Assembly (NCBI GenBank): GCA_028289425.1
Contig: JANQPL010000017.1
Location: 434,001-498,000, forward strand
Length of the DNA: 64,000 nucleotides
Direction of reading: 5' to 3'
DNA from: Alphaproteobacteria bacterium
Lineage (GTDB): Bacteria > Pseudomonadota > Alphaproteobacteria > JANQMY01
Both the position numbers and the translations under genes were made by a program. Positions 1 through 64,000 of this stretch are shown here, one piece after another (position 1 is the stretch's first letter; each line of letters begins with the position of its first letter). The notes beneath the pieces were generated by a model. It was not told where the DNA came from. It did no database searches and saw only the letters and a list, made by a program, of their open reading frames with translations.

Positions 1-38
1 GCTCGCCCTCAGGATGAGGAAATCCGTTTGGGCTTCTC

Positions 39-95
39 GGTGACCTCACCCTGAGGAACCGTCCAAAGGGCGGTGTCTCGAAGGGCGAGGTCACC
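39..95. repeat. Intergenic hairpin repeat, alphaproteobacterial type
   Basis: Outer arms 39-52 and 82-95 (GGTGACCTCACCCT and AGGGCGAGGTCACC) pair over 14 bp with one mismatch. Inner arms 58-64 and 68-74 (ACCGTCC / GGGCGGT) form a second stem. The element resembles the widespread short palindromic repeats of alphaproteobacteria that carry a CTCACCCTGAGG motif and an inverted CGAAGGGCGAGG end. A partial copy of the end (CTCGCCCTCAGGATGAGG) lies at 3-20, so the window may start inside a second copy. Bases 96-260 show no gene or clear signal. Confidence 0.6.
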
Positions 96-260
96 AAACA
101 TAACTCTCATACTTGACAGGTGTGGGAGATCAGATGCCGCATCCGACACCGGCGCATCCCTAAACTTTAAACTTTGTTTACGAAGCGGCATTTAGGGCCG
201 ATTAGGCTCTTTGGGGTTTGATGGTCGGCATCACACAACGACAAACCCGGCCCGCCCCCA

Positions 261-500
261 ATGTTCGATACGTCGCGCCCATCGCTTTGGAAATTTGGAC
301 TCGCCCAAGGTGCCGCCTTTTCGCTGCTTTGGGGCAGCCTCATGTGGCTGTGCCAATGGCAGCACCAACTGTTCATGACGCCGGTCACGGCCATTGTCAC
401 GTCGGTGCTGGCGGGCGCGGGGTTCGGCTATGCGATGATGCGCGTGAAGCAACACCACTATTATTTGCGACTAAACCAGGAGCAGGACACGGACGGCTAG
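261..500 (+). CDS. Small predicted membrane protein, unknown function
   Basis: 79 residues. Two hydrophobic stretches, about 16-32 and 39-58, suggest a two-helix inner-membrane hairpin followed by a charged tail (RVKQHHYYLRLNQEQD). I recognise no family. The ATG is the first in frame and gives a plausible N-terminus, but no strong ribosome site is visible. The stop TAG (498-500) shares the CTAG tetramer with the stop of the convergent ArsR gene. It could be a spurious ORF, but composition and the membrane pattern argue for a real small protein. Confidence 0.5.
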   Translation: MFDTSRPSLWKFGLAQGAAFSLLWGSLMWLCQWQHQLFMTPVTAIVTSVLAGAGFGYAMMRVKQHHYYLRLNQEQDTDG

Positions 501-838
501 CCGCTCTTGACGGTTTCCTGTTCCATGTCGGTTTTCATCTTGTCCAGCAGGGTCACCGCCTCTGCCGCGTAAGCACCGATCCACCGGTCGTGGATGCGTT
601 TGATCGGAATGGCGTTGAGGTAATTCCAGCGCACGCGGCCCACGCGGCGCACCAGCACCAGGTCCGCATCCTCCAACACCCGCAAATGCTGCATCACCGT
701 GCACCGGTCCAGATGCGCGAACAGGGCGCACAGCTCTCCCGTTGTCTGCGGATTGTCGCGCAGTGCATCGAGCACTTCACGGCGCACGGGGGCTGCCAGG
801 GCCTTGAAAACCTTGTCGTCCTTTTTTGTCTTTGACAT
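497..838 (-). CDS. ArsR/SmtB-family transcriptional regulator
   Basis: 113 residues with a winged helix: FKALAAPVRREVLDALRD followed by TTGELCALF and a recognition helix (RCTVMQHLRVLEDADLV), then the wing RRVGRVRWNYLN. This is the pattern of the ArsR subgroup paired with SRPBCC proteins. I place the start at 838 (MSKTKKDDK). A start at 868 would add ten residues encoded by the A+T-rich operator, which is unlikely. The gene is divergent from the SRPBCC gene at 886, the usual arrangement of a regulator and its target. No metal-binding CxC motif is obvious, so metal sensing is not implied. Confidence 0.88.
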   Translation of the reverse strand: MSKTKKDDKVFKALAAPVRREVLDALRDNPQTTGELCALFAHLDRCTVMQHLRVLEDADLVLVRRVGRVRWNYLNAIPIKRIHDRWIGAYAAEAVTLLDKMKTDMEQETVKSG

Positions 839-856
839 GTTATAAATATATAACAT
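837..856. promoter_or_regulatory. Inverted-repeat operator between ArsR and SRPBCC genes
   Basis: Perfect 8-bp arms ATGTTATA (837-844) and TATAACAT (849-856) flank a 4-bp centre AATA. The left arm includes the ArsR start codon on the minus strand. ArsR-family operators are short A+T-rich inverted repeats, so binding here would repress both divergent genes. Inference from position and symmetry only. Confidence 0.65.
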
Positions 857-885
857 AATATAGAGCAAAACAAGGAGGCAATACG

Positions 886-1347
886 ATGGATCTCAAATTT
901 GACGTGACGGTTCGGATCGACCGACCGGTGGCAGAGGTATTTGAAGCCGTGGTCAACCCGGAAAAACTCTCAGCCTACTTCACCACCGGCGGCGCCAAGG
1001 GACGCATCGAAACCGGCGCGACGGTCACCTGGGATTTTCATGACTACCCGGGCGCCTTCCCTGTGAAGGTGGTGGAAGTGGAAAAAGACCGGCGCATCAT
1101 CCTGCAATGGCAGGCCGAAGATGTGGATAAGGAAAAGGACGAACCCTACAACTCCACCGTCACCATGCGTTTTGAACCGATGGATGACGGCCGCACCTTG
1201 GTGTCGATTGCGGAAGAAGGCTGGCGCGATACGCCGAACGGGCTGAAGGCGTCTTACGGCAATTGCCAGGGCTGGACGCAAATGCAATGCGCGCTCAAAG
1301 CCTATCTGGAGCACGGCATTAATTTGCGCAAAGGCTATTTCAAATAG
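886..1347 (+). CDS. SRPBCC (AHSA1/START-like) domain protein
   Basis: 153 residues spanning a single helix-grip fold: LKFDVTVRIDRPVAEVFEAV at the N-terminus, GATVTWDFHDYPG in the middle and a C-terminal helix with GWTQMQCALKAYLEHG. The family binds hydrophobic ligands or acts on Hsp90 (AHSA1); the true ligand is unknown. Ribosome site AAGGAGG sits 7 bp before the ATG. It is divergent from an ArsR regulator and probably controlled by the operator at 837-856. The gene ends 3 bp before the convergent gene at 1351. Confidence 0.85.
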   Translation: MDLKFDVTVRIDRPVAEVFEAVVNPEKLSAYFTTGGAKGRIETGATVTWDFHDYPGAFPVKVVEVEKDRRIILQWQAEDVDKEKDEPYNSTVTMRFEPMDDGRTLVSIAEEGWRDTPNGLKASYGNCQGWTQMQCALKAYLEHGINLRKGYFK

Positions 1348-1350
1348 CGC

Positions 1351-2607
1351 TTACCACCGCGTGGTTTTGCTGCCGCTTACGATCGTACCGTCCGCCTGCA
1401 AGGTCAACAGCCAGGCATCGCCATCCTCTTTGGACGGATCGTAAGAGCGGCCGACAAACAGAAGAGTGTCGTCGTCCAACTCGGTCATATCGGTAATGGC
1501 GGAATCGAAGGACCGCACAAGAGTTTGCCGCCAGATTGGAGTGCCGTCCGCCGCCAAACGCACGATCGCTATCGTGACGTCCTGACCTTTCTTGGGGAAG
1601 GACTGCAGGACCATGACAAAGTCGCCATTGGCGGCACGCAAGCTGGTGGCGGGCAATGTGGCGGCGGCGCTTTTCGGTTCCGACCAAAGTTCGGCGGGTT
1701 GTCCGGCGTCAAGCCGCGTCAGACTTACCGGGTCGCCCACATCGTCCGACAGCAAATGGCTGCGCCACAACATGGTGGTAAGAGCGTTCGGTGTGCCCCC
1801 GTCAAACGTGCCGAAGGACAGGCCAAGGGCCTTGCCGTTAAAGATCCGTTGTGTTGATCCCGATTGACGATCGATCCGCCAAATACCGGGCCGTGTGGGC
1901 TGGCCGAAATAGGAAAACCTGCCGGAGACAAGAAGGGCATCTGTGCCGACGTCTTCCCGGATATGAAACAATTTGACCCTTTCCTCCGTCAGCGGAGCAA
2001 ATTGTTCGGTCATCCGTCCGTCGAAACCAAGTTCCAAAAAGACCGGCCGTTCTTCCTCCGGCTTCAGCTTTTCCGCCTGTTCGTCATCCTCAGGTTTTCG
2101 GATATGGGGTTGCAAAACCGCAAGCGCCGTGTCCCGACGGGCCAGCAGATTGGTGGCCGACAGGTTTTGCTCCCCCTGAAACGGACGCATCCAAAGGCGG
2201 CGGCCATCCTTGTCCAGCTTGACCAACAGCGCATCGTTCTTTTCCGGATTGTCAAGGCGCCGTGTGGATCCCCCGAGCAAGACGCTGCCATCCGGCAGGG
2301 CAAGTCCTGACAGGAAATTACTGCCACCCGTTGGTGTCAACGAAACGAGCCAACGCACTCCGCCGCACGGATCTGTCTTAAACGCGAAGGCTTGTGTTTC
2401 GTCATTGTCAAGGACGCGCGCGCCAAACAAAACCAGGTCGCCGTCCGACGTCGGAACAACGCCTTGCGCGGTTTCGGTTTTGCCGGTGCCGGCCAACCAT
2501 TCGCCCAGTGGGGCGGGGCACGCGTCTGCCGTTTGAGCTCCCCCCACAACGCCGTAGCACAAAAGGCCGATCAAACAGGTTTGTCGCCAAAGCTTGTTGT
2601 TAGGCAC
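1351..2607 (-). CDS. Secreted beta-propeller-like protein, unknown function
   Basis: 418 residues from a GTG start at 2607. Signal peptide about 1-29 (hydrophobic CLIGLLCYGVVGG, then AQTADA). The mature part shows repeated blades of the form GGVRWLVSL / DGRRLWMRPF / DGTPIWRQTL followed by hydrophobic strands and LPDGSVLLGG, GDFVMVLQ, DDTLLFVG. This WxxxL/G-D-L-V pattern suggests a six- or seven-bladed propeller, likely periplasmic. No catalytic motif is visible. It is the only gene on its strand here and is convergent with the SRPBCC gene. Confidence 0.6.
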   Translation of the reverse strand: MPNNKLWRQTCLIGLLCYGVVGGAQTADACPAPLGEWLAGTGKTETAQGVVPTSDGDLVLFGARVLDNDETQAFAFKTDPCGGVRWLVSLTPTGGSNFLSGLALPDGSVLLGGSTRRLDNPEKNDALLVKLDKDGRRLWMRPFQGEQNLSATNLLARRDTALAVLQPHIRKPEDDEQAEKLKPEEERPVFLELGFDGRMTEQFAPLTEERVKLFHIREDVGTDALLVSGRFSYFGQPTRPGIWRIDRQSGSTQRIFNGKALGLSFGTFDGGTPNALTTMLWRSHLLSDDVGDPVSLTRLDAGQPAELWSEPKSAAATLPATSLRAANGDFVMVLQSFPKKGQDVTIAIVRLAADGTPIWRQTLVRSFDSAITDMTELDDDTLLFVGRSYDPSKEDGDAWLLTLQADGTIVSGSKTTRW

Positions 2608-2787
2608 AATCCATACCTGCTATTATTCCCCCTGAAGTTCTTCATGGCGGCGACAGGGCCCCATGCGTAAGTGAGACGGTTTTCAGCCCCCATATGAACC
2701 GAGAATTCGCACCATTTGAAGCCAGGTTGCAAGACCCGGGTGCGAGACTTTGTGCGCGCCATACGGGGTTGCTTGCAAAAAATTGGG

Positions 2788-2939
2788 ATGAACCCCATGC
2801 ACCCATCTTTGTCGGTGGGCTTGTCCTCCCCGCTCCCCCTGCCCAACCACCCGAACCAGGGTACCCTTGGGGCGGTTGGGCCGGGGGAGCGGGGAGGCGT
2901 GGGATCAAAAAACTGTATGAACCCCATGCACCCATCTTT
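2788..2939. repeat. Compound repeat: direct repeats flanking a GC-rich hairpin
   Basis: A 23-bp sequence (core ATGAACCCCATGCACCCATC) occurs identically at 2788-2810 and 2917-2939. Between them lies a long inverted repeat, arms 2825-2851 and 2871-2897, matching at 25 of 27 positions, with a small inner palindrome AGGGTACCCT (2858-2867). It fills most of the 451-bp gap between the genes ending at 2607 and starting at 3059. No ORF here is convincing. The design suggests a dispersed palindromic element or MITE relic rather than a simple terminator. Confidence 0.6.
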
Positions 2940-3058
2940 TTGGGTCTGAAAATGTCCCATGTTGAAACAATCAGCGGGCCTGTGCCCCTCTCATTAGACG
3001 GGTGGTGCGGCACGGCAAACTCTTCACAAATGCAAGTCATGAACGGAGCAACGTAAGT

Positions 3059-5371
3059 ATGGTTCAATTTGGAGTTGGGCAGCCTGTCCCCCGCACCGAG
3101 GACAATCGTCTGGTGATCGGGAACGGGAGCTACACGGACGACATCACGGAACCCAATCAGGCCCATGCGTATATGCTGCGCTCTCCTATGGCACATGCAA
3201 AGATCACCTCGATCGATACGTCGGATGCCAAAGCGGCGCCAGGCGTGATCGCGGTCTATACCGGCGCCGATATCGAGGCAGCGGGCATCGGACTTGTGCC
3301 GTGTCTTGTGGCGGTCCTGCCAAATCGCGACGGCAGCAAAATGCAATTGCCGCCGCGGCCGCTGCTTCAGAAAGACTTTGTGCGGTATGTGGGCGATTCC
3401 GTCGCCATGGTGGTGGCGGAAACCCCCAATCAGGCCAAAGATGCGGCTGAGTTGATCTTTGTGGACTACGAAGAACTGCCGGCCATATCGGACACGGAAG
3501 CGGCTGCGGCACCCGATGCGGTCAAGGCCTGGACCGACGGCCCTTCTAATGTCTGCTTCGATTGGGAATTCGGTGACGAAGCCAAGGCGGAAGAAGTGTT
3601 TCAATCCGCAGCTCACGTGACCAAGCTCCGGCTAGTGAACAACCGGGTTGTGGTCAATTCCATGGAGCCGCGCGCAGCGGCGGCCACCTATGATGCGGCA
3701 ACGGATCGTTACACCCTCACCCTGGGCAGCCAGGGGGTGCACCGTATGCGGCAGCAGATCTGCCAGCAGATTTTGAATATTCCGGAAGAGAAGCTCCGTG
3801 TGGTGACGAAAGACGTTGGCGGCGGCTTCGGCATGAAAGGGTTCATGTTCCCCGAATATCCGCTAGTGGTGTGGGCCGCCCAAAAAACCGGTCGTCCCGT
3901 CAAATGGACGGGGGAGCGGTCGGATGCCTTCCTGACCGACACCCAGGGGCGCGATCAAGTAACCAACGCGGAACTTGCGCTCGATGAGGGAGGCAAGATT
4001 CTGGCGGTGCGCATGGAGACCATCGCTAGTGTTGGCGCCTATGGATCGCAATTCGGTCCTGCAATCCCGACCCTTGCCGCCGTCGGCATGCATGCGGGCG
4101 TCTATAACGTTCCGGTACAGTATAATCATGTGCGTTGTGTACTGACCAACACCACACCGGTGGATGCCTATCGCGGGGCAGGGCGCCCGGAGGCGAGCTA
4201 TATTATCGAACGGCTGGTGGACACGGCGGCAAAGGAACTCGGCCTTACGCCGGATGAATTGCGTAAACGCAACTTCGTGCGGCCGGACCAGATGCCTTAT
4301 GACTCGCCGTCGGGGGTGAATTTCGACAGCGGGGAATTCGAGCGCAACCTCATCGACGCCTACCAGAAAGCCGATGTGTCGGGTTTTGATGCGCGGCAAA
4401 AACAGCGCCGGGCGCACGGTCAGCTCTCCGGCTTGGGCGTCTCCTACTATGTGGAGCGCACGGGCGGATCCAACATCGAATACGCCCAGATCGAGATCAA
4501 TCCGGATGAAACCGTCGTTGTTTGGATCGGTACCCAGTCCACGGGGCAGGGGCATGAGACGGCGTTTGCGCAAGTGGTCGCCGACAAGCTCGGCATTCCT
4601 TTTGCAAGCATCACGGTGCGCAGTGGCGATACGTCGAAGCTAGGCAAAGGCACCGGCACGGGTGGGTCGCGCTCGGCCTATCTGGGCAGCGGGGCCGCCA
4701 CGGAAGCGTCCAATGACGCCATCGAGAAAGGCAAGTCCATCGCCTCTAACGAATTGGAGGCTGCTGCCGCCGACATTGTCTATGGGGACGGTGCGTTCAG
4801 CATCGCCGGCACCGACCGATCCATCGGCTTGTTCGACGTGGCGCGCATTGCGGCAACCCAGGCCCAGGGCGACGACATTCAGGCATTGGTGGGCGATGGG
4901 GTCTATGAGCAGGAAGGCAACACCTATCCCAATGGCTGCCACATCTGCGAAGTGGTGATTGACCCCGAAACAGGTGTTACGTCCATCGACCGCTACACGG
5001 CCGTCGATGATTTCGGCACGGTGGTGAACCCCTTGTTGCTCGCCGGTCAAGTGCATGGCGGCATCGTTCAGGGGCTTGGCCAAGCCATTGGGGAGAACAC
5101 GGTCTATGACGGGTCAGGCCAGCTTTTGTCGGGCACATTCATGGACTATTGGATGCCGCGGGCCGACGATTTCCCCATATTCGATTTTTCCTACAATGAA
5201 GTTCCGTGTACGAAGAATCCATTCGGCATCAAAGGGTGTGGAGAGGCGGGCACGGTGGGTGCGCTGGGCGCCTATGTGAATGCGGTGGTCGATGCGTTAA
5301 AGGACCGCGACATCACCCATATCGACATGCCCATTACGCCGGAGAAAATTTGGAATGTACTTCATTCATAA
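3059..5371 (+). CDS. Molybdenum hydroxylase large subunit (xanthine dehydrogenase family)
   Basis: 770 residues, the molybdopterin-binding catalytic chain of the xanthine dehydrogenase / aldehyde oxidase / CO dehydrogenase family. The N-terminal domain (about 1-120) is followed by the Mo-cofactor domain with GGGFGMKGF, AYRGAGRPE, TGQGHET and the terminal GCGEAG motif, whose Glu729 is the expected catalytic base. The CoxL-specific Cys-Ser active loop is absent, so CO oxidation is unlikely and a hydroxylase acting on an aldehyde or N-heterocycle is more probable. I choose the ATG at 3059 (MVQFGVGQP) over 3002 by homology of the N-terminus. No FeS or FAD subunit gene is adjacent; an SDR follows 43 bp downstream. 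Confidence 0.88.
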   Translation: MVQFGVGQPVPRTEDNRLVIGNGSYTDDITEPNQAHAYMLRSPMAHAKITSIDTSDAKAAPGVIAVYTGADIEAAGIGLVPCLVAVLPNRDGSKMQLPPRPLLQKDFVRYVGDSVAMVVAETPNQAKDAAELIFVDYEELPAISDTEAAAAPDAVKAWTDGPSNVCFDWEFGDEAKAEEVFQSAAHVTKLRLVNNRVVVNSMEPRAAAATYDAATDRYTLTLGSQGVHRMRQQICQQILNIPEEKLRVVTKDVGGGFGMKGFMFPEYPLVVWAAQKTGRPVKWTGERSDAFLTDTQGRDQVTNAELALDEGGKILAVRMETIASVGAYGSQFGPAIPTLAAVGMHAGVYNVPVQYNHVRCVLTNTTPVDAYRGAGRPEASYIIERLVDTAAKELGLTPDELRKRNFVRPDQMPYDSPSGVNFDSGEFERNLIDAYQKADVSGFDARQKQRRAHGQLSGLGVSYYVERTGGSNIEYAQIEINPDETVVVWIGTQSTGQGHETAFAQVVADKLGIPFASITVRSGDTSKLGKGTGTGGSRSAYLGSGAATEASNDAIEKGKSIASNELEAAAADIVYGDGAFSIAGTDRSIGLFDVARIAATQAQGDDIQALVGDGVYEQEGNTYPNGCHICEVVIDPETGVTSIDRYTAVDDFGTVVNPLLLAGQVHGGIVQGLGQAIGENTVYDGSGQLLSGTFMDYWMPRADDFPIFDFSYNEVPCTKNPFGIKGCGEAGTVGALGAYVNAVVDALKDRDITHIDMPITPEKIWNVLHS

Positions 5372-5414
5372 AAAATCTGCCGCAACGGGCAGCAGCTAAG
5401 GAGAGGAATGCATC

Positions 5415-6188
5415 ATGGGTGTTATGGATCTGTTCAGTTTGGACGGTAAAGCGGCGGTGGTGACGGGCGCGGGCAAGGGCATTGGCCGCGGCATTTCGCT
5501 CGCTCTTGCGCAAGCGGGCGCCAATGTGGTGGTCGCCTCGCGCAGCAAGGACGATCTTGAGTCTCTCGCGCAGGAAATCGAAAAATGCGGCCGTCGCGCC
5601 TTGGTGTGCCCGACCGATGTGACCGATCAGGGCCAGCTTGATGCCCTGGCCGCCGCTGCAACAAAGGAATTCGGCGCTGTCGATATTTGGGTCAATAATG
5701 CGGGTGGCATTCCCGATGCCACACCGCGTTTCCTAACCCGTACGGAGTCCGATCATTGGGACCAGCAAATAGACCTCAATCTCAAAGCGGTGTGGACCGG
5801 CTGCGTGACCGCCGCCAAAGCGATGGGCAAGAACCAGGGCGCCATCATCAACATCTCGTCGCGCGCGTCTTACGGGCCTCAATTCATGAATGGCCCCTAC
5901 GGGGCGTCAAAAGCGGCGGTGAACAGTCTGACTGCCACCTTCAGCCGCGAACTTGCGCCGAACATTCGCATCAATGCGGTGGCCCCGGGGCCGATCCCCA
6001 CACAGAACTTTGTCGAATGCATGGGCACGGACACGCCGGAAAAAGAAGAAGCGCTCAAGAAGCAAATCGGCATTCCCCTTGAGCGCTATGGAAAGGAAGA
6101 AGACATCGGCGCGGCCGTCGTATATTTGGCCTCGCCCGCAGCGTCCTGGATTACCGGGCAGGTCTTGTACGTGACCGGCGGTCTTTAG
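5415..6188 (+). CDS. SDR-family oxidoreductase
   Basis: 257 residues, classical short-chain dehydrogenase/reductase. NAD(P)-binding TGAGKGIG near residue 18, NNAGG, the catalytic YGASK (Tyr-x3-Lys) and the PGPIPT segment are all present, with a C-terminal ITGQVLYVTGG typical of FabG-like members. A ribosome site AAGGAGAGG precedes the ATG. It probably shares a transcript with the molybdenum hydroxylase gene upstream, suggesting oxidation of an alcohol or aldehyde in the same route. Substrate unknown. Confidence 0.9.
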   Translation: MGVMDLFSLDGKAAVVTGAGKGIGRGISLALAQAGANVVVASRSKDDLESLAQEIEKCGRRALVCPTDVTDQGQLDALAAAATKEFGAVDIWVNNAGGIPDATPRFLTRTESDHWDQQIDLNLKAVWTGCVTAAKAMGKNQGAIINISSRASYGPQFMNGPYGASKAAVNSLTATFSRELAPNIRINAVAPGPIPTQNFVECMGTDTPEKEEALKKQIGIPLERYGKEEDIGAAVVYLASPAASWITGQVLYVTGGL

Positions 6189-6191
6189 TTT

Positions 6192-6767
6192 TTAAGAGGC
6201 GCTTTGGTCGGCCTTAAACGCCTCGATGCTGGCTTTTAAATCTCTGTACTCGGAACATCCGAACGTGCAGATATCGTCGAGCTTGGCAAGCTGTTCTTCG
6301 GCTTTCTCAAGCTCGCCCAGCTTGAGGTAAAGCTCGCCGAGATATTCGTTGGCCCCTTTGTGATTGGGCTTAACAGCCAGCGCTTGCATGTAGTAATCCA
6401 TGGCTGCGTCGTCTTGGTCGAGCTGGCGGTGGGCATAGCCCAGATAGTTGAGGATATCGGCGTTGCCCGGATGCTGTTCGTTCAATGCCAAGAGCATTGT
6501 GATGGCTTCGCTGTATTGTTCTTTGTTGATGAGTTTGACGGCCTGGCGGTATTCGCGCGAGCGGGTTGGGCTTGGGGGCCGTTCGCTCTCCGTGGATGTG
6601 GAGCCGCCAAATCCGCCACCACCCATGGAGCCGGCGGCAAAGCCGGTGCTGGTGAACGCGAACAACACAAGGGCTGTGAACAGGGTAATGGCAAAGCCCC
6701 ATGCCAGCCTGGGAGACGCAGTTTGCCGGATGGCAACGGCTCTTGATCGACGCGTTTGGTTTGCCAT
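6192..6767 (-). CDS. Membrane-anchored TPR protein
   Basis: 191 residues from ATG 6767, preceded by AAAGGAGG. A membrane segment at about 21-45 is followed by a Gly/Ser-rich linker (AGSMGGGGFGGST) and about three tetratricopeptide repeats (YRQAVKLINKEQYSEA, PGNADILNYLGYAHRQ, LYLKLGELEKAEEQL). The C-terminus holds a Cys pair in CTFGCSEYRDLK. TPRs mediate protein-protein contacts; the partner is unknown. The domain is probably periplasmic. It ends 3 bp from the convergent SDR stop. Confidence 0.7.
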   Translation of the reverse strand: MANQTRRSRAVAIRQTASPRLAWGFAITLFTALVLFAFTSTGFAAGSMGGGGFGGSTSTESERPPSPTRSREYRQAVKLINKEQYSEAITMLLALNEQHPGNADILNYLGYAHRQLDQDDAAMDYYMQALAVKPNHKGANEYLGELYLKLGELEKAEEQLAKLDDICTFGCSEYRDLKASIEAFKADQSAS

Positions 6768-6869
6768 GACGGCCTCCTTTGTGTGGGGAATGGTCACCGC
6801 CGCATCCTACCGGGCACCGGGGGGGTTACAAGAACGCAGCCACCCATGAGTCTTCACAATCCCGTAAGT

Positions 6870-6882
6870 TGACAAATTGTCA
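6870..6882. promoter_or_regulatory. Perfect 13-bp palindrome upstream of TetR gene
   Basis: TGACAA-A-TTGTCA, 44 bp before the TetR start at 6926. Its size and place fit an autoregulatory TetR operator. The same TGACAA/TTGTCA half-sites occur upstream of the second TonB receptor (16762-16818). Inference from sequence symmetry only. Confidence 0.5.
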
Positions 6883-6925
6883 GTTTTGGAAAATGATCCG
6901 GGAAAGGTTCGGCAACGGCGGTGAT

Positions 6926-7546
6926 ATGGAAAAGACGCTAGAGAGAAAACCCCAAGGACGCAAGGCAGAAAGCAGACGGCGGTTGCTCGATGCGGCGCGG
7001 CGGCTGTTTGTCGAACACGGCTATCACGACACGCGACCCCAGGACATCTCGAAAGAGGCGGGCGTCGGACACGGCACCTTCTACCTCCATTTTGAGGACA
7101 AGCGCGCCTGTTTCCTGGCTTTTGTCGATGAGGCGCGGGAAGAACTCAACCAGGAAGTCGATCATTATGTGGCCGATGCCACCTCGTTGGACGGCTTCAT
7201 ACGGGGCACGCTAACGGCCGTTTTTGCCTATTCCGCAAAGCATCCAGGGGTCTTGCGCGCCGCCGTCGCCGATATGGAAGTCATCGGCGGGGGCCCCGAA
7301 GCGGATCTGGAAGAGACCATCATGGATGTGTGGGGGGATGGCTGGACCGAAAGGATTATCGAAGTGGCCGCGGACGGCTTGGTCGATTCCGACTTTCATA
7401 TGCAGACGGTCGGGCATGCAATCCCCGGCCTGATCTATCAGGCCTTCCGGAATGCGGTTCGGCGCAACGTGCCCGAGGAAACGGCGATCGACACGCTGAC
7501 ACGCTTCATCGTGCGCGCCCTGCAGCCCCAACGAAACACCGACTAG
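6926..7546 (+). CDS. TetR/AcrR-family transcriptional regulator
   Basis: 206 residues. The helix-turn-helix spans about residues 10-60 (RRRLLDAARRLFVEHGYHDT, then DISKEAGVGHGTFYLHFEDK), followed by an all-helical ligand-binding domain. The start at ATG 6926 (MEKTLERKP) follows the palindrome; a start at 6779 would overlap the TPR gene and encode non-homologous sequence. It is first in a unit with the ferritin-like gene 4 bp downstream, an SDR and an LLM monooxygenase, so it probably regulates that unit in response to a hydrophobic substrate. Confidence 0.9.
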   Translation: MEKTLERKPQGRKAESRRRLLDAARRLFVEHGYHDTRPQDISKEAGVGHGTFYLHFEDKRACFLAFVDEAREELNQEVDHYVADATSLDGFIRGTLTAVFAYSAKHPGVLRAAVADMEVIGGGPEADLEETIMDVWGDGWTERIIEVAADGLVDSDFHMQTVGHAIPGLIYQAFRNAVRRNVPEETAIDTLTRFIVRALQPQRNTD

Positions 7547-7550
7547 GGAG

Positions 7551-8585
7551 ATGGCCATGGTTCAGCTCAGCTATTCACGTGAAGAATTGATGGCTGATCA
7601 CGACTATGCCCGACCACAGGAGGAAGCAGGCTACCGTCTGCATGGCGGGTTCGATGCGCAGGGACAATACATTTCGCCGCGCACGCTCCATCGCTGGCCG
7701 GCGGTAAAAGCCTGGGGCGACACGCTGAAAAGCCGGGGCTGGCCGCTGATCGATGCGGACGTAACGTTGATGTCGCGCGGAAACTATCCAACGCTTGATC
7801 AACAGAAACTCCTGCTGTCACACGATGTGGGCCAAAGCCTTTGGGACGGCATCACTATTACCGGCATTATCGAAGCGCGCGGGAAAATGTTGTGCGATTT
7901 CGAAGCGCCGGACCTTCAAGAGATCATCGTCGAAGATGTTTCTGAAATGGCGGTGGGCCATTTGAACAAGGGGCTGCTCTTTGTGCACGGGCTTGACGAA
8001 GGCGGCGACCCGGCCAGCGGTGTTGGTGCGCACGATGCCATGTGGTTTGCCGTCCGCGATCTTTTGTTTGGCAAGGACAAATATCCCATCCCCGAAGTAC
8101 CCCAGAGCCTTTCCCGCCCCGTCGAAAGCCGCGAGATGCCGCAGATCCCTGAGGCGTATGAGCAACTGCTCGTATTGCTCATGAATGTGCTGATGATCGA
8201 AGTGCGGGCGGAGAACTTTTTTAGTTTCTGTTGCGGCATTGCCCGCGACGAGGCGGCGTTCTCGGACCGGCGCAATGACGCTCTGAAAGCGGCGGAGTTG
8301 GTGGACCGTATCCGCACAGACGAAGCGATCCATGTGGCCTATCTTCAAGCGGTCATCTCGGAACTGAGAAGCCTTACTTTCAAAACTGTCGATGGAAAAA
8401 CCATCGAAGGACACCTGATCTTGGATCCCGTCTGGGATCGCATGGTGCGGTGGCATTCGGAAACCAATCACGACAATGCGCGCGGCCAAACCCGTGAAAA
8501 AATTCATCGCCTTTTGATGTCAAGAAGCGATGGCGCCGCGTTGGTATCCGAATTCGACGCATTGGAAAGGAAACTGGCGGCATAA
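7551..8585 (+). CDS. Putative ferritin-like (diiron?) protein, unknown function
   Basis: 344 residues, no family I can name. The chain is largely helical. Possible metal ligands are Glu108 (GIIEARG), Glu132 and His137 (SEMAVGH), Glu217/Glu221 (EVRAENFF) and a proper ExxH at 258-261 (DEAIH). That resembles the four-helix ligand layout of diiron ferritin-like oxygenases, but the first ExxH is not canonical. It starts 4 bp after the TetR gene with a GGGAG ribosome site and is followed after 2 bp by an SDR, then an LLM flavin monooxygenase. Context suggests an oxygenase or desaturase-like step in the same catabolic route. Confidence 0.55.
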   Translation: MAMVQLSYSREELMADHDYARPQEEAGYRLHGGFDAQGQYISPRTLHRWPAVKAWGDTLKSRGWPLIDADVTLMSRGNYPTLDQQKLLLSHDVGQSLWDGITITGIIEARGKMLCDFEAPDLQEIIVEDVSEMAVGHLNKGLLFVHGLDEGGDPASGVGAHDAMWFAVRDLLFGKDKYPIPEVPQSLSRPVESREMPQIPEAYEQLLVLLMNVLMIEVRAENFFSFCCGIARDEAAFSDRRNDALKAAELVDRIRTDEAIHVAYLQAVISELRSLTFKTVDGKTIEGHLILDPVWDRMVRWHSETNHDNARGQTREKIHRLLMSRSDGAALVSEFDALERKLAA

Positions 8586-8587
8586 AG

Positions 8588-9442
8588 ATGAAAGACTTTG
8601 CAGGAAAAACGGCATTCATCACCGGCGGCGCCAGCGGGATCGGCTATTCCATGGCGCAGGCGTTCTTGCGTGAGGGCATGAATGTGATGCTCTCCGATAT
8701 TGAGGAAGATGCGCTGGGCAAAGCCGTCGATCGCCTCGGGGCAACCAATGCTCAAGTGCGCACGGTGGTGTGCGACGTTGCCGTTCGAGAGGCAGTGAAT
8801 GAAGCGGCCGCACGTACCATCGAAGAATTCGGCAATGTTCACATCGTTTGCAATAATGCGGGCGTCGGGGCGGGCGGCCCCTTTGGGGAAATCGATCCCG
8901 CCGATTGGGACTGGACCATTGCGGTTGATCAATGGGGCGTGGTGTACGGCATCGAAGCGTTCTTGCCTCACATGAAGGCCCATGGCGAAGACGGCCATAT
9001 CATCAACACGGCGTCGATGGCGGGCATGGTGGGCTTGCCGAACATGTCGCCTTATTGCGCGGCGAAATTCGCCGTGGTGGCCATGACAGAGACGTTGCAT
9101 TCAGAACTTGCGGAAACGAATATTGGCGTGTCGGTTCTGTGCCCCGGATTCGTCCGTACACGTATTCATGAAAGCGGCCGCACGCGTCAAAGCAAATATG
9201 GCGGACCCCGCGAACGCATGTTGGAAGGTCCGGATTCGGAAGAAGGCGATGTGGCCAGTTTGGTCAATTCGGGAATCGACCCGGACGCGGTTGCCGGCCG
9301 CGTGTTGGAGTGCATTCGCGACGATGAGCTTTACATCTTTACCCATCCGGACACGTGGGAATGGCTAAGCGAACGCTTTGGGCGCATCGAAAGCGCCTTT
9401 AAAAGCGCAGCCGTCAGCCCTGCATTGCGCGGGGAAGGCTAA
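8588..9442 (+). CDS. SDR-family oxidoreductase
   Basis: 284 residues. TGGASGIG at about 13-20, NNAG, and YCAAK as the catalytic Tyr-x3-Lys. The C-terminus is longer than in FabG-like members (LYIFTHPDTWEWLSERF), a feature of the subgroup found in lipid and terpenoid catabolic clusters. It starts 2 bp after the ferritin-like gene and precedes an LLM oxidoreductase, so the four genes form one unit. Substrate unknown. Confidence 0.9.
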   Translation: MKDFAGKTAFITGGASGIGYSMAQAFLREGMNVMLSDIEEDALGKAVDRLGATNAQVRTVVCDVAVREAVNEAAARTIEEFGNVHIVCNNAGVGAGGPFGEIDPADWDWTIAVDQWGVVYGIEAFLPHMKAHGEDGHIINTASMAGMVGLPNMSPYCAAKFAVVAMTETLHSELAETNIGVSVLCPGFVRTRIHESGRTRQSKYGGPRERMLEGPDSEEGDVASLVNSGIDPDAVAGRVLECIRDDELYIFTHPDTWEWLSERFGRIESAFKSAAVSPALRGEG

Positions 9443-9479
9443 CGCGGCAAGCAGACGCGCCATCGAAGGAAGGGCAGTC

Positions 9480-10700
9480 ATGAAGTTTGGCATCTTTTAT
9501 GAACATCAATTGCCGCGCCCCTGGAAAGACGGCGATGAGTTGAAGCTTTTTCAGGATGCGCTTGACCAAGTGGAGTTAGCGGATCGGTTGGGCATCGATT
9601 ACGCCTGGGAGGTGGAGCACCATTTTCTGGAAGAGTATTCCCATTCATCGGCCCCGGAAGTGTTTTTGGCGGCGTGCTCCCAACGCACAAAGACCATTCG
9701 CCTAGGGCACGGCATCGTGCTGATGCCGCCCAATTACAATCACCCGGCGCGGGTTGCGGAACGTATCGCCACGCTCGATTTGGTGAGTAAAGGCCGGGTG
9801 GAATGGGGGACGGGCGAATCCTCTGCGCTGCTTGAGCTTGGGGGCTACAAAGTTCCTGTCGACCAAAAACGCAGCCAATGGCGCGAAGCGGTGGAACAAT
9901 GCGCCAATATGATGGCGATGGATCCCTATCCCGGCTACGAGGGTGAACACTTTTCCATGCCATGCCGAAATGTGGTGCCCAAGCCGGTTCAAAAACCGCA
10001 TCCGCCATTGTGGGTGGCCTGCTCAAACCGGGAGACCATTAAGCTTGCCGCGCGACTGGGCATCGGTGCGCTTACATTTGCCTTTGTCGACCCGGCGGAG
10101 GCCAAGCAATGGGTCGATGATTATTATCGCATTCTAAAGGAAGAATGTGTGCCGATCGGGCATGCGATCAATCCCAATATCGCCATGGTCACCGGCTTTT
10201 CGGTTCATCCGGATGCGGACGAAGCAAAACGGCGGGGTATGGATGGATTTCGCTTCTTTGGCTATGCGCTGGGGCATCACTACATCTTCGGTGAGCACGT
10301 GCCCGGGCGCACGGATATTTGGAAAGCCTTTGAAGACGCTCGCGACGGGTTGCCCGACGAAGGCGGCAATCGCGGCATCGGCACGCCGGATCAAATGCGT
10401 ACCCATTTGCGGGGATTTGCGGAGGCCGGGGTCGACCAGGTGGCCTTCATTCAGCAAGGGGGCCGCAACAAACACGAACACATCTGCGAAGCGCTTGAAC
10501 TGTTCGCAACTGATGTGATGCCGGAGTTCAAGGAAAAAGAAGACGAGCGGCAGGCCGCGAAAATGGAGGCGCTTGCGCCTTATCTTGAACAGGCGATGGA
10601 ACGCAAGGACAAGATGCCCGCATTGGCGGATGACGAAATTCCGACGGTGGTGGCACTGGGGCGTCAGATTGCGGAAACGTCCAAGTCCGCGGCGGAATAA
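9480..10700 (+). CDS. LLM-class flavin-dependent monooxygenase
   Basis: 406 residues, bacterial luciferase-like TIM barrel. The N-terminus MKFGIFYEHQLPRPW, the segment RLGHGIVLMPPNYNHPARVAERIATLD and GRVEWGTGES are diagnostic of the LLM superfamily (FMN or F420 dependent). The start at 9480 follows GGAAGGGC; the longer frame from 9378 overlaps the SDR. Members hydroxylate or cleave hydrocarbons, ketones or sulfonates using reduced flavin from a partner. No flavin reductase is adjacent. It ends exactly where the convergent cyclase gene ends (10700/10701). Confidence 0.88.
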   Translation: MKFGIFYEHQLPRPWKDGDELKLFQDALDQVELADRLGIDYAWEVEHHFLEEYSHSSAPEVFLAACSQRTKTIRLGHGIVLMPPNYNHPARVAERIATLDLVSKGRVEWGTGESSALLELGGYKVPVDQKRSQWREAVEQCANMMAMDPYPGYEGEHFSMPCRNVVPKPVQKPHPPLWVACSNRETIKLAARLGIGALTFAFVDPAEAKQWVDDYYRILKEECVPIGHAINPNIAMVTGFSVHPDADEAKRRGMDGFRFFGYALGHHYIFGEHVPGRTDIWKAFEDARDGLPDEGGNRGIGTPDQMRTHLRGFAEAGVDQVAFIQQGGRNKHEHICEALELFATDVMPEFKEKEDERQAAKMEALAPYLEQAMERKDKMPALADDEIPTVVALGRQIAETSKSAAE

Positions 10701-12695
10701 TCACTTGCCCTTGAGCAGGATGGTTGTGCCGGTTTCGCCATTTTGGAGGCGATCCAGGTGGAACTGGGCAAGGTGATCGCCAGGGCGTTGTTGCAGGATT
10801 TCACGGAACGCTTGTTTGGCGGTCGCGGGATCGCCGTCAAGCGTTGCATAGGCGGATAGGTAAAGATCCGTATCTTGATCATTTGGTGACGGTTCATAGG
10901 CGGCGATCGGTTCGCTTTTGCCGGCCAGAATAAGTTTCCCCACCGGCCTCAGGCGATGGCTTGTCGGCGGCAATGGGCCATCCGAACCGATCAGAATTCT
11001 AGAGTTGGTGAACTTGTTGGCGCTTTCCAGACGCGACGCCGTGTTTACGGTATCGCCGAGCGCTGTGTAGTCGAAGCGGTCACGGCCGCCGAAATTACCC
11101 ACCACCGCCGGACCGCAATAAACACCGATGCGCGTTTCGCCGACGTCAAATCCCTGTGCGGACCATTTCTCGGCAAACGTATCGCTGAAGCGGTCGATTT
11201 CAATGGCGCAGGTCACCGCCCGGTCGAAATCATCGTCATGCGGTTCGGGCGCGCCAAAAAAACTCATGGTGCCGTCGCCAAGGAACTTATCGATGGTCCC
11301 GCCATTCCGGAGCACCGTACTGGCGACCCCTTCCAAATAGTCATTGATGATTTCAGCCAGGAGTTTCGCATCCAACCCTTCGCTGAACGACGTAAACCCC
11401 GCCAGGTCGGTGAACAAGACGGTGAGCTGACGCCGTTCGCCGCCCAGTTGAAGGCGTGACGGATCTTGGTCCAGCCGCGAGACAATTCCCGGCGGCACAT
11501 ACCGCGCAAAGGCGCCGCGAATAAACGCGCGTTTCTCGCGTTCACGGCGGCCATCGAATACGCTTGTCAGGGAAATGGCGGCCACCAGCGCCAGCACCGG
11601 CATGAACACCGGATAGAGCGGGCCGCCGTACCGGTAGATGAAAAAACTGCAGGTCCAGAACAGGATAACAATGAGCGCGCCGATCACCACTTTGGCGGCC
11701 ATGGGCGCGCGCACCAGCGCGATGACCACGCCTAAGATACCGGCGAGCAAACCGATGACGAAATTCGTCGGGACGCTTGTCACCCACAAGGCGCGCCCAT
11801 TCAAGAGCTGCGCCAGCGCATGGGCATGGATCTCGATACCCGCCATGCGCTCTCTCCAGTTCGACAAATTGAACGGCGTTCGGTGACGGTCGATGTCAAC
11901 GAGATCAACACCAATCAGAACCACCTTGCCGTCGATCCATTCCGGTGTTGCGAGATCGATCCAATGGGCCGGATACTGTTTGAATGGTTTTTCGCCTTTG
12001 ACGGTTTTGCCCCACCACGCGATGGGCGCAACGCTTTTGTCGAACTCGACGCCAAGGGCGTGGGCAATGGCTGCGGGAAATTGGAATGGATACGGGCTAT
12101 CGGGATCCCAAACCGGTTTTTGCCGGCGCGCGGTTCTGTCGAATGTGTCGAGAAACGCAACGCCGTGACCCGCGGGATTGTCGCCGACAAATCTCTGGAG
12201 TTTGCCGAGGCGTTTCTTTTTGTCACGCGAGGACTCTGTCTTGTCGCCCGAGATCGCGCCGACATCGAAGGTGTTGTCCGACCAGATCGGGATGATCGGC
12301 GCGCGTGACTCCTCGAACGCTTTGATCAGCAAATTGTCTTTTTCCGGCTCTGTTTCGCTGTCCAACAATAAATCGATGCCGATCGCGCGTGCCCCCAGTT
12401 GGTCGAGACGATTGATAAGGTTGGCCATGAAGGCGCGGTCGATGGGAAAATGGTAGGGCAGCGCGTCCAGCGTCGCGTCGGTGATTGCGACAATGACGAT
12501 ATCCTCATTCTGAGGTTCGGCCGGTGTCGCCAATGCGATGCGGATGTCCCGCCCCCACATTTCCAGGGCATGGGTGAAGGCGAGGCCAGACGGCAGCGCG
12601 CTCGAAATCAGGCCGCTCAGCAGAATAATACCGCCGAGCCACGCAACATCTCGGCGTGTGCGAATGCGCAGCGCCTGTAGGATTTGGGCCACCAT
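10701..12695 (-). CDS. CHASE2-domain adenylate/guanylate cyclase
   Basis: 664 residues from ATG 12695. An N-terminal membrane helix (about 20-40, WLGGIILLSGLISS) leads to an extracytoplasmic CHASE2 sensor domain (MWGRDIRIALATPAEPQNEDIVIVAITD cut to its key start MWGRD and IVIVAITD), then two or three membrane helices (about 340-410), then a class III cyclase domain with FTDLAGFTSFSEG and GDGTMSFFGAP. Both metal-binding Asp positions are present. A short helical extension with TPR character follows (YLSAYATLDGDPATAKQAF). It is divergent from a FecR-like secreted protein, a recurrent pairing. It presumably converts an envelope signal into cAMP or cGMP. Confidence 0.9.
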   Translation of the reverse strand: MVAQILQALRIRTRRDVAWLGGIILLSGLISSALPSGLAFTHALEMWGRDIRIALATPAEPQNEDIVIVAITDATLDALPYHFPIDRAFMANLINRLDQLGARAIGIDLLLDSETEPEKDNLLIKAFEESRAPIIPIWSDNTFDVGAISGDKTESSRDKKKRLGKLQRFVGDNPAGHGVAFLDTFDRTARRQKPVWDPDSPYPFQFPAAIAHALGVEFDKSVAPIAWWGKTVKGEKPFKQYPAHWIDLATPEWIDGKVVLIGVDLVDIDRHRTPFNLSNWRERMAGIEIHAHALAQLLNGRALWVTSVPTNFVIGLLAGILGVVIALVRAPMAAKVVIGALIVILFWTCSFFIYRYGGPLYPVFMPVLALVAAISLTSVFDGRREREKRAFIRGAFARYVPPGIVSRLDQDPSRLQLGGERRQLTVLFTDLAGFTSFSEGLDAKLLAEIINDYLEGVASTVLRNGGTIDKFLGDGTMSFFGAPEPHDDDFDRAVTCAIEIDRFSDTFAEKWSAQGFDVGETRIGVYCGPAVVGNFGGRDRFDYTALGDTVNTASRLESANKFTNSRILIGSDGPLPPTSHRLRPVGKLILAGKSEPIAAYEPSPNDQDTDLYLSAYATLDGDPATAKQAFREILQQRPGDHLAQFHLDRLQNGETGTTILLKGK

Positions 12696-12839
12696 GGGCC
12701 TACCATGGCGGCGATTTGCGCCAGTGCCAAGGTGCCAGAGGTGACGCCGTTCACAACGCCCGTTGAGGCGCTGTCCAATTCGACCTAAAGTCAGATATTG
12801 CGGGATCCCGATCAGGACATAACGCAAAAGGGGGCGGGG

Positions 12840-13598
12840 ATGCGTATCTGGCAATTTTCAAGGGCCACCGTGGCTGCCTTGGCGTTGGCCATAATCGCCA
12901 TTTTACTTCCGGTTCAGGCGTATGCCGATTCCATGGTTGTGGTTGAAACGAACGTTCGGTCGCTACGCGAAGGAACGTCCTTGAACCGCCGGCACGAGTT
13001 TGAATTGCGGGATGGTCAATATGTGGTCCTATTGACCGAATCCGGCAGCATCCTTGAGATAGAAGGCCCGTTTGCTGGGCGAATCGAAACTGACGGTAAA
13101 AGAGCAAATCCGTCTGTGCTCGAAGAGCTGGAAGATATGGTCTTGCGGACCGAAAGGGGCGTTGGCGACCCGGCCGGTAAGAGAGGGCCCAGCTTCTATG
13201 ATTGGCTCTTCTGGAGCCGGCACGAAGATCTTCGCACCACAGTGGAAGTTTTGATGGGGGGCACCTGGTGCGTTATTGAGGATCCGCCGCCGGAACTGTT
13301 TCGGCGGGTGTACTTCGGACCGCCTGCAAAAGTGCATTTGAGGGATCTACAAACCGGTGATGAGGGCACGACGAGCTGGGGCCTCATCGGCACCCGTGCC
13401 ATTTGGCCGAAGGAGCTACCCATATATGACGGGGCGACCTATGAGATTCGCGTCGACGATGGGGATCCTGTGAGGTTTACGTTGCGGTTGGCACCGAACG
13501 GCGACACGACGGCCCCAGAGCAACTCAATTGGATGGCGGAAGTGGGCTGCGACGAACAGGTCCAATACGCCATCGGCGAAATCCGGGATCGGATTTAG
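12840..13598 (+). CDS. Secreted FecR-like domain protein
   Basis: 252 residues. Signal peptide about 1-31 (ATVAALALAIIAILLPVQAYA). Residues 32-85 (VVVETNVRSLREG, HEFELRDGQYVVLLTESG, EIEGPFAG) match the FecR-type pattern G-x-x-L-x-x-G ... G-x-x-x-x-L-x-GP. The rest is unclassified. It is divergent from the CHASE2 cyclase, with starts 145 bp apart, and may be the periplasmic ligand or modulator of CHASE2. I prefer the ATG at 12840 because it begins the signal peptide directly. Confidence 0.6.
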   Translation: MRIWQFSRATVAALALAIIAILLPVQAYADSMVVVETNVRSLREGTSLNRRHEFELRDGQYVVLLTESGSILEIEGPFAGRIETDGKRANPSVLEELEDMVLRTERGVGDPAGKRGPSFYDWLFWSRHEDLRTTVEVLMGGTWCVIEDPPPELFRRVYFGPPAKVHLRDLQTGDEGTTSWGLIGTRAIWPKELPIYDGATYEIRVDDGDPVRFTLRLAPNGDTTAPEQLNWMAEVGCDEQVQYAIGEIRDRI

Positions 13599-13936
13599 GC
13601 TATTCCTTGCCTTAATTGAGTGGCATCGCTCTCATCTTACTCTCGGTTGTGATCCGGCCGATCGCCGGTCCAATTCCGTGCAATTTTGCCCGTGACCCCA
13701 ACTTTTTAGGCATGCATGCTGCAAACTTGCTCGTTCCGCTTGTGGGTAGAATTTGCTATAACAAGTCAAGCCCGGGCCAGAAAACGGGCACGAATAATCT
13801 TCACTAATGACGGGAGGAGGCGACTGGTCGGTCGCCCAATGCAACAGGTTCATGTTGGATCTGTTGTGCAACTTGGTCGTGCGATACCTTTGGACTCGCC
13901 GCCCATTTATTCGTCTAAACCCTCGCAAAAATTAAA

Positions 13937-13962
13937 CACTAATGTGCAAATTTGCACTAATG
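13937..13962. promoter_or_regulatory. Palindrome plus direct repeat in the TonB receptor leader region
   Basis: A perfect 14-bp palindrome GTGCAAATTTGCAC (13944-13957) overlaps two copies of CACTAATG (13937-13944 and 13955-13962), 18 bp apart. It lies 270 bp before the first TonB receptor. The rest of the 634-bp gap 13599-14232 holds no convincing gene. Close to the start are GGGCAAAGCCC (a small hairpin) and GGGAGGA as ribosome site. A regulator binding site is likely; its owner is unknown. Confidence 0.4.
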
Positions 13963-14232
13963 TTGCAAACAAATCACACGTATAGATTTTGTGACGGTTT
14001 GGGCGTTGTGCTCCGTTGACCGGGATTCCGAACCTGCCTACGGTCGGCTCAGAGTTGAGATCCGAACGGCTGGGTTTTTCTAAGTTGTTTCAGTGACAAG
14101 ACCGAACGGGGAGCGATTCCGCGAACGCTCGGCGTGTGTCCGGACCTCAGGGGATGCGGGGCTCGCAGCTTACATAACGCGGGCACTTTCAACTTAAGTG
14201 GTCAGGGCAAAGCCCGGCCGGGAGGACAATTA

Positions 14233-16602
14233 ATGAAAAAGGGTAGTTTTCGGTCAGTCTTGATGGGCTCGGCAGCATTCGCCATCGGCACGGTCGGCGC
14301 GGCGGAATTGGCGCAGGCGCAACTTGATGAGATCGTGGTCACCGCGACAAAACGTGAGCGTTCGCTGCAGGACGTTCCCGTTTCAATTTCTGCCTTCAGT
14401 GCAGAGGCACTCGAGCTGGCAGGTGTCACGAACATCGACAGCCTTCAAACAAGTGTTCCCGGTTTTTCTGTTCAAACCGCTCAATCTTCCGGCCAGAACA
14501 CGTCCCTTCGCCTACGCGGTGTTGGTACCACGGGTAACAATCTGGGTTTTGAAGGCGCGGTTGGTATCTTTATCGACGGTGTCTACAGATCCCGGGCGGG
14601 CGCATCCTTGGGCGACTTCCCGGATGTGGAGCGGATCGAGATCTTGCGCGGCCCGCAAGGCACACTCTTTGGTAAAAATACAACCGCCGGCGCGGTGAGC
14701 ATCATCACCAAGAAGCCGAAAATGGACGAGTACGAAGCGGAGCTTCAGGCGACCTTCGGTAACTTTGATCGCCAGCAGGTGCGTGGCGTCGTGAATTTTC
14801 CCATTTTGGATGGCGTTCTGGCCGGCCGCATCTCGGCCGACTACAGCCGGCGGGATGGATACAGTGTCGATATCCTCGATGCGACAGACGACATCAACGA
14901 CCGGGACCGCTACAATATCCGGGGTCAATTGCTTTGGACGCCAACGCCCGACATCGAAGTGCGGGTGATTGGTAACTACTTCGCGGCTAACGAGTCTTGC
15001 TGCGGACCGACACAATTCTCCGACGACGGTCTGTTGGTCGCCGGCGCCAATGCTGGCGCGTTTGCGCCGCTCATTCCGGGGCCGGTTGCAAACCCGGCCA
15101 GCACCCGGAACGGCAACTTCTCCTCAAGCGATTTTCCGGTATCGGAGCGTCAAGAAGACCGAAACGGTCAGATTGACGTGACGTGGGATTTTGCTGAGAA
15201 CATCTCGTTCTTTAATTCGATCTCATACCAACGCTATGACATCGGCGGAACGAACGATGTGGATTTCACGCGCTTCGATTTCTTCAACGTGCCGTTCTCC
15301 GCTCAGCAGGTTGAGCTGTTTACGAACGAGTTTCGTTTCAATGGCCAATTGAATGACCTGCCGTTGGTTCAGTCCGTCAACTGGCTGTTCGGCGGTTACT
15401 ATTCCAGTGAAAATCTGGGTACTCAGGCGAACCTGACTTTTGGGAATGACGCAGCCGTGATCGGCCCGCTGATTGCGGGTGCGTTCAATGTGGGCGCCAT
15501 TCCGCCGGGCACGTTCGCGATCGCGCCGGGCGATTCTCAGTACGAGATATTCACCCAAAACGGCAAAACGCGGGCCCTGTTTGGCCATTTGGATATCGAC
15601 CTTCTCGAATGGTTGAACCTCTCGGGTGGTGCGCGTTACACCACCGAAGACAAAGAAGGTGGCGCGGTCTTTACGACTGTAAACAGCGCCGGCATTAATC
15701 CTTTCATTACAGCCGGTGCCCGTCCGTTTGATGCCACTGGTGATGCGGACGAGTGGATCGGCACGGTTGCGGTGACGGTCAACTTCACGCCAGACATCAG
15801 CGTCTACACAAGTTTTGCCCACGGATATAAGTCCGGCGGTTTGAACTTTGACCAGCTGGGCGGTCAGGCCGGCTTTTTGCCCGGATCGGGGCCTGCGCTG
15901 TTGGCTTTTGCCGGCGGTAATCCCTCAGCCCTTACCTTGGGCACGTTTGATGATCCTACGTTCCCAGTGGAAACCAACAACACTTATGAAGTTGGTGTGA
16001 AATCGAGCTTCTGGGACAATCGGGGAACATTCAACATTACCGGCTTTCATTCCGTCTTCAGCAACTTCCAGATCCTCGCGTTTACCGGCGTCAGCTTCTC
16101 GATCTTGAGCGCGCCGGAAGCGACAACCACCGGATTTGAGACGGAACTGCAACTCTCGCCAATCGAAGGGTTGAATATCGGGGCCGCATACACTTATGCC
16201 GATGCCGAATACAGCGCGCCGGTTTCCTTGCCGACAGGCGAGCAGCTCGGCGATAGCAGGTTGACGAATGCGCCGCTGCACAGTGGTTCGGTTCGCGCAA
16301 CCTATAGGCAGCCGATCCCGAACACAGGACTGGTTGGTCTCATCCACGGTGAGTGGGCGTACAACAGCCGCACCAATACCTCCACCGCCATTCCTGCGGA
16401 TCGGGAACAAAACGGCTACTCGCTGTTCAACGCGCGGGTCGGTGTGAACACGGACGACGATCGCTACGGCTTCCAGCTTTGGTGCCGGAACTGCGGCGAC
16501 GAGCAATACCGAAACATTGTTTTTGCGGGCCTTGTGGGCGGCGACTTCGCTTACATCACGCCGCCTCGGGAATGGGGAGTGACACTCTCGGCGAAATATT
16601 AA
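14233..16602 (+). CDS. TonB-dependent outer-membrane receptor (copy 1)
   Basis: 789 residues. Signal peptide about 1-29 ending AQAQ, then a TonB-box-like LDEIVVTATKRERS. The plug domain (about 40-150) shows VPVSISAFSAEALELAG, SLRLRGVGTTG, GVYRSRAG and ERIEILRGPQGTLFGKNTTAG; the remainder is a 22-strand barrel ending in VTLSAKY with the terminal aromatic residue. A Cys pair WCRNCGDEQYRN occurs near the end. The start at 14233 has GGGAGGA upstream. The family imports siderophores, vitamins, glycans or lipophilic substrates; no ligand can be assigned. A close paralogue follows. Confidence 0.92.
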   Translation: MKKGSFRSVLMGSAAFAIGTVGAAELAQAQLDEIVVTATKRERSLQDVPVSISAFSAEALELAGVTNIDSLQTSVPGFSVQTAQSSGQNTSLRLRGVGTTGNNLGFEGAVGIFIDGVYRSRAGASLGDFPDVERIEILRGPQGTLFGKNTTAGAVSIITKKPKMDEYEAELQATFGNFDRQQVRGVVNFPILDGVLAGRISADYSRRDGYSVDILDATDDINDRDRYNIRGQLLWTPTPDIEVRVIGNYFAANESCCGPTQFSDDGLLVAGANAGAFAPLIPGPVANPASTRNGNFSSSDFPVSERQEDRNGQIDVTWDFAENISFFNSISYQRYDIGGTNDVDFTRFDFFNVPFSAQQVELFTNEFRFNGQLNDLPLVQSVNWLFGGYYSSENLGTQANLTFGNDAAVIGPLIAGAFNVGAIPPGTFAIAPGDSQYEIFTQNGKTRALFGHLDIDLLEWLNLSGGARYTTEDKEGGAVFTTVNSAGINPFITAGARPFDATGDADEWIGTVAVTVNFTPDISVYTSFAHGYKSGGLNFDQLGGQAGFLPGSGPALLAFAGGNPSALTLGTFDDPTFPVETNNTYEVGVKSSFWDNRGTFNITGFHSVFSNFQILAFTGVSFSILSAPEATTTGFETELQLSPIEGLNIGAAYTYADAEYSAPVSLPTGEQLGDSRLTNAPLHSGSVRATYRQPIPNTGLVGLIHGEWAYNSRTNTSTAIPADREQNGYSLFNARVGVNTDDDRYGFQLWCRNCGDEQYRNIVFAGLVGGDFAYITPPREWGVTLSAKY

Positions 16603-16616
16603 GGATTGATTCGGTG

Positions 16617-16648
16617 TGTGACCGGGGTCCTAACGGCCCCCGGTCACA
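16617..16648 (+). terminator. Strong hairpin after first TonB receptor, no T-tract
   Basis: Arms TGTGACCGGGG (16617-16627) and CCCCGGTCACA (16638-16648) form an 11-bp stem with a 10-base loop, 15 bp after the stop. No run of T follows, so it may be a Rho-type end, an mRNA stabiliser or an attenuator between the tandem receptor genes. Confidence 0.45.
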
Positions 16649-16761
16649 GTCCGCCGGATAACAGGGGCAAAGTGGTCACGAAAGCGCGACCACTGCCTCA
16701 GAAAAGCGTGAAATAGAGCGGCAAATCAGGCGATTTGGCCGCCTTTTGAGGTGTTGTAAAA

Positions 16762-16818
16762 TGACAACGGTGTGACAGCGAGTTGTCAAATCCCTCTTTG
16801 CGCTTATTGACCTGACAA
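16762..16818. promoter_or_regulatory. Cluster of TGACAA half-sites upstream of second TonB receptor
   Basis: TGACAA at 16762-16767, its complement TTGTCA at 16783-16788, and another TGACAA at 16813-16818. The sites match the halves of the palindrome at 6870-6882 before a TetR gene, but the spacing differs (15 bp instead of 1). The 418-bp gap 16603-17020 contains no gene. A ribosome site GGGAGGA precedes the ATG at 17021. Confidence 0.3.
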
Positions 16819-17020
16819 GTTCTCATCTCGTACCGTCTTTCCAGGATCAAAGCCTATCAATTGGGCAATTTCTGCATCTAGAATGATCAAAAAGGCTGGG
16901 GTGTCTAAAAGTCCTAGCAGATGCAGCCCGGATAGGGGGGCGATCTCGATATCGTAAACAGGCAGCCTGGTCAGCTGCCCTTTCGAGTGGCCTTGGCTTC
17001 GCCGGGTCGGGAGGACAAAA

Positions 17021-19369
17021 ATGATTAAATTTAATTTGCGGTCGGCCTTGCTAGGCACGGCAGCAATTGTTGTTGGTACCGTTGGCGCCGCCGAAATGGC
17101 CCAAGCCCAACTCGACGAGATCGTCGTTACGGCCACGAAGCGTGAACGGTCGCTTCAAGACGTTCCGATTTCGGTTTCCGCGTTCAGTGCGGAAGCTCTG
17201 GAACTTTCCGGTGTTACCAATATCGACAGTCTGCAGACGTCGGTTCCTGGTTTGGCCATCCAAACCGCCCAATCTTCGGGTCAGAACACATCGATCCGGC
17301 TGCGCGGTGTGGGGACGACCGGCAACAACCTAGGTTTCGAGGGTGCGGTCGGTATCTTTATCGATGGTGTCTATCGGTCGCGTGCTGGTGCATCCCTGGG
17401 TGACTTCCCGGATGTAGAGCGGATTGAGATCTTGCGCGGCCCGCAAGGCACTCTGTTCGGTAAAAACACGACCGCTGGTGCGATCAGCATCATCACCAAG
17501 AAACCGAAGATGGATGAGTGGGAAGCCGAGCTTCGGGCAGGTTTCGGGAATTTTGATTCCCAGACGGTTCGCGGCCTTGTGAACTTCCCCATCGTTGACG
17601 GCAAACTGGCCGGGCGTGTTTCGGCGGACTACAGCCGTCGAGACGGATTTGGTGTTGACGTCAACGATACGACCGATGACATCAACGATCGCGACCGTTA
17701 CAACATTCGCGGGTCCTTGCTGTGGACACCGACACCGGACATCGAAGTCCGGGTCATCGGTAACTATTTTGCAGCCAATGAAAGTTGCTGCGGTGCTGTC
17801 CCGTTCACTGACCAGAATGCCATTGTGGCGATCGCCAATGCCGGTGGTTTCCCGACGATTGCAGGTCCGATTGCCGGTTCTGCGAGCACGCGGAACGGCA
17901 ACTTCTCCACAAACGACTTCCCGGTTTCCGAACGTCAAGAAGACCGTAGTGGTCAGATTGATGTGACCTGGGATTTCGCTGAAAACATTTCGTTCTTTAA
18001 CTCCATTTCGTACCAGCGTTTCGATTTGGGTGGCACGAACGACGTGGACTTTACCGGCATCAATTTCTTCAACGTGCCATTTGCCGCGCAGCAAGTGGAA
18101 TTGTTCACGGAAGAATTCCGATTCAGCGGTGAATTGGCTGACTTGCCGTTGGTCCAGTCCGTGAACTGGTTGTTTGGCGGTTATTACTCTAGCGAGAACC
18201 TTGGCACGCAGGCCAATTTGACCTTTGGTCCGGATGCCGATGCGACCAGTGCCTTGCTAGGTGGCCTGTCTATTGGTGAAGCCATTTGTGCGGCTTTCGC
18301 ACCTCTGCCATGTAACATCGAACCTGGTGACTCCCAGTTCGAAACGTTCACGCAGAATGGTAGAACGAGAGCATTGTTCGGTCACTTGGACATCGACCTG
18401 ACATCTTGGTTGAACGTTTCTGGTGGTGCGCGCTTCACCACGGAGGACAAGGAAGGTGGTGCCGTATTCACGACCTTGAACAATGGACCTGGTGTCAATC
18501 CCTTCATCTCCGCGGGAGCACGGCCTTTTGAAACCGATGCTGACTCTGATGAATGGATCTACACGGGTGCGCTAACCGTCAAATTTACCGAGGACATTAG
18601 CGTTTACGGCAGTTATGCTCACGGCTACAAGTCCGGTGGCATCAACTTTGACCAGCTAGGTGGTCAAGCCGGCTTCTTCCCGGGTTCCATCTTAGGTGGA
18701 GCGGGTGGCACAGTTGGTGATCCAACGTTTACGGAAGAACTCAACAACACCTACGAGGTGGGTCTGAAGTCAACGTTCTGGGACAACCGAGCGAGCTTGA
18801 ACGTTACCGGCTTCCATTCAGTATTTAAAAACTTCCAGGTTTTGTCGTTCACCGGCGTGAGCTTCACGATCGTCCAAGCACCTGAGGCAACGACGACGGG
18901 TATCGAAGGTGAATTGCAAATCAACCCATTTGAGGGCCTGAACGTTGGAATGGCCTATACTTACGCTGACGCTGAGTATAGTGCGCCATTCGTGCTGGAC
19001 GGAAATATCTTGGGTGACAGCCGTCTAACAAATGCCCCGCTGCATAGTTCGTCGATCCGGGCAACCTATACGCATCCGATCCCGAATACTGGATTGGTTG
19101 GCCTGTTGCACGGTGAATGGGCTTACAACTCTCGGACTAACACATCAACGGCATTGCCGCCGGATCGTGAGCAAAATGGTTACTCATTGTTCAACGGCCG
19201 GATTGGTGTGACCACGGATGATGATCGCTACAGCGTTCAGCTCTGGTGCCGGAACTGTGGTGACGAGCAGTATCGCAACGTCATATTCGCGGCACTGTTG
19301 GGTGGTGGTGATTTCACCTTCATCACGCCGCCGCGGGAATGGGGTGTAACACTCTCTGCGAAGTACTAA
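17021..19369 (+). CDS. TonB-dependent outer-membrane receptor (copy 2)
   Basis: 782 residues, paralogue of the gene at 14233. Signal peptide about 1-29 and the TonB-box-like LDEIVVTATKRERS are the same. The plug is nearly identical (for example GVYRSRAGASLGDFPDVER), while the barrel differs in loops around residues 265-290, 405-450 and 560-575. The same WCRNCGDEQYRN pair and SAKY end are kept. Codon choice differs from copy 1, with many more GGT and TTG codons, which may reflect higher expression or separate history. An intrinsic terminator follows at 19393. Confidence 0.92.
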   Translation: MIKFNLRSALLGTAAIVVGTVGAAEMAQAQLDEIVVTATKRERSLQDVPISVSAFSAEALELSGVTNIDSLQTSVPGLAIQTAQSSGQNTSIRLRGVGTTGNNLGFEGAVGIFIDGVYRSRAGASLGDFPDVERIEILRGPQGTLFGKNTTAGAISIITKKPKMDEWEAELRAGFGNFDSQTVRGLVNFPIVDGKLAGRVSADYSRRDGFGVDVNDTTDDINDRDRYNIRGSLLWTPTPDIEVRVIGNYFAANESCCGAVPFTDQNAIVAIANAGGFPTIAGPIAGSASTRNGNFSTNDFPVSERQEDRSGQIDVTWDFAENISFFNSISYQRFDLGGTNDVDFTGINFFNVPFAAQQVELFTEEFRFSGELADLPLVQSVNWLFGGYYSSENLGTQANLTFGPDADATSALLGGLSIGEAICAAFAPLPCNIEPGDSQFETFTQNGRTRALFGHLDIDLTSWLNVSGGARFTTEDKEGGAVFTTLNNGPGVNPFISAGARPFETDADSDEWIYTGALTVKFTEDISVYGSYAHGYKSGGINFDQLGGQAGFFPGSILGGAGGTVGDPTFTEELNNTYEVGLKSTFWDNRASLNVTGFHSVFKNFQVLSFTGVSFTIVQAPEATTTGIEGELQINPFEGLNVGMAYTYADAEYSAPFVLDGNILGDSRLTNAPLHSSSIRATYTHPIPNTGLVGLLHGEWAYNSRTNTSTALPPDREQNGYSLFNGRIGVTTDDDRYSVQLWCRNCGDEQYRNVIFAALLGGGDFTFITPPREWGVTLSAKY

Positions 19370-19392
19370 TCGCAGCTAAATGAATTCAACAG

Positions 19393-19423
19393 GCCGGGGC
19401 GGCAAAACCGCCCCGGCTTTTTT
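19393..19423 (+). terminator. Rho-independent terminator of the TonB receptor gene
   Basis: A 10-bp perfect stem GCCGGGGCGG (19393-19402) / CCGCCCCGGC (19408-19417) with loop CAAAA is followed by six T (19418-19423). It lies 23 bp after the stop at 19369. Confidence 0.9.
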
Positions 19424-19440
19424 GTGCTCTCTACACAAAC

Positions 19441-19463
19441 AAAAAGCCCGGCCAAAAGCCGGG
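19441..19463 (-). terminator. Rho-independent terminator of bioB
   Basis: Read on the minus strand, the stem CCCGGC/GCCGGG (19458-19463 with 19447-19452) has loop TTTTG and is followed by five T (19445-19441). It lies about 30 bp after the bioB stop at 19493. Together with the plus-strand terminator it insulates the convergent pair. Confidence 0.75.
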
Positions 19464-19492
19464 TCTTCTTAAAGCCAGTATTTTGCTGACAT

Positions 19493-20473
19493 TTAGGCCG
19501 GTGTGGAGCTGAGTGGCATGGGGGAAAGACCAAGCTTTTCAAAGAGCCGACCGTCTTTTTCCTGGCCCGGATTTTTGGTCGTCAGCAGCTTGTCGCCCAC
19601 AAAGATCGAGTTTGCCCCCGCGAGAAACGCGAGCGCCTGCAGCTCGTCGCTCATATGTTCCCGGCCCGCGGATAAGCGCACCATGGATTTCGGCATGAGG
19701 ATGCGTGCCAAGGCGATCGTGCGGACGAAAGAAAGCGCATCGGCTTCGTCTTGGCTTGCAAGCGGTGTCCCATCGATTTTCATCAGCATATTGATGGGCA
19801 CACTTTCCGGATGCGGCGACATGTTGGCCAACTCCACCAGCATCGAAACGCGGTCTGCATCTTGTTCGCCCATACCCAAAATGCCGCCGCAGCAGACCTT
19901 CATACCCACATCGCGCACATTCTTCAGCGTATCGATACGGTCGTCAAACGTCCGTGTGGTGATGATCTTGTCGTAATAGTCCCGCGACGTATCGATATTG
20001 TGGTTGTAATAGTCAAGTCCCGCATCGGCGAGGCGCTTTGCTTGTTCTTGTGTCAACATGCCCAGCGTCATGCAGGTTTCCATCCCCATGCCCCGCACTT
20101 CGGCCACCATGTCGCAAATGGCGTCCATATCCCGGTCTTTGGGGGAGCGCCAGGCGGCGCCCATGCAATAGCGCGTGGCGCCGCCTTCCTTCGCTTGGCG
20201 GGCCCCTTCGAGCACCTCTTCTACATCCATGAGCTTGGTGGCCTCGACACCCGTTTCGAAATGCGCGCTTTGAGAGCAATACGCGCAGTCTTCAGGGCAG
20301 CCGCCGGTCTTGATCGATAACAGGGTCGAAACCTGTACTTCATTGGCATCGAAGTGCCGGCGATGCACGGTTTGGGCGTCAAAAATCAAGTCATTGAATG
20401 GTTTTTCGAAGATTGCTTGCGCTTCTTCCAGCGTCCAGTCGTAACGCAGCGCTGACTTTTGCGTGCCGTGCAT
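19493..20473 (-). CDS. bioB: Biotin synthase
   Basis: 326 residues, radical SAM enzyme that inserts sulfur into dethiobiotin in the last step of biotin synthesis, in the cytoplasm. The radical SAM cluster motif C-x3-C-x2-C is CPEDCAYC, followed by the BioB-typical GACRxxP-like [32 protein letters not shown] and [12 protein letters not shown]. Length is usual for BioB. I choose ATG 20473 ([13 protein letters not shown]); the frame from 20533 adds a non-conserved leader. No bioF, bioD or bioA is nearby, so it is a lone bio gene. No recognisable BioR site was found upstream. Confidence 0.96.
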
Positions 20474-20555
20474 TATCAAATCTCTCTGGCTCTCGTTGTC
20501 TTGATGAGGCCGCATCCTAAGGAAAACTCGCAAGTGTGCAACTAAGCAGACGCGC

Positions 20556-20722
20556 CTAGTGTCCCGAATCCGAAGTTCGTTCCATTAAAACGGCTTGCTC
20601 CTTACGAACTTCGGATTCGTAAGGACACTAGGAAGCCATTGAATCTAGTGTCGTTTTAGGTTCAGAAGTTCGCTTCCGGACTCGCTGAGATTGCATAGCG
20701 AACTTCTGAACCACGACACTAG
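20556..20722. repeat. Two adjacent MITE-like long palindromes sharing end motifs
   Basis: Element A: arms 20556-20580 and 20604-20631 (CTAGTGTC, then GAATCCGAAGTTCGT, and the inverted ACGAACTTCGGATTC with a few extra bases, ending GACACTAG). Element B: arms 20645-20672 and 20698-20722 (CTAGTGTCG, GGTTCAGAAGTTCGC and the inverted GCGAACTTCTGAACC with CGACACTAG). Both start and end with CTAGTGTC/GACACTAG but have different inner arms and 23-25 bp loops. They lie 13 bp apart in the 435-bp gap 20474-20908. Bases 20723-20908 hold no convincing gene. This looks like a non-autonomous transposable or REP-type repeat. Confidence 0.65.
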
Positions 20723-20908
20723 CACGAAAAAACGTCATGAAGATGCAACCGCTCTGTCACTCAGCCGTCACGCCGAAGCGCTATCCAAGAACCCTATCCA
20801 GAGCCCGCCTTCGCGGCCCCGGATGCGTACTTTTCGGGGCCGCGTCTCCTTCTTCAGAGCTGTTATCTGGCATGTCATCGAGCCGCTGATACTGCGTCGA
20901 ACGCAGGA

Positions 20909-21124
20909 CTAGCCGCAATTGCAGCCGGACCCGGCGAAAGGCTCCGGGTCCAGGGGGTCGCCTTCTTTGAGGGCGGCCTTGATCATTTCGACAGCCAAGT
21001 CGTCGGGCATGCGGTGGACCGGTGGATAGTGGCCGAAGGCGCCAAGGTATCGCTCTGTCAGGGCGTCCAACGACTCGTGCGACATCGCCCCGTCGGCAGA
21101 TGCCGTGGGAACCTGATCAACCAT
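20909..21124 (-). CDS. Small unknown protein with Cys tail
   Basis: 71 residues from ATG 21124 (MVDQVPTASADG). The chain has helical LDALTERYLGAFGHYPPVHRMPDDLAVEMIKAALKEG split by a Pro turn and ends in GSGCNCG. The CxC at the very C-terminus could bind a metal or be modified. I recognise no family. The longer frame from 21304 overlaps the neighbouring lipoprotein gene, so I reject it. It lies 25 bp downstream of that gene on the same strand. Confidence 0.55.
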   Translation of the reverse strand: MVDQVPTASADGAMSHESLDALTERYLGAFGHYPPVHRMPDDLAVEMIKAALKEGDPLDPEPFAGSGCNCG

Positions 21125-21149
21125 AAAATGCCCTGCCTTTGCTTGCGCC

Positions 21150-21458
21150 TTAGCGCTGGGACATTGCGACTTCAGCTTCGCCTTCTTTCGGCAGCCAACG
21201 CTCGTAAATGTCCACACAGTCAAAAAACGCAATGACCATGCGCCCACCCTGACGCTTCTTAAATGCAGCCTGCTTGCCGAATTGGGCGCAATGCTCATTG
21301 GCAACGCGGATTGCGTGGTTCACGTCATGAAAGCGGGTGCTGTATTCAACCGTCACGCCCGTTTCATCTGATTTGAGCGTATCAGGTTGGAAACCGGTCG
21401 AGCAGCAAGCCAAAAAAACCGCCCCCAAAAGGACAGCGATACGGGACCTCACCACCAT
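21150..21458 (-). CDS. Small predicted lipoprotein, unknown function
   Basis: 102 residues. N-terminal signal RIAVLLGAVFLACCSTG with a lipobox-like LACC at about 16-19. The mature part has two further Cys (EHCAQFGK and FFDCVDIYE), a pair that could form a disulfide, and ANEHCAQFGKQAAF resembles small periplasmic lipoproteins of alphaproteobacteria. No function can be given. It probably forms a unit with the 71-residue gene downstream. Confidence 0.6.
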   Translation of the reverse strand: MVVRSRIAVLLGAVFLACCSTGFQPDTLKSDETGVTVEYSTRFHDVNHAIRVANEHCAQFGKQAAFKKRQGGRMVIAFFDCVDIYERWLPKEGEAEVAMSQR

Positions 21459-21600
21459 ACCTTACTCCTACTTATTATCCCCCAATAATGGCATATCTGG
21501 CGGAAATTGTAACTTTTGTTTCAGTACCCAAGAATCGGCGGAATCGCTTATAGTCGACCGGTGTTTCACGCAGTTTTTGGGCTGTTCAGGATCATTTAGG

Positions 21601-22044
21601 GTGTCTTCGCTAAAAGCAATTGCTGTCGCGCCACAGCTCATGCAGCCCATGGAGCTTGTGGCGGCGGTTGATGTGACGGTTGAAGCCGGGCTTACGGGCG
21701 ACGCGCGCGGCCAAAATACGGGGCGCCAGGTCACGGTATTGTTTGAAGAGGATTGGCAGGCGGCGTGCGATGATGTGAGGTCAGCGTTGCCCTGGGAAAG
21801 AAGACGGGCAAATTTTTTGGTTAACGGGGTCGATAATCCGAAAAAGGTGGGCGCGCGGCTGCGGGTCGGTGAGGTTGTGTTGGAAGTGACGGAAGAGACC
21901 AAACCGTGTCAGCTCATGGAGCGCGTGCAGCCGGGCTTGCGACGCGCCCTCGAACCCCATTGGCGCGGAGGTGTTTGCTGTCGTGTGATGACCGGCGGCC
22001 GCGTCGCCCAAGGCGATCGCGTGGATATCGAATTACCTGAATGA
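21601..22044 (+). CDS. MOSC-domain protein
   Basis: 147 residues from GTG 21601 (VSSLKAIAVAPQ). The MOSC pattern is clear: AIAVAPQLMQPMEL, VEAGLTGDARG, VTVLFEEDW, RRANFLVNGVD, GARLRVGEVVLEVT, then TKPCQLMERVQPGLRRAL with the conserved Cys that carries persulfide in MOSC/molybdenum-cofactor sulfurase proteins, and GGVCCRVMTGG. It may deliver sulfur to a metal centre, for instance in the molybdenum hydroxylases nearby. Its stop overlaps the next start (ATGA), coupling it to the peptide transporter. Confidence 0.8.
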   Translation: MSSLKAIAVAPQLMQPMELVAAVDVTVEAGLTGDARGQNTGRQVTVLFEEDWQAACDDVRSALPWERRRANFLVNGVDNPKKVGARLRVGEVVLEVTEETKPCQLMERVQPGLRRALEPHWRGGVCCRVMTGGRVAQGDRVDIELPE

Positions 22045-24068
22045 CGAAGTCGATTTCTAGATCTTCTTTGTGGGTTGTTATTGGCGTTGCGCTGGCATTT
22101 TTGACCGCGTGCGACAACAACCCCTACACACCGGACGATTCATCCAAAAAAATTCTGTACACGTGGTTCAGGGAAGCGCCCAAGACGCTCGACCCCGCTG
22201 TCGCCTATACAACATCGTCGCATCAGTTTACCGGTGTGATTTACCCCTCAATGCTGGAGTATCACTATCTCAAGCGGCCGTATCAGCTAACGCCGAGCTT
22301 GGCGAAAAGCGTGCCGGCGCCCGAAGTTTTGCCCAACGGGTATGTCCGCTATCGGTTCGACATGCGCGAAGGCGCGATGTTCGAAAAGGATTTGTGTTTC
22401 GAAGAACTTGCCGGCGTCGAACATCGCGAAATTGTGGCCAGCGATGTGGTGTTTCAGTTGAAACGCGTGGCCGATCCCGCAATCAACAGTCCCGTGGTCA
22501 GCGTCTTCTCAAAAATTGCGGGCTTCGACGAATTCATCAAAGCGCTTACCGAGGCACGTGCAGCCGATCCCGATTTTTCATCGCGGCGTATCGATCAACA
22601 ATATAAAGAAGCGGGAGACATCGAAGGGCTCAAAACGCCAACACCTCACACGCTGGAAGTAACGCTGAAGGAGCCTTATCCGCAAATTCTCTACTGGTTC
22701 ACCATGCAGTTCACGTCGCCCGTGCCATGGGAAGCGGTGGTCTATTACGACGGGCAGGACGGCCGGGACCATCTGCGGGATCATCCAGTGGGTGGCGGGC
22801 CCTACCGGATGGCGAGCTACAATAAGCAGTTCCGTGTGGTGCTCGAGCGGAACCCGGATTGGTGGGGCGCTAGTCCTGCGCACCGGGGCGCGCCGGGCAC
22901 CGTCTACCCCTCTGAAGGCGAGCCGGGTGACAAGGAAAGGGGGCGGCTTGATCCTAAGTATGTGGGGCAGCCGGTGCCTTTTATCGATCGCGTGGAATTC
23001 CGCCGCGAAAAAGAGGCAATCCCCAGTTTCGGCAAGTTTCTACAAGGTTATTTCGACTTGTCCGGCATTATCCAGGAAAGCTTCGACCAAGTGATCAAAA
23101 ACGATCAGCTGTCGGAGGAAATGGTTGAGCAGGGGGTGCGTCTCGAGAAATCGGTTTCTCCGGACGTATTCTACATTGGCTTCAATATGGACGATCCGAT
23201 GGTCGGTCACGCGGCCGGCGAGCGCGGCCGCAAGCTTCGACAGGCGATGAGCCTTGTGGTCGATGTGGAGGAATTCAAACGCGTCTTCACCAATGGCCGT
23301 GGTGTACCCGCTCAATCGCCGGTACCGCCTGGCGTCTTCGGCTATGAAGAAGACTACCAAAACCCTTTCCGGGTCGTCGACAAGGAAAAAGCCAAGAAAA
23401 AGCTCGAAGAGGCTGGCTATCCCGGTGGAGTCGATCCGGAAACCGGGCAGCCACTGAGGCTTACATTCGACACGGCGGACACGACTTCCCGAGGGCTCTT
23501 GCAATCCCAGTTTTATGTGAGGGCGTGGCGGACCATCGGCATCGACGTGGAAATCAAGGCCACCAATTACAACCAGTTTCAAGAGAAGGTCAGAAACGGT
23601 GCCTACCAAATCTTCAATTGGGGATGGGTTGCCGATTATCCGGATGCGGAGAATTTTTTGTTCCTACTCGAAAGTGGGCAGGCCCGTTCAGTTAGCGATG
23701 GCCCGAACACGGCAAATTTTCAGTACGCACGCTACGATGCGCTTTTCAAGCAAATGAAAACCCGCGCCAACGACGAAACCCGCTTGGAAATTATCCGCGA
23801 GATGAAAGACATTCTGGCCGAAGAACGTCCATGGATTGAGTTGTTTTCACGTGAAAACTACGCGCTTTATCACGGATGGATGCAAAACGTAAAACCGTTC
23901 GGCATGTCCGTTCCATTTTACAAATATTGGGATATTGATCCTGATCTCAGGACGGAAAACAGGGCGGCCTGGAACAGGCCGGTTCTATGGCCCGTCTATG
24001 TGCTGGTTGCCTTGTTCTTCGCTATTTTGGTGCCGGGCATCCGGACCTTCTATCGGGAGCGTCAATAG
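22041..24068 (+). CDS. Peptide ABC transporter substrate-binding protein (family 5)
   Basis: 675 residues, DppA/OppA-type. Lipobox FLTAC near residue 28 with Asp at +2 (CDNN), a signal that favours retention in the inner membrane. The SBP_bac_5 fold shows WFREAPKTLDPA, GGGPYRM and NWGWVADYPDAENFLF. A C-terminal hydrophobic helix (about 646-667, WPVYVLVALFFAILVPG) with a short basic tail is unusual for this family and would anchor the protein a second time. It is the first gene of the transporter, coupled to the MOSC gene upstream and 2 bp before the permease. Confidence 0.9.
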   Translation: MTKSISRSSLWVVIGVALAFLTACDNNPYTPDDSSKKILYTWFREAPKTLDPAVAYTTSSHQFTGVIYPSMLEYHYLKRPYQLTPSLAKSVPAPEVLPNGYVRYRFDMREGAMFEKDLCFEELAGVEHREIVASDVVFQLKRVADPAINSPVVSVFSKIAGFDEFIKALTEARAADPDFSSRRIDQQYKEAGDIEGLKTPTPHTLEVTLKEPYPQILYWFTMQFTSPVPWEAVVYYDGQDGRDHLRDHPVGGGPYRMASYNKQFRVVLERNPDWWGASPAHRGAPGTVYPSEGEPGDKERGRLDPKYVGQPVPFIDRVEFRREKEAIPSFGKFLQGYFDLSGIIQESFDQVIKNDQLSEEMVEQGVRLEKSVSPDVFYIGFNMDDPMVGHAAGERGRKLRQAMSLVVDVEEFKRVFTNGRGVPAQSPVPPGVFGYEEDYQNPFRVVDKEKAKKKLEEAGYPGGVDPETGQPLRLTFDTADTTSRGLLQSQFYVRAWRTIGIDVEIKATNYNQFQEKVRNGAYQIFNWGWVADYPDAENFLFLLESGQARSVSDGPNTANFQYARYDALFKQMKTRANDETRLEIIREMKDILAEERPWIELFSRENYALYHGWMQNVKPFGMSVPFYKYWDIDPDLRTENRAAWNRPVLWPVYVLVALFFAILVPGIRTFYRERQ

Positions 24069-24070
24069 TC

Positions 24071-25057
24071 ATGGTGGCGTATATCATCAGGCGTATCGGC
24101 TATGGGTTTCTCACCGTCTTAGGCGTGCTCTTCTTCTTGTTCATCCTGTTTTTCGCGGTAACGGATCCGGACGATATCGCGCGCAAAGCAGTTGGCGAAC
24201 GCGCCCCCCCGGAGGTCTACGAACAATGGAAGAGAAACAAGGGTTACGACAAACCCCTTTTTGTGAACACCGAACATGGTTGGTTGAGCGGCGGGCGTTA
24301 CACGGACACGCTGCTGGTTGATCATTACACCCGCATGCTCACATTCCAGTTTGGCCAAAGCGATGCGGACGATGCACTGATTTCAAAACGCATCCGCGAG
24401 GGGGCCGGTCCGAGCCTGATGCTCACCGTGCCGCTTTTTTTAAGCGGCATGGCAGTTGCCGTGATGGTGTCGCTGTTCGTGTCGTTCTTTCGGGAAACCT
24501 ATATCGACCGCATGGCGCTTGTGCTGTGTATGTTGGCGATGAGCGTCACCATCCTGCTCTATATCATTGGCGGCCAGTATTTGATCGGCAAGGTGCTGCA
24601 CTGGTTCCCAATTTCCGGCTTCGACCCTGACCCCACCATCGTCTACAAGTTTCTATTGTTGCCGATTTTGGTCGGATTGGTGAACGGTCTTGGGGCAGAC
24701 GTTCGATTTTACAGGACCGTGTTTGTCGAAGAAACCACCAAAGATTACGTACGCACGGCGCGGGCCAAGGGGGCCGGCGAAATCCGCGTAATGGGCAATC
24801 ATGTGCTGCGCAATGCACTTATTCCCATTCTGACGCAGATTGTCGTGGCGATCCCGTTCCTGTTCACAGGCTCGCTGCTTCTGGAGTCGTTCTTCGGTAT
24901 CCCGGGACTTGGATCGCTGACGATCGATGCCATCTTCGGCAATGACTTCGCGACGCTTCGTACGATGGTTTACATCGGCGCCCTGCTTTTTGTGACGGGT
25001 CAGATCCTTACCGATATCAGCTATACCCTCGCTGATCCACGCATTCGATTGGAATAA
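24071..25057 (+). CDS. Peptide ABC transporter permease (DppB-like)
   Basis: 328 residues, six predicted membrane helices. The N-terminal MVAYIIRRIGYGFLTVLGVLF is typical of DppB/OppB, and the EAA loop is DYVRTARAKGAGEIRVMGNHVLRNA, followed by FGIPGLGSL. The loop after helix 1 (about 35-115) is long, as in OppB. It starts at 24071, two bases after the binding-protein stop, and pairs with the DppC-like permease to form the inner-membrane channel. Confidence 0.92.
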   Translation: MVAYIIRRIGYGFLTVLGVLFFLFILFFAVTDPDDIARKAVGERAPPEVYEQWKRNKGYDKPLFVNTEHGWLSGGRYTDTLLVDHYTRMLTFQFGQSDADDALISKRIREGAGPSLMLTVPLFLSGMAVAVMVSLFVSFFRETYIDRMALVLCMLAMSVTILLYIIGGQYLIGKVLHWFPISGFDPDPTIVYKFLLLPILVGLVNGLGADVRFYRTVFVEETTKDYVRTARAKGAGEIRVMGNHVLRNALIPILTQIVVAIPFLFTGSLLLESFFGIPGLGSLTIDAIFGNDFATLRTMVYIGALLFVTGQILTDISYTLADPRIRLE

Positions 25058-25062
25058 GGACG

Positions 25063-26088
25063 ATGTTGCTGTCGAATCTCTTAGTCGTCGTCATTCTGAT
25101 GCTTTTCGCGGGGCTTGTGTATTACGTGCGCACAAACCGGCTGTGGCGCGAATCCGCACAATCGCTGTGGAAAAGGCGGCCAATCGCGGTAACCGTCGTA
25201 GGTCTCTACTTTGTTGTGGGCATTCTTGATTCCGTCGCCTGGGTGGGGGGTGTCGACCTAAGCAAGACCCAGGATGTGGTGGCGGCCTCAAAACCGCGGA
25301 CGATCATTGATCGAATGTTCTCACCCGAAACCAGAAGCGAAAGAAGTTATTCCGCCCCCTTCGCATCGAAGGAGTTCTACGGGGGCGCAGACCTCACCCA
25401 TCCGGGATCGTACTGGTTGGGCACTGACCGGCTGGGCCGCGACGTCCTTTATCTCGCATTCAAGGGCGTTAAGGTTGCGCTGTTGGTGGGCGGTCTCACA
25501 AGCCTGATCGTTATTCCCCTTGCACTGTTTTTTGGCGTGTCCGCGGGCTATTTCGGTGGTCGATTGGATGATGCCGTATTCTTTGTCATGTCGACCCTGG
25601 CCGCTATTCCGGGCATCTTGCTTTTGATTGCCCTGATCACCGCGCTGGGCAAGGGTACGTTGCAGGTGTGCGTGGCGCTTGGCGTTACCGGGTGGGTGTC
25701 GTTCGCCCGACTCGCACGTGCGGAAACCCTAAAACTTCGAGAGTCTGATTACGTTCAGGCGGCGCGGGCCCTGGGCGTCTCTGATGTTACAATTATCATG
25801 CGCCACATTCTTCCGAACCTGTCTCACCTGATGGTGATTACATTTGCGCTGCTCTTCACGGCGCTGGTGCTGTCCGAAACGATTCTCGCTTATCTGGGGA
25901 TCGGCGTGGACGGTAGCTGGGGCCAAATGATCGACCAGGCGCGGGATGAACTTTCCCGGGATCCGATCATTTGGTGGAACCTGTTCGGCGCGTCTATGGC
26001 TCTCTTCATTCTGGTGTTGAGCGTCAATCTTGTGGGCGATGCGGTGCGGGACATTCTCGATCCCCGAACATTGAGGGAGCGTGAATGA
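25063..26088 (+). CDS. Peptide ABC transporter permease (DppC-like)
   Basis: 341 residues. Six membrane helices with the EAA loop ESDYVQAARALGVSDVTIIMRHILPN, and HPGSYWLGTDRLGRDV, the DppC/OppC hallmark before helix 2. The large N-terminal periplasmic segment between helices 1 and 2 (about 55-135) is longer than in short dipeptide permeases, as in YejE/OppC types. Starts 5 bp after DppB and its stop overlaps the next ATPase gene (ATGA). Confidence 0.92.
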   Translation: MLLSNLLVVVILMLFAGLVYYVRTNRLWRESAQSLWKRRPIAVTVVGLYFVVGILDSVAWVGGVDLSKTQDVVAASKPRTIIDRMFSPETRSERSYSAPFASKEFYGGADLTHPGSYWLGTDRLGRDVLYLAFKGVKVALLVGGLTSLIVIPLALFFGVSAGYFGGRLDDAVFFVMSTLAAIPGILLLIALITALGKGTLQVCVALGVTGWVSFARLARAETLKLRESDYVQAARALGVSDVTIIMRHILPNLSHLMVITFALLFTALVLSETILAYLGIGVDGSWGQMIDQARDELSRDPIIWWNLFGASMALFILVLSVNLVGDAVRDILDPRTLRERE

Positions 26089-27068
26089 ACGAACTGCTCT
26101 TGGATGTCCAAAATCTAAGGACGTCATTTCCCTCAGCAGCGGGGCGCGTCGCCGTCGTTGAAGACATTTCCTTCCAGATTCACAAAGGCGAAGTACTGGC
26201 ACTGGTGGGAGAGTCCGGGTGCGGAAAGTCTATCTCCGCCATGTCGATCATGCGATTGGTGCCGAAGCCCGGCCGCGTTGAAACCAGCGCGCGGATCTTC
26301 TTTCAAGGGCGTAACCTTCTCGATCTCGATGTGCCCGACATGCGGAAAGTGCGCGGCGGTGAAATCGGCATGATCTTCCAAGAACCCATGTCGAGTCTAA
26401 ACCCGGTGCAAACCGTTGGCGCGCAAGTGGTGGAAGCCATCCAGCTCCATGAAAAAGCAACGGCGGCGGCCGCGCGGGACCGCACCGTGGCGCTGTTCAA
26501 GCGCGTCGGTATCCCGGATCCGGAACAACGGTTCGACGCCTTTCCGCATCAGCTCTCCGGCGGGTTGAAACAGCGTGTGGTGATTGCCATGGCGATTGCC
26601 ATGCGCCCTAAAATGCTCATCGCCGATGAACCGACAACAGCACTCGACGTGACCATTCAAGCACAGATCATCGATTTGCTGAGGGAACTTCAGGAAGAGT
26701 TGGAAACAGGTATCTTGCTGATTACCCACGATCTGGCGGTCGTCAACGAACTGGCTGACCGCATCGCCGTGATGTATGCCGGGCGTTTAGTGGAAACAGC
26801 GCCGCGTCAAGAGTTGTTCGAAAATGCCTCTCATCCCTATACCCAGGGTCTGTTGCAAGCCATCCCCGGACTAGCCAAAAAAGGGGAACGCTTACACGAG
26901 ATCCAGGGAGTGGTGCCGCCGCCTCAAGAATGGCCTGTCGGTTGTCGGTTTTCGTCGAGATGCCCAATCAGGCTTGCTCATTGTGCGGATCAGCCTGCTC
27001 CGGAAATCGAGAGGTCACCCGGCCATATCAGCTTTTGCCACGCACTCGAAAAAGAGGCGGTGGCATGA
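26085..27068 (+). CDS. Peptide ABC transporter ATP-binding protein (DppD-like)
   Basis: 327 residues. Walker A GESGCGKS, Q-loop in FQEPMSSLNPV, signature LSGGLKQR, Walker B MLIADEPTTALD and the switch His in LLITHDLAVV. The C-terminal oligopeptide-transporter extension with CRFSSRCPIRLAHC is present. It drives import as a heterodimer with the following ATPase, whose ATG overlaps this stop. Confidence 0.95.
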   Translation: MNELLLDVQNLRTSFPSAAGRVAVVEDISFQIHKGEVLALVGESGCGKSISAMSIMRLVPKPGRVETSARIFFQGRNLLDLDVPDMRKVRGGEIGMIFQEPMSSLNPVQTVGAQVVEAIQLHEKATAAAARDRTVALFKRVGIPDPEQRFDAFPHQLSGGLKQRVVIAMAIAMRPKMLIADEPTTALDVTIQAQIIDLLRELQEELETGILLITHDLAVVNELADRIAVMYAGRLVETAPRQELFENASHPYTQGLLQAIPGLAKKGERLHEIQGVVPPPQEWPVGCRFSSRCPIRLAHCADQPAPEIERSPGHISFCHALEKEAVA

Positions 27069-28063
27069 AGACGGATCAAGAGACACCCTTTGTTCGCGTC
27101 GAAGGGCTCAAGACTTGGTTTCCAATCCGCAAGGGTGTGTTTCGGAAGACAGTCGGTCATGTACGTGCCGTTGACGGCGTCGATTTCGCAATCAAAAAAG
27201 GCACCACGCTGGCCCTTGTGGGTGAATCCGGCTGCGGAAAGACCACCGTTGGCAAAACCATCTTGCGTCTGATCGAACCGACAGGCGGGTCGATTCACTT
27301 CGACGGCGCTGATATCACCTCGCTATCATCCGAGGCGTTGTTGCCCTTGCGGCGGCGCATGCAGCTTGTGTTTCAAGACCCGGCATCCTCGCTTGACCCG
27401 CGCATGTTGGTGCGGGACGCCATCGGCGAGGGCATCAAATCGTTCAAAATCGCTACCGATTCCGAAGCGGTAACGGCGCGCGTTGCCGAGTACATGAAGC
27501 TCGTGCAGCTCGATCCGGATCAAATGTGGCGCTACCCCCATGAGTTTTCCGGCGGTCAGCGGCAGCGTATCTGCATCGCACGGGCACTTGCGGTGGAGCC
27601 TGAATTCATCGTGTTCGACGAGTCCATTTCCGCCCTCGATGTTTCCATTCAGGCGCAAATCCTGAATCTCCTCAACGACCTGCAAGAACGTTTTGGCCTA
27701 ACGTATCTTTTCATCACACACGATCTGAGTGTCGTCCGCTATCTGGCAGACAACGTCGCCGTGATGTATGTGGGGCAATTGGTGGAAGAAGGGACCACTG
27801 AGGATATATTTGAGTCCCCCCAACACCCTTACACACGCGCACTTTTGAAATCGATTCCGTCCATGAATCCGAAAGAGCGCTCGGCCCGCGTCGAAGCCAT
27901 CGGCGATGTGCCAAGTCCCTCGGCGCCGCCGCCGGGCTGCCGGTTTGCGGCCCGCTGCCCCCAAGTGTTCGACCGCTGCCACAATGAACAGCCGGAACTT
28001 TATCCCTTGCCCCGCCGCCTCAGCCGTTGTTTTCTTGCCGAAAAGGAACTCACGTCGACCTAA
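27065..28063 (+). CDS. Peptide ABC transporter ATP-binding protein (DppF-like)
   Basis: 332 residues. Walker [10 protein letters not shown]-loop [11 protein letters not shown], signature FSGGQRQR, Walker [13 protein letters not shown], switch His in FITHDLSVV, and the C-terminal [14 protein letters not shown]. In the Walker B neighbourhood the usual Pro after DE is Ser, a common variant in DppF. The start at ATG 27065 overlaps the previous stop; the longer frame from 26930 is out of keeping with this coupling. Confidence 0.95.
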
Positions 28064-28075
28064 AAGGATAAGATA

Positions 28076-29446
28076 ATGGCCGACACTTTTCCTGGCGTCA
28101 TCGCCTTTGCGTTTATGGCAACCATGTTGTTCCTTGGCGCCATCATCCGTATGCGGCTGAAGTTCTTCCAGCAATCTCTTATACCGGCCAGCATAATCGG
28201 CGGGGCCATCGGGTTCGTATTGCTTACCTCGGGTTTAGGCTTGGGCTTCACGCCGGACGATTTCATCGCCTTCACGTTTCATTTCTTCACCTTGAGCTTT
28301 ATGTCATTGGTGCTGACCGGCGCTTCTCGGGAGCAGCAAACCGCAGGGGGTCATCTAAAGGGCGGTCTGTGGCTCGCCATGATTTGGACCATGAGCTTGG
28401 TGATGCAGGCCATTATCGGGCTGAGCGTATTTGTCGCCTATAACACAGCGACCGGCGAAGAGAATTCGATTTACCTCGGCATGATCGTTGCGCAGGGGTT
28501 TACCCAGGGACCTGGGCAAGCCATCGCAACCGGCTCAATTTGGCAAGAGCATTTTTCGATCCAAGATGCTGCCGTTACCGGTCTGTTTTATGCATCGATG
28601 GGTTTTGTGGTGACCTTCCTTTTGGGTGTTCCCCTTGCGCGCATCATTATTCAACGGGGGCTCAACGCAAACAAAGAAGCCCACTTGGCTGCAGAGTTTT
28701 TGGAAGGTGTTTATGCCAAGAATAACCGTCCCATTTCCGGGCATCTCATCACGCATCCCAGCAATCTGGAATCGGCTGCCTTTCATTTGGGGCTGCTGGG
28801 CCTTGGATATGTGCTGACAAATTTCTGGCTGACGTTCCTTCAATACCTATTGGCCGACATTAGAATTGGCGATGTACCGGCCGATCTTTTTGTGTCCTAC
28901 GATCTTTTTTTTATACACGGACTTATTGTGTGTCTGCTGATGAGATCGATCATTGACCGCGCCGGTTGGGGCGACCTGATCGACAATGATACCCAACGCG
29001 TGATCACAGGCACCGCCGTCGATCTTATGGTGGTTGGCACGTTGATGAGCATTAAGTTGTCCGTGCTGGCTGCTATCTGGGTGCCGGTTACATTAACAAT
29101 ACTTGCCGCCACAGCGGGGACTATCGGGTTGTGCGTGGCGCTCAGCCGTACGGGCGGCCACTACGGGTATGAGCGGGCGCTTACGTCATTTGGGTGTTGC
29201 TGCGGCTCGACGGGGACGGGTCTATTGTTGCTGCGAATTCTGGATCCTGATTTCCGGACGCCGGTGGCCAAAGAACTTGCTTACTTCAACATCGCGATTC
29301 TCATCACCACCGCTCATATCCTCATCGTCATGGTACCCACATTGCCCAGCCATAACCTCGCGATTGTGTTTGTCGTGTTCGCGGTGACCTTTGTTGTGGC
29401 GGGGCTGGCCACGCGACTGTTTCGCGCCGGAGCGACAAGTCAATGA
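28076..29446 (+). CDS. Sodium/glutamate symporter GltS-like membrane protein
   Basis: 456 residues with about twelve membrane helices. The two inverted halves each carry a Gly-rich re-entrant loop: GFTQGPGQAIATG (about 141-153) and FGCCCGSTGTGLLLLRI (about 373-389), which correspond to the substrate- and Na-binding loops of the GltS family. It is longer than E. coli GltS. The gene starts 12 bp after the ATPase and overlaps the next gene by ATGA. It may take up an amino acid or carboxylate released from the imported peptide. Confidence 0.75.
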   Translation: MADTFPGVIAFAFMATMLFLGAIIRMRLKFFQQSLIPASIIGGAIGFVLLTSGLGLGFTPDDFIAFTFHFFTLSFMSLVLTGASREQQTAGGHLKGGLWLAMIWTMSLVMQAIIGLSVFVAYNTATGEENSIYLGMIVAQGFTQGPGQAIATGSIWQEHFSIQDAAVTGLFYASMGFVVTFLLGVPLARIIIQRGLNANKEAHLAAEFLEGVYAKNNRPISGHLITHPSNLESAAFHLGLLGLGYVLTNFWLTFLQYLLADIRIGDVPADLFVSYDLFFIHGLIVCLLMRSIIDRAGWGDLIDNDTQRVITGTAVDLMVVGTLMSIKLSVLAAIWVPVTLTILAATAGTIGLCVALSRTGGHYGYERALTSFGCCCGSTGTGLLLLRILDPDFRTPVAKELAYFNIAILITTAHILIVMVPTLPSHNLAIVFVVFAVTFVVAGLATRLFRAGATSQ

Positions 29447-30294
29447 CCACCCCATCGCCCTTTGCAACGGACGATCTTGTCGCATTGCTGGGGGAATTCG
29501 TTGAGGTTTTTAAGAATCGTCCCGTCCGGGACAATCGGGGTGGCGTCGGCTTTAATCACGGATTTGCGCTTTATGCCGTTGCGAAAGCTCTTTTGCCCAA
29601 ACATGTGGTCGAAAGTGGTGTTTACAAAGGCCAGACAACTTGGCTGATCGAACAAGCCTGTCCCGATGCCACAATCACCTGTATCGATCCGCATCCCGAA
29701 TTGCGTGAATACACATCAGAACGCGCCGATTACTCCGAAGAGGATTTTTCGCTTCACGATTGGTCTAACTTGGATGCTGCGCGTACTTTGTGTTTTTTTG
29801 ACGATCATCAAAACGCCTTTGCGCGCTTGCATGATATGAAGTGGTGGGGATTCAAACACGCATTGTTCGAGGACAACTATCCAGTGGGCGAAGGAGATTG
29901 CTATTCGCTGCGCCATGTGCGCGCCCACCATGGCCATCCCAAACTGCAAATGTCAGAAGAGGTAAAGCTAGGACCGGTTCAGCGGATTAGGAATGCCGTC
30001 TATGAATATGTCCTCACCAAATCCTACCCTCGCCAACAGATACTTCGCCGTGCGAATTCAGCGGACGCTGCGGGGTTTGATAGAAATGTGGATGTGTATC
30101 AGGAAATTCCACCGGTTCTGCGATATGCGGCCAACGATTGGGAAGGCGAATGGTCGGGAGCCTATCAATCGGAAGAGCCGCTTTTGCAGTGGGATCAGGA
30201 TCTGCCGATTGTGGAGGCTCTGAAGACATTGGAAGGGGCTATGCCGGGTGACACTTTCAGATACAGTTACATCTGCTATGTGCGCATGAAATAG
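29443..30294 (+). CDS. SAM-methyltransferase-like Rossmann protein
   Basis: 283 residues. The segment HVVESGVYKGQTTWLIEQ followed by ITCIDPHPE is a Rossmann strand-loop-helix like motif I of class I SAM methyltransferases, with the acidic residue ending strand 2 (CIDPH). FFDDHQNA may be strand 4 with the acceptor Asp pair. The C-terminal third is not recognised. Similar proteins act in cephalosporin-hydroxylase/TylF-like sets or as sugar-modifying enzymes. It overlaps the symporter gene and is 16 bp before an LLM gene. Substrate unknown. Confidence 0.6.
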   Translation: MTTPSPFATDDLVALLGEFVEVFKNRPVRDNRGGVGFNHGFALYAVAKALLPKHVVESGVYKGQTTWLIEQACPDATITCIDPHPELREYTSERADYSEEDFSLHDWSNLDAARTLCFFDDHQNAFARLHDMKWWGFKHALFEDNYPVGEGDCYSLRHVRAHHGHPKLQMSEEVKLGPVQRIRNAVYEYVLTKSYPRQQILRRANSADAAGFDRNVDVYQEIPPVLRYAANDWEGEWSGAYQSEEPLLQWDQDLPIVEALKTLEGAMPGDTFRYSYICYVRMK

Positions 30295-30310
30295 TTTAGC
30301 GGAGGCGATA

Positions 30311-31117
30311 ATGACCATACCCGTCGGCCTAACCCTGCGAAATATGGGCACGCAATCGACGCGGGACTTGCTGCGCCATTGTGCTTTGGAAGCGGAGGCG
30401 GCGGGTTATCATTCCATCTGGATTACCGATCACATTGCCATTCCGCCCGACGATGCGGAGGGATCGGGCGGCCGCTATCTGGACCCGCTGGCGACACTGT
30501 CCTGGCTTGGCGGGCAAACGACCAAAATCCTGCTTGGCACAGGCGTCCTGGTGCTGCCCTATCGCCCCAAAGTACCGTTGGCAAAATGGATTGCAACGGT
30601 TCAGGAGCTTACAGGGGAGCGGCTCATCATCGGGGCGGGTATCGGCTGGATGCAGGCCGAATTCAAAGCGGTTGGTGTGCCGTTGTCACACCGCGCGCGT
30701 GTGAGCGAAGAAATTCTTGAATTCCTCAACGAATGTTTCAGCCAGGAGGTGGTGTCGGCAAACGGGCAGGAGTTTCTCTTCAAACCGCAACCCAAAAAGC
30801 CGCCCATCTTCATCGGTGGCGCGGCGCCTCACGCCATCGATCGGGCGGTGAAATTCGGCGCGGGCTGGATTCCTATGACGACGGATACGGAGAAGCTCGC
30901 CCCGGCGATCAAGTATTTTCGCGCTAAAGCCGATGCGGCGGGCACAAACGCGCCAGTCTATGCTTTCGGCCGACTTGGGAATGAGCGCAACGAGGTACAA
31001 GATCGACTGCGGGCATTGGAAGAGATCGGCGTCGATGTGGTGATCACGGGGGTCAAATACGATACGGCGGATCAGTTCTCGTCCGGACTTGAAAAACTGT
31101 CGGCGCAGATTTCTTAG
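30311..31117 (+). CDS. LLM-class F420/flavin-dependent oxidoreductase
   Basis: 268 residues, short LLM type. Key segments: IWITDHIAIP, LLGTGVLVLPYRPKVPLAKW, GRLxxGxGxGWMxxEF-like RLIIGAGIGWMQAEF, and KPPIFIGGAAPHAIDRA. These match the group often annotated as F420-dependent (TIGR03619-like). F420 use cannot be decided from sequence. A GGAGG site precedes the ATG. It is the last gene of the peptide-transporter unit, and its stop overlaps that of the convergent SDR. Confidence 0.88.
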   Translation: MTIPVGLTLRNMGTQSTRDLLRHCALEAEAAGYHSIWITDHIAIPPDDAEGSGGRYLDPLATLSWLGGQTTKILLGTGVLVLPYRPKVPLAKWIATVQELTGERLIIGAGIGWMQAEFKAVGVPLSHRARVSEEILEFLNECFSQEVVSANGQEFLFKPQPKKPPIFIGGAAPHAIDRAVKFGAGWIPMTTDTEKLAPAIKYFRAKADAAGTNAPVYAFGRLGNERNEVQDRLRALEEIGVDVVITGVKYDTADQFSSGLEKLSAQIS

Positions 31118-31806
31118 GCCAATCCGCTTACGGGTATTAATGCGCCGTGTACGGACCGTGCACCGTCCGACACCAGAAACATGAGCACGTCGGCGATGGC
31201 GTCGGGCGTCACCCAAGTGGAGAAGTCGGCATCCGGCATGTCGGCCCGGTTCAGCGATGTGTCGATGATGCTGGGCAGGATGGCATTGACACGAATGCCC
31301 TGTCCTTTCACTTCCTCGGAAAGCCCTTCGGTAAGGCGCGCAACGCCGGCCTTGGACGCGGCATAGGCCCCCATACCCATGGCCGCGCGGGTTGCGCCCA
31401 TGGCGCCGATATTGACGATGGCGCCGGATTTGGCCGCCATCATGTGAGGAAGCACGGCCTTTGACGCGTTGACCGTGGTTTTGACATTCATGTTGTAAAG
31501 AGTGTCCCACGTGTCGATGGATCCCTCCGAAACGGTTTCCCAGCGAAACCCCCCGGCAATATTGGCCAGTGCGTCTATTCGGCCAAACCGGTCGACGACT
31601 TTGTTGATCGCGTCATTTGTGACGTCAGCAATCGTTAGGTCCACATTTTCAAGATCGAAGACCTCGCCGGCGGCGGTATCCGATGGCCGTGACGCATAGT
31701 CGATGACAGCCACCTGCCAACCGTCTCGAACGGCGCGGTCGACCACAGCGCGGCCCAAGAAACCGAAACCACCTGTCACCGCGATGACTTTTTCCGCCGC
31801 TGCCAT
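31114..31806 (-). CDS. SDR-family oxidoreductase (variant nucleotide loop)
   Basis: 230 residues. The nucleotide loop is TGGFGFLG, which differs from the classical TGxxxGIG and resembles extended SDRs, but the active site YAASK and the chain length are classical. ANIAGG replaces the NNAG motif. The C-terminal SVHGALIPVSG closes the fold. A GGAGGCAC ribosome site precedes the ATG. It is alone on its strand, upstream of which another SDR is read in the same direction with a 106-bp gap. Confidence 0.85.
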   Translation of the reverse strand: MAAAEKVIAVTGGFGFLGRAVVDRAVRDGWQVAVIDYASRPSDTAAGEVFDLENVDLTIADVTNDAINKVVDRFGRIDALANIAGGFRWETVSEGSIDTWDTLYNMNVKTTVNASKAVLPHMMAAKSGAIVNIGAMGATRAAMGMGAYAASKAGVARLTEGLSEEVKGQGIRVNAILPSIIDTSLNRADMPDADFSTWVTPDAIADVLMFLVSDGARSVHGALIPVSGLA

Positions 31807-31912
31807 CTTGTGCCTCCCAAAATGTAGAACCGGAGAGAACGATTAGCGAAATTCGGGCTGAATGTCTAACGGCATACTCGATCCGCTCTCTGAGCCGACA
31901 TGCCTTTTTCGG

Positions 31913-32725
31913 TCAGCTTTGGTTCCCGAACAGTTTCGCGATCATTGTCCGGACATCGTATTCGTCGTCGCCCTCATAGCGAGGCGCATATTTTGCGAAC
32001 ACGGCACTTATGGCGTCGTACCGCTCGGTCATGCGCACATGATTGTAGGCATGGGTTACCACATAGCGTTCGCCTGCCTTGAGTTCCTTCATGACGAGGG
32101 ACGTGAACTCGTCCGTGTCCATGCTGCCTTGCAGTCCGGCGGTCATTTCGGATTTGACAAAGCCGGGACAGATGACAGCCACGTGGATGTGGTCCGGCAT
32201 TTCTTCCGCCAGGAGCTCGGTTATGGCCAGCACCGAGTGTTTTGAAGATATGTAGGCATGCGCCGAGGGGACGGCACAGAACAGGCTGTTCTCGGAACCA
32301 AGGTTGTAGATCGCCGCCGGCGTTCCTTGTTCCACAAAACGTTTGCCGAAAACTTGTATGCCATTGACGACACCGAAAAGGTTGACCTCGAGAACTTCGC
32401 GAAAGTCTTCCAGATTCACATCGAGTAGTGGGGTTGGCGGTTTGCTGATGCCGGCATTGTTGACGATCACATCGGCTTTGCCATAGGTGGACCAGGCAAA
32501 ATCCGCCAATGCTTCCACCTGGTCCCGTTTGGTCACGTCGCAGACGGTGGCGGCAGCGTCGAACCCCATTCCTTTGAGTTCAGAAATCGCCGACTCATTT
32601 TTGCTTTGGTCCGGTCCGCCGATGATGATGTTCGCCCCATCCTTGCCGAACTGTTTGGCAAGTGAGAATCCGATTCCCGTCGCACCCCCCGTGATCACCA
32701 CGGATTTGTCTTTATAGCTTTCCAT
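31913..32725 (-). CDS. SDR-family oxidoreductase
   Basis: 270 residues from ATG 32725 (MESYKDKSVV). TGGATGIG at about 12-19, NNAG, catalytic YISSK. The C-terminal part (YVVTHAYNHVRMTERYDAI) matches the long-tail subgroup also seen in the SDR at 8588. A longer frame to 32749 exists but the ATG at 32725 starts the first strand directly. It is divergent from the polysaccharide deacetylase gene. Confidence 0.88.
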   Translation of the reverse strand: MESYKDKSVVITGGATGIGFSLAKQFGKDGANIIIGGPDQSKNESAISELKGMGFDAAATVCDVTKRDQVEALADFAWSTYGKADVIVNNAGISKPPTPLLDVNLEDFREVLEVNLFGVVNGIQVFGKRFVEQGTPAAIYNLGSENSLFCAVPSAHAYISSKHSVLAITELLAEEMPDHIHVAVICPGFVKSEMTAGLQGSMDTDEFTSLVMKELKAGERYVVTHAYNHVRMTERYDAISAVFAKYAPRYEGDDEYDVRTMIAKLFGNQS

Positions 32726-32923
32726 GTCCCTGTCCCTTCTCAACGGCAAGTGTGCTCAAGCGTCCACGCCAACATTTGCGACGCCTATGTTCGCACACTA
32801 TAGGTCGTGGTCGATGGGGGAAGCGTCAGATATCAGCGGGCTGTTGAGTTTCATGCGCGAAGGCAGGACGCAAGCATGTGATTCCGGATAGTATACGGGG
32901 CTGCAAGCAGAGGAGGGTCGTCC

Positions 32924-33787
32924 ATGACACGGGATATCACGGTCTGTATATCGCTCGATTTCGACGCCATGTCATCCTGGATCGCCAACTACCGAACCGA
33001 GTCACCCAATGCCTTGTCGCGCGGCGAGTTCGGCCGGGTGGGCGCCCAGCGTCTGCTCGATTTGCTGGGCGAACACAATGTGCCGTCCACCTGGTTCATT
33101 CCCGGACATACAATCGAGGCGTTTCCGGAGACCTGCGCGCGTATCCATCGGGACGGGCATGAAGTGGGCCATCACGGCTACTGCCATGAGGATCCGCGCA
33201 AGATGGAGCTCGAGGAAGAAACCGCAATCCTCAACCGCGGATCGGCATTGGTGGAACAATTAACAGGCAAGAAGCCCATCGGCTATCGATGCCCTTCCGG
33301 CAGCTTCAGTCCAAACACTTTGGCGCTGCTGGAAGAACATGGGTTCCTTTACGACAGCAGCATGTTGGGGGACGATTACACGCCTTATTACGGACGGCGT
33401 GGCATCAAAGCGCCGATCGATCGGCCGTACACGTTTGGGGAATTTGTGGATATTGTCGAGCTGCCGTTCTCTTGGAGTTTGGACGATCATCCCTTCTTCG
33501 AGCACACGCGCAGTAAGCGCGGCGTCAATCCCGGCCTGGCGGACCCGGACCGGGTTTATCGGGTGTGGTCTGAAGATTTCGCTTTCCTTTATGAGAAACA
33601 GAAGGTAGGCGTTTTTGTTTTAACGCTGCATCCGCAGGTCATCGGCCGTGGTCATCGTATGCTGATGCTGGAACGACTGATCAAGCATCTTAAATCGCAT
33701 ATCGATACCCAGTTTTCGACCATGGGCGCCTTCGCCAGCCGGTGGAAGCGGCAAAATCCGTTTAGCGAGGCACGTCTTGCTCAGTAA
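32924..33787 (+). CDS. Polysaccharide deacetylase-family hydrolase (PuuE/HpPgdA-like)
   Basis: 287 residues, NodB-homology fold. The metal site is formed by the Asp of SLDFDAMS and the His of GHEVGHHGYCHED; other family motifs are YRCPSGSFSP and TLHPQVIGRG. The ring of residues and the N-terminal ITVCISLDFDA resemble the cyclic-imidase/allantoinase-like branch (PuuE, H. pylori PgdA) rather than exported chitin deacetylases, and no signal peptide is seen. It may hydrolyse an amide or imide in the cytoplasm. An alpha/beta hydrolase follows 11 bp later. Confidence 0.85.
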   Translation: MTRDITVCISLDFDAMSSWIANYRTESPNALSRGEFGRVGAQRLLDLLGEHNVPSTWFIPGHTIEAFPETCARIHRDGHEVGHHGYCHEDPRKMELEEETAILNRGSALVEQLTGKKPIGYRCPSGSFSPNTLALLEEHGFLYDSSMLGDDYTPYYGRRGIKAPIDRPYTFGEFVDIVELPFSWSLDDHPFFEHTRSKRGVNPGLADPDRVYRVWSEDFAFLYEKQKVGVFVLTLHPQVIGRGHRMLMLERLIKHLKSHIDTQFSTMGAFASRWKRQNPFSEARLAQ

Positions 33788-33798
33788 GGGAATGAAAT

Positions 33799-34692
33799 GT
33801 GAGTGAGTCTCTTGAACCCATAGAGCATTTGGTTCATTTGGATACCATCCGCATGGCCTATGTGGAATGGCGGCCCCATTTAAAGGGAACAGGACCGACC
33901 TTATTGTGCGTTCACGCCACGGGATTCCATAGCCGGCTTTGGGATGAAATCGCAGAACATCTTTCGGAGTTTCATCTGATCGCGGTCGACCAGAGGGGGC
34001 ACGGCCGCAGTAGCGGGGAACCCGTCGAACATTGGCGCGTGTTTGGTCAGGATCTGAGCCAATTTATCGAACGATTTGACCTCTATAATTTGGTGGGCGT
34101 GGGCCATTCCATGGGGGCCCATGCAATGATCGACGCTGCCGCGCATATGGCCGACCGCTTTCGGCGTCTCATTCTGATTGATCCAACGGTTGCGTCTCCC
34201 GAGTCTTATGCCGGCGGGGGAAAGCTTCCCTTTTCGAAAGACGAACCGCATCCGGCGTCAAAACGCAAGAACGACTTTGCAAGCCCGCAGGAAATGATCG
34301 ACCGTTTTCGCGACCGGAATCCGTATTCTCTGTTTACGGATAAAACCCTGCGCAATTACTGCGTTCATGGACTGACAGAAAACGCCGACGGAAGCGGCTA
34401 CAATCTGGCCTGCGCGCCGGAAATGGAAGCAAGCGTTTACATGACCAGCCGCACAAACGGAGAGGTTTTCGACAGCATACACGCGCTTGACATCCCCGTC
34501 TTGATTTTGCGGGCGCGGTCGCCGGAAGACCGGGATCCATTGGATTTCACCGCGTCTCCCACTTGGCCGGGATTGGTCAACGAATTCCGTCAGGGACGGG
34601 AGATTTATATGCCAGACCGGACCCATTTCATCGGCATGGAGATTCCTAACGAAGTCGCGGCAATCATAAAAAAAGAAGCGAACACCGTGTAA
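33799..34692 (+). CDS. Alpha/beta hydrolase
   Basis: 297 residues from a GTG start. CVHATGFHSRLWD gives the oxyanion region, DQRGHGRS the first loop, GHSMG the nucleophile elbow (Ser), and RTHFIGME near the end carries the catalytic His. The acid is likely in the loop with LRARSPED. Esterase, lactonase or C-C hydrolase; substrate unknown. It follows the deacetylase-type gene by 11 bp and ends four bases from the convergent TetR stop, in the palindrome TAACGCGTTA. Confidence 0.85.
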   Translation: MSESLEPIEHLVHLDTIRMAYVEWRPHLKGTGPTLLCVHATGFHSRLWDEIAEHLSEFHLIAVDQRGHGRSSGEPVEHWRVFGQDLSQFIERFDLYNLVGVGHSMGAHAMIDAAAHMADRFRRLILIDPTVASPESYAGGGKLPFSKDEPHPASKRKNDFASPQEMIDRFRDRNPYSLFTDKTLRNYCVHGLTENADGSGYNLACAPEMEASVYMTSRTNGEVFDSIHALDIPVLILRARSPEDRDPLDFTASPTWPGLVNEFRQGREIYMPDRTHFIGMEIPNEVAAIIKKEANTV

Positions 34693-34696
34693 CGCG

Positions 34697-35272
34697 TTAT
34701 CGGTCTTTGGAGCCGAGCAGATCAGAAATCACATTCTTGAGTGGTGGGTGACTTCGCTTCACATGTTTTGCTTGGATCCACGTAAATCCCATAATGCGGC
34801 GCATCAAATCGACACCTGCCAATTGCGCCAGCAACAAGGCGGCGCGCTGTTTTGCGTCGCTGCCCCCGATACGTTTCGACAGGGGCACAAGGATTTGTTT
34901 TTCCAGCGCTTCGCGGATTTCCGACGCGATTTCCGGATTGGACAAAGACCGCATGATGGCAAGCATGGGGTCGAAGGAATCGTCTTTTTCTTTTGTAAGG
35001 TAAAGCTTGGCAATTTCGTCGGCGAAATCCGCCGGGTCGAGCTCAAGAACGTCTCCAAACTCCAATTCCGACAAGATGGCCGACTCAAAAAGGCGCTTCT
35101 TGGAACCAAAATAGCGCCCGATCAATGCCATATTGACGTCGGCCTCGGCGGCAATGTCACGAATGCCCGCCCCGTCAAACCCTTTGCGCGTGAATAAGAG
35201 TTGGGCGGCCGTCAATATCCGTTCGCGGGTTGACTCCGCATCTCTCTTTTTTGCCGGCATGGACGGTGTCAC
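34697..35272 (-). CDS. TetR/AcrR-family transcriptional regulator
   Basis: 191 residues. The helix-turn-helix is ILTAAQLLFTRKGFDGAG then DIAAEADVNMALIGRYFGSK. I prefer the GTG at 35272 because AAGGTGG lies 6 bp upstream; ATG 35260 (MPAKKRD) is the alternative. It is divergent from the iorA-like gene at 35404, so it probably controls the molybdenum hydroxylase. The 131-bp gap contains ATGTAAACAT (35313-35322) as a possible operator. Confidence 0.88.
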   Translation of the reverse strand: MTPSMPAKKRDAESTRERILTAAQLLFTRKGFDGAGIRDIAAEADVNMALIGRYFGSKKRLFESAILSELEFGDVLELDPADFADEIAKLYLTKEKDDSFDPMLAIMRSLSNPEIASEIREALEKQILVPLSKRIGGSDAKQRAALLLAQLAGVDLMRRIMGFTWIQAKHVKRSHPPLKNVISDLLGSKDR

Positions 35273-35403
35273 AAAACGCCACCTTCGTTGTGCTTGACCT
35301 TTGCGGGACTCAATGTAAACATCTGATTACTTATTGCAAAGTCTCGTGATAATGTGACGGTTCGCGCCATCACGCGCCCATTGCGGGCGTTGGGGGAAGA
35401 TTC

Positions 35404-35865
35404 ATGCAGCTTACGGTGAATGGTCAGAATTACAATGTCGATGTGGAAGACGACATGCCGCTCCTTTGGGTGCTGCGTGACGAGCTTGGCATAACGGGTC
35501 CGAAATATGGCTGTGGCATCGCCATGTGTGGTGCCTGCACGGTTCATATAGACGGACAGGCGATGCGGTCCTGCTCGGTGCCGGCGGGGCAGGTCGACGG
35601 TTCGGAGGTGACCACGATTGAAGGCCTGGGCTCACCGGAGGCACTTCATGCGGTGCAGGCGGCCTGGATCGAGGAGCAAGTGGCCCAATGCGGCTATTGC
35701 CAGTCCGGCCAGATCATGGCGGCGGCCGCCTTTCTGTCCATCAATCCGGAACCGACGGACAGCGACATTGATCAGGCCATGTCCGCCAATTTGTGCCGGT
35801 GCGGCACCTATCCGCGCATTCGCGCCGCGGTGAAGAACGCCGCCGCCAAGCTGCAGGGGGTGTAA
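35404..35865 (+). CDS. [2Fe-2S] small subunit of molybdenum hydroxylase (IorA-like)
   Basis: 153 residues. The N-terminal plant-type [2Fe-2S] site is [17 protein letters not shown] and the C-terminal one is CGYCQSGQ ... [10 protein letters not shown], giving the two clusters of this subunit. Length is normal. The gene lies 4 bp before the large subunit. As in isoquinoline 1-oxidoreductase and membrane-bound aldehyde dehydrogenases, it has no signal peptide of its own and would be exported with the Tat-bearing large subunit. Confidence 0.93.
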
Positions 35866-35869
35866 GGCC

Positions 35870-38113
35870 ATGGGTGTTGTAAAGATCGCTCGCCGCACAT
35901 TCCTGATCGGGACCGTTGCCGTCGCCGGTGGTGTTGCATTTGGCTACTACCAATACAGAAGGCCGTTGCCAAATCCGTTGCTCGACTCCTTGGGGACGGG
36001 CGAGGCGGCCATTACGCCTTACGTGAAGATTGACGCCAATGGGGTCACGCTGATTACGCCACGGGCGGATAAGGGGCAGGGGGCCTATTCCATCCAAGCC
36101 TATCTGTTGGCGGAGGAACTGGACGTCGATCCTCTCAACGTTAACTTGTCCGTCGGTGTGCCCAGTAAGGCCTATTACAACAGCCGCGTTATGGATGAAG
36201 CGTTTCCCTTCGCTGCGACGGATGACAGCGCGGTGGCCAATACGGTGCGCGGTGCCGGAGACGTGGTCACGCGCATGATGGGCATGCAGATGACGGGCGG
36301 GTCGTCCACGGTCCCGGACGGCTATGAAAAATTGCGCCACGCCGGCGCCGTTGCGCGCGAAACGCTTAAGGAAGCGGCTGCCGTCAAGACCGGTGTGCGC
36401 CGTTCCCAGCTAACGACGGAAGATGCCCATGTGATTTTGCCGGACGGAACCCGGCTGAGTTACACGGAGCTCGCGCCGATCGCGGCGCAGACAGAACCGG
36501 TGACGGATGTTGTGCTGCGCGAACCCGGCCAATGGCGGTATTTGGGTAAAGAAATTCAGCGTACGGATATTGTGGGCAAGTCCACCGGCCGCGAAAAGTA
36601 CGGCATCGATGTGTCCATGGACAACATGCTTTTTGCGACGGTGCGCGCAAACCCGGGTTTCGGCGGCGACATGCGCGGTTATGATGCATCCGCTGCCGAG
36701 GCGATGCGCGGCGTCAAGAAGATTGTGCCGGTCACAAGTGGGGTTGGAGTTGTCGCTGACAACACCTGGCGTGCTTTTCGCGCGGCCGAAGCAATCGAAA
36801 TCGATTGGGGGCCGGGACCATATCCCGCCACGTCTGCCGAGATGTGGGACGTGCTCGATGCCCATATTGATGAAGCCTACCAAGACCATCGCAACAAAAA
36901 TGTCGGTGATGTGGAAACGCCTCTCGCCCGTGGCCAAGAGGCTGTCGAGGCGGAATACAGATTGCCGTATCTCGCCCATGCACCCTTGGAACCCATGAAC
37001 GCGACGGTCCTTTTAGAGGATGACCGCATTGATATTTGGACAGGCACGCAGATTCCGCGGTTCATTGAAAACCATGTGGCGACACTGACGGGGCTTGCCC
37101 ACGACAACATCCACATTCACGTTCAGCCCATGGGCGGCAGTTTCGGCCATCGTCTCGAAGATACGTATGTGCTTCAGGCCGTCGAAATCGCCAAGGCCAT
37201 GAAGGGCACCCCCATCAAAATGACCTGGTCCCGCGAAGAGGACATGACGCACGACTATCCGCGCCCCATGGCTCTTGCGAAGGCGCGTGGCAAGGTCAAG
37301 CCGGGCGCGGTGGAGGCCTGCGATTTGGACATTGTGTGCCAGTCCATCGCCACATCTTGGTTCGGCCGTTTGAAGGCGGCGCCGCCGGGACCCGACCAAA
37401 CCATCTCGACCGGCGCCTGGGATCAGCCATACGATATCCCCAACTATCGCGTGACCGGTTACCGGGCACCGGAGATGGTGCCGGTGAGTTCTTGGCGCTC
37501 GGTTGCCGCCTCGGGCAATGGCTTCATTCATGAAGGCTTCCTGGATGAGCTCATTCATGCAGCCGGTGCCGATCCTCTCGAAGAGCGCATTCGCTTGTGC
37601 AACCACAATGTGTCGCGCAAAGTGCTGGAAGCTGTTGGAGACATGTGCAGTTGGAGCGGCTTCAGTCTGGGAGAAAACAGGGGGCGCGGTGTCGCCTTCG
37701 TTATCTCATTCGGCGTGCCGGTGGCAGAAGTGGTCGATGTGACCGACACGCCGGAGGGCATCAGGATCGATAGGGTTTATGTGGCTTGCGATGTGGGCCG
37801 CGTGCTCGACCCGATCAATTTGGAAGCCCAGGTCACCGGGGGTGTCATCTTCGGGCTCGGTCATGCCATGAATTGTGAGCTGACCTATGAGGACTATGCC
37901 CCTCAACAGACCAACTATCATGCCTATGAGGCCATGCGGCTTTATCAAGCACCTGAAATAGAAGTGCGCGCGCTCGAGAATCTGGATCAGATTAGAGGGA
38001 TCGGAGAACCGGGCGTGCCGCCCGCCGCGCCGGCTTTAGCCAACGCGATCTTTGCTGCCACGGGCAAGCGCATCCGCGAACTACCGCTCAACAAACAGAT
38101 TCAATTTGTCTAG
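35870..38113 (+). CDS. Molybdopterin-dependent hydroxylase large subunit (IorB-like)
   Basis: 747 residues. A Tat-like signal ARRTFLIG is followed by hydrophobic [13 protein letters not shown]. The Mo-cofactor domain shows [26 protein letters not shown] and the terminal [13 protein letters not shown] with the catalytic Glu. This is the split, periplasmic type (isoquinoline 1-oxidoreductase beta / aldehyde dehydrogenase), which lacks an FAD subunit and passes electrons to cytochrome c. The next gene encodes such a cytochrome. Substrate could be an aldehyde or N-heterocycle. Confidence 0.92.
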
Positions 38114-38152
38114 AACGATTCAATACGACAATGAAACGCTCTAGGGGGGCGG

Positions 38153-38800
38153 ATGATGTTGACGAGATTTCTGATTTTAATCGCATTTACATTGAGTGCT
38201 ACATCGGCCATCGCCCAGGAAGACGCGCCCATCGATCCGCAAGAAGGGCTGGCCACATGGGCGAAGATCTTTGAAATCGTATCCCACCCCCGTTGTGCCA
38301 ATTGCCACGTGCCCGAAGACAACCGGCCCCGCTGGTCGGGAGCCCATTACGGCCTTGAGGAAGGGGAATGGCGCTATCACGGCATGAACGTCAATGGTGG
38401 CGAAGACCGTTTCGGTACCATGACCCTTGCGTGTAATGCATGCCACCAGCAGGAAAACTCGGACGTGCCACATGGTCCGCCGGGGGCCCATGTGTGGATG
38501 CTGGCGCCGGTGGAGATGGTGTGGTGGCAAAAGAGCTCCGGAGAAATCTGTGAACAGATCAAAGATCCGGAGCGCAATGGTGGCCGCAACCTTGAGGAAG
38601 TGGCAGAGCACATCGACCATGATCACTTGGTACATTGGGGCTGGGACCCGGGGCCGGGGCGGGAGCCCGCGCCTTATTCCCGTAAGGAAGCGGTTGAGTT
38701 CTTCCGGTCTTGGGCCGCTGCCGGGGCGCCTTGCCCGGATGTTGCTGAGGCCACACAAGACTATCTTGAAGACCAGGCTCTACCGGAAACTGCCGAATAG
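38153..38800 (+). CDS. Secreted dihaem cytochrome c-like protein
   Basis: 215 residues. Signal peptide about 1-22 (FLILIAFTLSATSAIAQ). Two CxxCH haem motifs, CANCH and CNACH, about 48 residues apart. Other conserved-looking parts are VWMLAPVEMVWWQKSS and HLVHWGWDPGPGR. It follows the IorB-like gene by 39 bp and is the likely electron acceptor in the periplasm. The family is often annotated as isoquinoline 1-oxidoreductase-associated protein. ATG 38156 is an equally possible start. Confidence 0.85.
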   Translation: MMLTRFLILIAFTLSATSAIAQEDAPIDPQEGLATWAKIFEIVSHPRCANCHVPEDNRPRWSGAHYGLEEGEWRYHGMNVNGGEDRFGTMTLACNACHQQENSDVPHGPPGAHVWMLAPVEMVWWQKSSGEICEQIKDPERNGGRNLEEVAEHIDHDHLVHWGWDPGPGREPAPYSRKEAVEFFRSWAAAGAPCPDVAEATQDYLEDQALPETAE

Positions 38801-38937
38801 GGCGGTTGGCGACTGTTTGACGGCGCTTGGATGCGCGGGGCCTGGTGGTTCTCCATGCCATGCTTTTGACACCCTGAGAATTCCGGAATCTGTGTAAGTC
38901 ACTGATTTTCATGGAAAATATTCGGTGGATAATTTAG

Positions 38938-38967
38938 TTGACACTATTAACTTAACAATGTTATCTT
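38938..38967 (+). promoter_or_regulatory. Promoter with operator palindrome upstream of TetR gene
   Basis: A perfect -35 box TTGACA (38938-38943) and a -10-like TATCTT (38962-38967) are 18 bp apart. The spacer holds the palindrome TAACA-A-TGTTA (38953-38963). The start codon ATG at 38975 lies only 7 bp after the -10 box, so the transcript would begin at or next to the ATG (leaderless). The operator position fits autorepression. Confidence 0.6.
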
Positions 38968-38974
38968 AATTTCC

Positions 38975-39592
38975 ATGGCAAGACCCGCATATACATCCGC
39001 AGAACGCGAAGAAATCGAAACCGACATCCGGCGTGCCGCTTTGAAGCTGTTCGCCAAGGTTGGCTATCGCGGCACAAGCCTTCGAGCGATCGCGAAAGAG
39101 CTGGGGTGGAGCGCCACGGCGCTTTACCGCTACTACGACAATAAAGAATCTCTCGTCGCTGCCATCCGCGCCGACGGTTTCAAAGAGATGCAAGCAATCC
39201 TTTCCAGTGTGCATCAGGCGGCGGCGTCCGGCGTCGACGCCGGCGCAATGGGCATTCGTGCCTATGTGGCCTTTGCCTCCGAGAAGCAGGCGCTCTATCA
39301 GCTCATGTACGAGCTCGACCAAGGTGAAGTGGCGGAACTGCCGATTGTCAGGCAAGAGCGCCGCAAGGCTTTTGCGGCAGCGGAAGCTATCGCCGCCGAT
39401 GTTATTCAGGAAACAAATCTATCGTACACGGATAATGAACTGGCGCATCTCATGTGGGTGGCGGCCCACGGGCTTGCGGCGCTTCAAGTGGCAAGCCAGC
39501 TCGATCTTGGCATGACTTCCGGAGAACTTATCGGGCCCGTCGTGCAAACACTGATGCGCGGCCTCTTAAACAAGGAGCAGGATCATGTATGA
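38975..39592 (+). CDS. TetR/AcrR-family transcriptional regulator
   Basis: 205 residues. IRRAALKLFAKVGYRGTSLRAIAKELGWSATALYRYYDN is the helix-turn-helix, given here by its key parts AKVGYRGTS, AIAKELGWS and LYRYYDNK. A WHG-type C-terminal ligand domain (LMYELDQGEVAELP, LMWVAAHGLAALQ) follows. It starts an eight-gene unit and overlaps the next gene by 8 bp, so it probably regulates the unit including the sulfatase and FGE genes. Confidence 0.9.
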   Translation: MARPAYTSAEREEIETDIRRAALKLFAKVGYRGTSLRAIAKELGWSATALYRYYDNKESLVAAIRADGFKEMQAILSSVHQAAASGVDAGAMGIRAYVAFASEKQALYQLMYELDQGEVAELPIVRQERRKAFAAAEAIAADVIQETNLSYTDNELAHLMWVAAHGLAALQVASQLDLGMTSGELIGPVVQTLMRGLLNKEQDHV

Positions 39593-40826
39593 CGTCATTG
39601 TTGTCGGTGCCCGCTGTGGCGGCGCCCCCTTGGCCATGTTGCTTGCGCGCGAAGGCCACAAGGTGCTGATGGTTGACCGCATGGCCATCGGCACGGATAT
39701 CATGTCCACTCATTATGTGAAGCGCAGCGGGGCGAGCCTGCTCAACAGATGGGGACTCCTCGAGCAGTTGCGCCAGGCCGGCACGCCGGGCATTTCCGAG
39801 CTTAGTTTCAACATCGATGAAACCAAACTGGCGGGCAGGGCGCCGGGATGTGACGGCGTTGCTGAAGATTTCACGCCGCGCCGCACGGTTCTTGATCCGA
39901 TCCTTGTGCAGGCTGCGGCCGAAGCCGGCGCGGAAATCCGCGATCAGTTTACCGTCAGCTCTCTGATCTTCGATGAGGGACGGGTAGCGGGCATTCGCGG
40001 CACGGGTAAAAACGGCATCGAAACGGCGGAGCGCGCCAAGGTGGTTGTAGGCGCGGACGGCATCCGTTCATTGGTTGCCAAATCGGTGGGGGCTGAAACC
40101 ATTGTGGATGGCGGTTCGCACACCTGCGGTTACTACGCCTATTACTCCGGCATGCGCGATAAGGACAATGCAGCGAGCCTTAGCATCCGCACGCAAGACC
40201 GGCGCTTTTACATTACCTTTCCTACCAATGACGACTTGGACATGGTGTTTCTGTTCTGGCCGGCGGAGGAAGCACGGTCCGTGCGCAAGGACCTGGAGGC
40301 GGCGTTCGGCGAAAGCCTGAAACTTGTGCCGGAACTTGAGGCCCGCGTCCGGCAAGGTAAACGGGAAACCCGCATTACCGGTTCGCATCTCCTCCCCAAT
40401 TTTTTCCGGCGCGCCCATGGACCCGGCTGGGCCCTGGTGGGGGACGCGGCGCTCCATCGGGATCCGATCACGGCCCAAGGTATTACGAATGCATTCACCC
40501 ATGCAGCCATTCTCGGCGAAGAACTTTCGGCTGGACTCAAAGGCGATAAACCCATCGGTCAAGCGCTTGCCGATTATGACCGGCGCCAATTCGAAAAACT
40601 GAAGCCCATGTTCGATTACACGGTGCATCTATCCATGCTGCAGCCGCTGCCCGTAGAGGTAAAGCAAATGTTGCCGCTGATTGAAGGGAACCAAGAGGCG
40701 ATCGGCGCGTTCATCGGGTCGTTCCTCGGCAGTGTGCCGCTCGATCAAGTTTTTCCGCCTCATTTATTGGACCGATTTGCGGCCGATGTGGAACGCGGCA
40801 GGCCGGAGCTTCGCCATGTCGCCTAA
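39585..40826 (+). CDS. FAD-dependent oxidoreductase/monooxygenase
   Basis: 413 residues. FAD-binding Rossmann VVGARCGGAPLAMLLAREG at the N-terminus and the second FAD motif GWALVGDAALHRDPITAQG are those of the class A flavoprotein monooxygenase / geranylgeranyl-reductase fold. The first loop is GARCGG rather than GAGPAG, as in the FixC-like/PHBH subgroup. It overlaps the TetR gene by 8 bp and the next NTF2-like gene by 11 bp. It probably hydroxylates or reduces the pathway substrate. Confidence 0.88.
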   Translation: MYDVIVVGARCGGAPLAMLLAREGHKVLMVDRMAIGTDIMSTHYVKRSGASLLNRWGLLEQLRQAGTPGISELSFNIDETKLAGRAPGCDGVAEDFTPRRTVLDPILVQAAAEAGAEIRDQFTVSSLIFDEGRVAGIRGTGKNGIETAERAKVVVGADGIRSLVAKSVGAETIVDGGSHTCGYYAYYSGMRDKDNAASLSIRTQDRRFYITFPTNDDLDMVFLFWPAEEARSVRKDLEAAFGESLKLVPELEARVRQGKRETRITGSHLLPNFFRRAHGPGWALVGDAALHRDPITAQGITNAFTHAAILGEELSAGLKGDKPIGQALADYDRRQFEKLKPMFDYTVHLSMLQPLPVEVKQMLPLIEGNQEAIGAFIGSFLGSVPLDQVFPPHLLDRFAADVERGRPELRHVA

Positions 40827-41298
40827 AGATCTGAACACGCAAGACCGATTGCTGTGGCTTACCGACATTGAAGAGATCAAGCAGCTCAAGGCGCGTTATG
40901 CGCTCGCTTGTGACAATGACTACGACCCCGATGCGCTAGCCGATCTGTTTACGGAGGATGCCGTTTGGGATGGCGGCTTTATGGGCCGGGCGGAAACCCG
41001 GGACGGCATTCGCACCTTTTTCGCAAACGCGTCATCGGTGGTTGCCTTCGCCGTGCACGGCGTGAGCAACCCGCTCATTGAGGTGGCGGGCGACACCGCG
41101 AAAGGCCGTTGGTATCTGCACCAACCCATGGTGCTGCATGGCGACGGCGGCTGCTTCTGGTTCTGCGCACAATATGAAGATGACTATGTGCGCACGGACG
41201 ACGGCTGGAAGTTTCAGCATGTGCGTGTCAATGCGCGTGCTTTCACGCCCTTCGAAGAAGGGTTCGGCAAGGTCTTATTGGCCGATTTGCCGGGTTAG
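40816..41298 (+). CDS. NTF2-like (SnoaL) domain protein
   Basis: 160 residues from ATG 40816 (MSPKDLNTQDR), inside the end of the preceding gene. The cone-shaped NTF2 fold is indicated by IEEIKQLKARYALACDNDYDPDALADLF (core KARYALACD), EDAVWDGG and WKFQHVRVNARAF. The family includes dehydratases, isomerases and ring hydroxylating small subunits; a Tyr/Asp pair near the N-terminus could act. A second NTF2-like gene follows 9 bp downstream. Confidence 0.82.
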   Translation: MSPKDLNTQDRLLWLTDIEEIKQLKARYALACDNDYDPDALADLFTEDAVWDGGFMGRAETRDGIRTFFANASSVVAFAVHGVSNPLIEVAGDTAKGRWYLHQPMVLHGDGGCFWFCAQYEDDYVRTDDGWKFQHVRVNARAFTPFEEGFGKVLLADLPG

Positions 41299-41307
41299 GA
41301 GGAAATC

Positions 41308-41712
41308 ATGTCGACTCTTATCGATCATGCGAAAGGCTTCTATGCCATGGCGCTGAGCGATCCGGCGCAAGCCTGCGCTACATACCTTGCGCCGGACTTC
41401 ACCCTCGAAAACCCCTTGCCGGACACCATTCCTTTCGGTGGCGTTTATCACGGGGCGGAAGGATTTGTGGAATACCTCACCAAAATCGCCGCCGCCATCG
41501 ATATGGGCCCGCTCCACATGGAAGAATGGGCGGCGGACGACCATACGGTTGTTGTGCGTGGCGAAGAGGAAAGTCTCGTCAGATCAACGGGCCGCAAATA
41601 CCGCATGCGTTTCGTGCATTGGCTGACCTTCGATGGCGACGGCAAAGTCACCGCCATGCGCGAATTCAACGATACGGCGGAAATGGGAAAGGCGTTCGAT
41701 CATGAACATTAA
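41308..41712 (+). CDS. NTF2-like (SnoaL) domain protein
   Basis: 134 residues. Helical N-terminus (HAKGFYAMALSDP), DFTLENPLPDTIPFGGVYHG, and the last strands MRFVHWLTFDGDGKVTAMREFNDTAEMG match SnoaL-like polyketide-cyclase/ketosteroid-isomerase proteins. It is only distantly like its upstream neighbour. Start follows TTAGGAGG. Overlaps the sulfatase start by 11 bp. It may isomerise or dehydrate an intermediate. Confidence 0.82.
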   Translation: MSTLIDHAKGFYAMALSDPAQACATYLAPDFTLENPLPDTIPFGGVYHGAEGFVEYLTKIAAAIDMGPLHMEEWAADDHTVVVRGEEESLVRSTGRKYRMRFVHWLTFDGDGKVTAMREFNDTAEMGKAFDHEH

Positions 41713-43372
41713 CGCAAAACTCGCCGGGCTGCTCCTGTTCATCGGTGCGTGTGACGCCGGCGCCAATGAAATCATTCATGATGTGGAACATCAGCTGACA
41801 AAGGAACAACACGCGGAAGCGTGGCAGCAGGAAGATGCGCAGATCGACCAGGCGCTAAATGCGCTACAGGAAAAGCATGGCAAGCGCCCCAACATCATCC
41901 ATATCATGTGGGACGATGCGAGCCTGGGCGAGGTGGGTATTCCCGAACTCAACAAAGTTCTGGGGTATGACACGCCGCATATCAACCGCATGGCGGATGA
42001 AGGCATGGCGTTCACTCGCATGTACACGGAACCGTCCTGCACGCCCACCCGCGCAGCGGCGCTGACGGGCCGGCTGGCCGTTCGCTCAGGCATGTACAAG
42101 GTGGGCTTCCCACCGGAAGGTGCCGGTCTGCATGCGGATGAGGTAACCATTGCGGAAATCCTCAGCGCGAACGGATATGCCACGGGCTTTGTCGGTAAAG
42201 GGCATCAAGGCGACATCGAACAGGCCTATTTGCACAATCAGGGTTTCGATTACGCCAATTTCTCCATCTATAATCAGTATCCCTTCATGACGTGGAACCC
42301 GCGCGCCGCCATGGCGGGCCAGGCAAACGGCCTCATGCCGTTTCAGTGGGATAAGAAGCACACGCTGGATAGAGAGTTCCGGCCTCTGGCGTTCGTCAAT
42401 CAGCTTGAGGCCCGCAAAGGCGGCACGGCGAAAGAATTCATGGGCCCGCCCAACCCTGAAAACTACAAGAAGCTCATGCGCGCCCATCAACAGCAAACGC
42501 TTGCTTATATTCGCGATCATGCCGGAGGCGATGCCCCGTTTTACCTCGCTTATTGGCCGCATATGGCGGACCCCTTCGTGAAGCCGCAAGACCTCACCAG
42601 TAATGCGTCCACTTGGTACGCCTATTCAATGGAACAGCTTGACCGTGATATCGGCGAAGTGCTGGCCCTGGTCCAAGAGTTGGGCATTGCGGAAAACACG
42701 CTGGTGATCGCCATGGCGGATAACGGCCCCATGCACGAGCTCGCGCCCAATGGACCGCACGAAGTGATCTTCGCCGGCTACAAGAGCGACCATCGCGAAG
42801 GTGGCGTGCGGGTGCCGGCATTTGCCTGGTGGCCCGGTGCCATCGAAGAAGATCAAGTCGTCAACGACATGATCACCGTGCATGATCTGTTCACCACATT
42901 CGCCCGGCTGGCTGGCGCAATGGCTTCCATCCCCACCGATCGTGTGATTGACGGCGTGGATCAGACCGCGCTTCTTCTCAACGGCGAAGGACGGTCGCGC
43001 CGCGACTATTATCACATCTACACGGGCGATATGTTGGCGGCCACGGTCAAACAGCAGTTCAAGCGGGATTGGACCAAGGAGCGTCCTGGCCTTGTGACCG
43101 ATGCCTTTGTCGATCTTTATCGCGACACGCGTGAAGAATATGGTGACATGCCGCCTTACCTCTGGGCGTGGCTGGCATTCGATCACATGCGCGAGCGGCA
43201 TGTGGCGCAGATGGAAAGGTTTCCGAACCGTCCCGTCACGCGCGGCGTGCCTTATGAAGGGATTGACGATTTGCGGGCGGACGCAAAGCGCATGTCTGAT
43301 CGTCTGGTGAAATACAATCTATCAACAGGCGAAGCTACGCCTGGCCGTCAATCCTCGCTGATCGGCGAATAG
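41702..43372 (+). CDS. Sulfatase (arylsulfatase family, Cys-type)
   Basis: 556 residues from ATG 41702. The N-terminus MNINAKLAGLLLFIGACDAG is a signal with lipobox-like IGAC and Asp at +2, suggesting an inner-membrane-anchored periplasmic lipoprotein. The sulfatase signature CTPTR (Cys113) is the site converted to formylglycine by an FGE. Metal ligands include the Asp pair in MWDDASLG and the later ADNGP motif. It hydrolyses a sulfate ester. It precedes a DUF3179 gene by 9 bp, and an FGE gene is in the same unit, so the modifying enzyme is supplied locally. Confidence 0.9.
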   Translation: MNINAKLAGLLLFIGACDAGANEIIHDVEHQLTKEQHAEAWQQEDAQIDQALNALQEKHGKRPNIIHIMWDDASLGEVGIPELNKVLGYDTPHINRMADEGMAFTRMYTEPSCTPTRAAALTGRLAVRSGMYKVGFPPEGAGLHADEVTIAEILSANGYATGFVGKGHQGDIEQAYLHNQGFDYANFSIYNQYPFMTWNPRAAMAGQANGLMPFQWDKKHTLDREFRPLAFVNQLEARKGGTAKEFMGPPNPENYKKLMRAHQQQTLAYIRDHAGGDAPFYLAYWPHMADPFVKPQDLTSNASTWYAYSMEQLDRDIGEVLALVQELGIAENTLVIAMADNGPMHELAPNGPHEVIFAGYKSDHREGGVRVPAFAWWPGAIEEDQVVNDMITVHDLFTTFARLAGAMASIPTDRVIDGVDQTALLLNGEGRSRRDYYHIYTGDMLAATVKQQFKRDWTKERPGLVTDAFVDLYRDTREEYGDMPPYLWAWLAFDHMRERHVAQMERFPNRPVTRGVPYEGIDDLRADAKRMSDRLVKYNLSTGEATPGRQSSLIGE

Positions 43373-43381
43373 GAGGCCGCC

Positions 43382-44602
43382 ATGATCTGGGAAATTGCCC
43401 ATTGGAGCCTCCTGATCACTTCGCTGGGTATTGCCTTTGTCTACTTCAGAGATCTTGGTGATGTCACCCAGGCTTTTCTGAAGGTTCGCCGGCGCAACAT
43501 GATCTTTGCCATTCGGCACGAACGGCAGATGACCGCGGTAAGTGCGCTTTGTCTGGGGGCGGCGGCGACCCTTCATTGGGGAACCGGTGCAGGCATTGGG
43601 TGGCTCTTCATTCCCGCTGCGATGGGTGTTCTGCTGGTGCTCGCGTTTCCCTGGGTGTGGCTTCACATAGGTTTGCGCAATCAGCAAGGTACAGCGACGT
43701 ACTATTCGACCGTTGAAGCCAAAGGCTATGTGCGCCCAGAGGAAAGTGTGATCGTCATCGAAAACAATGGCGAAGCGCTTGCGTATCCGGACCATCATAT
43801 TAAGCGCCCGCATCTGGCCAGCCGGCCTGAAGGCCTGGGCGGTGAAGATGTGCTCATGACCTATTGTGCTATGTCCCATTTGGGATTGGCGTACCAACCG
43901 AGTATCGACGGCGAAGACCTCGACTTGGAGGTAATTGCTCAGCACGGCAACAATCTCATCATGAAAGATGTAACAACGGGTGAACCCATCCAACAGGTCT
44001 ATGGGACACGTGAACGCGACGGTAGGCATGGACCAAGCATGCGGCCGTGGCCCACCTTCCGTATGAGCTTTCGTGGATTTGAGAAGGCGTTTCCGGATGG
44101 CCAGGTGTTTCTGAACAAGCCGGTTTCCTTCGCGCTCAATCCGTTGCTCAACCTTTTCGACAATGTGATCGAAGCGATCTTTTTGTGGGCGCTCACGCCT
44201 CACCACCACAGCGAAGCCTTGATGTTTGAGACCTTGGATGTGGAAGACGACCGATTGCCCCGCAAGACGCTGGTTTGGGGCGTGTCGGCGGGAAATGAGT
44301 CGGTTGCGTACACGGAAGATTTTGTGCGCGAGAACGGTAATCTCATCAATTCGACTGTGGGCGGGCGCGCCATCGTTGTCGCTTATGATGACGCGCACGA
44401 GTCGCTGGGGGTCTTTTACAATGACAGCAGTGCGCCTGTATCGGCGATCGATTTCCGGGGTAATACCGATCGCGGTCCGTTGAAGCGCGTGGAAACCGTT
44501 CAAGCCGGCGCCTATTGGTGTGTGTGGGCGAACTTTTTCCCCCAGACTGATCTTAATCGAATGCCGGCCGACCTATCGCAGGAAGCAGCAGCGGCTGCGT
44601 AA
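43382..44602 (+). CDS. DUF3179 membrane protein
   Basis: 406 residues. Three membrane helices in the first 100 residues (IAHWSLLITSLGIAFVYF; SALCLGAAATLHWG; WLFIPAAMGVLLVLAF). The rest resembles DUF3179: EESVIVIENNGEALAYP, VLMTYCAMSHLGLAY, NNLIMKDVTTGEPIQQVYG. The Cys in TYCAMSHLG corresponds to the conserved Cys of that family, whose function is unknown. It lies between the sulfatase and amidase genes. Confidence 0.8.
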   Translation: MIWEIAHWSLLITSLGIAFVYFRDLGDVTQAFLKVRRRNMIFAIRHERQMTAVSALCLGAAATLHWGTGAGIGWLFIPAAMGVLLVLAFPWVWLHIGLRNQQGTATYYSTVEAKGYVRPEESVIVIENNGEALAYPDHHIKRPHLASRPEGLGGEDVLMTYCAMSHLGLAYQPSIDGEDLDLEVIAQHGNNLIMKDVTTGEPIQQVYGTRERDGRHGPSMRPWPTFRMSFRGFEKAFPDGQVFLNKPVSFALNPLLNLFDNVIEAIFLWALTPHHHSEALMFETLDVEDDRLPRKTLVWGVSAGNESVAYTEDFVRENGNLINSTVGGRAIVVAYDDAHESLGVFYNDSSAPVSAIDFRGNTDRGPLKRVETVQAGAYWCVWANFFPQTDLNRMPADLSQEAAAAA

Positions 44603-44632
44603 TCGGCCCATGGTGCAGTGAGGAGTGAGGCG

Positions 44633-46018
44633 ATGACAGATCAAAACACACTGCTTTTTCAGTCCTTGTCCGAAGTGTCGCAAAGGATCGCATCGCGGGA
44701 TTTGTCTCCGGTGGATCTAACCGAAGCGGTTCTCAATGCCATTGATGAGCAGGATGAGTATTACGGGGCGTATGTTGTCGTGGACCGCGAGGGTGCCCAG
44801 AAGGCAGCCCTAGACGCGGAAACCGAAGTCAGTCGGGGCGGCTATCGAGGCCCGCTGCATGGCATTCCGATCGGCATCAAAGACATTTTCGGCACCAACG
44901 GTCTGCCCACACGGTGCGGCTCGGTCATCGATGCGGTGCTGGTACCCGACAAAGACGCAGCCGTTGTCGCCAACCTTCGGAAAGCCGGGGCGATCATTAT
45001 CGGGAAAACGGTCACCACGGAATTTGCTTTGTCGGGCTACCACCCCACAAACCGGCCGCCGCAGAATCCGTGGGGCAAAGACCGTTGGGCGGGTGTTTCT
45101 TCCAGTGGCTCGGGTGTTTCGACGGCGGCCGGGCTTGCATTCGGGGCGCTTGGCACGGATACGGGCGGCTCGGTCCGGTTTCCGTCGGCGGCGAACGGTG
45201 TGGTGGGGCTGAAGCCGACCTTTGGCCGCCTAAGTACGTCGGGTGTTTTCCCATTGGCGCCTAGTTTGGATCACGTGGGCGCGTTCGGACGTCGTGTATT
45301 TGATGCGGCAATCATCTGCGACGCTGCCGGCGGTAAAACGCCCCGTGTTCCAAACCAAGCGAATTCGCCGCGCCGTCCATTGCGGATCGGTCTGGATCCG
45401 GCATTTGTAGAGGCTCATGCCGATCCTGAGGTGACGGCGGCATTTGAGCAGGCGATTGGCGTGTTTGAAGGGCAGGGGCATCATTTCGCTGCATTGGATT
45501 TTGGGCCGCTTTCTCAACTGGCTGCGCTGTGGGGACCGACGACAGCGTGGGAAGCGGCGGAGGTTCACCAAAAATACTTCCCAGAGCACGCGGATCTATA
45601 TGGTCCGGTGTTTCGCAATCTGCTGGAAGAAGGGGGACAGCTGACAGCGGATCAAAAGAACCATCTTGAATCCGCCCGGCGCGACGGGGTGTCCAAACTC
45701 AGCAACCTGTTGCAGCAGGTGGATGTTCTGGCATGCCCCAGCGCGCCGTCGCCCTCGATGCCGCTTTCCGATTTTCCCCCGGACGCGATCTTGCCTGCTG
45801 ATGCCGTCGCGGAGTTTGTGACGTTTACGGCGCCGTTTAACTTCTCAGGATCACCAACGATTTCAGCACCCTGTGGGTTTTCAACAGAGGGATTGCCGCT
45901 CAGCCTGCAATTGATCGGCAAACATGATGATGAGGAAACGCTGGTTCAGCTGATGGGCGCTTACGAACAAGCGACGGATTGGCACAAGCGACGACCGCCT
46001 GAGCCCGAAGTAGTGTGA
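44633..46018 (+). CDS. Amidase (amidase signature family)
   Basis: 461 residues. The Ser-cisSer-Lys triad is visible: Lys83 in GIKDIFG, cis-Ser at 156/157 in VSSSGSG and nucleophile Ser180 in DTGGSVRFPS. The start at ATG 44633 has GAGGAGTGAG upstream; GTG 44618 in the same frame is possible. The enzyme hydrolyses a carboxamide, and the GatA subunit is less likely because no gatB/C is near and the unit is catabolic. It lies 30 bp after the DUF3179 gene and 42 bp before the FGE gene. Confidence 0.9.
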   Translation: MTDQNTLLFQSLSEVSQRIASRDLSPVDLTEAVLNAIDEQDEYYGAYVVVDREGAQKAALDAETEVSRGGYRGPLHGIPIGIKDIFGTNGLPTRCGSVIDAVLVPDKDAAVVANLRKAGAIIIGKTVTTEFALSGYHPTNRPPQNPWGKDRWAGVSSSGSGVSTAAGLAFGALGTDTGGSVRFPSAANGVVGLKPTFGRLSTSGVFPLAPSLDHVGAFGRRVFDAAIICDAAGGKTPRVPNQANSPRRPLRIGLDPAFVEAHADPEVTAAFEQAIGVFEGQGHHFAALDFGPLSQLAALWGPTTAWEAAEVHQKYFPEHADLYGPVFRNLLEEGGQLTADQKNHLESARRDGVSKLSNLLQQVDVLACPSAPSPSMPLSDFPPDAILPADAVAEFVTFTAPFNFSGSPTISAPCGFSTEGLPLSLQLIGKHDDEETLVQLMGAYEQATDWHKRRPPEPEVV

Positions 46019-46060
46019 TATTGTCGGTTGGTCAAAGCGCTTCCACTGGGGCTTTTGCGT

Positions 46061-47089
46061 ATGAACCGATCTGTAAACTGGCTGTTTGTGGGCGCCGCCA
46101 TTGCCGCTGCGCTCCTGCTGCTTGTGGCCTTCTATTTTGCCTTGCGGATATGGCCAACGCCGGCGTCGAGTGTCCAGGCGGATACCTGCTTATCCGTTTC
46201 GGCAGAAGCTATGGTAACTGGGCAAGGCCGGTCAGGAATGGTTTGGGTGGCGCCGGGTGTTGGCCAGATGGGTTCAAAGCGCGGGTACCGTGAAGAGTAC
46301 CCGGTCAAGGACGTCACAACGTCCGGCTTTTGGATCGACGCCCACGAAATCACCAACGCCCAGTTCGAAGCGTTTGTCGACGCGACCCGCTACATCACAA
46401 ATGCGGAACGTGCGGCGGAACTAGGGTTTCCCGACAATGGTTCCTATGTGTTTGCTTTCGACCGCACCGGAAGTTGGCGATTTGTGAAGGGAGCCAATTG
46501 GCGTCATCCGGAAGGCCCCGGCAGCACGATTGAAGGGCGCCCCAACGACCCGGTGGTGCAAGTCTCTCTTGCCGATGCCCGGGCATACGCCAAATGGGTC
46601 GGACGCGACCTGCCAACAGAAGCCCAATGGGAATACGCGGCACGGGGCGGGACGGGGCCTTCAGAATTTCCGTGGGGGGATGAATTGCAGCCCGCCGATC
46701 AATTCATGGCCAATACTTGGCAGGGCTTTTTTCCCTTCAGCAATACGGGCGAAGACGGATTTTACAAGCGGGCACCGGTCGGCTGTTTTGCGGCAAACGG
46801 CTATGGTCTTTACGATATGATCGGCAATGTATGGGAGCTGACCCAATCCGCTTACTACGGCGATCATTCCGAAGCGGCGTTAATCGACGACAAGCCGGGC
46901 CATGATGCGCGCCAGCCCGGCGTTCCCGTGGCTGTGATCAAGGGCGGCTCATTTTTGTGTGCCGAGAATTTCTGCCGCCGATATCGGGCGAGCGCCCGGC
47001 AGCCGCAGGACACGGCATTAGGCACGAATCACATCGGATTCAGAACGGTGCTTCGCGCCGATGCCCCCACAGATAATGTACCGCGCTGA
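46061..47089 (+). CDS. Membrane-anchored formylglycine-generating enzyme (FGE/SUMF1 family)
   Basis: 342 residues from ATG 46061. An N-terminal helix (about 5-27, WLFVGAAIAAALLLLVAFYF) acts as signal anchor, placing the catalytic domain in the periplasm. The FGE fold shows GGxxMGS-like GMVWVAPGVGQMGS, NAQFEAFVDATRY, LPTEAQWEYAARGG, GNVWELTQS and IKGGSFLCAENFCRRYRASA. Cys300 and Cys305 match in spacing the two catalytic cysteines of human FGE (336 and 341), so this is probably an active enzyme, unlike EgtB or PvdO relatives. It would oxidise the CTPTR Cys of the sulfatase at 41702. Confidence 0.85.
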   Translation: MNRSVNWLFVGAAIAAALLLLVAFYFALRIWPTPASSVQADTCLSVSAEAMVTGQGRSGMVWVAPGVGQMGSKRGYREEYPVKDVTTSGFWIDAHEITNAQFEAFVDATRYITNAERAAELGFPDNGSYVFAFDRTGSWRFVKGANWRHPEGPGSTIEGRPNDPVVQVSLADARAYAKWVGRDLPTEAQWEYAARGGTGPSEFPWGDELQPADQFMANTWQGFFPFSNTGEDGFYKRAPVGCFAANGYGLYDMIGNVWELTQSAYYGDHSEAALIDDKPGHDARQPGVPVAVIKGGSFLCAENFCRRYRASARQPQDTALGTNHIGFRTVLRADAPTDNVPR

Positions 47090-47219
47090 AGGCCGAAATG
47101 GGTTTCCCACATTAGAGTCCGCGGCGCGGAAATAGGGGTCGCGCCGTGCAACGTATGGAGTGCGTTGAATTTTTGCCGAAGTCGGGTAAACTTTGACATC
47201 GCGTACGCTGGGGGGCGGC

Positions 47220-48404
47220 ATGGGGGCTCATCCACTTGAACATCGACTGTCGGCATCGGGGCCCAAGCGCATTCTTGCGCTTGATGGCGGTGGCGTTCGT
47301 GGCATCTTGACGCTGAGCTATCTTGAACGCATTGAGCAGATTCTCGGCGAAAGGTATGGCAACCGGGACTTCCGGCTGTCGGATTACTTCGATCTGATCG
47401 GCGGCACGTCGACGGGCGCAATCATTGCGAGCGGCCTGTCCCTTGGCAAACCAGTCTCCGAGTTGATTGATCTTTACTTGGCGATGTCCAGCCAGATCTT
47501 TCCACGCAATAAGGATGGTCTGGGATTGTTTGCGACCAAGTATCGTTCGCGTCCTTTGCGGCAGCAACTCAGGGAAGAGTTGGGATCTCAAACGATGGGC
47601 TCGACGGAAATTCAGACCGGCCTGGCCATCGTTGCGAAACGGTTGGATACGGGCAGCACGTGGATCGTGCACAATAATCCGAACGGCCGCTATTATGATC
47701 AACAGGCCGATGGCGGCAATGGGTTTCCGAACAAAAGCTATCTTGTCCGTCAGGTTGTGCGTGCGAGCACGGCGGCGCCACACTACTTCATGCCGGAATT
47801 TATCCCGGTGTTGCAGGGCCTCTATCAGCTGCCGGTTACTCTCGGTCAACATGGCGCTTTTGTCGACGGCGGCGTGAGCCCGCACAACAATCCGGCCCTT
47901 CTCTTGTTCATGATGGCGACTATTGAGGGCTATAACCTCAATTGGGAGATGGGTGATGATCGGCTAAAGATCGTCTCCGTAGGTACCGGCACGGCGCCAT
48001 TCAAATTGGCCAAGTGGCGCATTCGGTATCGGCCGGCAGCATGGCTTGCCAGCAGCGCTTTGTTGTCCATGATGAACGATAGCGATCAACTGGTTCAGAC
48101 CATGATGCAATGGATGGGTTCAACCGACAAACCGTGGCCGATCGATTCAGAAATCGGCGATTTAGGTGGGTCGTCATTCGGGGGGCAGAAGTTCTTCCGC
48201 TACAGCAGATACAATGTGGAACTGTCGCGCGATTGGCTGAGGGATAATCTGAATGAAGAGTATTCCAAGCGACAGCTGAAGAGACTCAAGCGAATGGACC
48301 GATCGCAAAGTGCACCGCAGTTGTTGGAACTGGGGCGCAGAGCCGCTGAGTTACAGGTCGCCCGCGAAGACTTTGAAGCGCAGTTCGATATTCGTTCTGA
48401 TTGA
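47220..48404 (+). CDS. Patatin-like phospholipase (CapV-like)
   Basis: 394 residues from ATG 47220; an in-frame TTG lies at 47193. The patatin fold is clear: oxyanion loop DGGGVRGI, nucleophile Ser64 in GTSTGAI, and Asp216 in VDGGVSPHNNPA, forming the Ser-Asp dyad. Architecture and length resemble the bacterial cytosolic patatins that act as CBASS effectors, which cut membrane phospholipids once activated. No CD-NTase gene is nearby. It may be part of the conflict-like island to its right, or an independent lipase. It is 41 bp from the convergent gene at 48446. Confidence 0.88.
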   Translation: MGAHPLEHRLSASGPKRILALDGGGVRGILTLSYLERIEQILGERYGNRDFRLSDYFDLIGGTSTGAIIASGLSLGKPVSELIDLYLAMSSQIFPRNKDGLGLFATKYRSRPLRQQLREELGSQTMGSTEIQTGLAIVAKRLDTGSTWIVHNNPNGRYYDQQADGGNGFPNKSYLVRQVVRASTAAPHYFMPEFIPVLQGLYQLPVTLGQHGAFVDGGVSPHNNPALLLFMMATIEGYNLNWEMGDDRLKIVSVGTGTAPFKLAKWRIRYRPAAWLASSALLSMMNDSDQLVQTMMQWMGSTDKPWPIDSEIGDLGGSSFGGQKFFRYSRYNVELSRDWLRDNLNEEYSKRQLKRLKRMDRSQSAPQLLELGRRAAELQVAREDFEAQFDIRSD

Positions 48405-48445
48405 CCTAATCATCCACTAGGCCGGTGTGGCTGTTCCGGTGCTTC

Positions 48446-49456
48446 TTATTCTGACGGCGCATTCAAATGCCAAAGGTACTCGAATTCCGAAAAGCAGCTT
48501 TTGTATATTGGATCATCGTAATGGGCCAGGATCAGCGGTGATTGAGGCGTGTTGGCTGAAAACAAATACATGACAACGCACATTTCTTGGTCAGAACGCA
48601 CGAGTTGCTGATGTGGGATGCCGCGCTTTAGTTTTCGGAAAATGATGTTTTCAGACCTGGCGGCCAGGTCCTCATAGATCTTGTTCGCTTCGCTAATCAT
48701 CTCCTGAACAATCCGCACGCTGTTGCTTGTGGTGTGATGCGTGTTAAGCCAGACGGGAAGCGCGTCGTTTTCACTGTCCATGATCATTATGCGAACTTTT
48801 ACATTGCGGTCCGAAGCCCGTTGGAATTCATCCATGAGCTCTCGATACTGAGTCCAGCCCCGCATCGACACGCCCAATATGTCGATGTGAGTTTGCGCTT
48901 TGGTCACCATGTCAAACCAAAAGTCGGAGGTGACGATCTTTTCCGCTTTTTCATAAGCGGAAAGGCCCCCCGAAGACTGCCCCAGTGGCGACAGGTTTTG
49001 GCCGAAGGGGACTTGGGGACTCCGTGACGAGGATCTGAGGGCGGAGATGCGCTCGACAATTTGTTTTTTGTAGATGCCTTCATTGATCGGCCGTGGTTTC
49101 AGGTCGTATTCGATGGTGCGCATATCGTGAATGTCGAACGGGAGATACTGTCCTTTCTCGATCATCGAAATGACGGGACGCCCCGCCGACTGGGCGATCG
49201 CCAACTCGTAAAAAACGTTCGGATTGTGATAGGTGAGCACCGCGATTACGAAATCTTCCGACAGGATAGAGTGAATCATCTGTTCGGTGATTTTGCCGGG
49301 CTCTTGCGTATGGTCGGCGCGATAGCCGTGTATGCCCAGTTCATCCAAGGCAGGCTTGATGATGAAGTCGAAGACATCGTCCGCATGCTCGCGCATCGCG
49401 GACCCTTCTTCGGATATTGGGCTGATCACAAAACAGGTTGCGGTGGTATCGCTCAC
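48446..49456 (-). CDS. TIR/deoxyribosyltransferase-like protein with PLD-like C-terminus
   Basis: 336 residues from GTG 49456. Residues 1-150 show the nucleoside-deoxyribosyltransferase/TIR-like pattern: CFVISPISEEGS, DDVFDFIIKPALDELGI, DFVIAVLTYHNPNVFYELAIAQ with Glu84 as the probable catalytic acid. The C-terminal part (about 180-330; ILGVSMRGWTQY, KVRIMIMDSEND) suggests a PLD-like fold without an intact HKD motif, so it may bind rather than cut. Its start overlaps the upstream gene stop by four bases (GTGA), coupling the two. NAD or nucleotide cleavage is inferred, not shown. Confidence 0.65.
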   Translation of the reverse strand: MSDTTATCFVISPISEEGSAMREHADDVFDFIIKPALDELGIHGYRADHTQEPGKITEQMIHSILSEDFVIAVLTYHNPNVFYELAIAQSAGRPVISMIEKGQYLPFDIHDMRTIEYDLKPRPINEGIYKKQIVERISALRSSSRSPQVPFGQNLSPLGQSSGGLSAYEKAEKIVTSDFWFDMVTKAQTHIDILGVSMRGWTQYRELMDEFQRASDRNVKVRIMIMDSENDALPVWLNTHHTTSNSVRIVQEMISEANKIYEDLAARSENIIFRKLKRGIPHQQLVRSDQEMCVVMYLFSANTPQSPLILAHYDDPIYKSCFSEFEYLWHLNAPSE

Positions 49457-51462
49457 GAGGCCAAAACCTGTTTCAGGTCAATATTTGTCATATGCCCCCC
49501 ATGTCGTTTAACCATTTCAATCATATCGGCGGTGCCGCCGGCCCCGCCACTGGGTCCGCCGTCATAGAGTGTGACGATGTTGGCTTTGTCCTTTCCCCAT
49601 GCGACGGTGTTGTAATAGAGCCGTAAATTATTGCGGACATAATCGTCAGGAAGTCCTTTTCCCTTGGCTGCAATCGGCGGCCCTAAATCATATTGCAAAT
49701 CTAGCCGTTCTTCGGCCCGGTCCCAAACGGATTCGAAGAGGCTGAGCCACAGATCGCCCCCAAAGGCGACCGAATGCTCAATAAATTCGACTCGATGATG
49801 TGGGAGATATAGATGAAGTTTCATGCCACGCTTCAAGGCTTCATCCGCAAACAGAAGATCGCCCCCGCAAGCACCGCTTGAAAGCGCAAGATCATCTTTG
49901 TTGGCCCCTAACCGGTCGAGATACACGGCAATGGCATCGCGTACTTTGCGAATGTCGCTGTCGATGTTCGGAAAACGGGGCGCATCTCGGTCGGGCAGGT
50001 CCACCATATGGCCCACAAACAAGACCGACTTGTTTGGGACGAAGTCGGGCGTGTACCTCTCAAGCCGAAAATCGAGCTCGGTGAGGTACCCACTCACCAC
50101 ATCTTCTTGAAAACCCAATCTTTGGAACAGCAAGAGCTGTTGCCGTGTGGAGGCAAGTTTGAAGAGATCCTGGCCGGCACACTCCACCGCCCGGCCCAGT
50201 GCGTCTTCCGCCCGGTCAAGGTTTCCCGCGGTGAATTCCAGCTCTAACAAAGAAGCGTGGGCATAATAATTGCCTTCCGACTTCATCATGTCTGCCAATA
50301 TCGCCCAGCGCACCGCCCCAATTACATCGTGTCCGACCGGGTCGCCCGCGCCGACATGATGACGCAAGGCCTCCAGGGTCGTTACATTAACCCCCGTATA
50401 GTGGTTTGACGGGCAGATCTGAAATCCTTCGCGATAGCGCCGAATGGATTGGGATAGCGGTGTGTTGGCCCGTCGCGCAAGTTCTTTGGCCTCCTCGACG
50501 GACTCAGCGTCTTTCCAACGCTCCAGCCAATCGTCCTTGGCGATGCGCCCCAAATTCCCCAGTGTTTCCGCTTCGTGATCGGTCGCCAATAGGCCGATTG
50601 CCTGTAAACGCGGATCCTGGCGCTGTTTCGAAAGCGTGTCTTCCAAGAGCGTGCGCGCCTTGTTGCGCTCTCCCAACCGGTTATGGGCAAGTGCTTGCTG
50701 CTGCATACTGACTAAGTCGAAATCGTCAATGTCGAGCGCGCGCTGGAATTGATCAATCGCCAATTCATAGGAGCGCAGTGAGATCAAGGCCTTGCCGGCG
50801 GCGCGGCGGGCTTCCAGTTGGAAGCCCATGGCCGGCGGGTCTTCGGCCAACACCATAATGTCGCCGGCGCGATTCTTGTCCTTCGCTTCGGTAAGACGCT
50901 GCGTCCACCGGTCATAACCGTTCCAAAAACCGTCTGCCTCATTGACGCGCAACCTTTTCCATTCGGGCTCTTCTAGGTTTTTGAGCAAATGGTAGATCGG
51001 ACTGCTGCGTACACGGATGGTCTCTGCCGCCGCCTGCAAGGCACGCTTGGTCAATCGGCTGCGGTCGTCCTCCAGAAAGGCGGGGTCCGGGCGGCCGCCT
51101 TTCAGGTGATACTTCTCGATTTTCTCGGTCGTAATATTGAAGGGGATCCTGTCCCGGCAGGCCAGCATGATTACGCCACCGGTGCGCAAGGCATGGCGTG
51201 CCCCCAGCTCATACCACACATTGGGATTGTCGATGGTGATGTCGGCGATCACCAGGTCCGAGATGAGCAGCCGTTGAAACATGTCCAACGGAATGTTGCT
51301 TCGTGGATCTTCCAACCGGTCGCACCGATCAACGGCATAACCCGCGGCCCTGACCGCCGGTTCGATAAGGTCTTCATAGACGGCGTCGAAATCGATGAGG
51401 TCGCCGGAGCCGTCCACCAGGTTTGGCTTCTCAAAAAAAGGCATGCTTACAAAGGCATACAT
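49453..51462 (-). CDS. TIR-like / TPR (TRAFs-binding type) / SLOG-like protein
   Basis: 669 residues from ATG 51462, which has GGAGGG 6 bp upstream; the frame extends to 51591 but that part is not protein-like. Domains: 1-150 TIR/deoxyribosyltransferase-like (YAFVSMPFFEKPN, LVIADITIDNPNVWYELGARHA, Glu85); 150-480 helical TPR module of TRAFs-binding type (NHYTGVNVTTL near residue 355); 500-640 a Rossmann-like SLOG-type domain (SVLFVGHMVDLPDR, SSGACGGDLLFADEALKRG). SLOG domains bind or make nucleotide ligands. The protein could thus sense, relay and act in a conflict pathway. Confidence 0.7.
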   Translation of the reverse strand: MYAFVSMPFFEKPNLVDGSGDLIDFDAVYEDLIEPAVRAAGYAVDRCDRLEDPRSNIPLDMFQRLLISDLVIADITIDNPNVWYELGARHALRTGGVIMLACRDRIPFNITTEKIEKYHLKGGRPDPAFLEDDRSRLTKRALQAAAETIRVRSSPIYHLLKNLEEPEWKRLRVNEADGFWNGYDRWTQRLTEAKDKNRAGDIMVLAEDPPAMGFQLEARRAAGKALISLRSYELAIDQFQRALDIDDFDLVSMQQQALAHNRLGERNKARTLLEDTLSKQRQDPRLQAIGLLATDHEAETLGNLGRIAKDDWLERWKDAESVEEAKELARRANTPLSQSIRRYREGFQICPSNHYTGVNVTTLEALRHHVGAGDPVGHDVIGAVRWAILADMMKSEGNYYAHASLLELEFTAGNLDRAEDALGRAVECAGQDLFKLASTRQQLLLFQRLGFQEDVVSGYLTELDFRLERYTPDFVPNKSVLFVGHMVDLPDRDAPRFPNIDSDIRKVRDAIAVYLDRLGANKDDLALSSGACGGDLLFADEALKRGMKLHLYLPHHRVEFIEHSVAFGGDLWLSLFESVWDRAEERLDLQYDLGPPIAAKGKGLPDDYVRNNLRLYYNTVAWGKDKANIVTLYDGGPSGGAGGTADMIEMVKRHGGHMTNIDLKQVLAS

Positions 51463-51723
51463 CAGGGTCCCTCCCGCCGCAGACCGTGCCCAGAGTATGC
51501 CAAAGACATATCCTTGGAAAAAGGTGGGCGCCTGGGATTCATCCGGTGTGGACATATGGCGGACCACCGCCTCCGCGGGAATTTTGGCCAAAGGCCAGGT
51601 AGTCGGCCAAAAAAGCTGCTCACATCAGCCCAAATTTGATCGTCTCGTCACTCATCATACTGACTCAACAAGTGTTCCAAGCTGGGATAGAGTTTGAACT
51701 AAGGGACTGTTGAGGCCGAAAAA
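51463..51723. promoter_or_regulatory. Divergent intergenic region of the island
   Basis: 261 bp between the start of the TIR-TPR-SLOG gene (minus) and the GH108 gene (plus). It must hold promoters in both directions. I see no strong -35/-10 pair, no inverted repeat over 6 bp and no encoded regulator beside it. Confidence 0.4.
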
Positions 51724-52857
51724 ATGAACTCAGCAAAAACCATCAATATCGATGCGGTAGAGTTGGAATTGGCGGATCGCTGGGCCGAGTTGGAGCGCTT
51801 GGGCACCCAAGACCCTGAACAGCTCACCGCGGCTGTGAAGTGTTTTCAAGAAGCCTGCCGGCAGTCGGACCACCTCACGGCCGACCAAGGCGAGCGGCTC
51901 GCGGAACACGTGGCGTGGAGCTTCGGCCCCCTCCTTCGCGCGCTTGAGGAGGGGCGCAGCCTGGAAAGTTTGTCCGTATACGATGACGGTTATGAATGCT
52001 TGACCGCACTCAACCGGCGCCAGGCCCTTCGGCGCCTGATCATGGGCGCGGTGGCGGGCGCAACGCTTGTCAGCACTGTTGCCACGTCCAATGCCGCCCC
52101 CAGCTTTTCCCATGGCCCGGATCCTGAACCTATCGTGATGGAGCTTGTCGTTGACGTCGCGATCCGAGCGGCGGAAGAAAGCAGCGCGCTGCCGGGTCTG
52201 CCCTCCGGCGCGGCGGATTTGTTCGAGCGGTCCATGTCTTTCACCGCGAAATGGGAAGGCGGGTTTAGCGATCATGTAGCGGATCGTGGTGGCGCCACCA
52301 AATATGGGGTTACTCAGGGATTGTTGGACGCGGTGAGGGAACGCGATGGCGAACCGCCGATGGATGTCCGTGATCTGACCAAAGATCAGGCCTTGGAAAT
52401 CTACAGAAGTGAGTTTTGGATACCATGCCGGTGCGATAAACTACCTGAACGGGTTGCTATGTGGGTCCTTGATACGGCGGTCAATTCGGGAATGTACCGG
52501 GCCATTAAAATGTTACAAGCAGAAGTGGGGGCGAAGGCCGACGGAAAACTTGGACCGAAATCACTGGCGAAGGTACATGCACAGGACCCGCATGATCTGT
52601 TCAATCGGCTCATCGATGCAAGGGCAAAATTTGTCAGCGCCATTGTCGAGAAAGACCAGTCTCAGTCTGTCTTTCTGAAAGGGTGGGAAAACCGAATATA
52701 CGATATGCGCGTGTTTGCCGACGCGCGTGGGTTCGAGACCATTGAGCAATTTGGCTCGCATATTCAGCGTTGGTGGCAGCTGCTGAAGAAAAATCCGGCT
52801 ACTGATGATCCAGTAGGCCATTTGTCCGACAATGACTTCCCTGGCGTGCCCGTGTGA
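51724..52857 (+). CDS. GH108 lysozyme-like protein with cytoplasmic N-domain and internal membrane segment
   Basis: 377 residues. Residues 1-96 are a soluble, acidic, helical domain with no signal peptide. At 97-125 NRRQALRRLIMGAVAGATLV forms a twin-Arg-like charged patch plus hydrophobic helix ending SNAA, so the remainder would be exported or periplasmic. Residues 170-340 match GH108 muramidases: KWEGGFSDH with catalytic Glu178, DRGGATKYGVT, then a peptidoglycan-binding part (NSGMYRAIKMLQ, DGKLGPKSL). It presumably cuts peptidoglycan. The next gene begins 4 bp after its stop. Confidence 0.75.
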   Translation: MNSAKTINIDAVELELADRWAELERLGTQDPEQLTAAVKCFQEACRQSDHLTADQGERLAEHVAWSFGPLLRALEEGRSLESLSVYDDGYECLTALNRRQALRRLIMGAVAGATLVSTVATSNAAPSFSHGPDPEPIVMELVVDVAIRAAEESSALPGLPSGAADLFERSMSFTAKWEGGFSDHVADRGGATKYGVTQGLLDAVRERDGEPPMDVRDLTKDQALEIYRSEFWIPCRCDKLPERVAMWVLDTAVNSGMYRAIKMLQAEVGAKADGKLGPKSLAKVHAQDPHDLFNRLIDARAKFVSAIVEKDQSQSVFLKGWENRIYDMRVFADARGFETIEQFGSHIQRWWQLLKKNPATDDPVGHLSDNDFPGVPV

Positions 52858-52861
52858 TGTG

Positions 52862-54493
52862 ATGGCGGCGATCCGTAAACGTATAGACTCAATTTGTGCA
52901 GAAGCGTCGGATAACGTCCAGGTAGCGCTGCATGGCGAATTGCTGGCGCTGATTGCCGATCTGGCGGACCGGCACGCCGCTAAGCCCGAACTCGCGCGGG
53001 ACCTGCTGCACGCCTTACGCGATGCGCGGGCGTTTGACCGGTTGCACGTGGCGGCAACCGATATGGCGGCGCGGGGCTTGGTGTGCCCTTTTTCCAACCG
53101 TATGAAGGTGCAGGCCCTTGTGGAACTGGAGCGTTACGACGAGGCGCTGCGGGAGATCCATCAGGCGCGCGCTGCCTATCCCGAGGACAAGGGCGAGCAG
53201 GTTGAACTTGCGGGCCTGGAAGGGCGTATCTTCAAACAGCGCTTTGTGGCGTCGGTCGGGGCGAACGCGCCGGATGCGGCAGCGCTTAGGTACTCGATGA
53301 CCGCCTATATGAAGGGGTGGTCTCTGTCCGGTGGCCATCAGGCCTGGCTGGGCGTGAACCTTGCCGCGTTGTGGCACCGGGCGCGCAGCGACCGCTTTAT
53401 TGAAGGTGCGGATGGTGATCTTGAAGCGTTGGCGAAACAGGTGTTGGCCGCTGCGGCCCGTGAAAAAGAAGCGGACCCGGAAGATCCCTGGCCCGATGCC
53501 TCGCTGGGGGAAGCTGCCCTTGCGCTTGGCGACTATGAATTTGCGCTTGCCTCTTACAGGGCTTTTGCGTCGCGGGACGCCGTCGATGCTTTCGCGGTTG
53601 CCAGCGCCCACCGTCAACTGACCGAGATTTGGCAAATCCATGATCAGCCAGTCAACGACCTTGTCCAACATTTATACGATCAAATTACCGGGCTGCTGAT
53701 GCGCCTGCCGAACGGCCGAATAGATTTCGGGGGCCGCGACTTGTCCGGCGTTGCAGGCCGACTCAGCGGTGTGCAAGAGGATGATGGGTATGAAGGGCTT
53801 TGGGGCAGCCGGCCCGTGCCGCTCCAATGGGCCAAACGCATGATCGAAATCGGCAATTGCGTCGGTCGGATCGAACGCCGCGGCGGCATGGGCGAAGCCG
53901 CCGGGACCGGCTTTATCATTCGCGCGGATCTTCTGTCCCCTGAATGGTCGGATTATGGACAAGTTTTGGTAACCAATGAGCACGTGGTTGGTCGTCGCGA
54001 TGACGCAACGCTCACGCCGGAGCAGACGGCCGTGCGATTTTCTCAAGTGAATCCGCAGGAACAAATGTCCGTGGGGCCGGTTTTGTGGTGTTCCGATCGC
54101 GAGCACCATGATGTTACCATCTTCCGTATGGACCATGTGCCGGACAGTGTCGGGAAGTTTGGTGAGATAGCACCCCTGTCGAGCCTTAGTGATGGTGCCG
54201 GTGGAAACTTTTCGGGCGTTACTGTCATTGGCCATCCGGCAGGCTCGGAGCGGCTGCATCTTGGCGTCGAAAACCTGCATGTAGAAGACATGGAGCGCGA
54301 CCGTCCGGCGGGCGAGCCGGAGCGTGTCTGGTACAGATGCCCGACCATGAAAGGGAATTCCGGAAGCCCCGCACTTTCATGGCGGCAGTTGGAAGTTACC
54401 GCCGTCCATCATCGGGAGATTAAGGCGCGGGGATGCAATGAAGGCATCAGTCTCGACTCAATCCGCAGGGCGATAGCCAGAAGCAAGGCGTGA
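52862..54493 (+). CDS. TPR-trypsin-like serine peptidase
   Basis: 543 residues from ATG 52862 (MAAIRKR); ATG 52832 or GTG 52859 are possible. Residues 1-290 are TPR-like helices (ALVELERYDEALREI; GHQAWLGVNLAALWHRA near 164; LALGDYEFALASY). Residues 330-530 form a trypsin-like domain: GTGFIIRAD, His374 in TNEHVVG, Asp417 in HHDVTIF, Ser500 in GNSGSP, so the triad is complete. No signal peptide is seen, so the peptidase is cytosolic. It is coupled to the GH108 gene and shares the GVNxxxL type TPR module with the divergent TIR-SLOG protein. Confidence 0.82.
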   Translation: MAAIRKRIDSICAEASDNVQVALHGELLALIADLADRHAAKPELARDLLHALRDARAFDRLHVAATDMAARGLVCPFSNRMKVQALVELERYDEALREIHQARAAYPEDKGEQVELAGLEGRIFKQRFVASVGANAPDAAALRYSMTAYMKGWSLSGGHQAWLGVNLAALWHRARSDRFIEGADGDLEALAKQVLAAAAREKEADPEDPWPDASLGEAALALGDYEFALASYRAFASRDAVDAFAVASAHRQLTEIWQIHDQPVNDLVQHLYDQITGLLMRLPNGRIDFGGRDLSGVAGRLSGVQEDDGYEGLWGSRPVPLQWAKRMIEIGNCVGRIERRGGMGEAAGTGFIIRADLLSPEWSDYGQVLVTNEHVVGRRDDATLTPEQTAVRFSQVNPQEQMSVGPVLWCSDREHHDVTIFRMDHVPDSVGKFGEIAPLSSLSDGAGGNFSGVTVIGHPAGSERLHLGVENLHVEDMERDRPAGEPERVWYRCPTMKGNSGSPALSWRQLEVTAVHHREIKARGCNEGISLDSIRRAIARSKA

Positions 54494-54732
54494 GAAGGGC
54501 TATTGGAACACGGTCGCCGCCGGATAAGGGCGCCGCCGGTCAAATCAAACTGAAACAAACCAGCGCGGCTGCACGGGAATGCCTGCCCATTCTTTTGTTG
54601 GGTCAATCGATTTCTAGCGCAAAAAATAATCCCAAATCCCAGGTTGCATACAGGCGCGGAGATCGAAAGATTTCTGCGCAACGTGCGCAAACCAGAATGG
54701 CGTCACCGGTCGCGATTTCTCAAGAACCAGAG

Positions 54733-55131
54733 TCAATTCGATAGTGTTTCCATCAATCCGATCGGATTGAAGTGAAACACTTCCATTTTTGTTATTTTGC
54801 CGTCCTTAAAATAGTTCATCTCCGAAATCGGTTGCGTGACGGACTTGCCGGTTTCTTTGGAGGTCCATGTAATGACATATCTGCTGAAGACAATGTCGGC
54901 GTCTTCGGCTTCCCAATATTGCTGATCGTCGATGGAAACGTCCCAAATGCCGCGATAGATGTTGCTCACCTGCATGGACGCATCACGCCCCCGGAAGACA
55001 CCTTCTTGAGGCAGACCCGGCGGTTCGTGGCACTCGAAGTCTTCTGCAACATAGTTTTCGCACGCGCCTTCCCAATCTCCGGACTGAAATTGCGCCAGAA
55101 ACTTTTTCATGATTTCAAGATTCTTGCCCAT
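54733..55131 (-). CDS. NTF2-like (SnoaL) domain protein
   Basis: 132 residues. NLEIMKKFLAQFQSGDW, DFECHEPPGLPQEGVFRG, and the last strands PISEMNYFKDGKITKMEVFHF are typical of the SnoaL-like fold. Function unknown; such proteins often isomerise or dehydrate ring compounds. It is the last gene of a minus-strand unit with a DUF1214 protein, sulfotransferase and SDR. The 239 bp between it and the peptidase gene contain nothing I can identify. Confidence 0.8.
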   Translation of the reverse strand: MGKNLEIMKKFLAQFQSGDWEGACENYVAEDFECHEPPGLPQEGVFRGRDASMQVSNIYRGIWDVSIDDQQYWEAEDADIVFSRYVITWTSKETGKSVTQPISEMNYFKDGKITKMEVFHFNPIGLMETLSN

Positions 55132-55149
55132 CTGGTCTCTCTCAGGCTG

Positions 55150-56337
55150 CTACTGGTCGCTGCAGCGCCGTCTGTGTGCGGATAGAAGACGGCCGCGAAG
55201 CTGTTGCTGCCGTTGTTCCGCAGAAACTTTTGGCGTGGTGGGCGGAAGATGCTCTTGTACGTCGCTGAACGGCACCACCCGGAGGGTAGGGCTGGGAGCG
55301 GTTTCAGACTTGAAATAGCGCCCTAAGATGAGCCCAAGCGGTCGGCCCCCCGCATCCAACCAATTTGGTACGCCGGGATCCTGGTGGCTAATGACGCAAC
55401 GAAATTTCCCATCCTCGTCTATGCGCGCTTGATGCCCGTTAAGCGAGGTCTGGCGTACATAGTAGTCGAGCGCCTCCCATTGCAGGTTGCTGAGTTGGAA
55501 TCCCCAATAGGGGGCTCGCGGCGCCTCTACTTCCATAATTACCGCTTCGTCTGTGCCGCAGCGGTAATGCCCGTTCAAATACTTGGTTCCTTCGAAGGCG
55601 CCCGGAATGGAAATGGCGGGCAATTGGGACGGATCAGAGTTTAGAAATGACCCAACGTAGTTCCTGTACAGATTGGACTGAACACTTACCCAGCTTGCAA
55701 CGCGCTTCACCCCTTCGCGAAGGGCCTCTACGTTTGGAGGCGGCGGGGGATAGGTGGCCCCCTCACGCTCGATCCACAAGTCGGCCGGCTTTTCTTCGTC
55801 CCAATCGTAGTAGTACTGGCGAATATACAGCTCGCCCGGTCCGTCCGGGAGTTGAAACCAGGCGCCGTCGCGCTTCTCTTTGCTCAGGACAATGTCCACT
55901 TCCTTGTTCGCCGCAAAGGCGTCGTCTTCCATATTGTCCCGTTCGCAGACGATCTTGAAATCGGGATAGCGGCTGCTGCACCCCTCATAAACGGCCACTT
56001 GGAAGATGTGCGCTGAGCCGCGGTTTCCCCGGATTCGATAGCTGTAGTCCCCGTGGATCGGTGCCCAGTGATAGACCGCGTCAACAGACGGTGATTGCAT
56101 CTGCCGCTGTAAAGACTGGTTTTTGATGAGCAGAGGATATGCGGGATCACCTTCCAAATGCATCAGGTGTCCTGCGTCCGCCAATCGAAACGTCTGCCTT
56201 AAACCTTCCATCGAGGTGGCGCCGCCATCCTCGTTAGGCCATCCTTGACAATGAAGATCTGCCGCCTCACGAAATGCGGCGAGGTAAAGTTCCGTCAGCT
56301 CTTCCGCCTGCGGAGCAGTTTTGTCGTTTGCAGCCAT
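55150..56337 (-). CDS. DUF1214-domain protein
   Basis: 395 residues. The C-terminal half matches DUF1214: YWGFQLSNLQWEALDYY, NGHQARIDEDGKFRCVIS, HQDPGVPNWLDAGG. N-terminal half shows the partner region with YHWAPIHGDYSYRIRGNRG. No signal peptide. Function unknown; these proteins occur beside sulfotransferases and SDRs in alphaproteobacterial and actinobacterial catabolic clusters, as here (the sulfotransferase gene ends 9 bp upstream). Confidence 0.8.
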   Translation of the reverse strand: MAANDKTAPQAEELTELYLAAFREAADLHCQGWPNEDGGATSMEGLRQTFRLADAGHLMHLEGDPAYPLLIKNQSLQRQMQSPSVDAVYHWAPIHGDYSYRIRGNRGSAHIFQVAVYEGCSSRYPDFKIVCERDNMEDDAFAANKEVDIVLSKEKRDGAWFQLPDGPGELYIRQYYYDWDEEKPADLWIEREGATYPPPPPNVEALREGVKRVASWVSVQSNLYRNYVGSFLNSDPSQLPAISIPGAFEGTKYLNGHYRCGTDEAVIMEVEAPRAPYWGFQLSNLQWEALDYYVRQTSLNGHQARIDEDGKFRCVISHQDPGVPNWLDAGGRPLGLILGRYFKSETAPSPTLRVVPFSDVQEHLPPTTPKVSAEQRQQQLRGRLLSAHRRRCSDQ

Positions 56338-56346
56338 CTGTGTTTG

Positions 56347-57513
56347 CTACCTGTCTAACGTGCCAAAGGCTTCCTCGATCGCCGCCTCAGTCAACCCATA
56401 GCGTTCCATCGAATAATCGGGTTTTCCATGCTTGTGTTGCGTGTTTTGGTCGGCCCAGCCGGTCATGGCGTTTTTGCTGACTTCCGTCAGCGGCCTCCCC
56501 GCCAATGCATAGACTTCTTCGACGATACTCAGAGGGTCGGCCACCACCTGGTCATAAGGCGCATCTATCAGCTTGACATCATCAGCCATCTGTTGCCGTT
56601 GGGCGGCTTGCCGTTTGAACTCGGGCCCCCAATAGTTCAACGTGTCTTGGCCGATCCACAACGGGTCTACTTCTTCAAACAGTTCCTGGTGGATCGACTC
56701 AATCAACCGGCAATAAGACGGCACGACATCAAGAAGATTGCGGTGCAGGTGCACCATGGTGGCATTGGGATAAACGGCGGCGATTGAATCGAGATTGCCG
56801 ATGTGTCCCGGGTTTTTCAGTATCCACCGGCGTCCCTTTTTTCCGCCTTCTTGCCACTGCAGAAACTGCAGCAGCTTTGCTTGGAATGTGTAGGCATTCA
56901 AGCTGGACCGGCCCCGCAGCCAGGTGAGCAATGTGGGTGACGGTGTGATGATGTACATCATCAAATAGTCGAAGGCGAAGAGGAGCAAGTCGGAATCTTC
57001 TTCGGCTTCCTCGGCGGCCCTTTCGTGGGACGCCAGGAATTCCGGATTGTTTTCAAGTTGAGCTTCTTGAATGGCACGGGCGAACGCGATGCGCCCGTCG
57101 GGCTTCCCGGGAACTTCGTCCGGAAAGGGGGCAGGGTTCTGTACCTTCCAGAGCGGCAAGGTGAGCGCCGTCGGATCCGCCGACATCATGCGCTGCAGTT
57201 TGGTTGTGCCGGTCCGTGGCATACCCAAAATAATGATCGGATCTGAAACGTCTTCGTCCAAAATTTCAGGGTCACGCTTTATCGCATCGGCATATCGCAA
57301 GCGGTTCACGAGCCACCTTTGCACACTCATTTCGAAGTTCATGAGACCGGCCGGCTTAAAGCGAACCTCGTTGGCGGCACACTTCAGAAGCATGCGGAGC
57401 GGTTCCTCAAACAGGTCGGGCCCGAAATCTTCAAGGTCCGCATTTTGCTTGGCCGAATTGATGACATGCTGAAAGTCGAAGACTTCTTTATTGGATTGTA
57501 AAACGCTGTTCAT
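56347..57513 (-). CDS. Sulfotransferase-family protein
   Basis: 388 residues from ATG 57513 (MNSVLQSNKEV). The PAPS 5'-phosphosulfate loop is LGMPRTGTTKLQRMM, with 3'-phosphate region VPSYCRLIES after NATMVHLHRNLLDV. It belongs to the large sulfotransf_3-like family of uncharacterised alphaproteobacterial enzymes. It would transfer sulfate from PAPS to a hydroxyl or amine of an unknown acceptor. It lies between the DUF1214 and SDR genes in one unit. Confidence 0.85.
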   Translation of the reverse strand: MNSVLQSNKEVFDFQHVINSAKQNADLEDFGPDLFEEPLRMLLKCAANEVRFKPAGLMNFEMSVQRWLVNRLRYADAIKRDPEILDEDVSDPIIILGMPRTGTTKLQRMMSADPTALTLPLWKVQNPAPFPDEVPGKPDGRIAFARAIQEAQLENNPEFLASHERAAEEAEEDSDLLLFAFDYLMMYIITPSPTLLTWLRGRSSLNAYTFQAKLLQFLQWQEGGKKGRRWILKNPGHIGNLDSIAAVYPNATMVHLHRNLLDVVPSYCRLIESIHQELFEEVDPLWIGQDTLNYWGPEFKRQAAQRQQMADDVKLIDAPYDQVVADPLSIVEEVYALAGRPLTEVSKNAMTGWADQNTQHKHGKPDYSMERYGLTEAAIEEAFGTLDR

Positions 57514-57530
57514 CCGTTCGTCTTCCTGCT

Positions 57531-58286
57531 CTAGCTTGACAGCCAAAAACCGCCGGACGCGTCAATCACCTGGCCCGTGACCCAGCGCGCCTCATCGGTG
57601 GAAAGAAAGAAAATGACCCGTGCAATGTCGTCAGCAGTTCCGACACGGCCCAAGGGTGTGATCGCTTTGAGCCCCGCCAGGAAATCAGGATTGTTGATGG
57701 CCTCCGCGGCGATCTCCGTGTCCGTCAGTCCCGGCGACACCACATTCACCCGAATGCCCTGCGGCCCGAGTTCGGTTGCCAACACACGGCTCAGCTGGTT
57801 GAGCCCGGCCTTCGTGCTGGCATAAGGGGCAAGGTTCGCCGGCGGCATGCCCTGATAACGCGCGGCAGCCGACGATACATTGATGATGCATCCCTTCGAT
57901 TCCGTCAGGTGCGGTAGCGCCTCATGGATCAACATCGTTGGCGCCAACAAGTTGACGCGCAGCAAGCGTTCGATCTGCTCTTGGGTGTGATCGACGAAAG
58001 GGGCTGTCGTTTCAGCGGCAGCATTGTTGACCAGAATATCCAGCCGACCGTGGCGTTCCATCACCATAGTGAGTGCCGCGCTGCGCTCGTCGTCATTGCC
58101 CACATCCGCTTGGACGAAGGAAATCTTGTCGGGATCGGCTTGGCAAGTTTCGGCTAAAGGGGCCTCTCGCCTGCCGCAGACAAGCACGCGGCATCCGGCT
58201 TCTGAAAATCGAAGGGCTGTCGCTCTGCCAATGCCCGTACCCCCGCCGGTTATGAGCGCGCTTTTGCCGGCAAGTTCTCCTGCCAT
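57531..58286 (-). CDS. SDR-family oxidoreductase
   Basis: 251 residues from ATG 58286 (MAGELAGKSAL) with GGGGAGAG upstream. TGGGTGIG at about 12-19, NNAAAE in place of NNAG, catalytic YASTK, and VTGQVIDASGG at the end. FabG-like. First gene of the minus-strand unit ending at 54733, divergent from the acyl-CoA synthetase. Substrate unknown. Confidence 0.9.
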   Translation of the reverse strand: MAGELAGKSALITGGGTGIGRATALRFSEAGCRVLVCGRREAPLAETCQADPDKISFVQADVGNDDERSAALTMVMERHGRLDILVNNAAAETTAPFVDHTQEQIERLLRVNLLAPTMLIHEALPHLTESKGCIINVSSAAARYQGMPPANLAPYASTKAGLNQLSRVLATELGPQGIRVNVVSPGLTDTEIAAEAINNPDFLAGLKAITPLGRVGTADDIARVIFFLSTDEARWVTGQVIDASGGFWLSS

Positions 58287-58366
58287 TATCTCTCCCCGGT
58301 CCACCACATTCGCAGGCGATTAGTTGGTTTCGGAACCGAAAACCTATCGCTCAAACCGCTTATAAG

Positions 58367-58378
58367 TCAACAATGTTG
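58367..58378. promoter_or_regulatory. Palindrome between divergent SDR and acyl-CoA synthetase genes
   Basis: CAACA-A-TGTTG (58368-58378), preceded by T (58367), shares the core AACAATGTT with the operator before the TetR gene at 38975. It sits in the 193-bp gap between divergent starts. A TetR-type operator is plausible. Confidence 0.4.
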
Positions 58379-58479
58379 TTCATCATTACCAAACATGATA
58401 GTTGCTTCTTCCAACGCAATTCCAACATGGATAGGGCGACGCATGCCGAACATCAATTGGGACAAGATCAAGAAAGGCG

Positions 58480-60432
58480 ATGCGCGTGAACTTTGCAATG
58501 GAGAGTTCTGAGGTCGTCTGGCGGCCAAGCAAAGGCGTGTACGAAACGAGCAACCTGCGTGCCTTCCTAAAGGCAAGCGGGTGCCATGATTTCGACGACC
58601 TGTTGTCCCGCTCCAATCAAGAGACGAACTGGTTCTGGCCGCGGGTTTTCAGCTTCGCTCACACGAAATTCGAAAAGCCATTCGAACAAATCTGCGATGT
58701 ATCGAAGGGGATCGCACACGCCAATTGGTGTGTGGGCGCAAAAATGAACTTCACCACAGAATGCATCGAGCGCCACTCGAAGCAATTGGAAACAACCGCC
58801 ATCACATGTTCTTACGAAAGCGGCGAGATCCGTCACGTGTCGCGGGCGGAGTTGTTTGAAGAAATCGCCAAATTGGCAGGTGCGCTGAGGGAATTGGGCG
58901 TGTCGAAGGGGGACCGTGTCGCAGTCTACATGCCCATGATTCCAGAGGTGGCCATCGGTTTCATGGCGGTTGCCCGCCTCGGCGCGATCACCGTTCCTCT
59001 ATTCTCAGGTTTTGGCGCGGACGCCATTGCGGCCCGCCTGGAACATTCCGGCGCCAAGGTTGTTCTCACCGTGGGGTCCATGAGCCGCCGTGGAAAAGAC
59101 GTGCCCACGGCGCCCGTCCTTGAACAAGCGATCGAGAAATCCGGCACGAACCCATCTGTGCTCGTGCACGGTCCGACACCGGCGCCGTTTGTGTCGTGGC
59201 AAGAGTTGGTGCAAAACGTCAAACCGGTACACGACGCCGAGATTGTCGACGCGGACGATCCTTTGCTGATCGTCTACACCTCGGGCACCACCGGAAAACC
59301 GAAGGGGGCCGTTCTTACTCATTGCGGTTTTACCGGAAAGCTTATCCTCGATCTACAGATCTGCTTGGATCTCAAGCCCTCGGATCGTTGGTTGTGGATG
59401 AGTGATTTCGGCTGGATCATTGGGCCGGTGATGATTGGCGCGTCGCTGATGACGGGCAATGTGCTCGTCATGGCCGAGGGCGCGCCGGACTATCCGGAAA
59501 CGGATCGAATCTGGAAGCTCATCGAAGAAGTGAAAGTCACCTATCTCGGTGTCGCACCGACCTTGATCCGGTCGACCATGGCCAAAGGCATCCGGACCAT
59601 GTCGGATTACGATTTCAGCAGCCTGCGTGTGCTTGTTTCGAGCGGCGAACCGTGGACCGAAGAAGCATGGTACTGGTGCTTTGAGAACATTTGTAAGCGG
59701 AATATCCCCATCTTGAATTGGAGCGGCGGAACGGAGATTTCAGGCGGCATCCTGACGGGTACGGTGATACATCCCCTTAAGCCGCTTACCTTCTCTGCCG
59801 CTGTGCCAGGGATGGGCGCCGACATATTCGATGCGGCAGGCAATTCTGTTGAGACGGGCCAAGTTGGCGAACTTGTGCTGAAAAAGCCGAGCATCGGCCT
59901 GACCCGCGGATTGTGGAACGATCAAAAGCGGTACATGGAGACCTATTGGTCCGATTTCGGATCCGCTTGGAAACATGGCGATCTCGCTTCCCGCGATGCA
60001 GACGGTTATTGGGTTTTGCACGGACGATCCGATGACGTCCTGAAAATCGGCGGCAAGAGAACCGGCCCGTCGGAAATCGAAAATCTGCTTGTGGGCAGCG
60101 GACTCGTCTCCGATGCCGGCGTGTTCGGGCTGAGCGATGAGCGGGCCGGGCAGGCGATCGGCTGTATCTGCGTTCTGGCGCCTGGCGTTCCAGACACGGC
60201 GGACACACGCACCCAACTTCAGGATTCGGTCGTTCAAGGCATGGGCCGGCCCTATCGTCCAAAGTTCATTGGCTTTGTCGACGAGCTGCCCAAAACGCGG
60301 AGCGGAAAAATCGTGCGGCGGGTGATTTCGGCTGCCGTAACCGGGAAGAATGTGGGTGATGTGTCGTCGCTTGCAAACCCAGATGTCATCGACCGCATTC
60401 GACATGTGGCGGAGGGAATCGTGGACTCCTAA
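58480..60432 (+). CDS. Acyl-CoA synthetase (AMP-binding, acetoacetyl/acetyl-CoA synthetase-like)
   Basis: 650 residues. The N-terminal ACAS-type cap (VVWRPSKGVYETSNLRAFLK, NWFWPRVFSFA) is followed by the adenylation core: YTSGTTGKPKGAV (P-loop), NWSGGTEISGG, and the C-terminal GRSDDVLKIGGKR with PKTRSGKIVRRV, whose Lys is the conserved A10 lysine. It activates a carboxylic acid to its CoA thioester. The start could also be 58498. Stop codon overlaps that of the convergent LLM gene by 4 bp. Confidence 0.92.
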   Translation: MRVNFAMESSEVVWRPSKGVYETSNLRAFLKASGCHDFDDLLSRSNQETNWFWPRVFSFAHTKFEKPFEQICDVSKGIAHANWCVGAKMNFTTECIERHSKQLETTAITCSYESGEIRHVSRAELFEEIAKLAGALRELGVSKGDRVAVYMPMIPEVAIGFMAVARLGAITVPLFSGFGADAIAARLEHSGAKVVLTVGSMSRRGKDVPTAPVLEQAIEKSGTNPSVLVHGPTPAPFVSWQELVQNVKPVHDAEIVDADDPLLIVYTSGTTGKPKGAVLTHCGFTGKLILDLQICLDLKPSDRWLWMSDFGWIIGPVMIGASLMTGNVLVMAEGAPDYPETDRIWKLIEEVKVTYLGVAPTLIRSTMAKGIRTMSDYDFSSLRVLVSSGEPWTEEAWYWCFENICKRNIPILNWSGGTEISGGILTGTVIHPLKPLTFSAAVPGMGADIFDAAGNSVETGQVGELVLKKPSIGLTRGLWNDQKRYMETYWSDFGSAWKHGDLASRDADGYWVLHGRSDDVLKIGGKRTGPSEIENLLVGSGLVSDAGVFGLSDERAGQAIGCICVLAPGVPDTADTRTQLQDSVVQGMGRPYRPKFIGFVDELPKTRSGKIVRRVISAAVTGKNVGDVSSLANPDVIDRIRHVAEGIVDS

Positions 60433-61445
60433 CGGTTGACCGCCGCTCGCACTTTGGGAAGCACATGTTTTGACAAGGTTTCTATGCGCCTGCTGCCGCT
60501 GTCTATGGGTTCGCCGGGAAACTGTGCCCAGAAATGCACATCCACTATCTGCGGCCATTCTGTGACAAGGGTGACGAGTTTGTGGACCGCTTCATCGGGT
60601 GTCCAGAACTCGTAGAATCCGTTTTCGACAGCGGCTTCCGGCGTTTCGAATAGGGGTGTCTGTTCAGGCCCGCCGAAGGCCCCCATCAAAATGTACTGGT
60701 TCATCTGGTAGCGAAGATGTTCCCCAATGCGATCAAGCTCCGCTTCGGGATCTTCCGCAACAATCCCCCAGCATCCGGCATAGATCTTCGCGTCTTTGTC
60801 GTTTTTTCCAAATTTGCGAATGCCGTTAACGTACAGATCCTGCGCCACATAACCGGAGGACAGAAACCCGTCGGCAATTCGCGCTGCACGGTCCGCTGCG
60901 GGCTCTGAAATAGCGCCCAAGAAAATCTTTGGGGGTGTTTCCGGTACTGGAGAGACACGCACATCCGCATATTCGTATCGCTTCCCGGAAAACGTGATGG
61001 TGTCACCTGCCCACGCCGCGCGAAGAATTTCTATGGATTCTTCAATCAGGCTCGGCCGATGTTGTACCTGGCGGCCGAAGACCTCGAACTCTTTTTCCAC
61101 ATAGCCACCTCCGACGCCAAGATTGAATCGCCCGCCCGAAAGGAGCGAGACCGTAGCGCAGTCCTCGGCCATCCGTATTGGGTCGTAAAGGGGCAGAAGC
61201 AGAAGATTGGTGCCGATTTGAACGCGTTTTGTCCTCGCGCCGATGGCGCCCGCAATGACAAGCGGCGACGGAGTGTAGCCGTCTTCGCAGAAGTGGTGTT
61301 CCGTGAGCCAAATAGAGTCGAACCCCAGTTTTTCTGCCCACACAATTTGGTCCAGCGTATCTTCGTACAACTTCTCGAAGGGCGTCCGCCAGGGTTCGGG
61401 ATTTCGGAAGTCGTACCAAAGTCCAAACGAAACATGCCGCGCCAT
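60429..61445 (-). CDS. LLM-class flavin-dependent oxidoreductase
   Basis: 338 residues from ATG 61445 (MARHVSFGLWYDFRNP). Luciferase-like barrel: GFDSIWLTEHHFCEDGYTP, RVQIGTNLLLLPLYDPIRMAEDCA, GRFNLGVGGGYVEKEFEVFG, PPKIFLGAISEPAADRAA. The length and motifs are those of flavin monooxygenases for hydrophobic substrates. The frame to 61511 adds a non-conserved leader. It is divergent from the P450 gene. Confidence 0.88.
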   Translation of the reverse strand: MARHVSFGLWYDFRNPEPWRTPFEKLYEDTLDQIVWAEKLGFDSIWLTEHHFCEDGYTPSPLVIAGAIGARTKRVQIGTNLLLLPLYDPIRMAEDCATVSLLSGGRFNLGVGGGYVEKEFEVFGRQVQHRPSLIEESIEILRAAWAGDTITFSGKRYEYADVRVSPVPETPPKIFLGAISEPAADRAARIADGFLSSGYVAQDLYVNGIRKFGKNDKDAKIYAGCWGIVAEDPEAELDRIGEHLRYQMNQYILMGAFGGPEQTPLFETPEAAVENGFYEFWTPDEAVHKLVTLVTEWPQIVDVHFWAQFPGEPIDSGSRRIETLSKHVLPKVRAAVNR

Positions 61446-61523
61446 GGAGTGTTCTTTCTGAAAATGCACAATGTGTCGGTAATCAAAATACCGTTGCAGT
61501 TTATCGGGCAAATGATATGATAA

Positions 61524-61539
61524 TCAACAGTGGTGTTGA
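61524..61539. promoter_or_regulatory. Inverted repeat between divergent LLM and P450 genes
   Basis: TCAACA (61524-61529), 4-bp spacer GTGG, TGTTGA (61534-61539). The half-sites resemble those at 58367-58378. Probable operator in the 179-bp gap between the divergent starts at 61445 and 61625. Confidence 0.4.
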
Positions 61540-61624
61540 GTAGCGCCGATGAGCAAGATCCGCCAAGGCGCCGCAGTCGCCCGTAAAGAACAAGAGTTTC
61601 TTGGCAAAAAATAGGAAGATTTGC

Positions 61625-62902
61625 ATGCCTCAAACGGTTTCGTCTCTTTCCGAAATGTCCCTTCTTGATCCCGAAACCGTCCGGTTGCCGTGGACCTATT
61701 ACGCCCGCATGCGCACCGAGGAGCCGGTACATTTTGACGAGCAGGCGCATGCTTGGTTTGTCACGAAATTTGAAGACATTCAGCAAGCGGCCCGTATGAC
61801 TGATGTGTTGTCCAACGGCTTGGGTTTGGAAACCGCCCACCGGGAGCCTTGGCAAGACGAAATTGATGAAATGATGGTGCGGGAAGGCTTCGGCCCGCAC
61901 AGAACGCTCGACAACTTTAATGTGGATCCGCCGCTCCACTCCCGCCGTCGCGGCCTTGTGGACCAAGCCTTTAGTGCACACAGGGTTGCGTCCATGGAGG
62001 ACAATATTTCCGAAATTGTCCGTACACTTATGGACAAGTTTATCGACCGCGGCAATGCCGACATGGTGGAAGAGTATTCGATCCCAATTGCTATCTATGT
62101 AATCTCTGATCTATTGGGCGTGCCCCGCGACCGCATCGACGATGTCAAAAGGTGGTCAGATGCGTCGGTCGGACCTCTTGGGCGCGGGATTACCAAGGAA
62201 CAGGGTATCGCCTATGCCCGCGATACCATGGACATGCACCGGTTCCTCAATGAACAGATTCAAGATCGCCGTAAGACCAAGCGCGATGACATGATTTCCG
62301 ATCTCGTTCATGCCCGCATTGACGATCCGGAAAATCCCACGCTGAGCTTCGCGGAGCTGCTTTCCTGTTCCGTTGGACTTTTGGCCGCCGGCAACGAGAC
62401 CACGCGTAACGGCATTTCTTGGGGAACGCTGATACTGGCTCAGAATCCAAAACTTGTGACACGGCTGCAGAATGCTGAGGATCAAAATCGGGCGCTGCAA
62501 CGGTTTGTGGAAGAGACGCTGCGGCTCGAGGCACCGGTACCGCAGTTGCCGCGGGTGGCTCTCGAAGACTGTGAAATCGGCGGGGCGACAATCCCTAAAG
62601 GTTCCTTTGTCTATCTTTGCTGGGCGTCCGGGAATAGGGATGCGGAAAAATTCCAGGACGCGGATGTCTTCGATCCGGATCGAAAGAACGTTGGACAACA
62701 CATGACATTCGGCGCTGGCATCCATCGGTGCGTCGGCGCCATGTTGGCGCGCATGGAAATGAAATGCGCTTTCCGAGAAATTGTGAACCGCATGGACGAT
62801 CTCAAGTTGTCCGTTCCGGAAGAACAGCTCGACATTTGGGGAACGTTTGTTTTCCGTGGCCCCCGCTCTTTGCCGGTAACCTTCGCAAAGAGGCTGGCCT
62901 AA
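61625..62902 (+). CDS. Cytochrome P450
   Basis: 425 residues from ATG 61625, with AGGAAGA upstream. I-helix LLAAGNETTRNG (oxygen activation), K-helix EETLR, and the haem loop FGAGIHRCVGAML with Cys369 as the iron ligand. Soluble bacterial class I type. No ferredoxin or reductase is adjacent, so redox partners are supplied elsewhere. It probably hydroxylates a lipophilic substrate for the SDRs that follow 40 bp downstream. Confidence 0.94.
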   Translation: MPQTVSSLSEMSLLDPETVRLPWTYYARMRTEEPVHFDEQAHAWFVTKFEDIQQAARMTDVLSNGLGLETAHREPWQDEIDEMMVREGFGPHRTLDNFNVDPPLHSRRRGLVDQAFSAHRVASMEDNISEIVRTLMDKFIDRGNADMVEEYSIPIAIYVISDLLGVPRDRIDDVKRWSDASVGPLGRGITKEQGIAYARDTMDMHRFLNEQIQDRRKTKRDDMISDLVHARIDDPENPTLSFAELLSCSVGLLAAGNETTRNGISWGTLILAQNPKLVTRLQNAEDQNRALQRFVEETLRLEAPVPQLPRVALEDCEIGGATIPKGSFVYLCWASGNRDAEKFQDADVFDPDRKNVGQHMTFGAGIHRCVGAMLARMEMKCAFREIVNRMDDLKLSVPEEQLDIWGTFVFRGPRSLPVTFAKRLA

Positions 62903-62942
62903 GACGGCACCACGCAAGTAAACACATTAAGGGAGGAGAGCG

Positions 62943-63779
62943 GTGGCAGGTGAATTAGACGGCAAAGTCGCCATTATCACTGGCGGCGCACGCGGGATGG
63001 GCGCGGCAACGGTCCGGCTTTTCGTTCAGGAAGGCGCGAAGGTCGTGGTTGCCGACATCTTGGAAGATGTCGGTCGGGATCTCGCCGGCGAGTTGGGCGA
63101 CAGCGCCGCTTTTGGAAAATGCGATGTGTCCAAGGCGAATGAGGTCGAAGCGCTGGTGAATTTTGCCGTCGACCAATTTGGTGGGTTGGATATCCTCTTC
63201 AGCAATGCCGGCGTCATGGGTGATCCGCAGCCGAATTTTCTCGAAGAAGACTTCGGACACTTTGTGCAAACCATGTCCGTTGATCTATTGGGGCCATTAC
63301 TGGGTGCAAAATATGCCGGCCGGTATATGGCCAAGAATGGTGGTGGTTGCATTCTGACGACAGCGTCATCGTCCGGACTTTATGGCGGACACAGCATAAT
63401 CCCCTACCGCGCGGCCAAAGCCGGCGTGATCGGTATGACCAAATCTCTGGCCATTGAACTCGGCCAATATGGCATTCGCGTGAACTGCATTTCGCCGGGT
63501 CCGACGCGTACGGAAATGACCGTTGCCATGGAAGGTGTACCGCAAGAAAAGCTGGAGCGGCTTCAGGACATCTCAATGGAAAATATGATGGGCCGCATGC
63601 CGCTCGGACGCATGGGCACGCCGGAAGATATCGCTCAAGCGGCGCTGTTTCTGGCTAGCGACCGCGCCGCGCAAATCACCGGTGTCAATCTTCCTGTTGA
63701 TGGCGGTGAGACTGCAGGGAATGTGGAAAACACGTTGGTGAAGATACAGGCGGCATTCGCTGAGGAACTCGGAAGTTAG
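62943..63779 (+). CDS. SDR-family oxidoreductase
   Basis: 278 residues from GTG 62943, with GGGAGGAGAG upstream. TGGARGMG at 14-21, SNAG, catalytic YRAAK, and [13 protein letters not shown] near the end. FabG-like. Part of a unit with the P450 and the following SDR gene. Confidence 0.9.
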
Positions 63780-63790
63780 CGGCGGATCAA

Positions 63791-64000
63791 ATGGCAGGCG
63801 ATCTCGCAGATAAAGTAGCTGTCGTTACAGGTGGAGCGTCCGGTATCGGTCGCGCGATAGTCGAGACCTTTGTCACGGAAGGTGCGCGTGTCGTTATTGC
63901 GGACATCCAGGAGGAACGCGGCCAAGAGCTTGTGAAGGATCTGGGCGATGCTGTCGATTATTGCCATACGGATGTTTCTCAAGGGGATCAGGTCGAGGCT
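63791..64000 (+). CDS. SDR-family oxidoreductase, N-terminal part (cut by window end)
   Basis: The first 70 residues only ([15 protein letters not shown], then [11 protein letters not shown]). NAD(P)-binding TGGASGIG at 13-20 and the strand [12 protein letters not shown] with Asp after strand 2, which suggests preference for NAD(H). It begins 11 bp after the previous SDR and resembles it. The rest lies beyond the window. Confidence 0.85.

Follow-up and report, generated by a model that had tools for sequence, protein, structure and literature searches.

In ferritin-like diiron proteins, each of two helix pairs supplies a Glu or Asp together with an ExxH motif, which PMC9531940 gives as the ligand pattern of the class. 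For most haem-oxygenase-like dimetal oxidases (HDOs), three His and three carboxylates from three core helices are described in PMC13108848. Among flavin enzymes, proteins of the luciferase-like superfamily, to which diketocamphane monooxygenase with its need for a separate FMN reductase belongs, include type II Baeyer-Villiger enzymes (PMC4631483).

The window studied here, which is the whole stretch of 64,000 nucleotides of alphaproteobacterial DNA that was analysed, holds an open reading frame that is a real gene and belongs to a conserved family (Table 1). Its product, which we call the ferritin-like protein (FLP), appears to represent a family of its own, as yet without a name, within the ferritin-like dimetal superfamily; its motif is unusual, and it is accompanied by a conserved flavin enzyme, a luciferase-like monooxygenase (LLM). 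FLP is probably an uncharacterised O2-activating metal enzyme of the ferritin-like kind. The family, the fold class of its predicted models, its conserved residues and the gene pairing were observed directly. Dimetal oxygenases perform hard oxidations, and this family has neither a curated model nor, according to our searches, a known function; given its conserved flavin partner, its regulator and the occurrence of FLP-LLM pairs in named strains, the substrate can be sought directly.

Table 1. Features of the FLP locus in the window.
Feature	Positions	Strand	Basis
TetR-family regulator	6926..7546	+	PF00440, E 9e-17; same strand upstream in 36/77 near loci
FLP gene, ferritin-like dimetal-type protein	7551..8585	+	ORF call, AlphaFold2 model, structural matches
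E108 codon, proposed metal ligand, helix 1	7872..7874	+	invariant 93/93, helix moments
E150 codon (after invariant D149), proposed ligand, end of helix 142-151	7998..8000	+	invariant 93/93, spacing
Residues 152-160, hairpin-like loop, variable length in family	8004..8030	+	DSSP of two models, spacing
H161 codon, proposed ligand, start of helix 161-173	8031..8033	+	invariant 93/93
E217 codon, proposed ligand, helix 3	8199..8201	+	invariant 93/93, conserved and hydrophobic face
E258-A-I-H261 codons, ExxH motif, helix 4	8322..8333	+	invariant 93/93
Short-chain dehydrogenase SDR2 (PF00106)	8588..9442	+	directly downstream in 30/77 near loci
Luciferase-like monooxygenase LLM (PF00296)	9480..10700	+	E 3e-50

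Family and predicted fold

The gene encodes 344 residues with an ExxH at 258-261 (E258-A-I-H261), as a sequence-only reading of the window had it, and the translation bears out the identities which that reading gave for residues 108, 132, 137, 217 and 221. A second ATG at 7557 matches the starts of homologues better than the one at 7551, and GGGAG lies six bases ahead of it, at a better spacing than for 7551; judged from these sequence features, the true start may be 7557 and the true length 342 residues. Numbering is counted from 7551 throughout. FLP is present in a single copy in the window's genome.

Pfam gave nothing credible for the window FLP (best E 0.2) and NCBIfam no match, and when 56 near and 37 distant members of the family were scanned, each matching Pfam family was confined to a single protein (best E 0.019). 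A sequence search of the PDB returned no match at E <= 1, and profile searches of the PDB non-significant matches only, the best of them a designed diiron protein and bacterioferritin, with unrelated proteins (syntaxin, MntH) as well. A pattern-based scan of a genome collection found 77 FLP loci (the near set), hosted, by organism name, by Alphaproteobacteria (Parvibaculum, Tepidicaulis, Rhodobiaceae, Caulobacteraceae and others), SAR86 and other Gammaproteobacteria, a few Deltaproteobacteria, Acidimicrobiia and one member of the Bryobacterales; a plasmid collection held no FLP match and viral contigs no relative. FLP is sparsely distributed, occurring in 5 of 41 genomes of one sample, the window's own included. 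When the best five candidates at most were scored per genome, it was found in one of 398 genomes of the phylum sample, namely the window's own, and in one of 396 from the phylum of the Bryobacterales genome, namely the genome on which that sample was centred; with up to eight candidates scored, it was found in 39 of 247 genomes belonging to the same class as G434, the Acidimicrobiaceae genome that carries locus L066; this class is presumably Acidimicrobiia. In 34 of these 39 genomes FLP is of the distant type only, 27-35% identical to the window protein. Genome G836 has six copies, some in tandem, and G1047 has eight matches, mostly in short pieces (C5, C12) that resemble decayed copies.

The AlphaFold2 model of the window FLP, built on a 56-row alignment, has a pLDDT of 95.5 and a pTM of 0.92, and that of a distant relative (33% identical) a pLDDT of 89.9. 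Helices at 95-116, at 135-151 with 161-173, at 201-231 and at 238-274 form two helix-turn-helix pairs packed as a helical bundle, the arrangement of the ferritin-like superfamily in these predicted models and in VIA-align comparisons; the four-helix bundle on which the sequence-only reading had staked its proposal is thus part of the predicted fold. Foldseek found no match to the window model in the PDB at E <= 0.001 (the first row, a receptor, has E 0.71). In VIA-align, which took its rows from candidates that Foldseek itself had supplied, 49 of the top 50 solved matches fall into ferritin-like families, R2 among them, or into dimetal families of the haem-oxygenase-like kind, the lone exception being PqqC (Z 10.9). 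The top match is 8fhc, with aldehyde-deformylating activity (Z 13.4, rmsd 3.2, 200 residues aligned), a structure for which our literature search found no paper naming it, followed among others by MiaE (12.7), R2 (11.8), CADD and UndA (11.5), R2lox (11.3) and HrmI (11.2); one R2 row, 8bt4, is of a class not known to carry metal. The relative matches the toluene 4-monooxygenase hydroxylase (13.0), the aldehyde-deformylating protein 5ux1 (12.8), the sMMO hydroxylase (12.5) and R2lox (12.5); its list also contains 3bjd, titled otherwise than these dimetal families. By chain length (301-324, 387-392), 16 of its best 50 rows, the top one included, are beta subunits of toluene or methane monooxygenase hydroxylases, which are not known to bind metal. 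Helical bundles can reach Z scores of 11-13 from their common arrangement without kinship. We nevertheless judge the fold class persuasive because two models of proteins that are only one third identical draw matches from the same superfamilies, and the predicted models very probably belong to the ferritin-like/dimetal superfamily. The "new subgroup" of diiron-type enzymes that had been suggested holds up in so far as FLP has no Pfam or NCBIfam model and its predicted structure matches dimetal families.

When compared to ferritin-like diiron oxygenases (8fhc, 5ux1, MiaE, toluene/methane monooxygenase hydroxylases), the predicted FLP bundle aligns over 183-236 residues and likewise has a Glu plus ExxH in its second half, but identity is 5-14% in the rows shown, there is no Pfam match, and FLP differs by an extra N-terminal region and a first ExxH that is apparently split by a hairpin. 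The MiaE family (PF06175) and the Pfam family of aldehyde-deformylating oxygenases are matched by neither the window FLP nor the 56 near and 37 distant members, so that the likeness to the latter is structural only; the window's genome has no MiaE match. Profile comparison by hhalign found no kinship to MiaE (E 0.07, without aligned ligands) or to the HDO family, the latter a weak negative with an HDO profile of just 56 columns. R2 and R2lox align over most of FLP (up to 1-343, Z 10.6-12.5), yet have no significant sequence match and a different ligand spacing, and no reductase gene was found among the neighbours scanned. HDOs (UndA, CADD, HrmI) align with the FLP models at Z 11.0-12.4, whereas the invariant residues of FLP, as read from the sequences, seem to fit a site of four Glu and two His better.

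Conserved residues and a candidate dimetal site

Conservation was followed in 93 homologue rows, which correspond to 92 genes as L167 and L076 are one gene; L167 was kept in the 93-row conservation counts and dropped from those of invariant positions, spacing and helix moments. The near alignment (A1) holds 56 of 78 possible rows (the window plus 77 loci), 22 loci having been excluded for frameshift, X, readthrough, truncation, unsure start or redundancy. Twenty-seven positions are invariant in the 92 genes and 11 of them are Asp, Glu or His (H31, E108, H137, D149, E150, H161, E217, D257, E258, H261 and E271; hypergeometric P = 0.006), while Glu and His alone account for nine (P = 0.001), both values being descriptive only for such related sequences. 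The N-terminal part contributes invariant H31-G-G, R48, W55 and Q84. E108, H137, D149, E150, H161, E217, E258 and H261 are also unchanged in all 93 rows and H146 is His in 88, E132 is Glu in just 25, and E221 is Glu in 54 and Phe in 26 of the 37 distant rows.

Helix moments of conservation and hydrophobicity, computed without the candidate residues, put E217 (20 and -11 degrees from the respective moments), E258 (8 and 25) and E108 (18 and 66) on the conserved face, which for E217 is the hydrophobic one as well, and H261 at -52 and -35; E221 also faces the core (60 and 29). H137 points away from this face (-102 and -130), and H161 lies at -72 and 45 degrees. On helix 142-151, E150 is 63 and 51 degrees off the two moments and on the whole helix 135-151 it is 118 and 90 degrees off, the conservation angle of H146 being 23 and 78 degrees on these two spans. 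E108 and E150 are separated by 41 residues in 87 of 92 genes (42 positions apart), versus roughly 30 positions at the comparable spacing of known diiron proteins, where H137 would fall. Between E217 and E258 there are 40 residues in 54 genes and 36 in 36 of the 92. Two residues invariably separate E258 from H261 (92/92), while 8-13 separate E150 from H161. In the relative's model a short hairpin of two strands (DSSP EE--EE) lies between the equivalents of the latter two, E148 and H157, and should bring them together; the bridges of the window model (153, 158-159) are less regular.

From these sequence patterns we propose E108, E150, H161, E217, E258 and H261 as the candidate ligand set. The second helix pair carries the Glu plus ExxH arrangement, as E217 and E258xxH261 are invariant with moments within 52 degrees, and the FLP profile places this motif on the helix of bacterioferritin that carries its ExxH, though without significance (E 0.14). 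In the first pair, E108, E150 and H161 are just as invariant, yet 8-13 residues intervene between E150 and H161. The first ExxH would thus be split by the hairpin, D-E-A/G-(hairpin)-G/A-H paralleling D-E-A-I-H; if this is true, diiron proteins can accommodate an insertion within their core motif. The ligand of the second helix is the least sure, because the angles of E150 and H161 depend on the helix span or fall off the face, and H146 or D149 could serve in place of E150 or H161. Taken together, sequences and models make the presence of a dimetal site in FLP likely. The ligands named in the sequence-only reading survive in part: E108, E217 and E258xxH261 stand, whereas E132 and E221 are rejected as poorly conserved and H137, although invariant, as lying 102-130 degrees off on the wrong helix face, and the invariant D149, E150 and H161 were absent from that list. 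That one helix pair repeats the other within the protein was also considered but is unsupported, since the hhalign score between the two halves (10.3) is lower than the ten highest scores among 60 shuffled controls (12.2-20.2).

Gene neighbourhood and the luciferase-like partner

In the window, the genes for TetR, FLP, SDR2 and LLM follow each other on one strand with intergenic gaps of 4, 2 and 37 nt, which agrees with the earlier description of a protein placed between its regulator and two redox enzymes. The LLM scores 171.7 bits against PF00296 (cut-off 27.9). Its closest solved structure is 7bip (E 2.6e-26), followed by an alkanal monooxygenase alpha chain; 7bip is named in a paper on rishirilide (PMC8093152). 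By its PF00296 match, LLM is closest among known systems to type II Baeyer-Villiger monooxygenases and bacterial luciferase. The named PDB relatives of SDR2 include C alpha-dehydrogenases, which turn a secondary alcohol into a ketone.

Regulators and redox enzymes also stand beside FLP in relatives, LLM being the most striking case. Neighbouring genes, called with a simple custom script, include an LLM no more than 2.5 kb downstream of FLP in 20 of the 77 near loci, without an SDR2 in between in 10 of them; LLM is absent from 57 of the 77, some of which are incomplete, and where more than 3 kb of downstream sequence exists it is present in 17 of 60 and absent from 43. The 35 distant-branch loci comprise 34 from G434's class and L167 (Bryobacterales), which lies outside it. 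LLM directly follows FLP in 22 of these 34 loci (19 of 30 when the multi-copy genome G836 is excluded), and is not next to FLP in the other 12, nor in L167. The distant partners are 53-59% identical to the window LLM in 19 pairs, 70-73% in two loci of G836 and 39% in a third one, and the partner in L136 scores 169.8 bits against PF00296. A stop/start overlap of 4 nt is found in 10 of 19 measured FLP-LLM pairs, the other nine having gaps of 1-12 nt by aligned start; three of the 22 pairs (L135, L140, L148) were excluded from this count, with gaps of about 50-290 nt. Outside the ten overlaps, L137 has GTGAAGTTC at the same place, but its alignment begins later.

By organism names, the pairing spans two phyla, and it is present in Parvibaculum sedimenti HXT-9, P. 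indicum DSM 25305 and Tepidicaulis marinus MA2. The loci are not independent, since neighbours are inherited together. A quick tree was built from 53 LLMs, including 10 that do not neighbour an FLP; in it, the FLP-adjacent LLMs of each set need two label changes. Among 20 genomes with FLP but no LLM in the FLP locus, 12 have no LLM at E <= 1e-40 anywhere, which speaks against a strict pair. The pairing in relatives points to a shared oxidation pathway. Among the titles and opening lines of abstracts listed by literature searches, which covered mostly papers outside subscription, none describes the FLP family or the FLP-LLM pairing.

Several other genes lie around FLP. Upstream in the window (3002-5371) is a molybdopterin-binding xanthine-dehydrogenase-like gene, then another SDR; this molybdopterin-binding type occurs within 6 kb upstream of FLP in 25 of 77 near loci. 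In L020 a YaaA-type peroxide-stress gene (L020:4361-5134), of a cluster seen in 8 near loci, sits between the molybdenum enzyme and TetR. A SAR86 locus has a two-domain gene of the glyoxalase/dioxygenase superfamily after FLP (L045:7035-7877) plus an MFS transporter, each cluster occurring in 8 loci, and another type of PF00296 gene lies just upstream of FLP in L145 (2633-3523), with cluster members in L159 and L166. On the far side of the window's LLM, a gene for a CHASE2 and adenylate/guanylate cyclase protein is convergent with it (10701-12854, minus strand), and two consecutive TonB-dependent receptor genes lie at 14134-19369. In the Acidimicrobiia loci L066, L067 and L070 an Ada-AlkA-type gene is upstream of a near-type FLP, together with an O6-methylguanine methyltransferase gene in L067, and L059 has an AidB-like neighbour; a link to alkylation repair was set aside, as the other neighbourhoods scanned gave no sign of it.

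Proposed route and alternatives

The fold, the conserved residues and the flavin-monooxygenase partner lead us to infer a dimetal enzyme that activates O2 as part of a short oxidative pathway, with metal binding, O2 activation, substrate class and reaction order all part of that proposal. FLP would bind two metal ions (Fe/Fe or Mn/Fe), most likely through the six candidate ligands, activate O2 and oxidise a small organic substrate, which TetR would presumably sense, and its product would pass to LLM and, in the window, to the SDR as well. We hold O2-dependent substrate oxidation by FLP to be fairly probable, and lean, if only slightly, towards the fuller explanation of an O2-activating dimetal FLP whose product is handled by a dedicated LLM (and by the SDR in the window). 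The oxygenase role that had been called plausible stays so, given the ferritin-like matches of the predicted models and the recurrence of redox neighbours.

FLP might otherwise be a dimetal peroxidase, catalase or peroxide sink, in the style of rubrerythrin or Mn-catalase, that protects LLM and makes no product. Such scavengers belong to the same superfamily, the FLP gene is closely coupled to that of a flavin monooxygenase and LLM can leak hydrogen peroxide, one of the 56 near members weakly matches Mn_catalase (E 0.019), and the YaaA-type family recurs in 8 near loci, the L020 copy being just upstream of TetR. We consider this role unlikely, as the invariant N-terminal H31-G-G, R48, W55 and Q84 have no obvious use in a scavenger, FLP stands without a close LLM in 12 of 20 genomes checked, and rubrerythrins are smaller than FLP. 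Hardly more credible is a single complex of FLP and LLM in which FLP, with a degenerate or mononuclear site, is a structural or regulatory subunit: overlaps of 4 nt and gaps of a few bases are typical of proteins made in a fixed ratio, and the relative's 16 beta-subunit matches among its best 50 fit as well, but ligands invariant in 93 of 93 rows are unexpected for a degenerate site, SDR2 separates FLP from LLM in the window, and FLP occurs without LLM. A helical protein devoid of a redox metal site, for instance of a cofactorless, PqqC-like kind with the haem-oxygenase-like fold, is the least probable of these alternatives; the lack of a significant Foldseek match and PqqC among the aligned chains (Z 10.9) speak for it, and against it stands the unchanging pattern of Glu and His residues, of which E258 and H261 sit on the conserved face.

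For the O2-activating FLP with its LLM partner, the order of reactions that we favour is a guess: FLP would hydroxylate, the SDR would turn the alcohol into a ketone and LLM would insert oxygen in a Baeyer-Villiger reaction. It is suggested by the resemblance of the SDR to C alpha-dehydrogenases, by the type II Baeyer-Villiger enzymes among LLM proteins and by a neighbour in L076, and resembles camphor breakdown, in which a P450, a dehydrogenase and diketocamphane monooxygenase act in this order; we regard the order of hydroxylase, dehydrogenase and Baeyer-Villiger enzyme as possible, though rather doubtful. With similar reserve, one may imagine a hitherto undescribed oxidation module found across phyla, in which a hairpin-split dimetal oxygenase and an LLM are made together and act on the same substrate, in sequence or as a complex, FLP hydroxylating and LLM inserting oxygen beside the resulting ketone.

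The cofactor of LLM is probably FMN. The F420 synthesis gene cofD (TIGR01819) was found in 4 of 8 genomes, the window's included, but no cofD match was found in Parvibaculum sedimenti, which holds the FLP-LLM pair, and FMN is therefore likelier family-wide, a dependence of LLM on F420 not being held across the family.

In L076, a distant relative from the Bryobacterales, the gene after FLP encodes a clear Baeyer-Villiger monooxygenase of type I (E 7e-187 to OTEMO) that carries FKGEAYHTARWP, which we take to be the type I Baeyer-Villiger fingerprint, as though an enzyme of one Baeyer-Villiger type had taken the place of the other (LLM). This is only suggestive, as such neighbours are limited to three genes' loci, L076, L150, where a more distant Baeyer-Villiger relative is next to TetR, and L075, with fragments of a Baeyer-Villiger gene near FLP; none was found in the window or in the other loci searched. 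Elsewhere in the genome that holds the window, a Baeyer-Villiger enzyme has 17 matches at E <= 1e-20, of which four reach 46-51% identity.

Follow-up and report, generated by a model that had tools for sequence, protein, structure and literature searches.

The window analyzed here, a 64,000-nucleotide stretch of DNA, belongs to a 5.4 Mb genome (G000:C12) whose relatives by sequence are mostly Alphaproteobacteria. It contains a run of four genes on the same strand, which code for a sulfatase, a DUF3179 protein, an amidase and an FGE, and are separated by gaps of 9, 30 and 42 bases. The genes and their relevant features are:

41702..43372, + strand: S1 (type I) sulfatase, 556 aa, ATG start (PF00884, E 1.6e-39; PDB relatives are sulfatases)
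41702..41764, + strand: Sec-type signal of the sulfatase, MNINAKLAGLLLFIGACDAGA, with a lipobox IGAC/D or a type-I site AGA/NE (from reading and orthologue N-termini)
42038..42052, + strand: formylglycine motif CTPTR of the sulfatase, Cys113-Arg117 (motif reading)
43382..44602, + strand: DUF3179 membrane protein, second gene of the run (PF11376, E 7.1e-43)
44633..46018, + strand: amidase-signature enzyme, third gene of the run (PF01425, E 2.3e-93)
46061..47089, + strand: FGE (SUMF1-type), 342 aa, ATG start (PF03781, E 2.9e-71)
46079..46150, + strand: N-terminal hydrophobic helix of the FGE, residues 7-30, predicted signal anchor (AlphaFold helix, hydropathy)
46187..46189, + strand: FGE Cys43, first half of a putative structural disulfide (residue reading, co-occurrence)
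46784..46786, + strand: FGE Cys242 (APVGCF), second half of the putative disulfide (residue reading, co-occurrence)
46958..46975, + strand: CAENFC of the FGE, with the catalytic copper-binding Cys300 and Cys305 (reading, alignment invariance)

The first three genes of the run close a longer operon (38975-46018) with the order tetR, FAD oxidoreductase, two SnoaL-like genes, sulfatase, DUF3179 and amidase. This order is kept in a second family of the class (L210), and the operon probably encodes the catabolism of a small sulfated compound. The initial annotation had assigned the FGE and the sulfatase to one unit; the same-strand run agrees with this, but the link is not conserved, as the FGE is encoded elsewhere in the L210 relative. 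The DUF3179 gene also adjoins the sulfatase in genome G478 and on a Ruegeria plasmid, and is found beside sulfatases in other genomes (e.g. L212, 5309-6643); the Ruegeria protein is annotated as a '(seleno)protein'. Members of this family share a conserved cysteine (TYC/SYC/TFC), and the DUF3179 protein could conceivably have a redox function next to the sulfatase. On the other side of the FGE gene the window has a different character. At 47220-51591 a patatin-like phospholipase, which closely resembles the phospholipase effectors of CBASS-type systems (PADLOC Effector, E 1e-50), is adjoined by two genes on the minus strand; both match TIR-like domains weakly, and one of them has a TPR-S sensor domain. 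Together these genes possibly constitute a conflict or defence cluster. Near the patatin, a trypsin-like peptidase with a fused TPR-S sensor domain (52832-54493) represents another conflict-type architecture.

With a sulfatase domain and a CxPxR motif (CTPTR at 113), the first protein of the run is, by its sequence, an S1 formylglycine-dependent sulfatase and a predicted sulfate-ester hydrolase. It has only two cysteines, Cys17 in IGAC (residues 14-17, followed by Asp18) and Cys113 in CTPTR; the residue numbers given in the initial annotation are right. Its export is not in doubt, but the odds that it carries a lipid anchor, as had been proposed, are about even. The lipobox pattern is present and is kept in a same-genus relative (LFLGACDAGANE, 88% identity), but its cysteine is absent outside the genus: a 79%-identical orthologue from another family (SVQSADLIHD) has a type-I site instead, as do three Ruegeria homologues, and the window sulfatase itself has a type-I site, AGA/NE, at the homologous place. 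These observations do not support the lipid anchor or, in consequence, the proposed inner-membrane retention through Asp at position +2, which in any case follows an E. coli rule.

The FGE has four cysteines, at positions 43, 242, 300 and 305. The last two lie within the motif GGSFLCAENFC and are invariant in all 63 aligned FGEs, which upholds the earlier statement that both catalytic cysteines are kept. Of proteins with solved structures, human FGE is its best match (E about 1e-67). Among the chains ranked by Foldseek, to which the structure comparison was limited, the model matches human FGE with a Z of 37.5 (46% identity; rmsd 1.7 over 258 residues). The Z is about 37 for the bacterial FGEs with bound copper, and far lower, about 26, for PvdO and PorK. 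By sequence and fold the protein is thus an aerobic FGE of the SUMF1 type, with formylglycine formation as its predicted activity.

The FGE had also been said to begin with a signal anchor, and its N-terminus agrees: residues 8-26 are uncharged with a mean Kyte-Doolittle value of 2.6, and residues 7-30 form a single helix in the AlphaFold model (63 aligned FGEs, mean pLDDT 89.8). The gene may start at ATG 46061 or at TTG 46028, neither with a strong ribosome-binding site, and this uncertainty leaves some room for an ordinary cytosolic FGE whose helix results from a wrongly assigned start or from hydrophobic residues that occur there by chance. This is highly improbable, as the stretch lies downstream of both candidate starts, cytosolic FGEs lack such a stretch, and the FGE of a same-genus genome (G001) keeps an anchor, albeit one of different sequence, with an export signal kept in relatives more generally. 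The anchor ahead of the domain, together with membership in a clade of exported FGEs described below, places the window FGE with the exported group.

To survey export signals across bacterial FGEs we used two sets, namely the 80 nearest relatives of the window FGE in named genomes, and 72 FGEs that possess the catalytic cysteine pair, taken from 398 evenly sampled Pseudomonadota genomes. An FGE was called exported by a simple hydropathy rule if an uncharged hydrophobic stretch preceded the domain downstream of any possible start codon; four proteins with spurious far-upstream stretches (L177, L198, L082 and L091) were assigned to the cytosolic group by hand. Exported and cytosolic FGEs number 42 and 38 among the nearest relatives, and 32 and 40 in the even sample. 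Since composition alone passes the rule in 24% of shuffled sequences, the shuffle test is weak and the argument rests on the contrast between the two groups. Anchors, Sec peptides and lipoboxes are interchangeable among the relatives; an example of the lipoprotein type (LIAAC/GGD) is the FGE of G478, a genome with the same sulfatase operon. A lipobox signal places an FGE outside the cytosol, and the presence of one in 38 of the 74 exported FGEs of both sets, about half, indicates that FGEs reach one and the same compartment by varying targeting devices. Prokaryotic FGE is described as residing in the cytosol (PMC4505483), which is the usual view that the initial annotation had reported. We found no description of an exported bacterial FGE with the catalytic cysteines in the open-access literature, and an earlier notice may exist in subscription papers.

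In the FGE tree the window protein falls into a clade composed entirely of exported FGEs (n=23, support 99/97). A second all-exported clade (n=13, support 94/91) includes Algoriphagus lipoproteins, and 27 cytosolic FGEs form a clade of their own (support 98/87). A single origin of the two exported clades is permitted by 24% of the bootstrap trees. The motif GGSHLC is restricted to cytosolic FGEs.

The remaining two cysteines of the window FGE show a distinctive distribution. In exported FGEs Cys43, which lies just behind the anchor, and Cys242 are both present in 55 cases, both absent in 20 and never found singly, after correction of L081 and L089 for lipobox cysteines; the two occur together in none of the 78 cytosolic FGEs. 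In the exported-FGE tree about five changes are seen for each cysteine, every one of them shared by both, but only one such contrast is placed on well-supported branches. This strict co-occurrence leads us to infer a structural disulfide between them, which would fit an oxidising compartment. The catalytic domain of exported FGEs has on average 2.9 cysteines, versus 5.6 in cytosolic ones. The cytosolic FGEs (L045 and others) have additional conserved cysteines at positions equivalent to 273, 274 and 329 of the window protein, in about 65-70 of 78.

These observations bear on the direction in which the anchor is inserted. The charges flanking the helix are similar on both sides and insufficient alone to fix the topology, so that an anchor by itself proves no direction. 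The FGE might therefore be anchored with its domain in the cytosol (N-out, C-in), and modify the sulfatase before Sec export, as described for some bacterial sulfatases; cytosolic FGEs do adjoin Sec sulfatases in 19 of 51 cases. We consider this arrangement quite unlikely, since relatives substitute lipoboxes or cleavable peptides for the anchor, and an oxidising compartment would suit both the Cys43/Cys242 pair, found only in exported FGEs, and the loss of further cysteines. The FGE domain is thus very probably situated on the periplasmic side of the inner membrane, a topology predicted from these sequence features.

Gene neighborhoods provide further information on the proteins that exported FGEs might act upon. 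Exported FGE genes are very often found beside, or overlapping, genes of exported sulfatases. Among the S1 sulfatases closest to each FGE, at most 3.5 kb away, those next to exported FGEs (n=41) comprised 37 with a Sec peptide or anchor, 4 Tat-like and no signal-less proteins, and those next to cytosolic FGEs (n=51) comprised 19 Sec, 16 Tat and 16 signal-less proteins (Sec versus rest, Fisher p 1.3e-7, with counts that are not phylogenetically independent). As the FGE tree shows only about two changes of location, such statistics are not independent tests, and a phylogenetically independent comparison of FGE location with sulfatase signal has just 1-2 independent pairs. The formylglycine cysteine is the sole cysteine in 27 of 38 Sec sulfatases near exported FGEs and in 5 of 19 near cytosolic ones. 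On the scale of whole genomes, the 14 with exported FGEs only contain 22 Sec, 1 Tat and 3 signal-less S1 sulfatases, and the 14 with cytosolic FGEs only contain 12 Sec, 9 Tat and 8 signal-less ones; these counts were curated by eye, and omit both N-terminally unreadable matches and the mostly signal-less DQ-type proteins resembling phosphonate hydrolases or choline sulfatases.

Within the genome of the window, the FGE studied here is the sole FGE-domain protein with the catalytic cysteine pair, and a search for the TIGR03942 radical SAM domain of the anaerobic maturase (anSME) gave no match. Five other FGE-domain proteins all lack the pair; one is EgtB-like, and among the rest are proteins with long extensions and hydrophobic segments. 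By eye, FGE domains that lack the catalytic cysteines are seen on long proteins whose N-terminal parts resemble TIR domains (L002, L003) or kinases (L281). Six of the seven sulfatase-family proteins of the genome carry signals or anchors. The seventh (L013, 1129-2667), a sulfatase-like protein with the motif CGPAR in a genome devoid of a cytosolic FGE, lacks a signal and would thus be out of reach of the window FGE. A specific pairing of the window FGE with the window sulfatase was considered and rejected: the FGE lies outside the syntenic unit in G478 and is absent from the sulfatase contig of G001. As the sole complete FGE of its genome, it would have to serve other exported sulfatases too, and a special pairing is hence unsupported. 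The window sulfatase is likely to be one of its clients, and the client range probably extends to the other exported sulfatases.

The same data allow a different role to be weighed. A periplasmic FGE could act on another secreted protein, or be structural like PorK/GldK or similar to PvdO, while the sulfatases are matured by a cytosolic activity like that of E. coli. Periplasmic proteins with the FGE fold and different jobs do exist (PMC12421860), and a few genomes with exported FGEs only contain signal-less S1 sulfatases; cases with either a signal-less or a Tat S1 sulfatase are L242, L217, L229 and L218. Nevertheless, the two catalytic cysteines do not vary within the family, the exported FGEs so often adjoin or overlap exported sulfatase genes, and the genome of the window has neither a second FGE with a CxxxxC motif nor an anSME match, all of which make such a role unlikely.

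We therefore favor, with a probability of roughly three in four, maturation after export, in which an anchored periplasmic FGE would modify the Sec-exported sulfatase at Cys113; topology, disulfide and reaction are all predictions here. The signal-less or Tat sulfatases in genomes with exported FGEs only, and the signal-less L013 protein, count against this reading. The N-terminal anchor would hold the FGE with its catalytic domain in the periplasm, stiffened by the Cys43-Cys242 disulfide, while Sec would send the sulfatase unfolded across the inner membrane. The FGE would then oxidise Cys113 to formylglycine with O2 and copper, before or during folding of the sulfatase, to give the active enzyme. 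That the FGE is anchored and belongs to all-exported groups suggests that activation probably takes place after secretion, and a sulfatase nearly free of other cysteines suits an oxidising compartment. Maturation after export, which the initial annotation had proposed, is thus the best reading of the interchangeable signals, the exclusive Cys43/Cys242 pair and the mostly Sec-exported sulfatases.

More generally, we lean towards the existence of two bacterial systems: a cytosolic FGE for cytosolic and Tat sulfatases, and at least two exported clades, the larger with the disulfide, for Sec sulfatases, which would have arisen independently of the ER. If this is true, the cytosolic location of prokaryotic FGE (PMC4505483) would no longer hold as a working rule, and bacteria and the ER would have separately placed the same reaction outside the cytosol. 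It would also explain the formylglycine of unfolded Sec-exported sulfatases in many Gram-negative bacteria. In practical terms, the usual co-expression of a cytosolic FGE may be wrong for such sulfatases, and a periplasmic FGE would be of use in the aldehyde-tagging of secreted proteins.

Among known systems, anSME (radical SAM) also makes formylglycine in sulfatases, but belongs to an unrelated family and was not found in the genome of the window. PvdO and PorK/GldK share the FGE fold and are exported to the periplasm or as lipoproteins, but are annotated as other than sulfatase maturases and are more distant from the window FGE (Z about 26, 27-31% identity). The FGEs of Streptomyces coelicolor and Thermomonospora curvata, known from copper-bound structures, share the fold and the copper cysteines, but are treated as lacking an export signal (PMC4505483), and by search score are closer to the CHxSYC clade. 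Human FGE (SUMF1) has the same fold, both catalytic cysteines and clients with the same CxPxR motif, and acts outside the cytosol around Sec translocation, as the window FGE is predicted to do. It differs in being a soluble ER protein of a separate clade, where it groups with seven cytosolic CHxSYC FGEs (support 100/100), and in having Ala at the aligned position of Cys242. In the present sampling, sequence thus separates the ER and periplasmic FGEs into more than one lineage. The similarity to the eukaryotic ER that had been noted initially therefore stands as one of function but not of descent, given the position of human FGE in an otherwise cytosolic clade.
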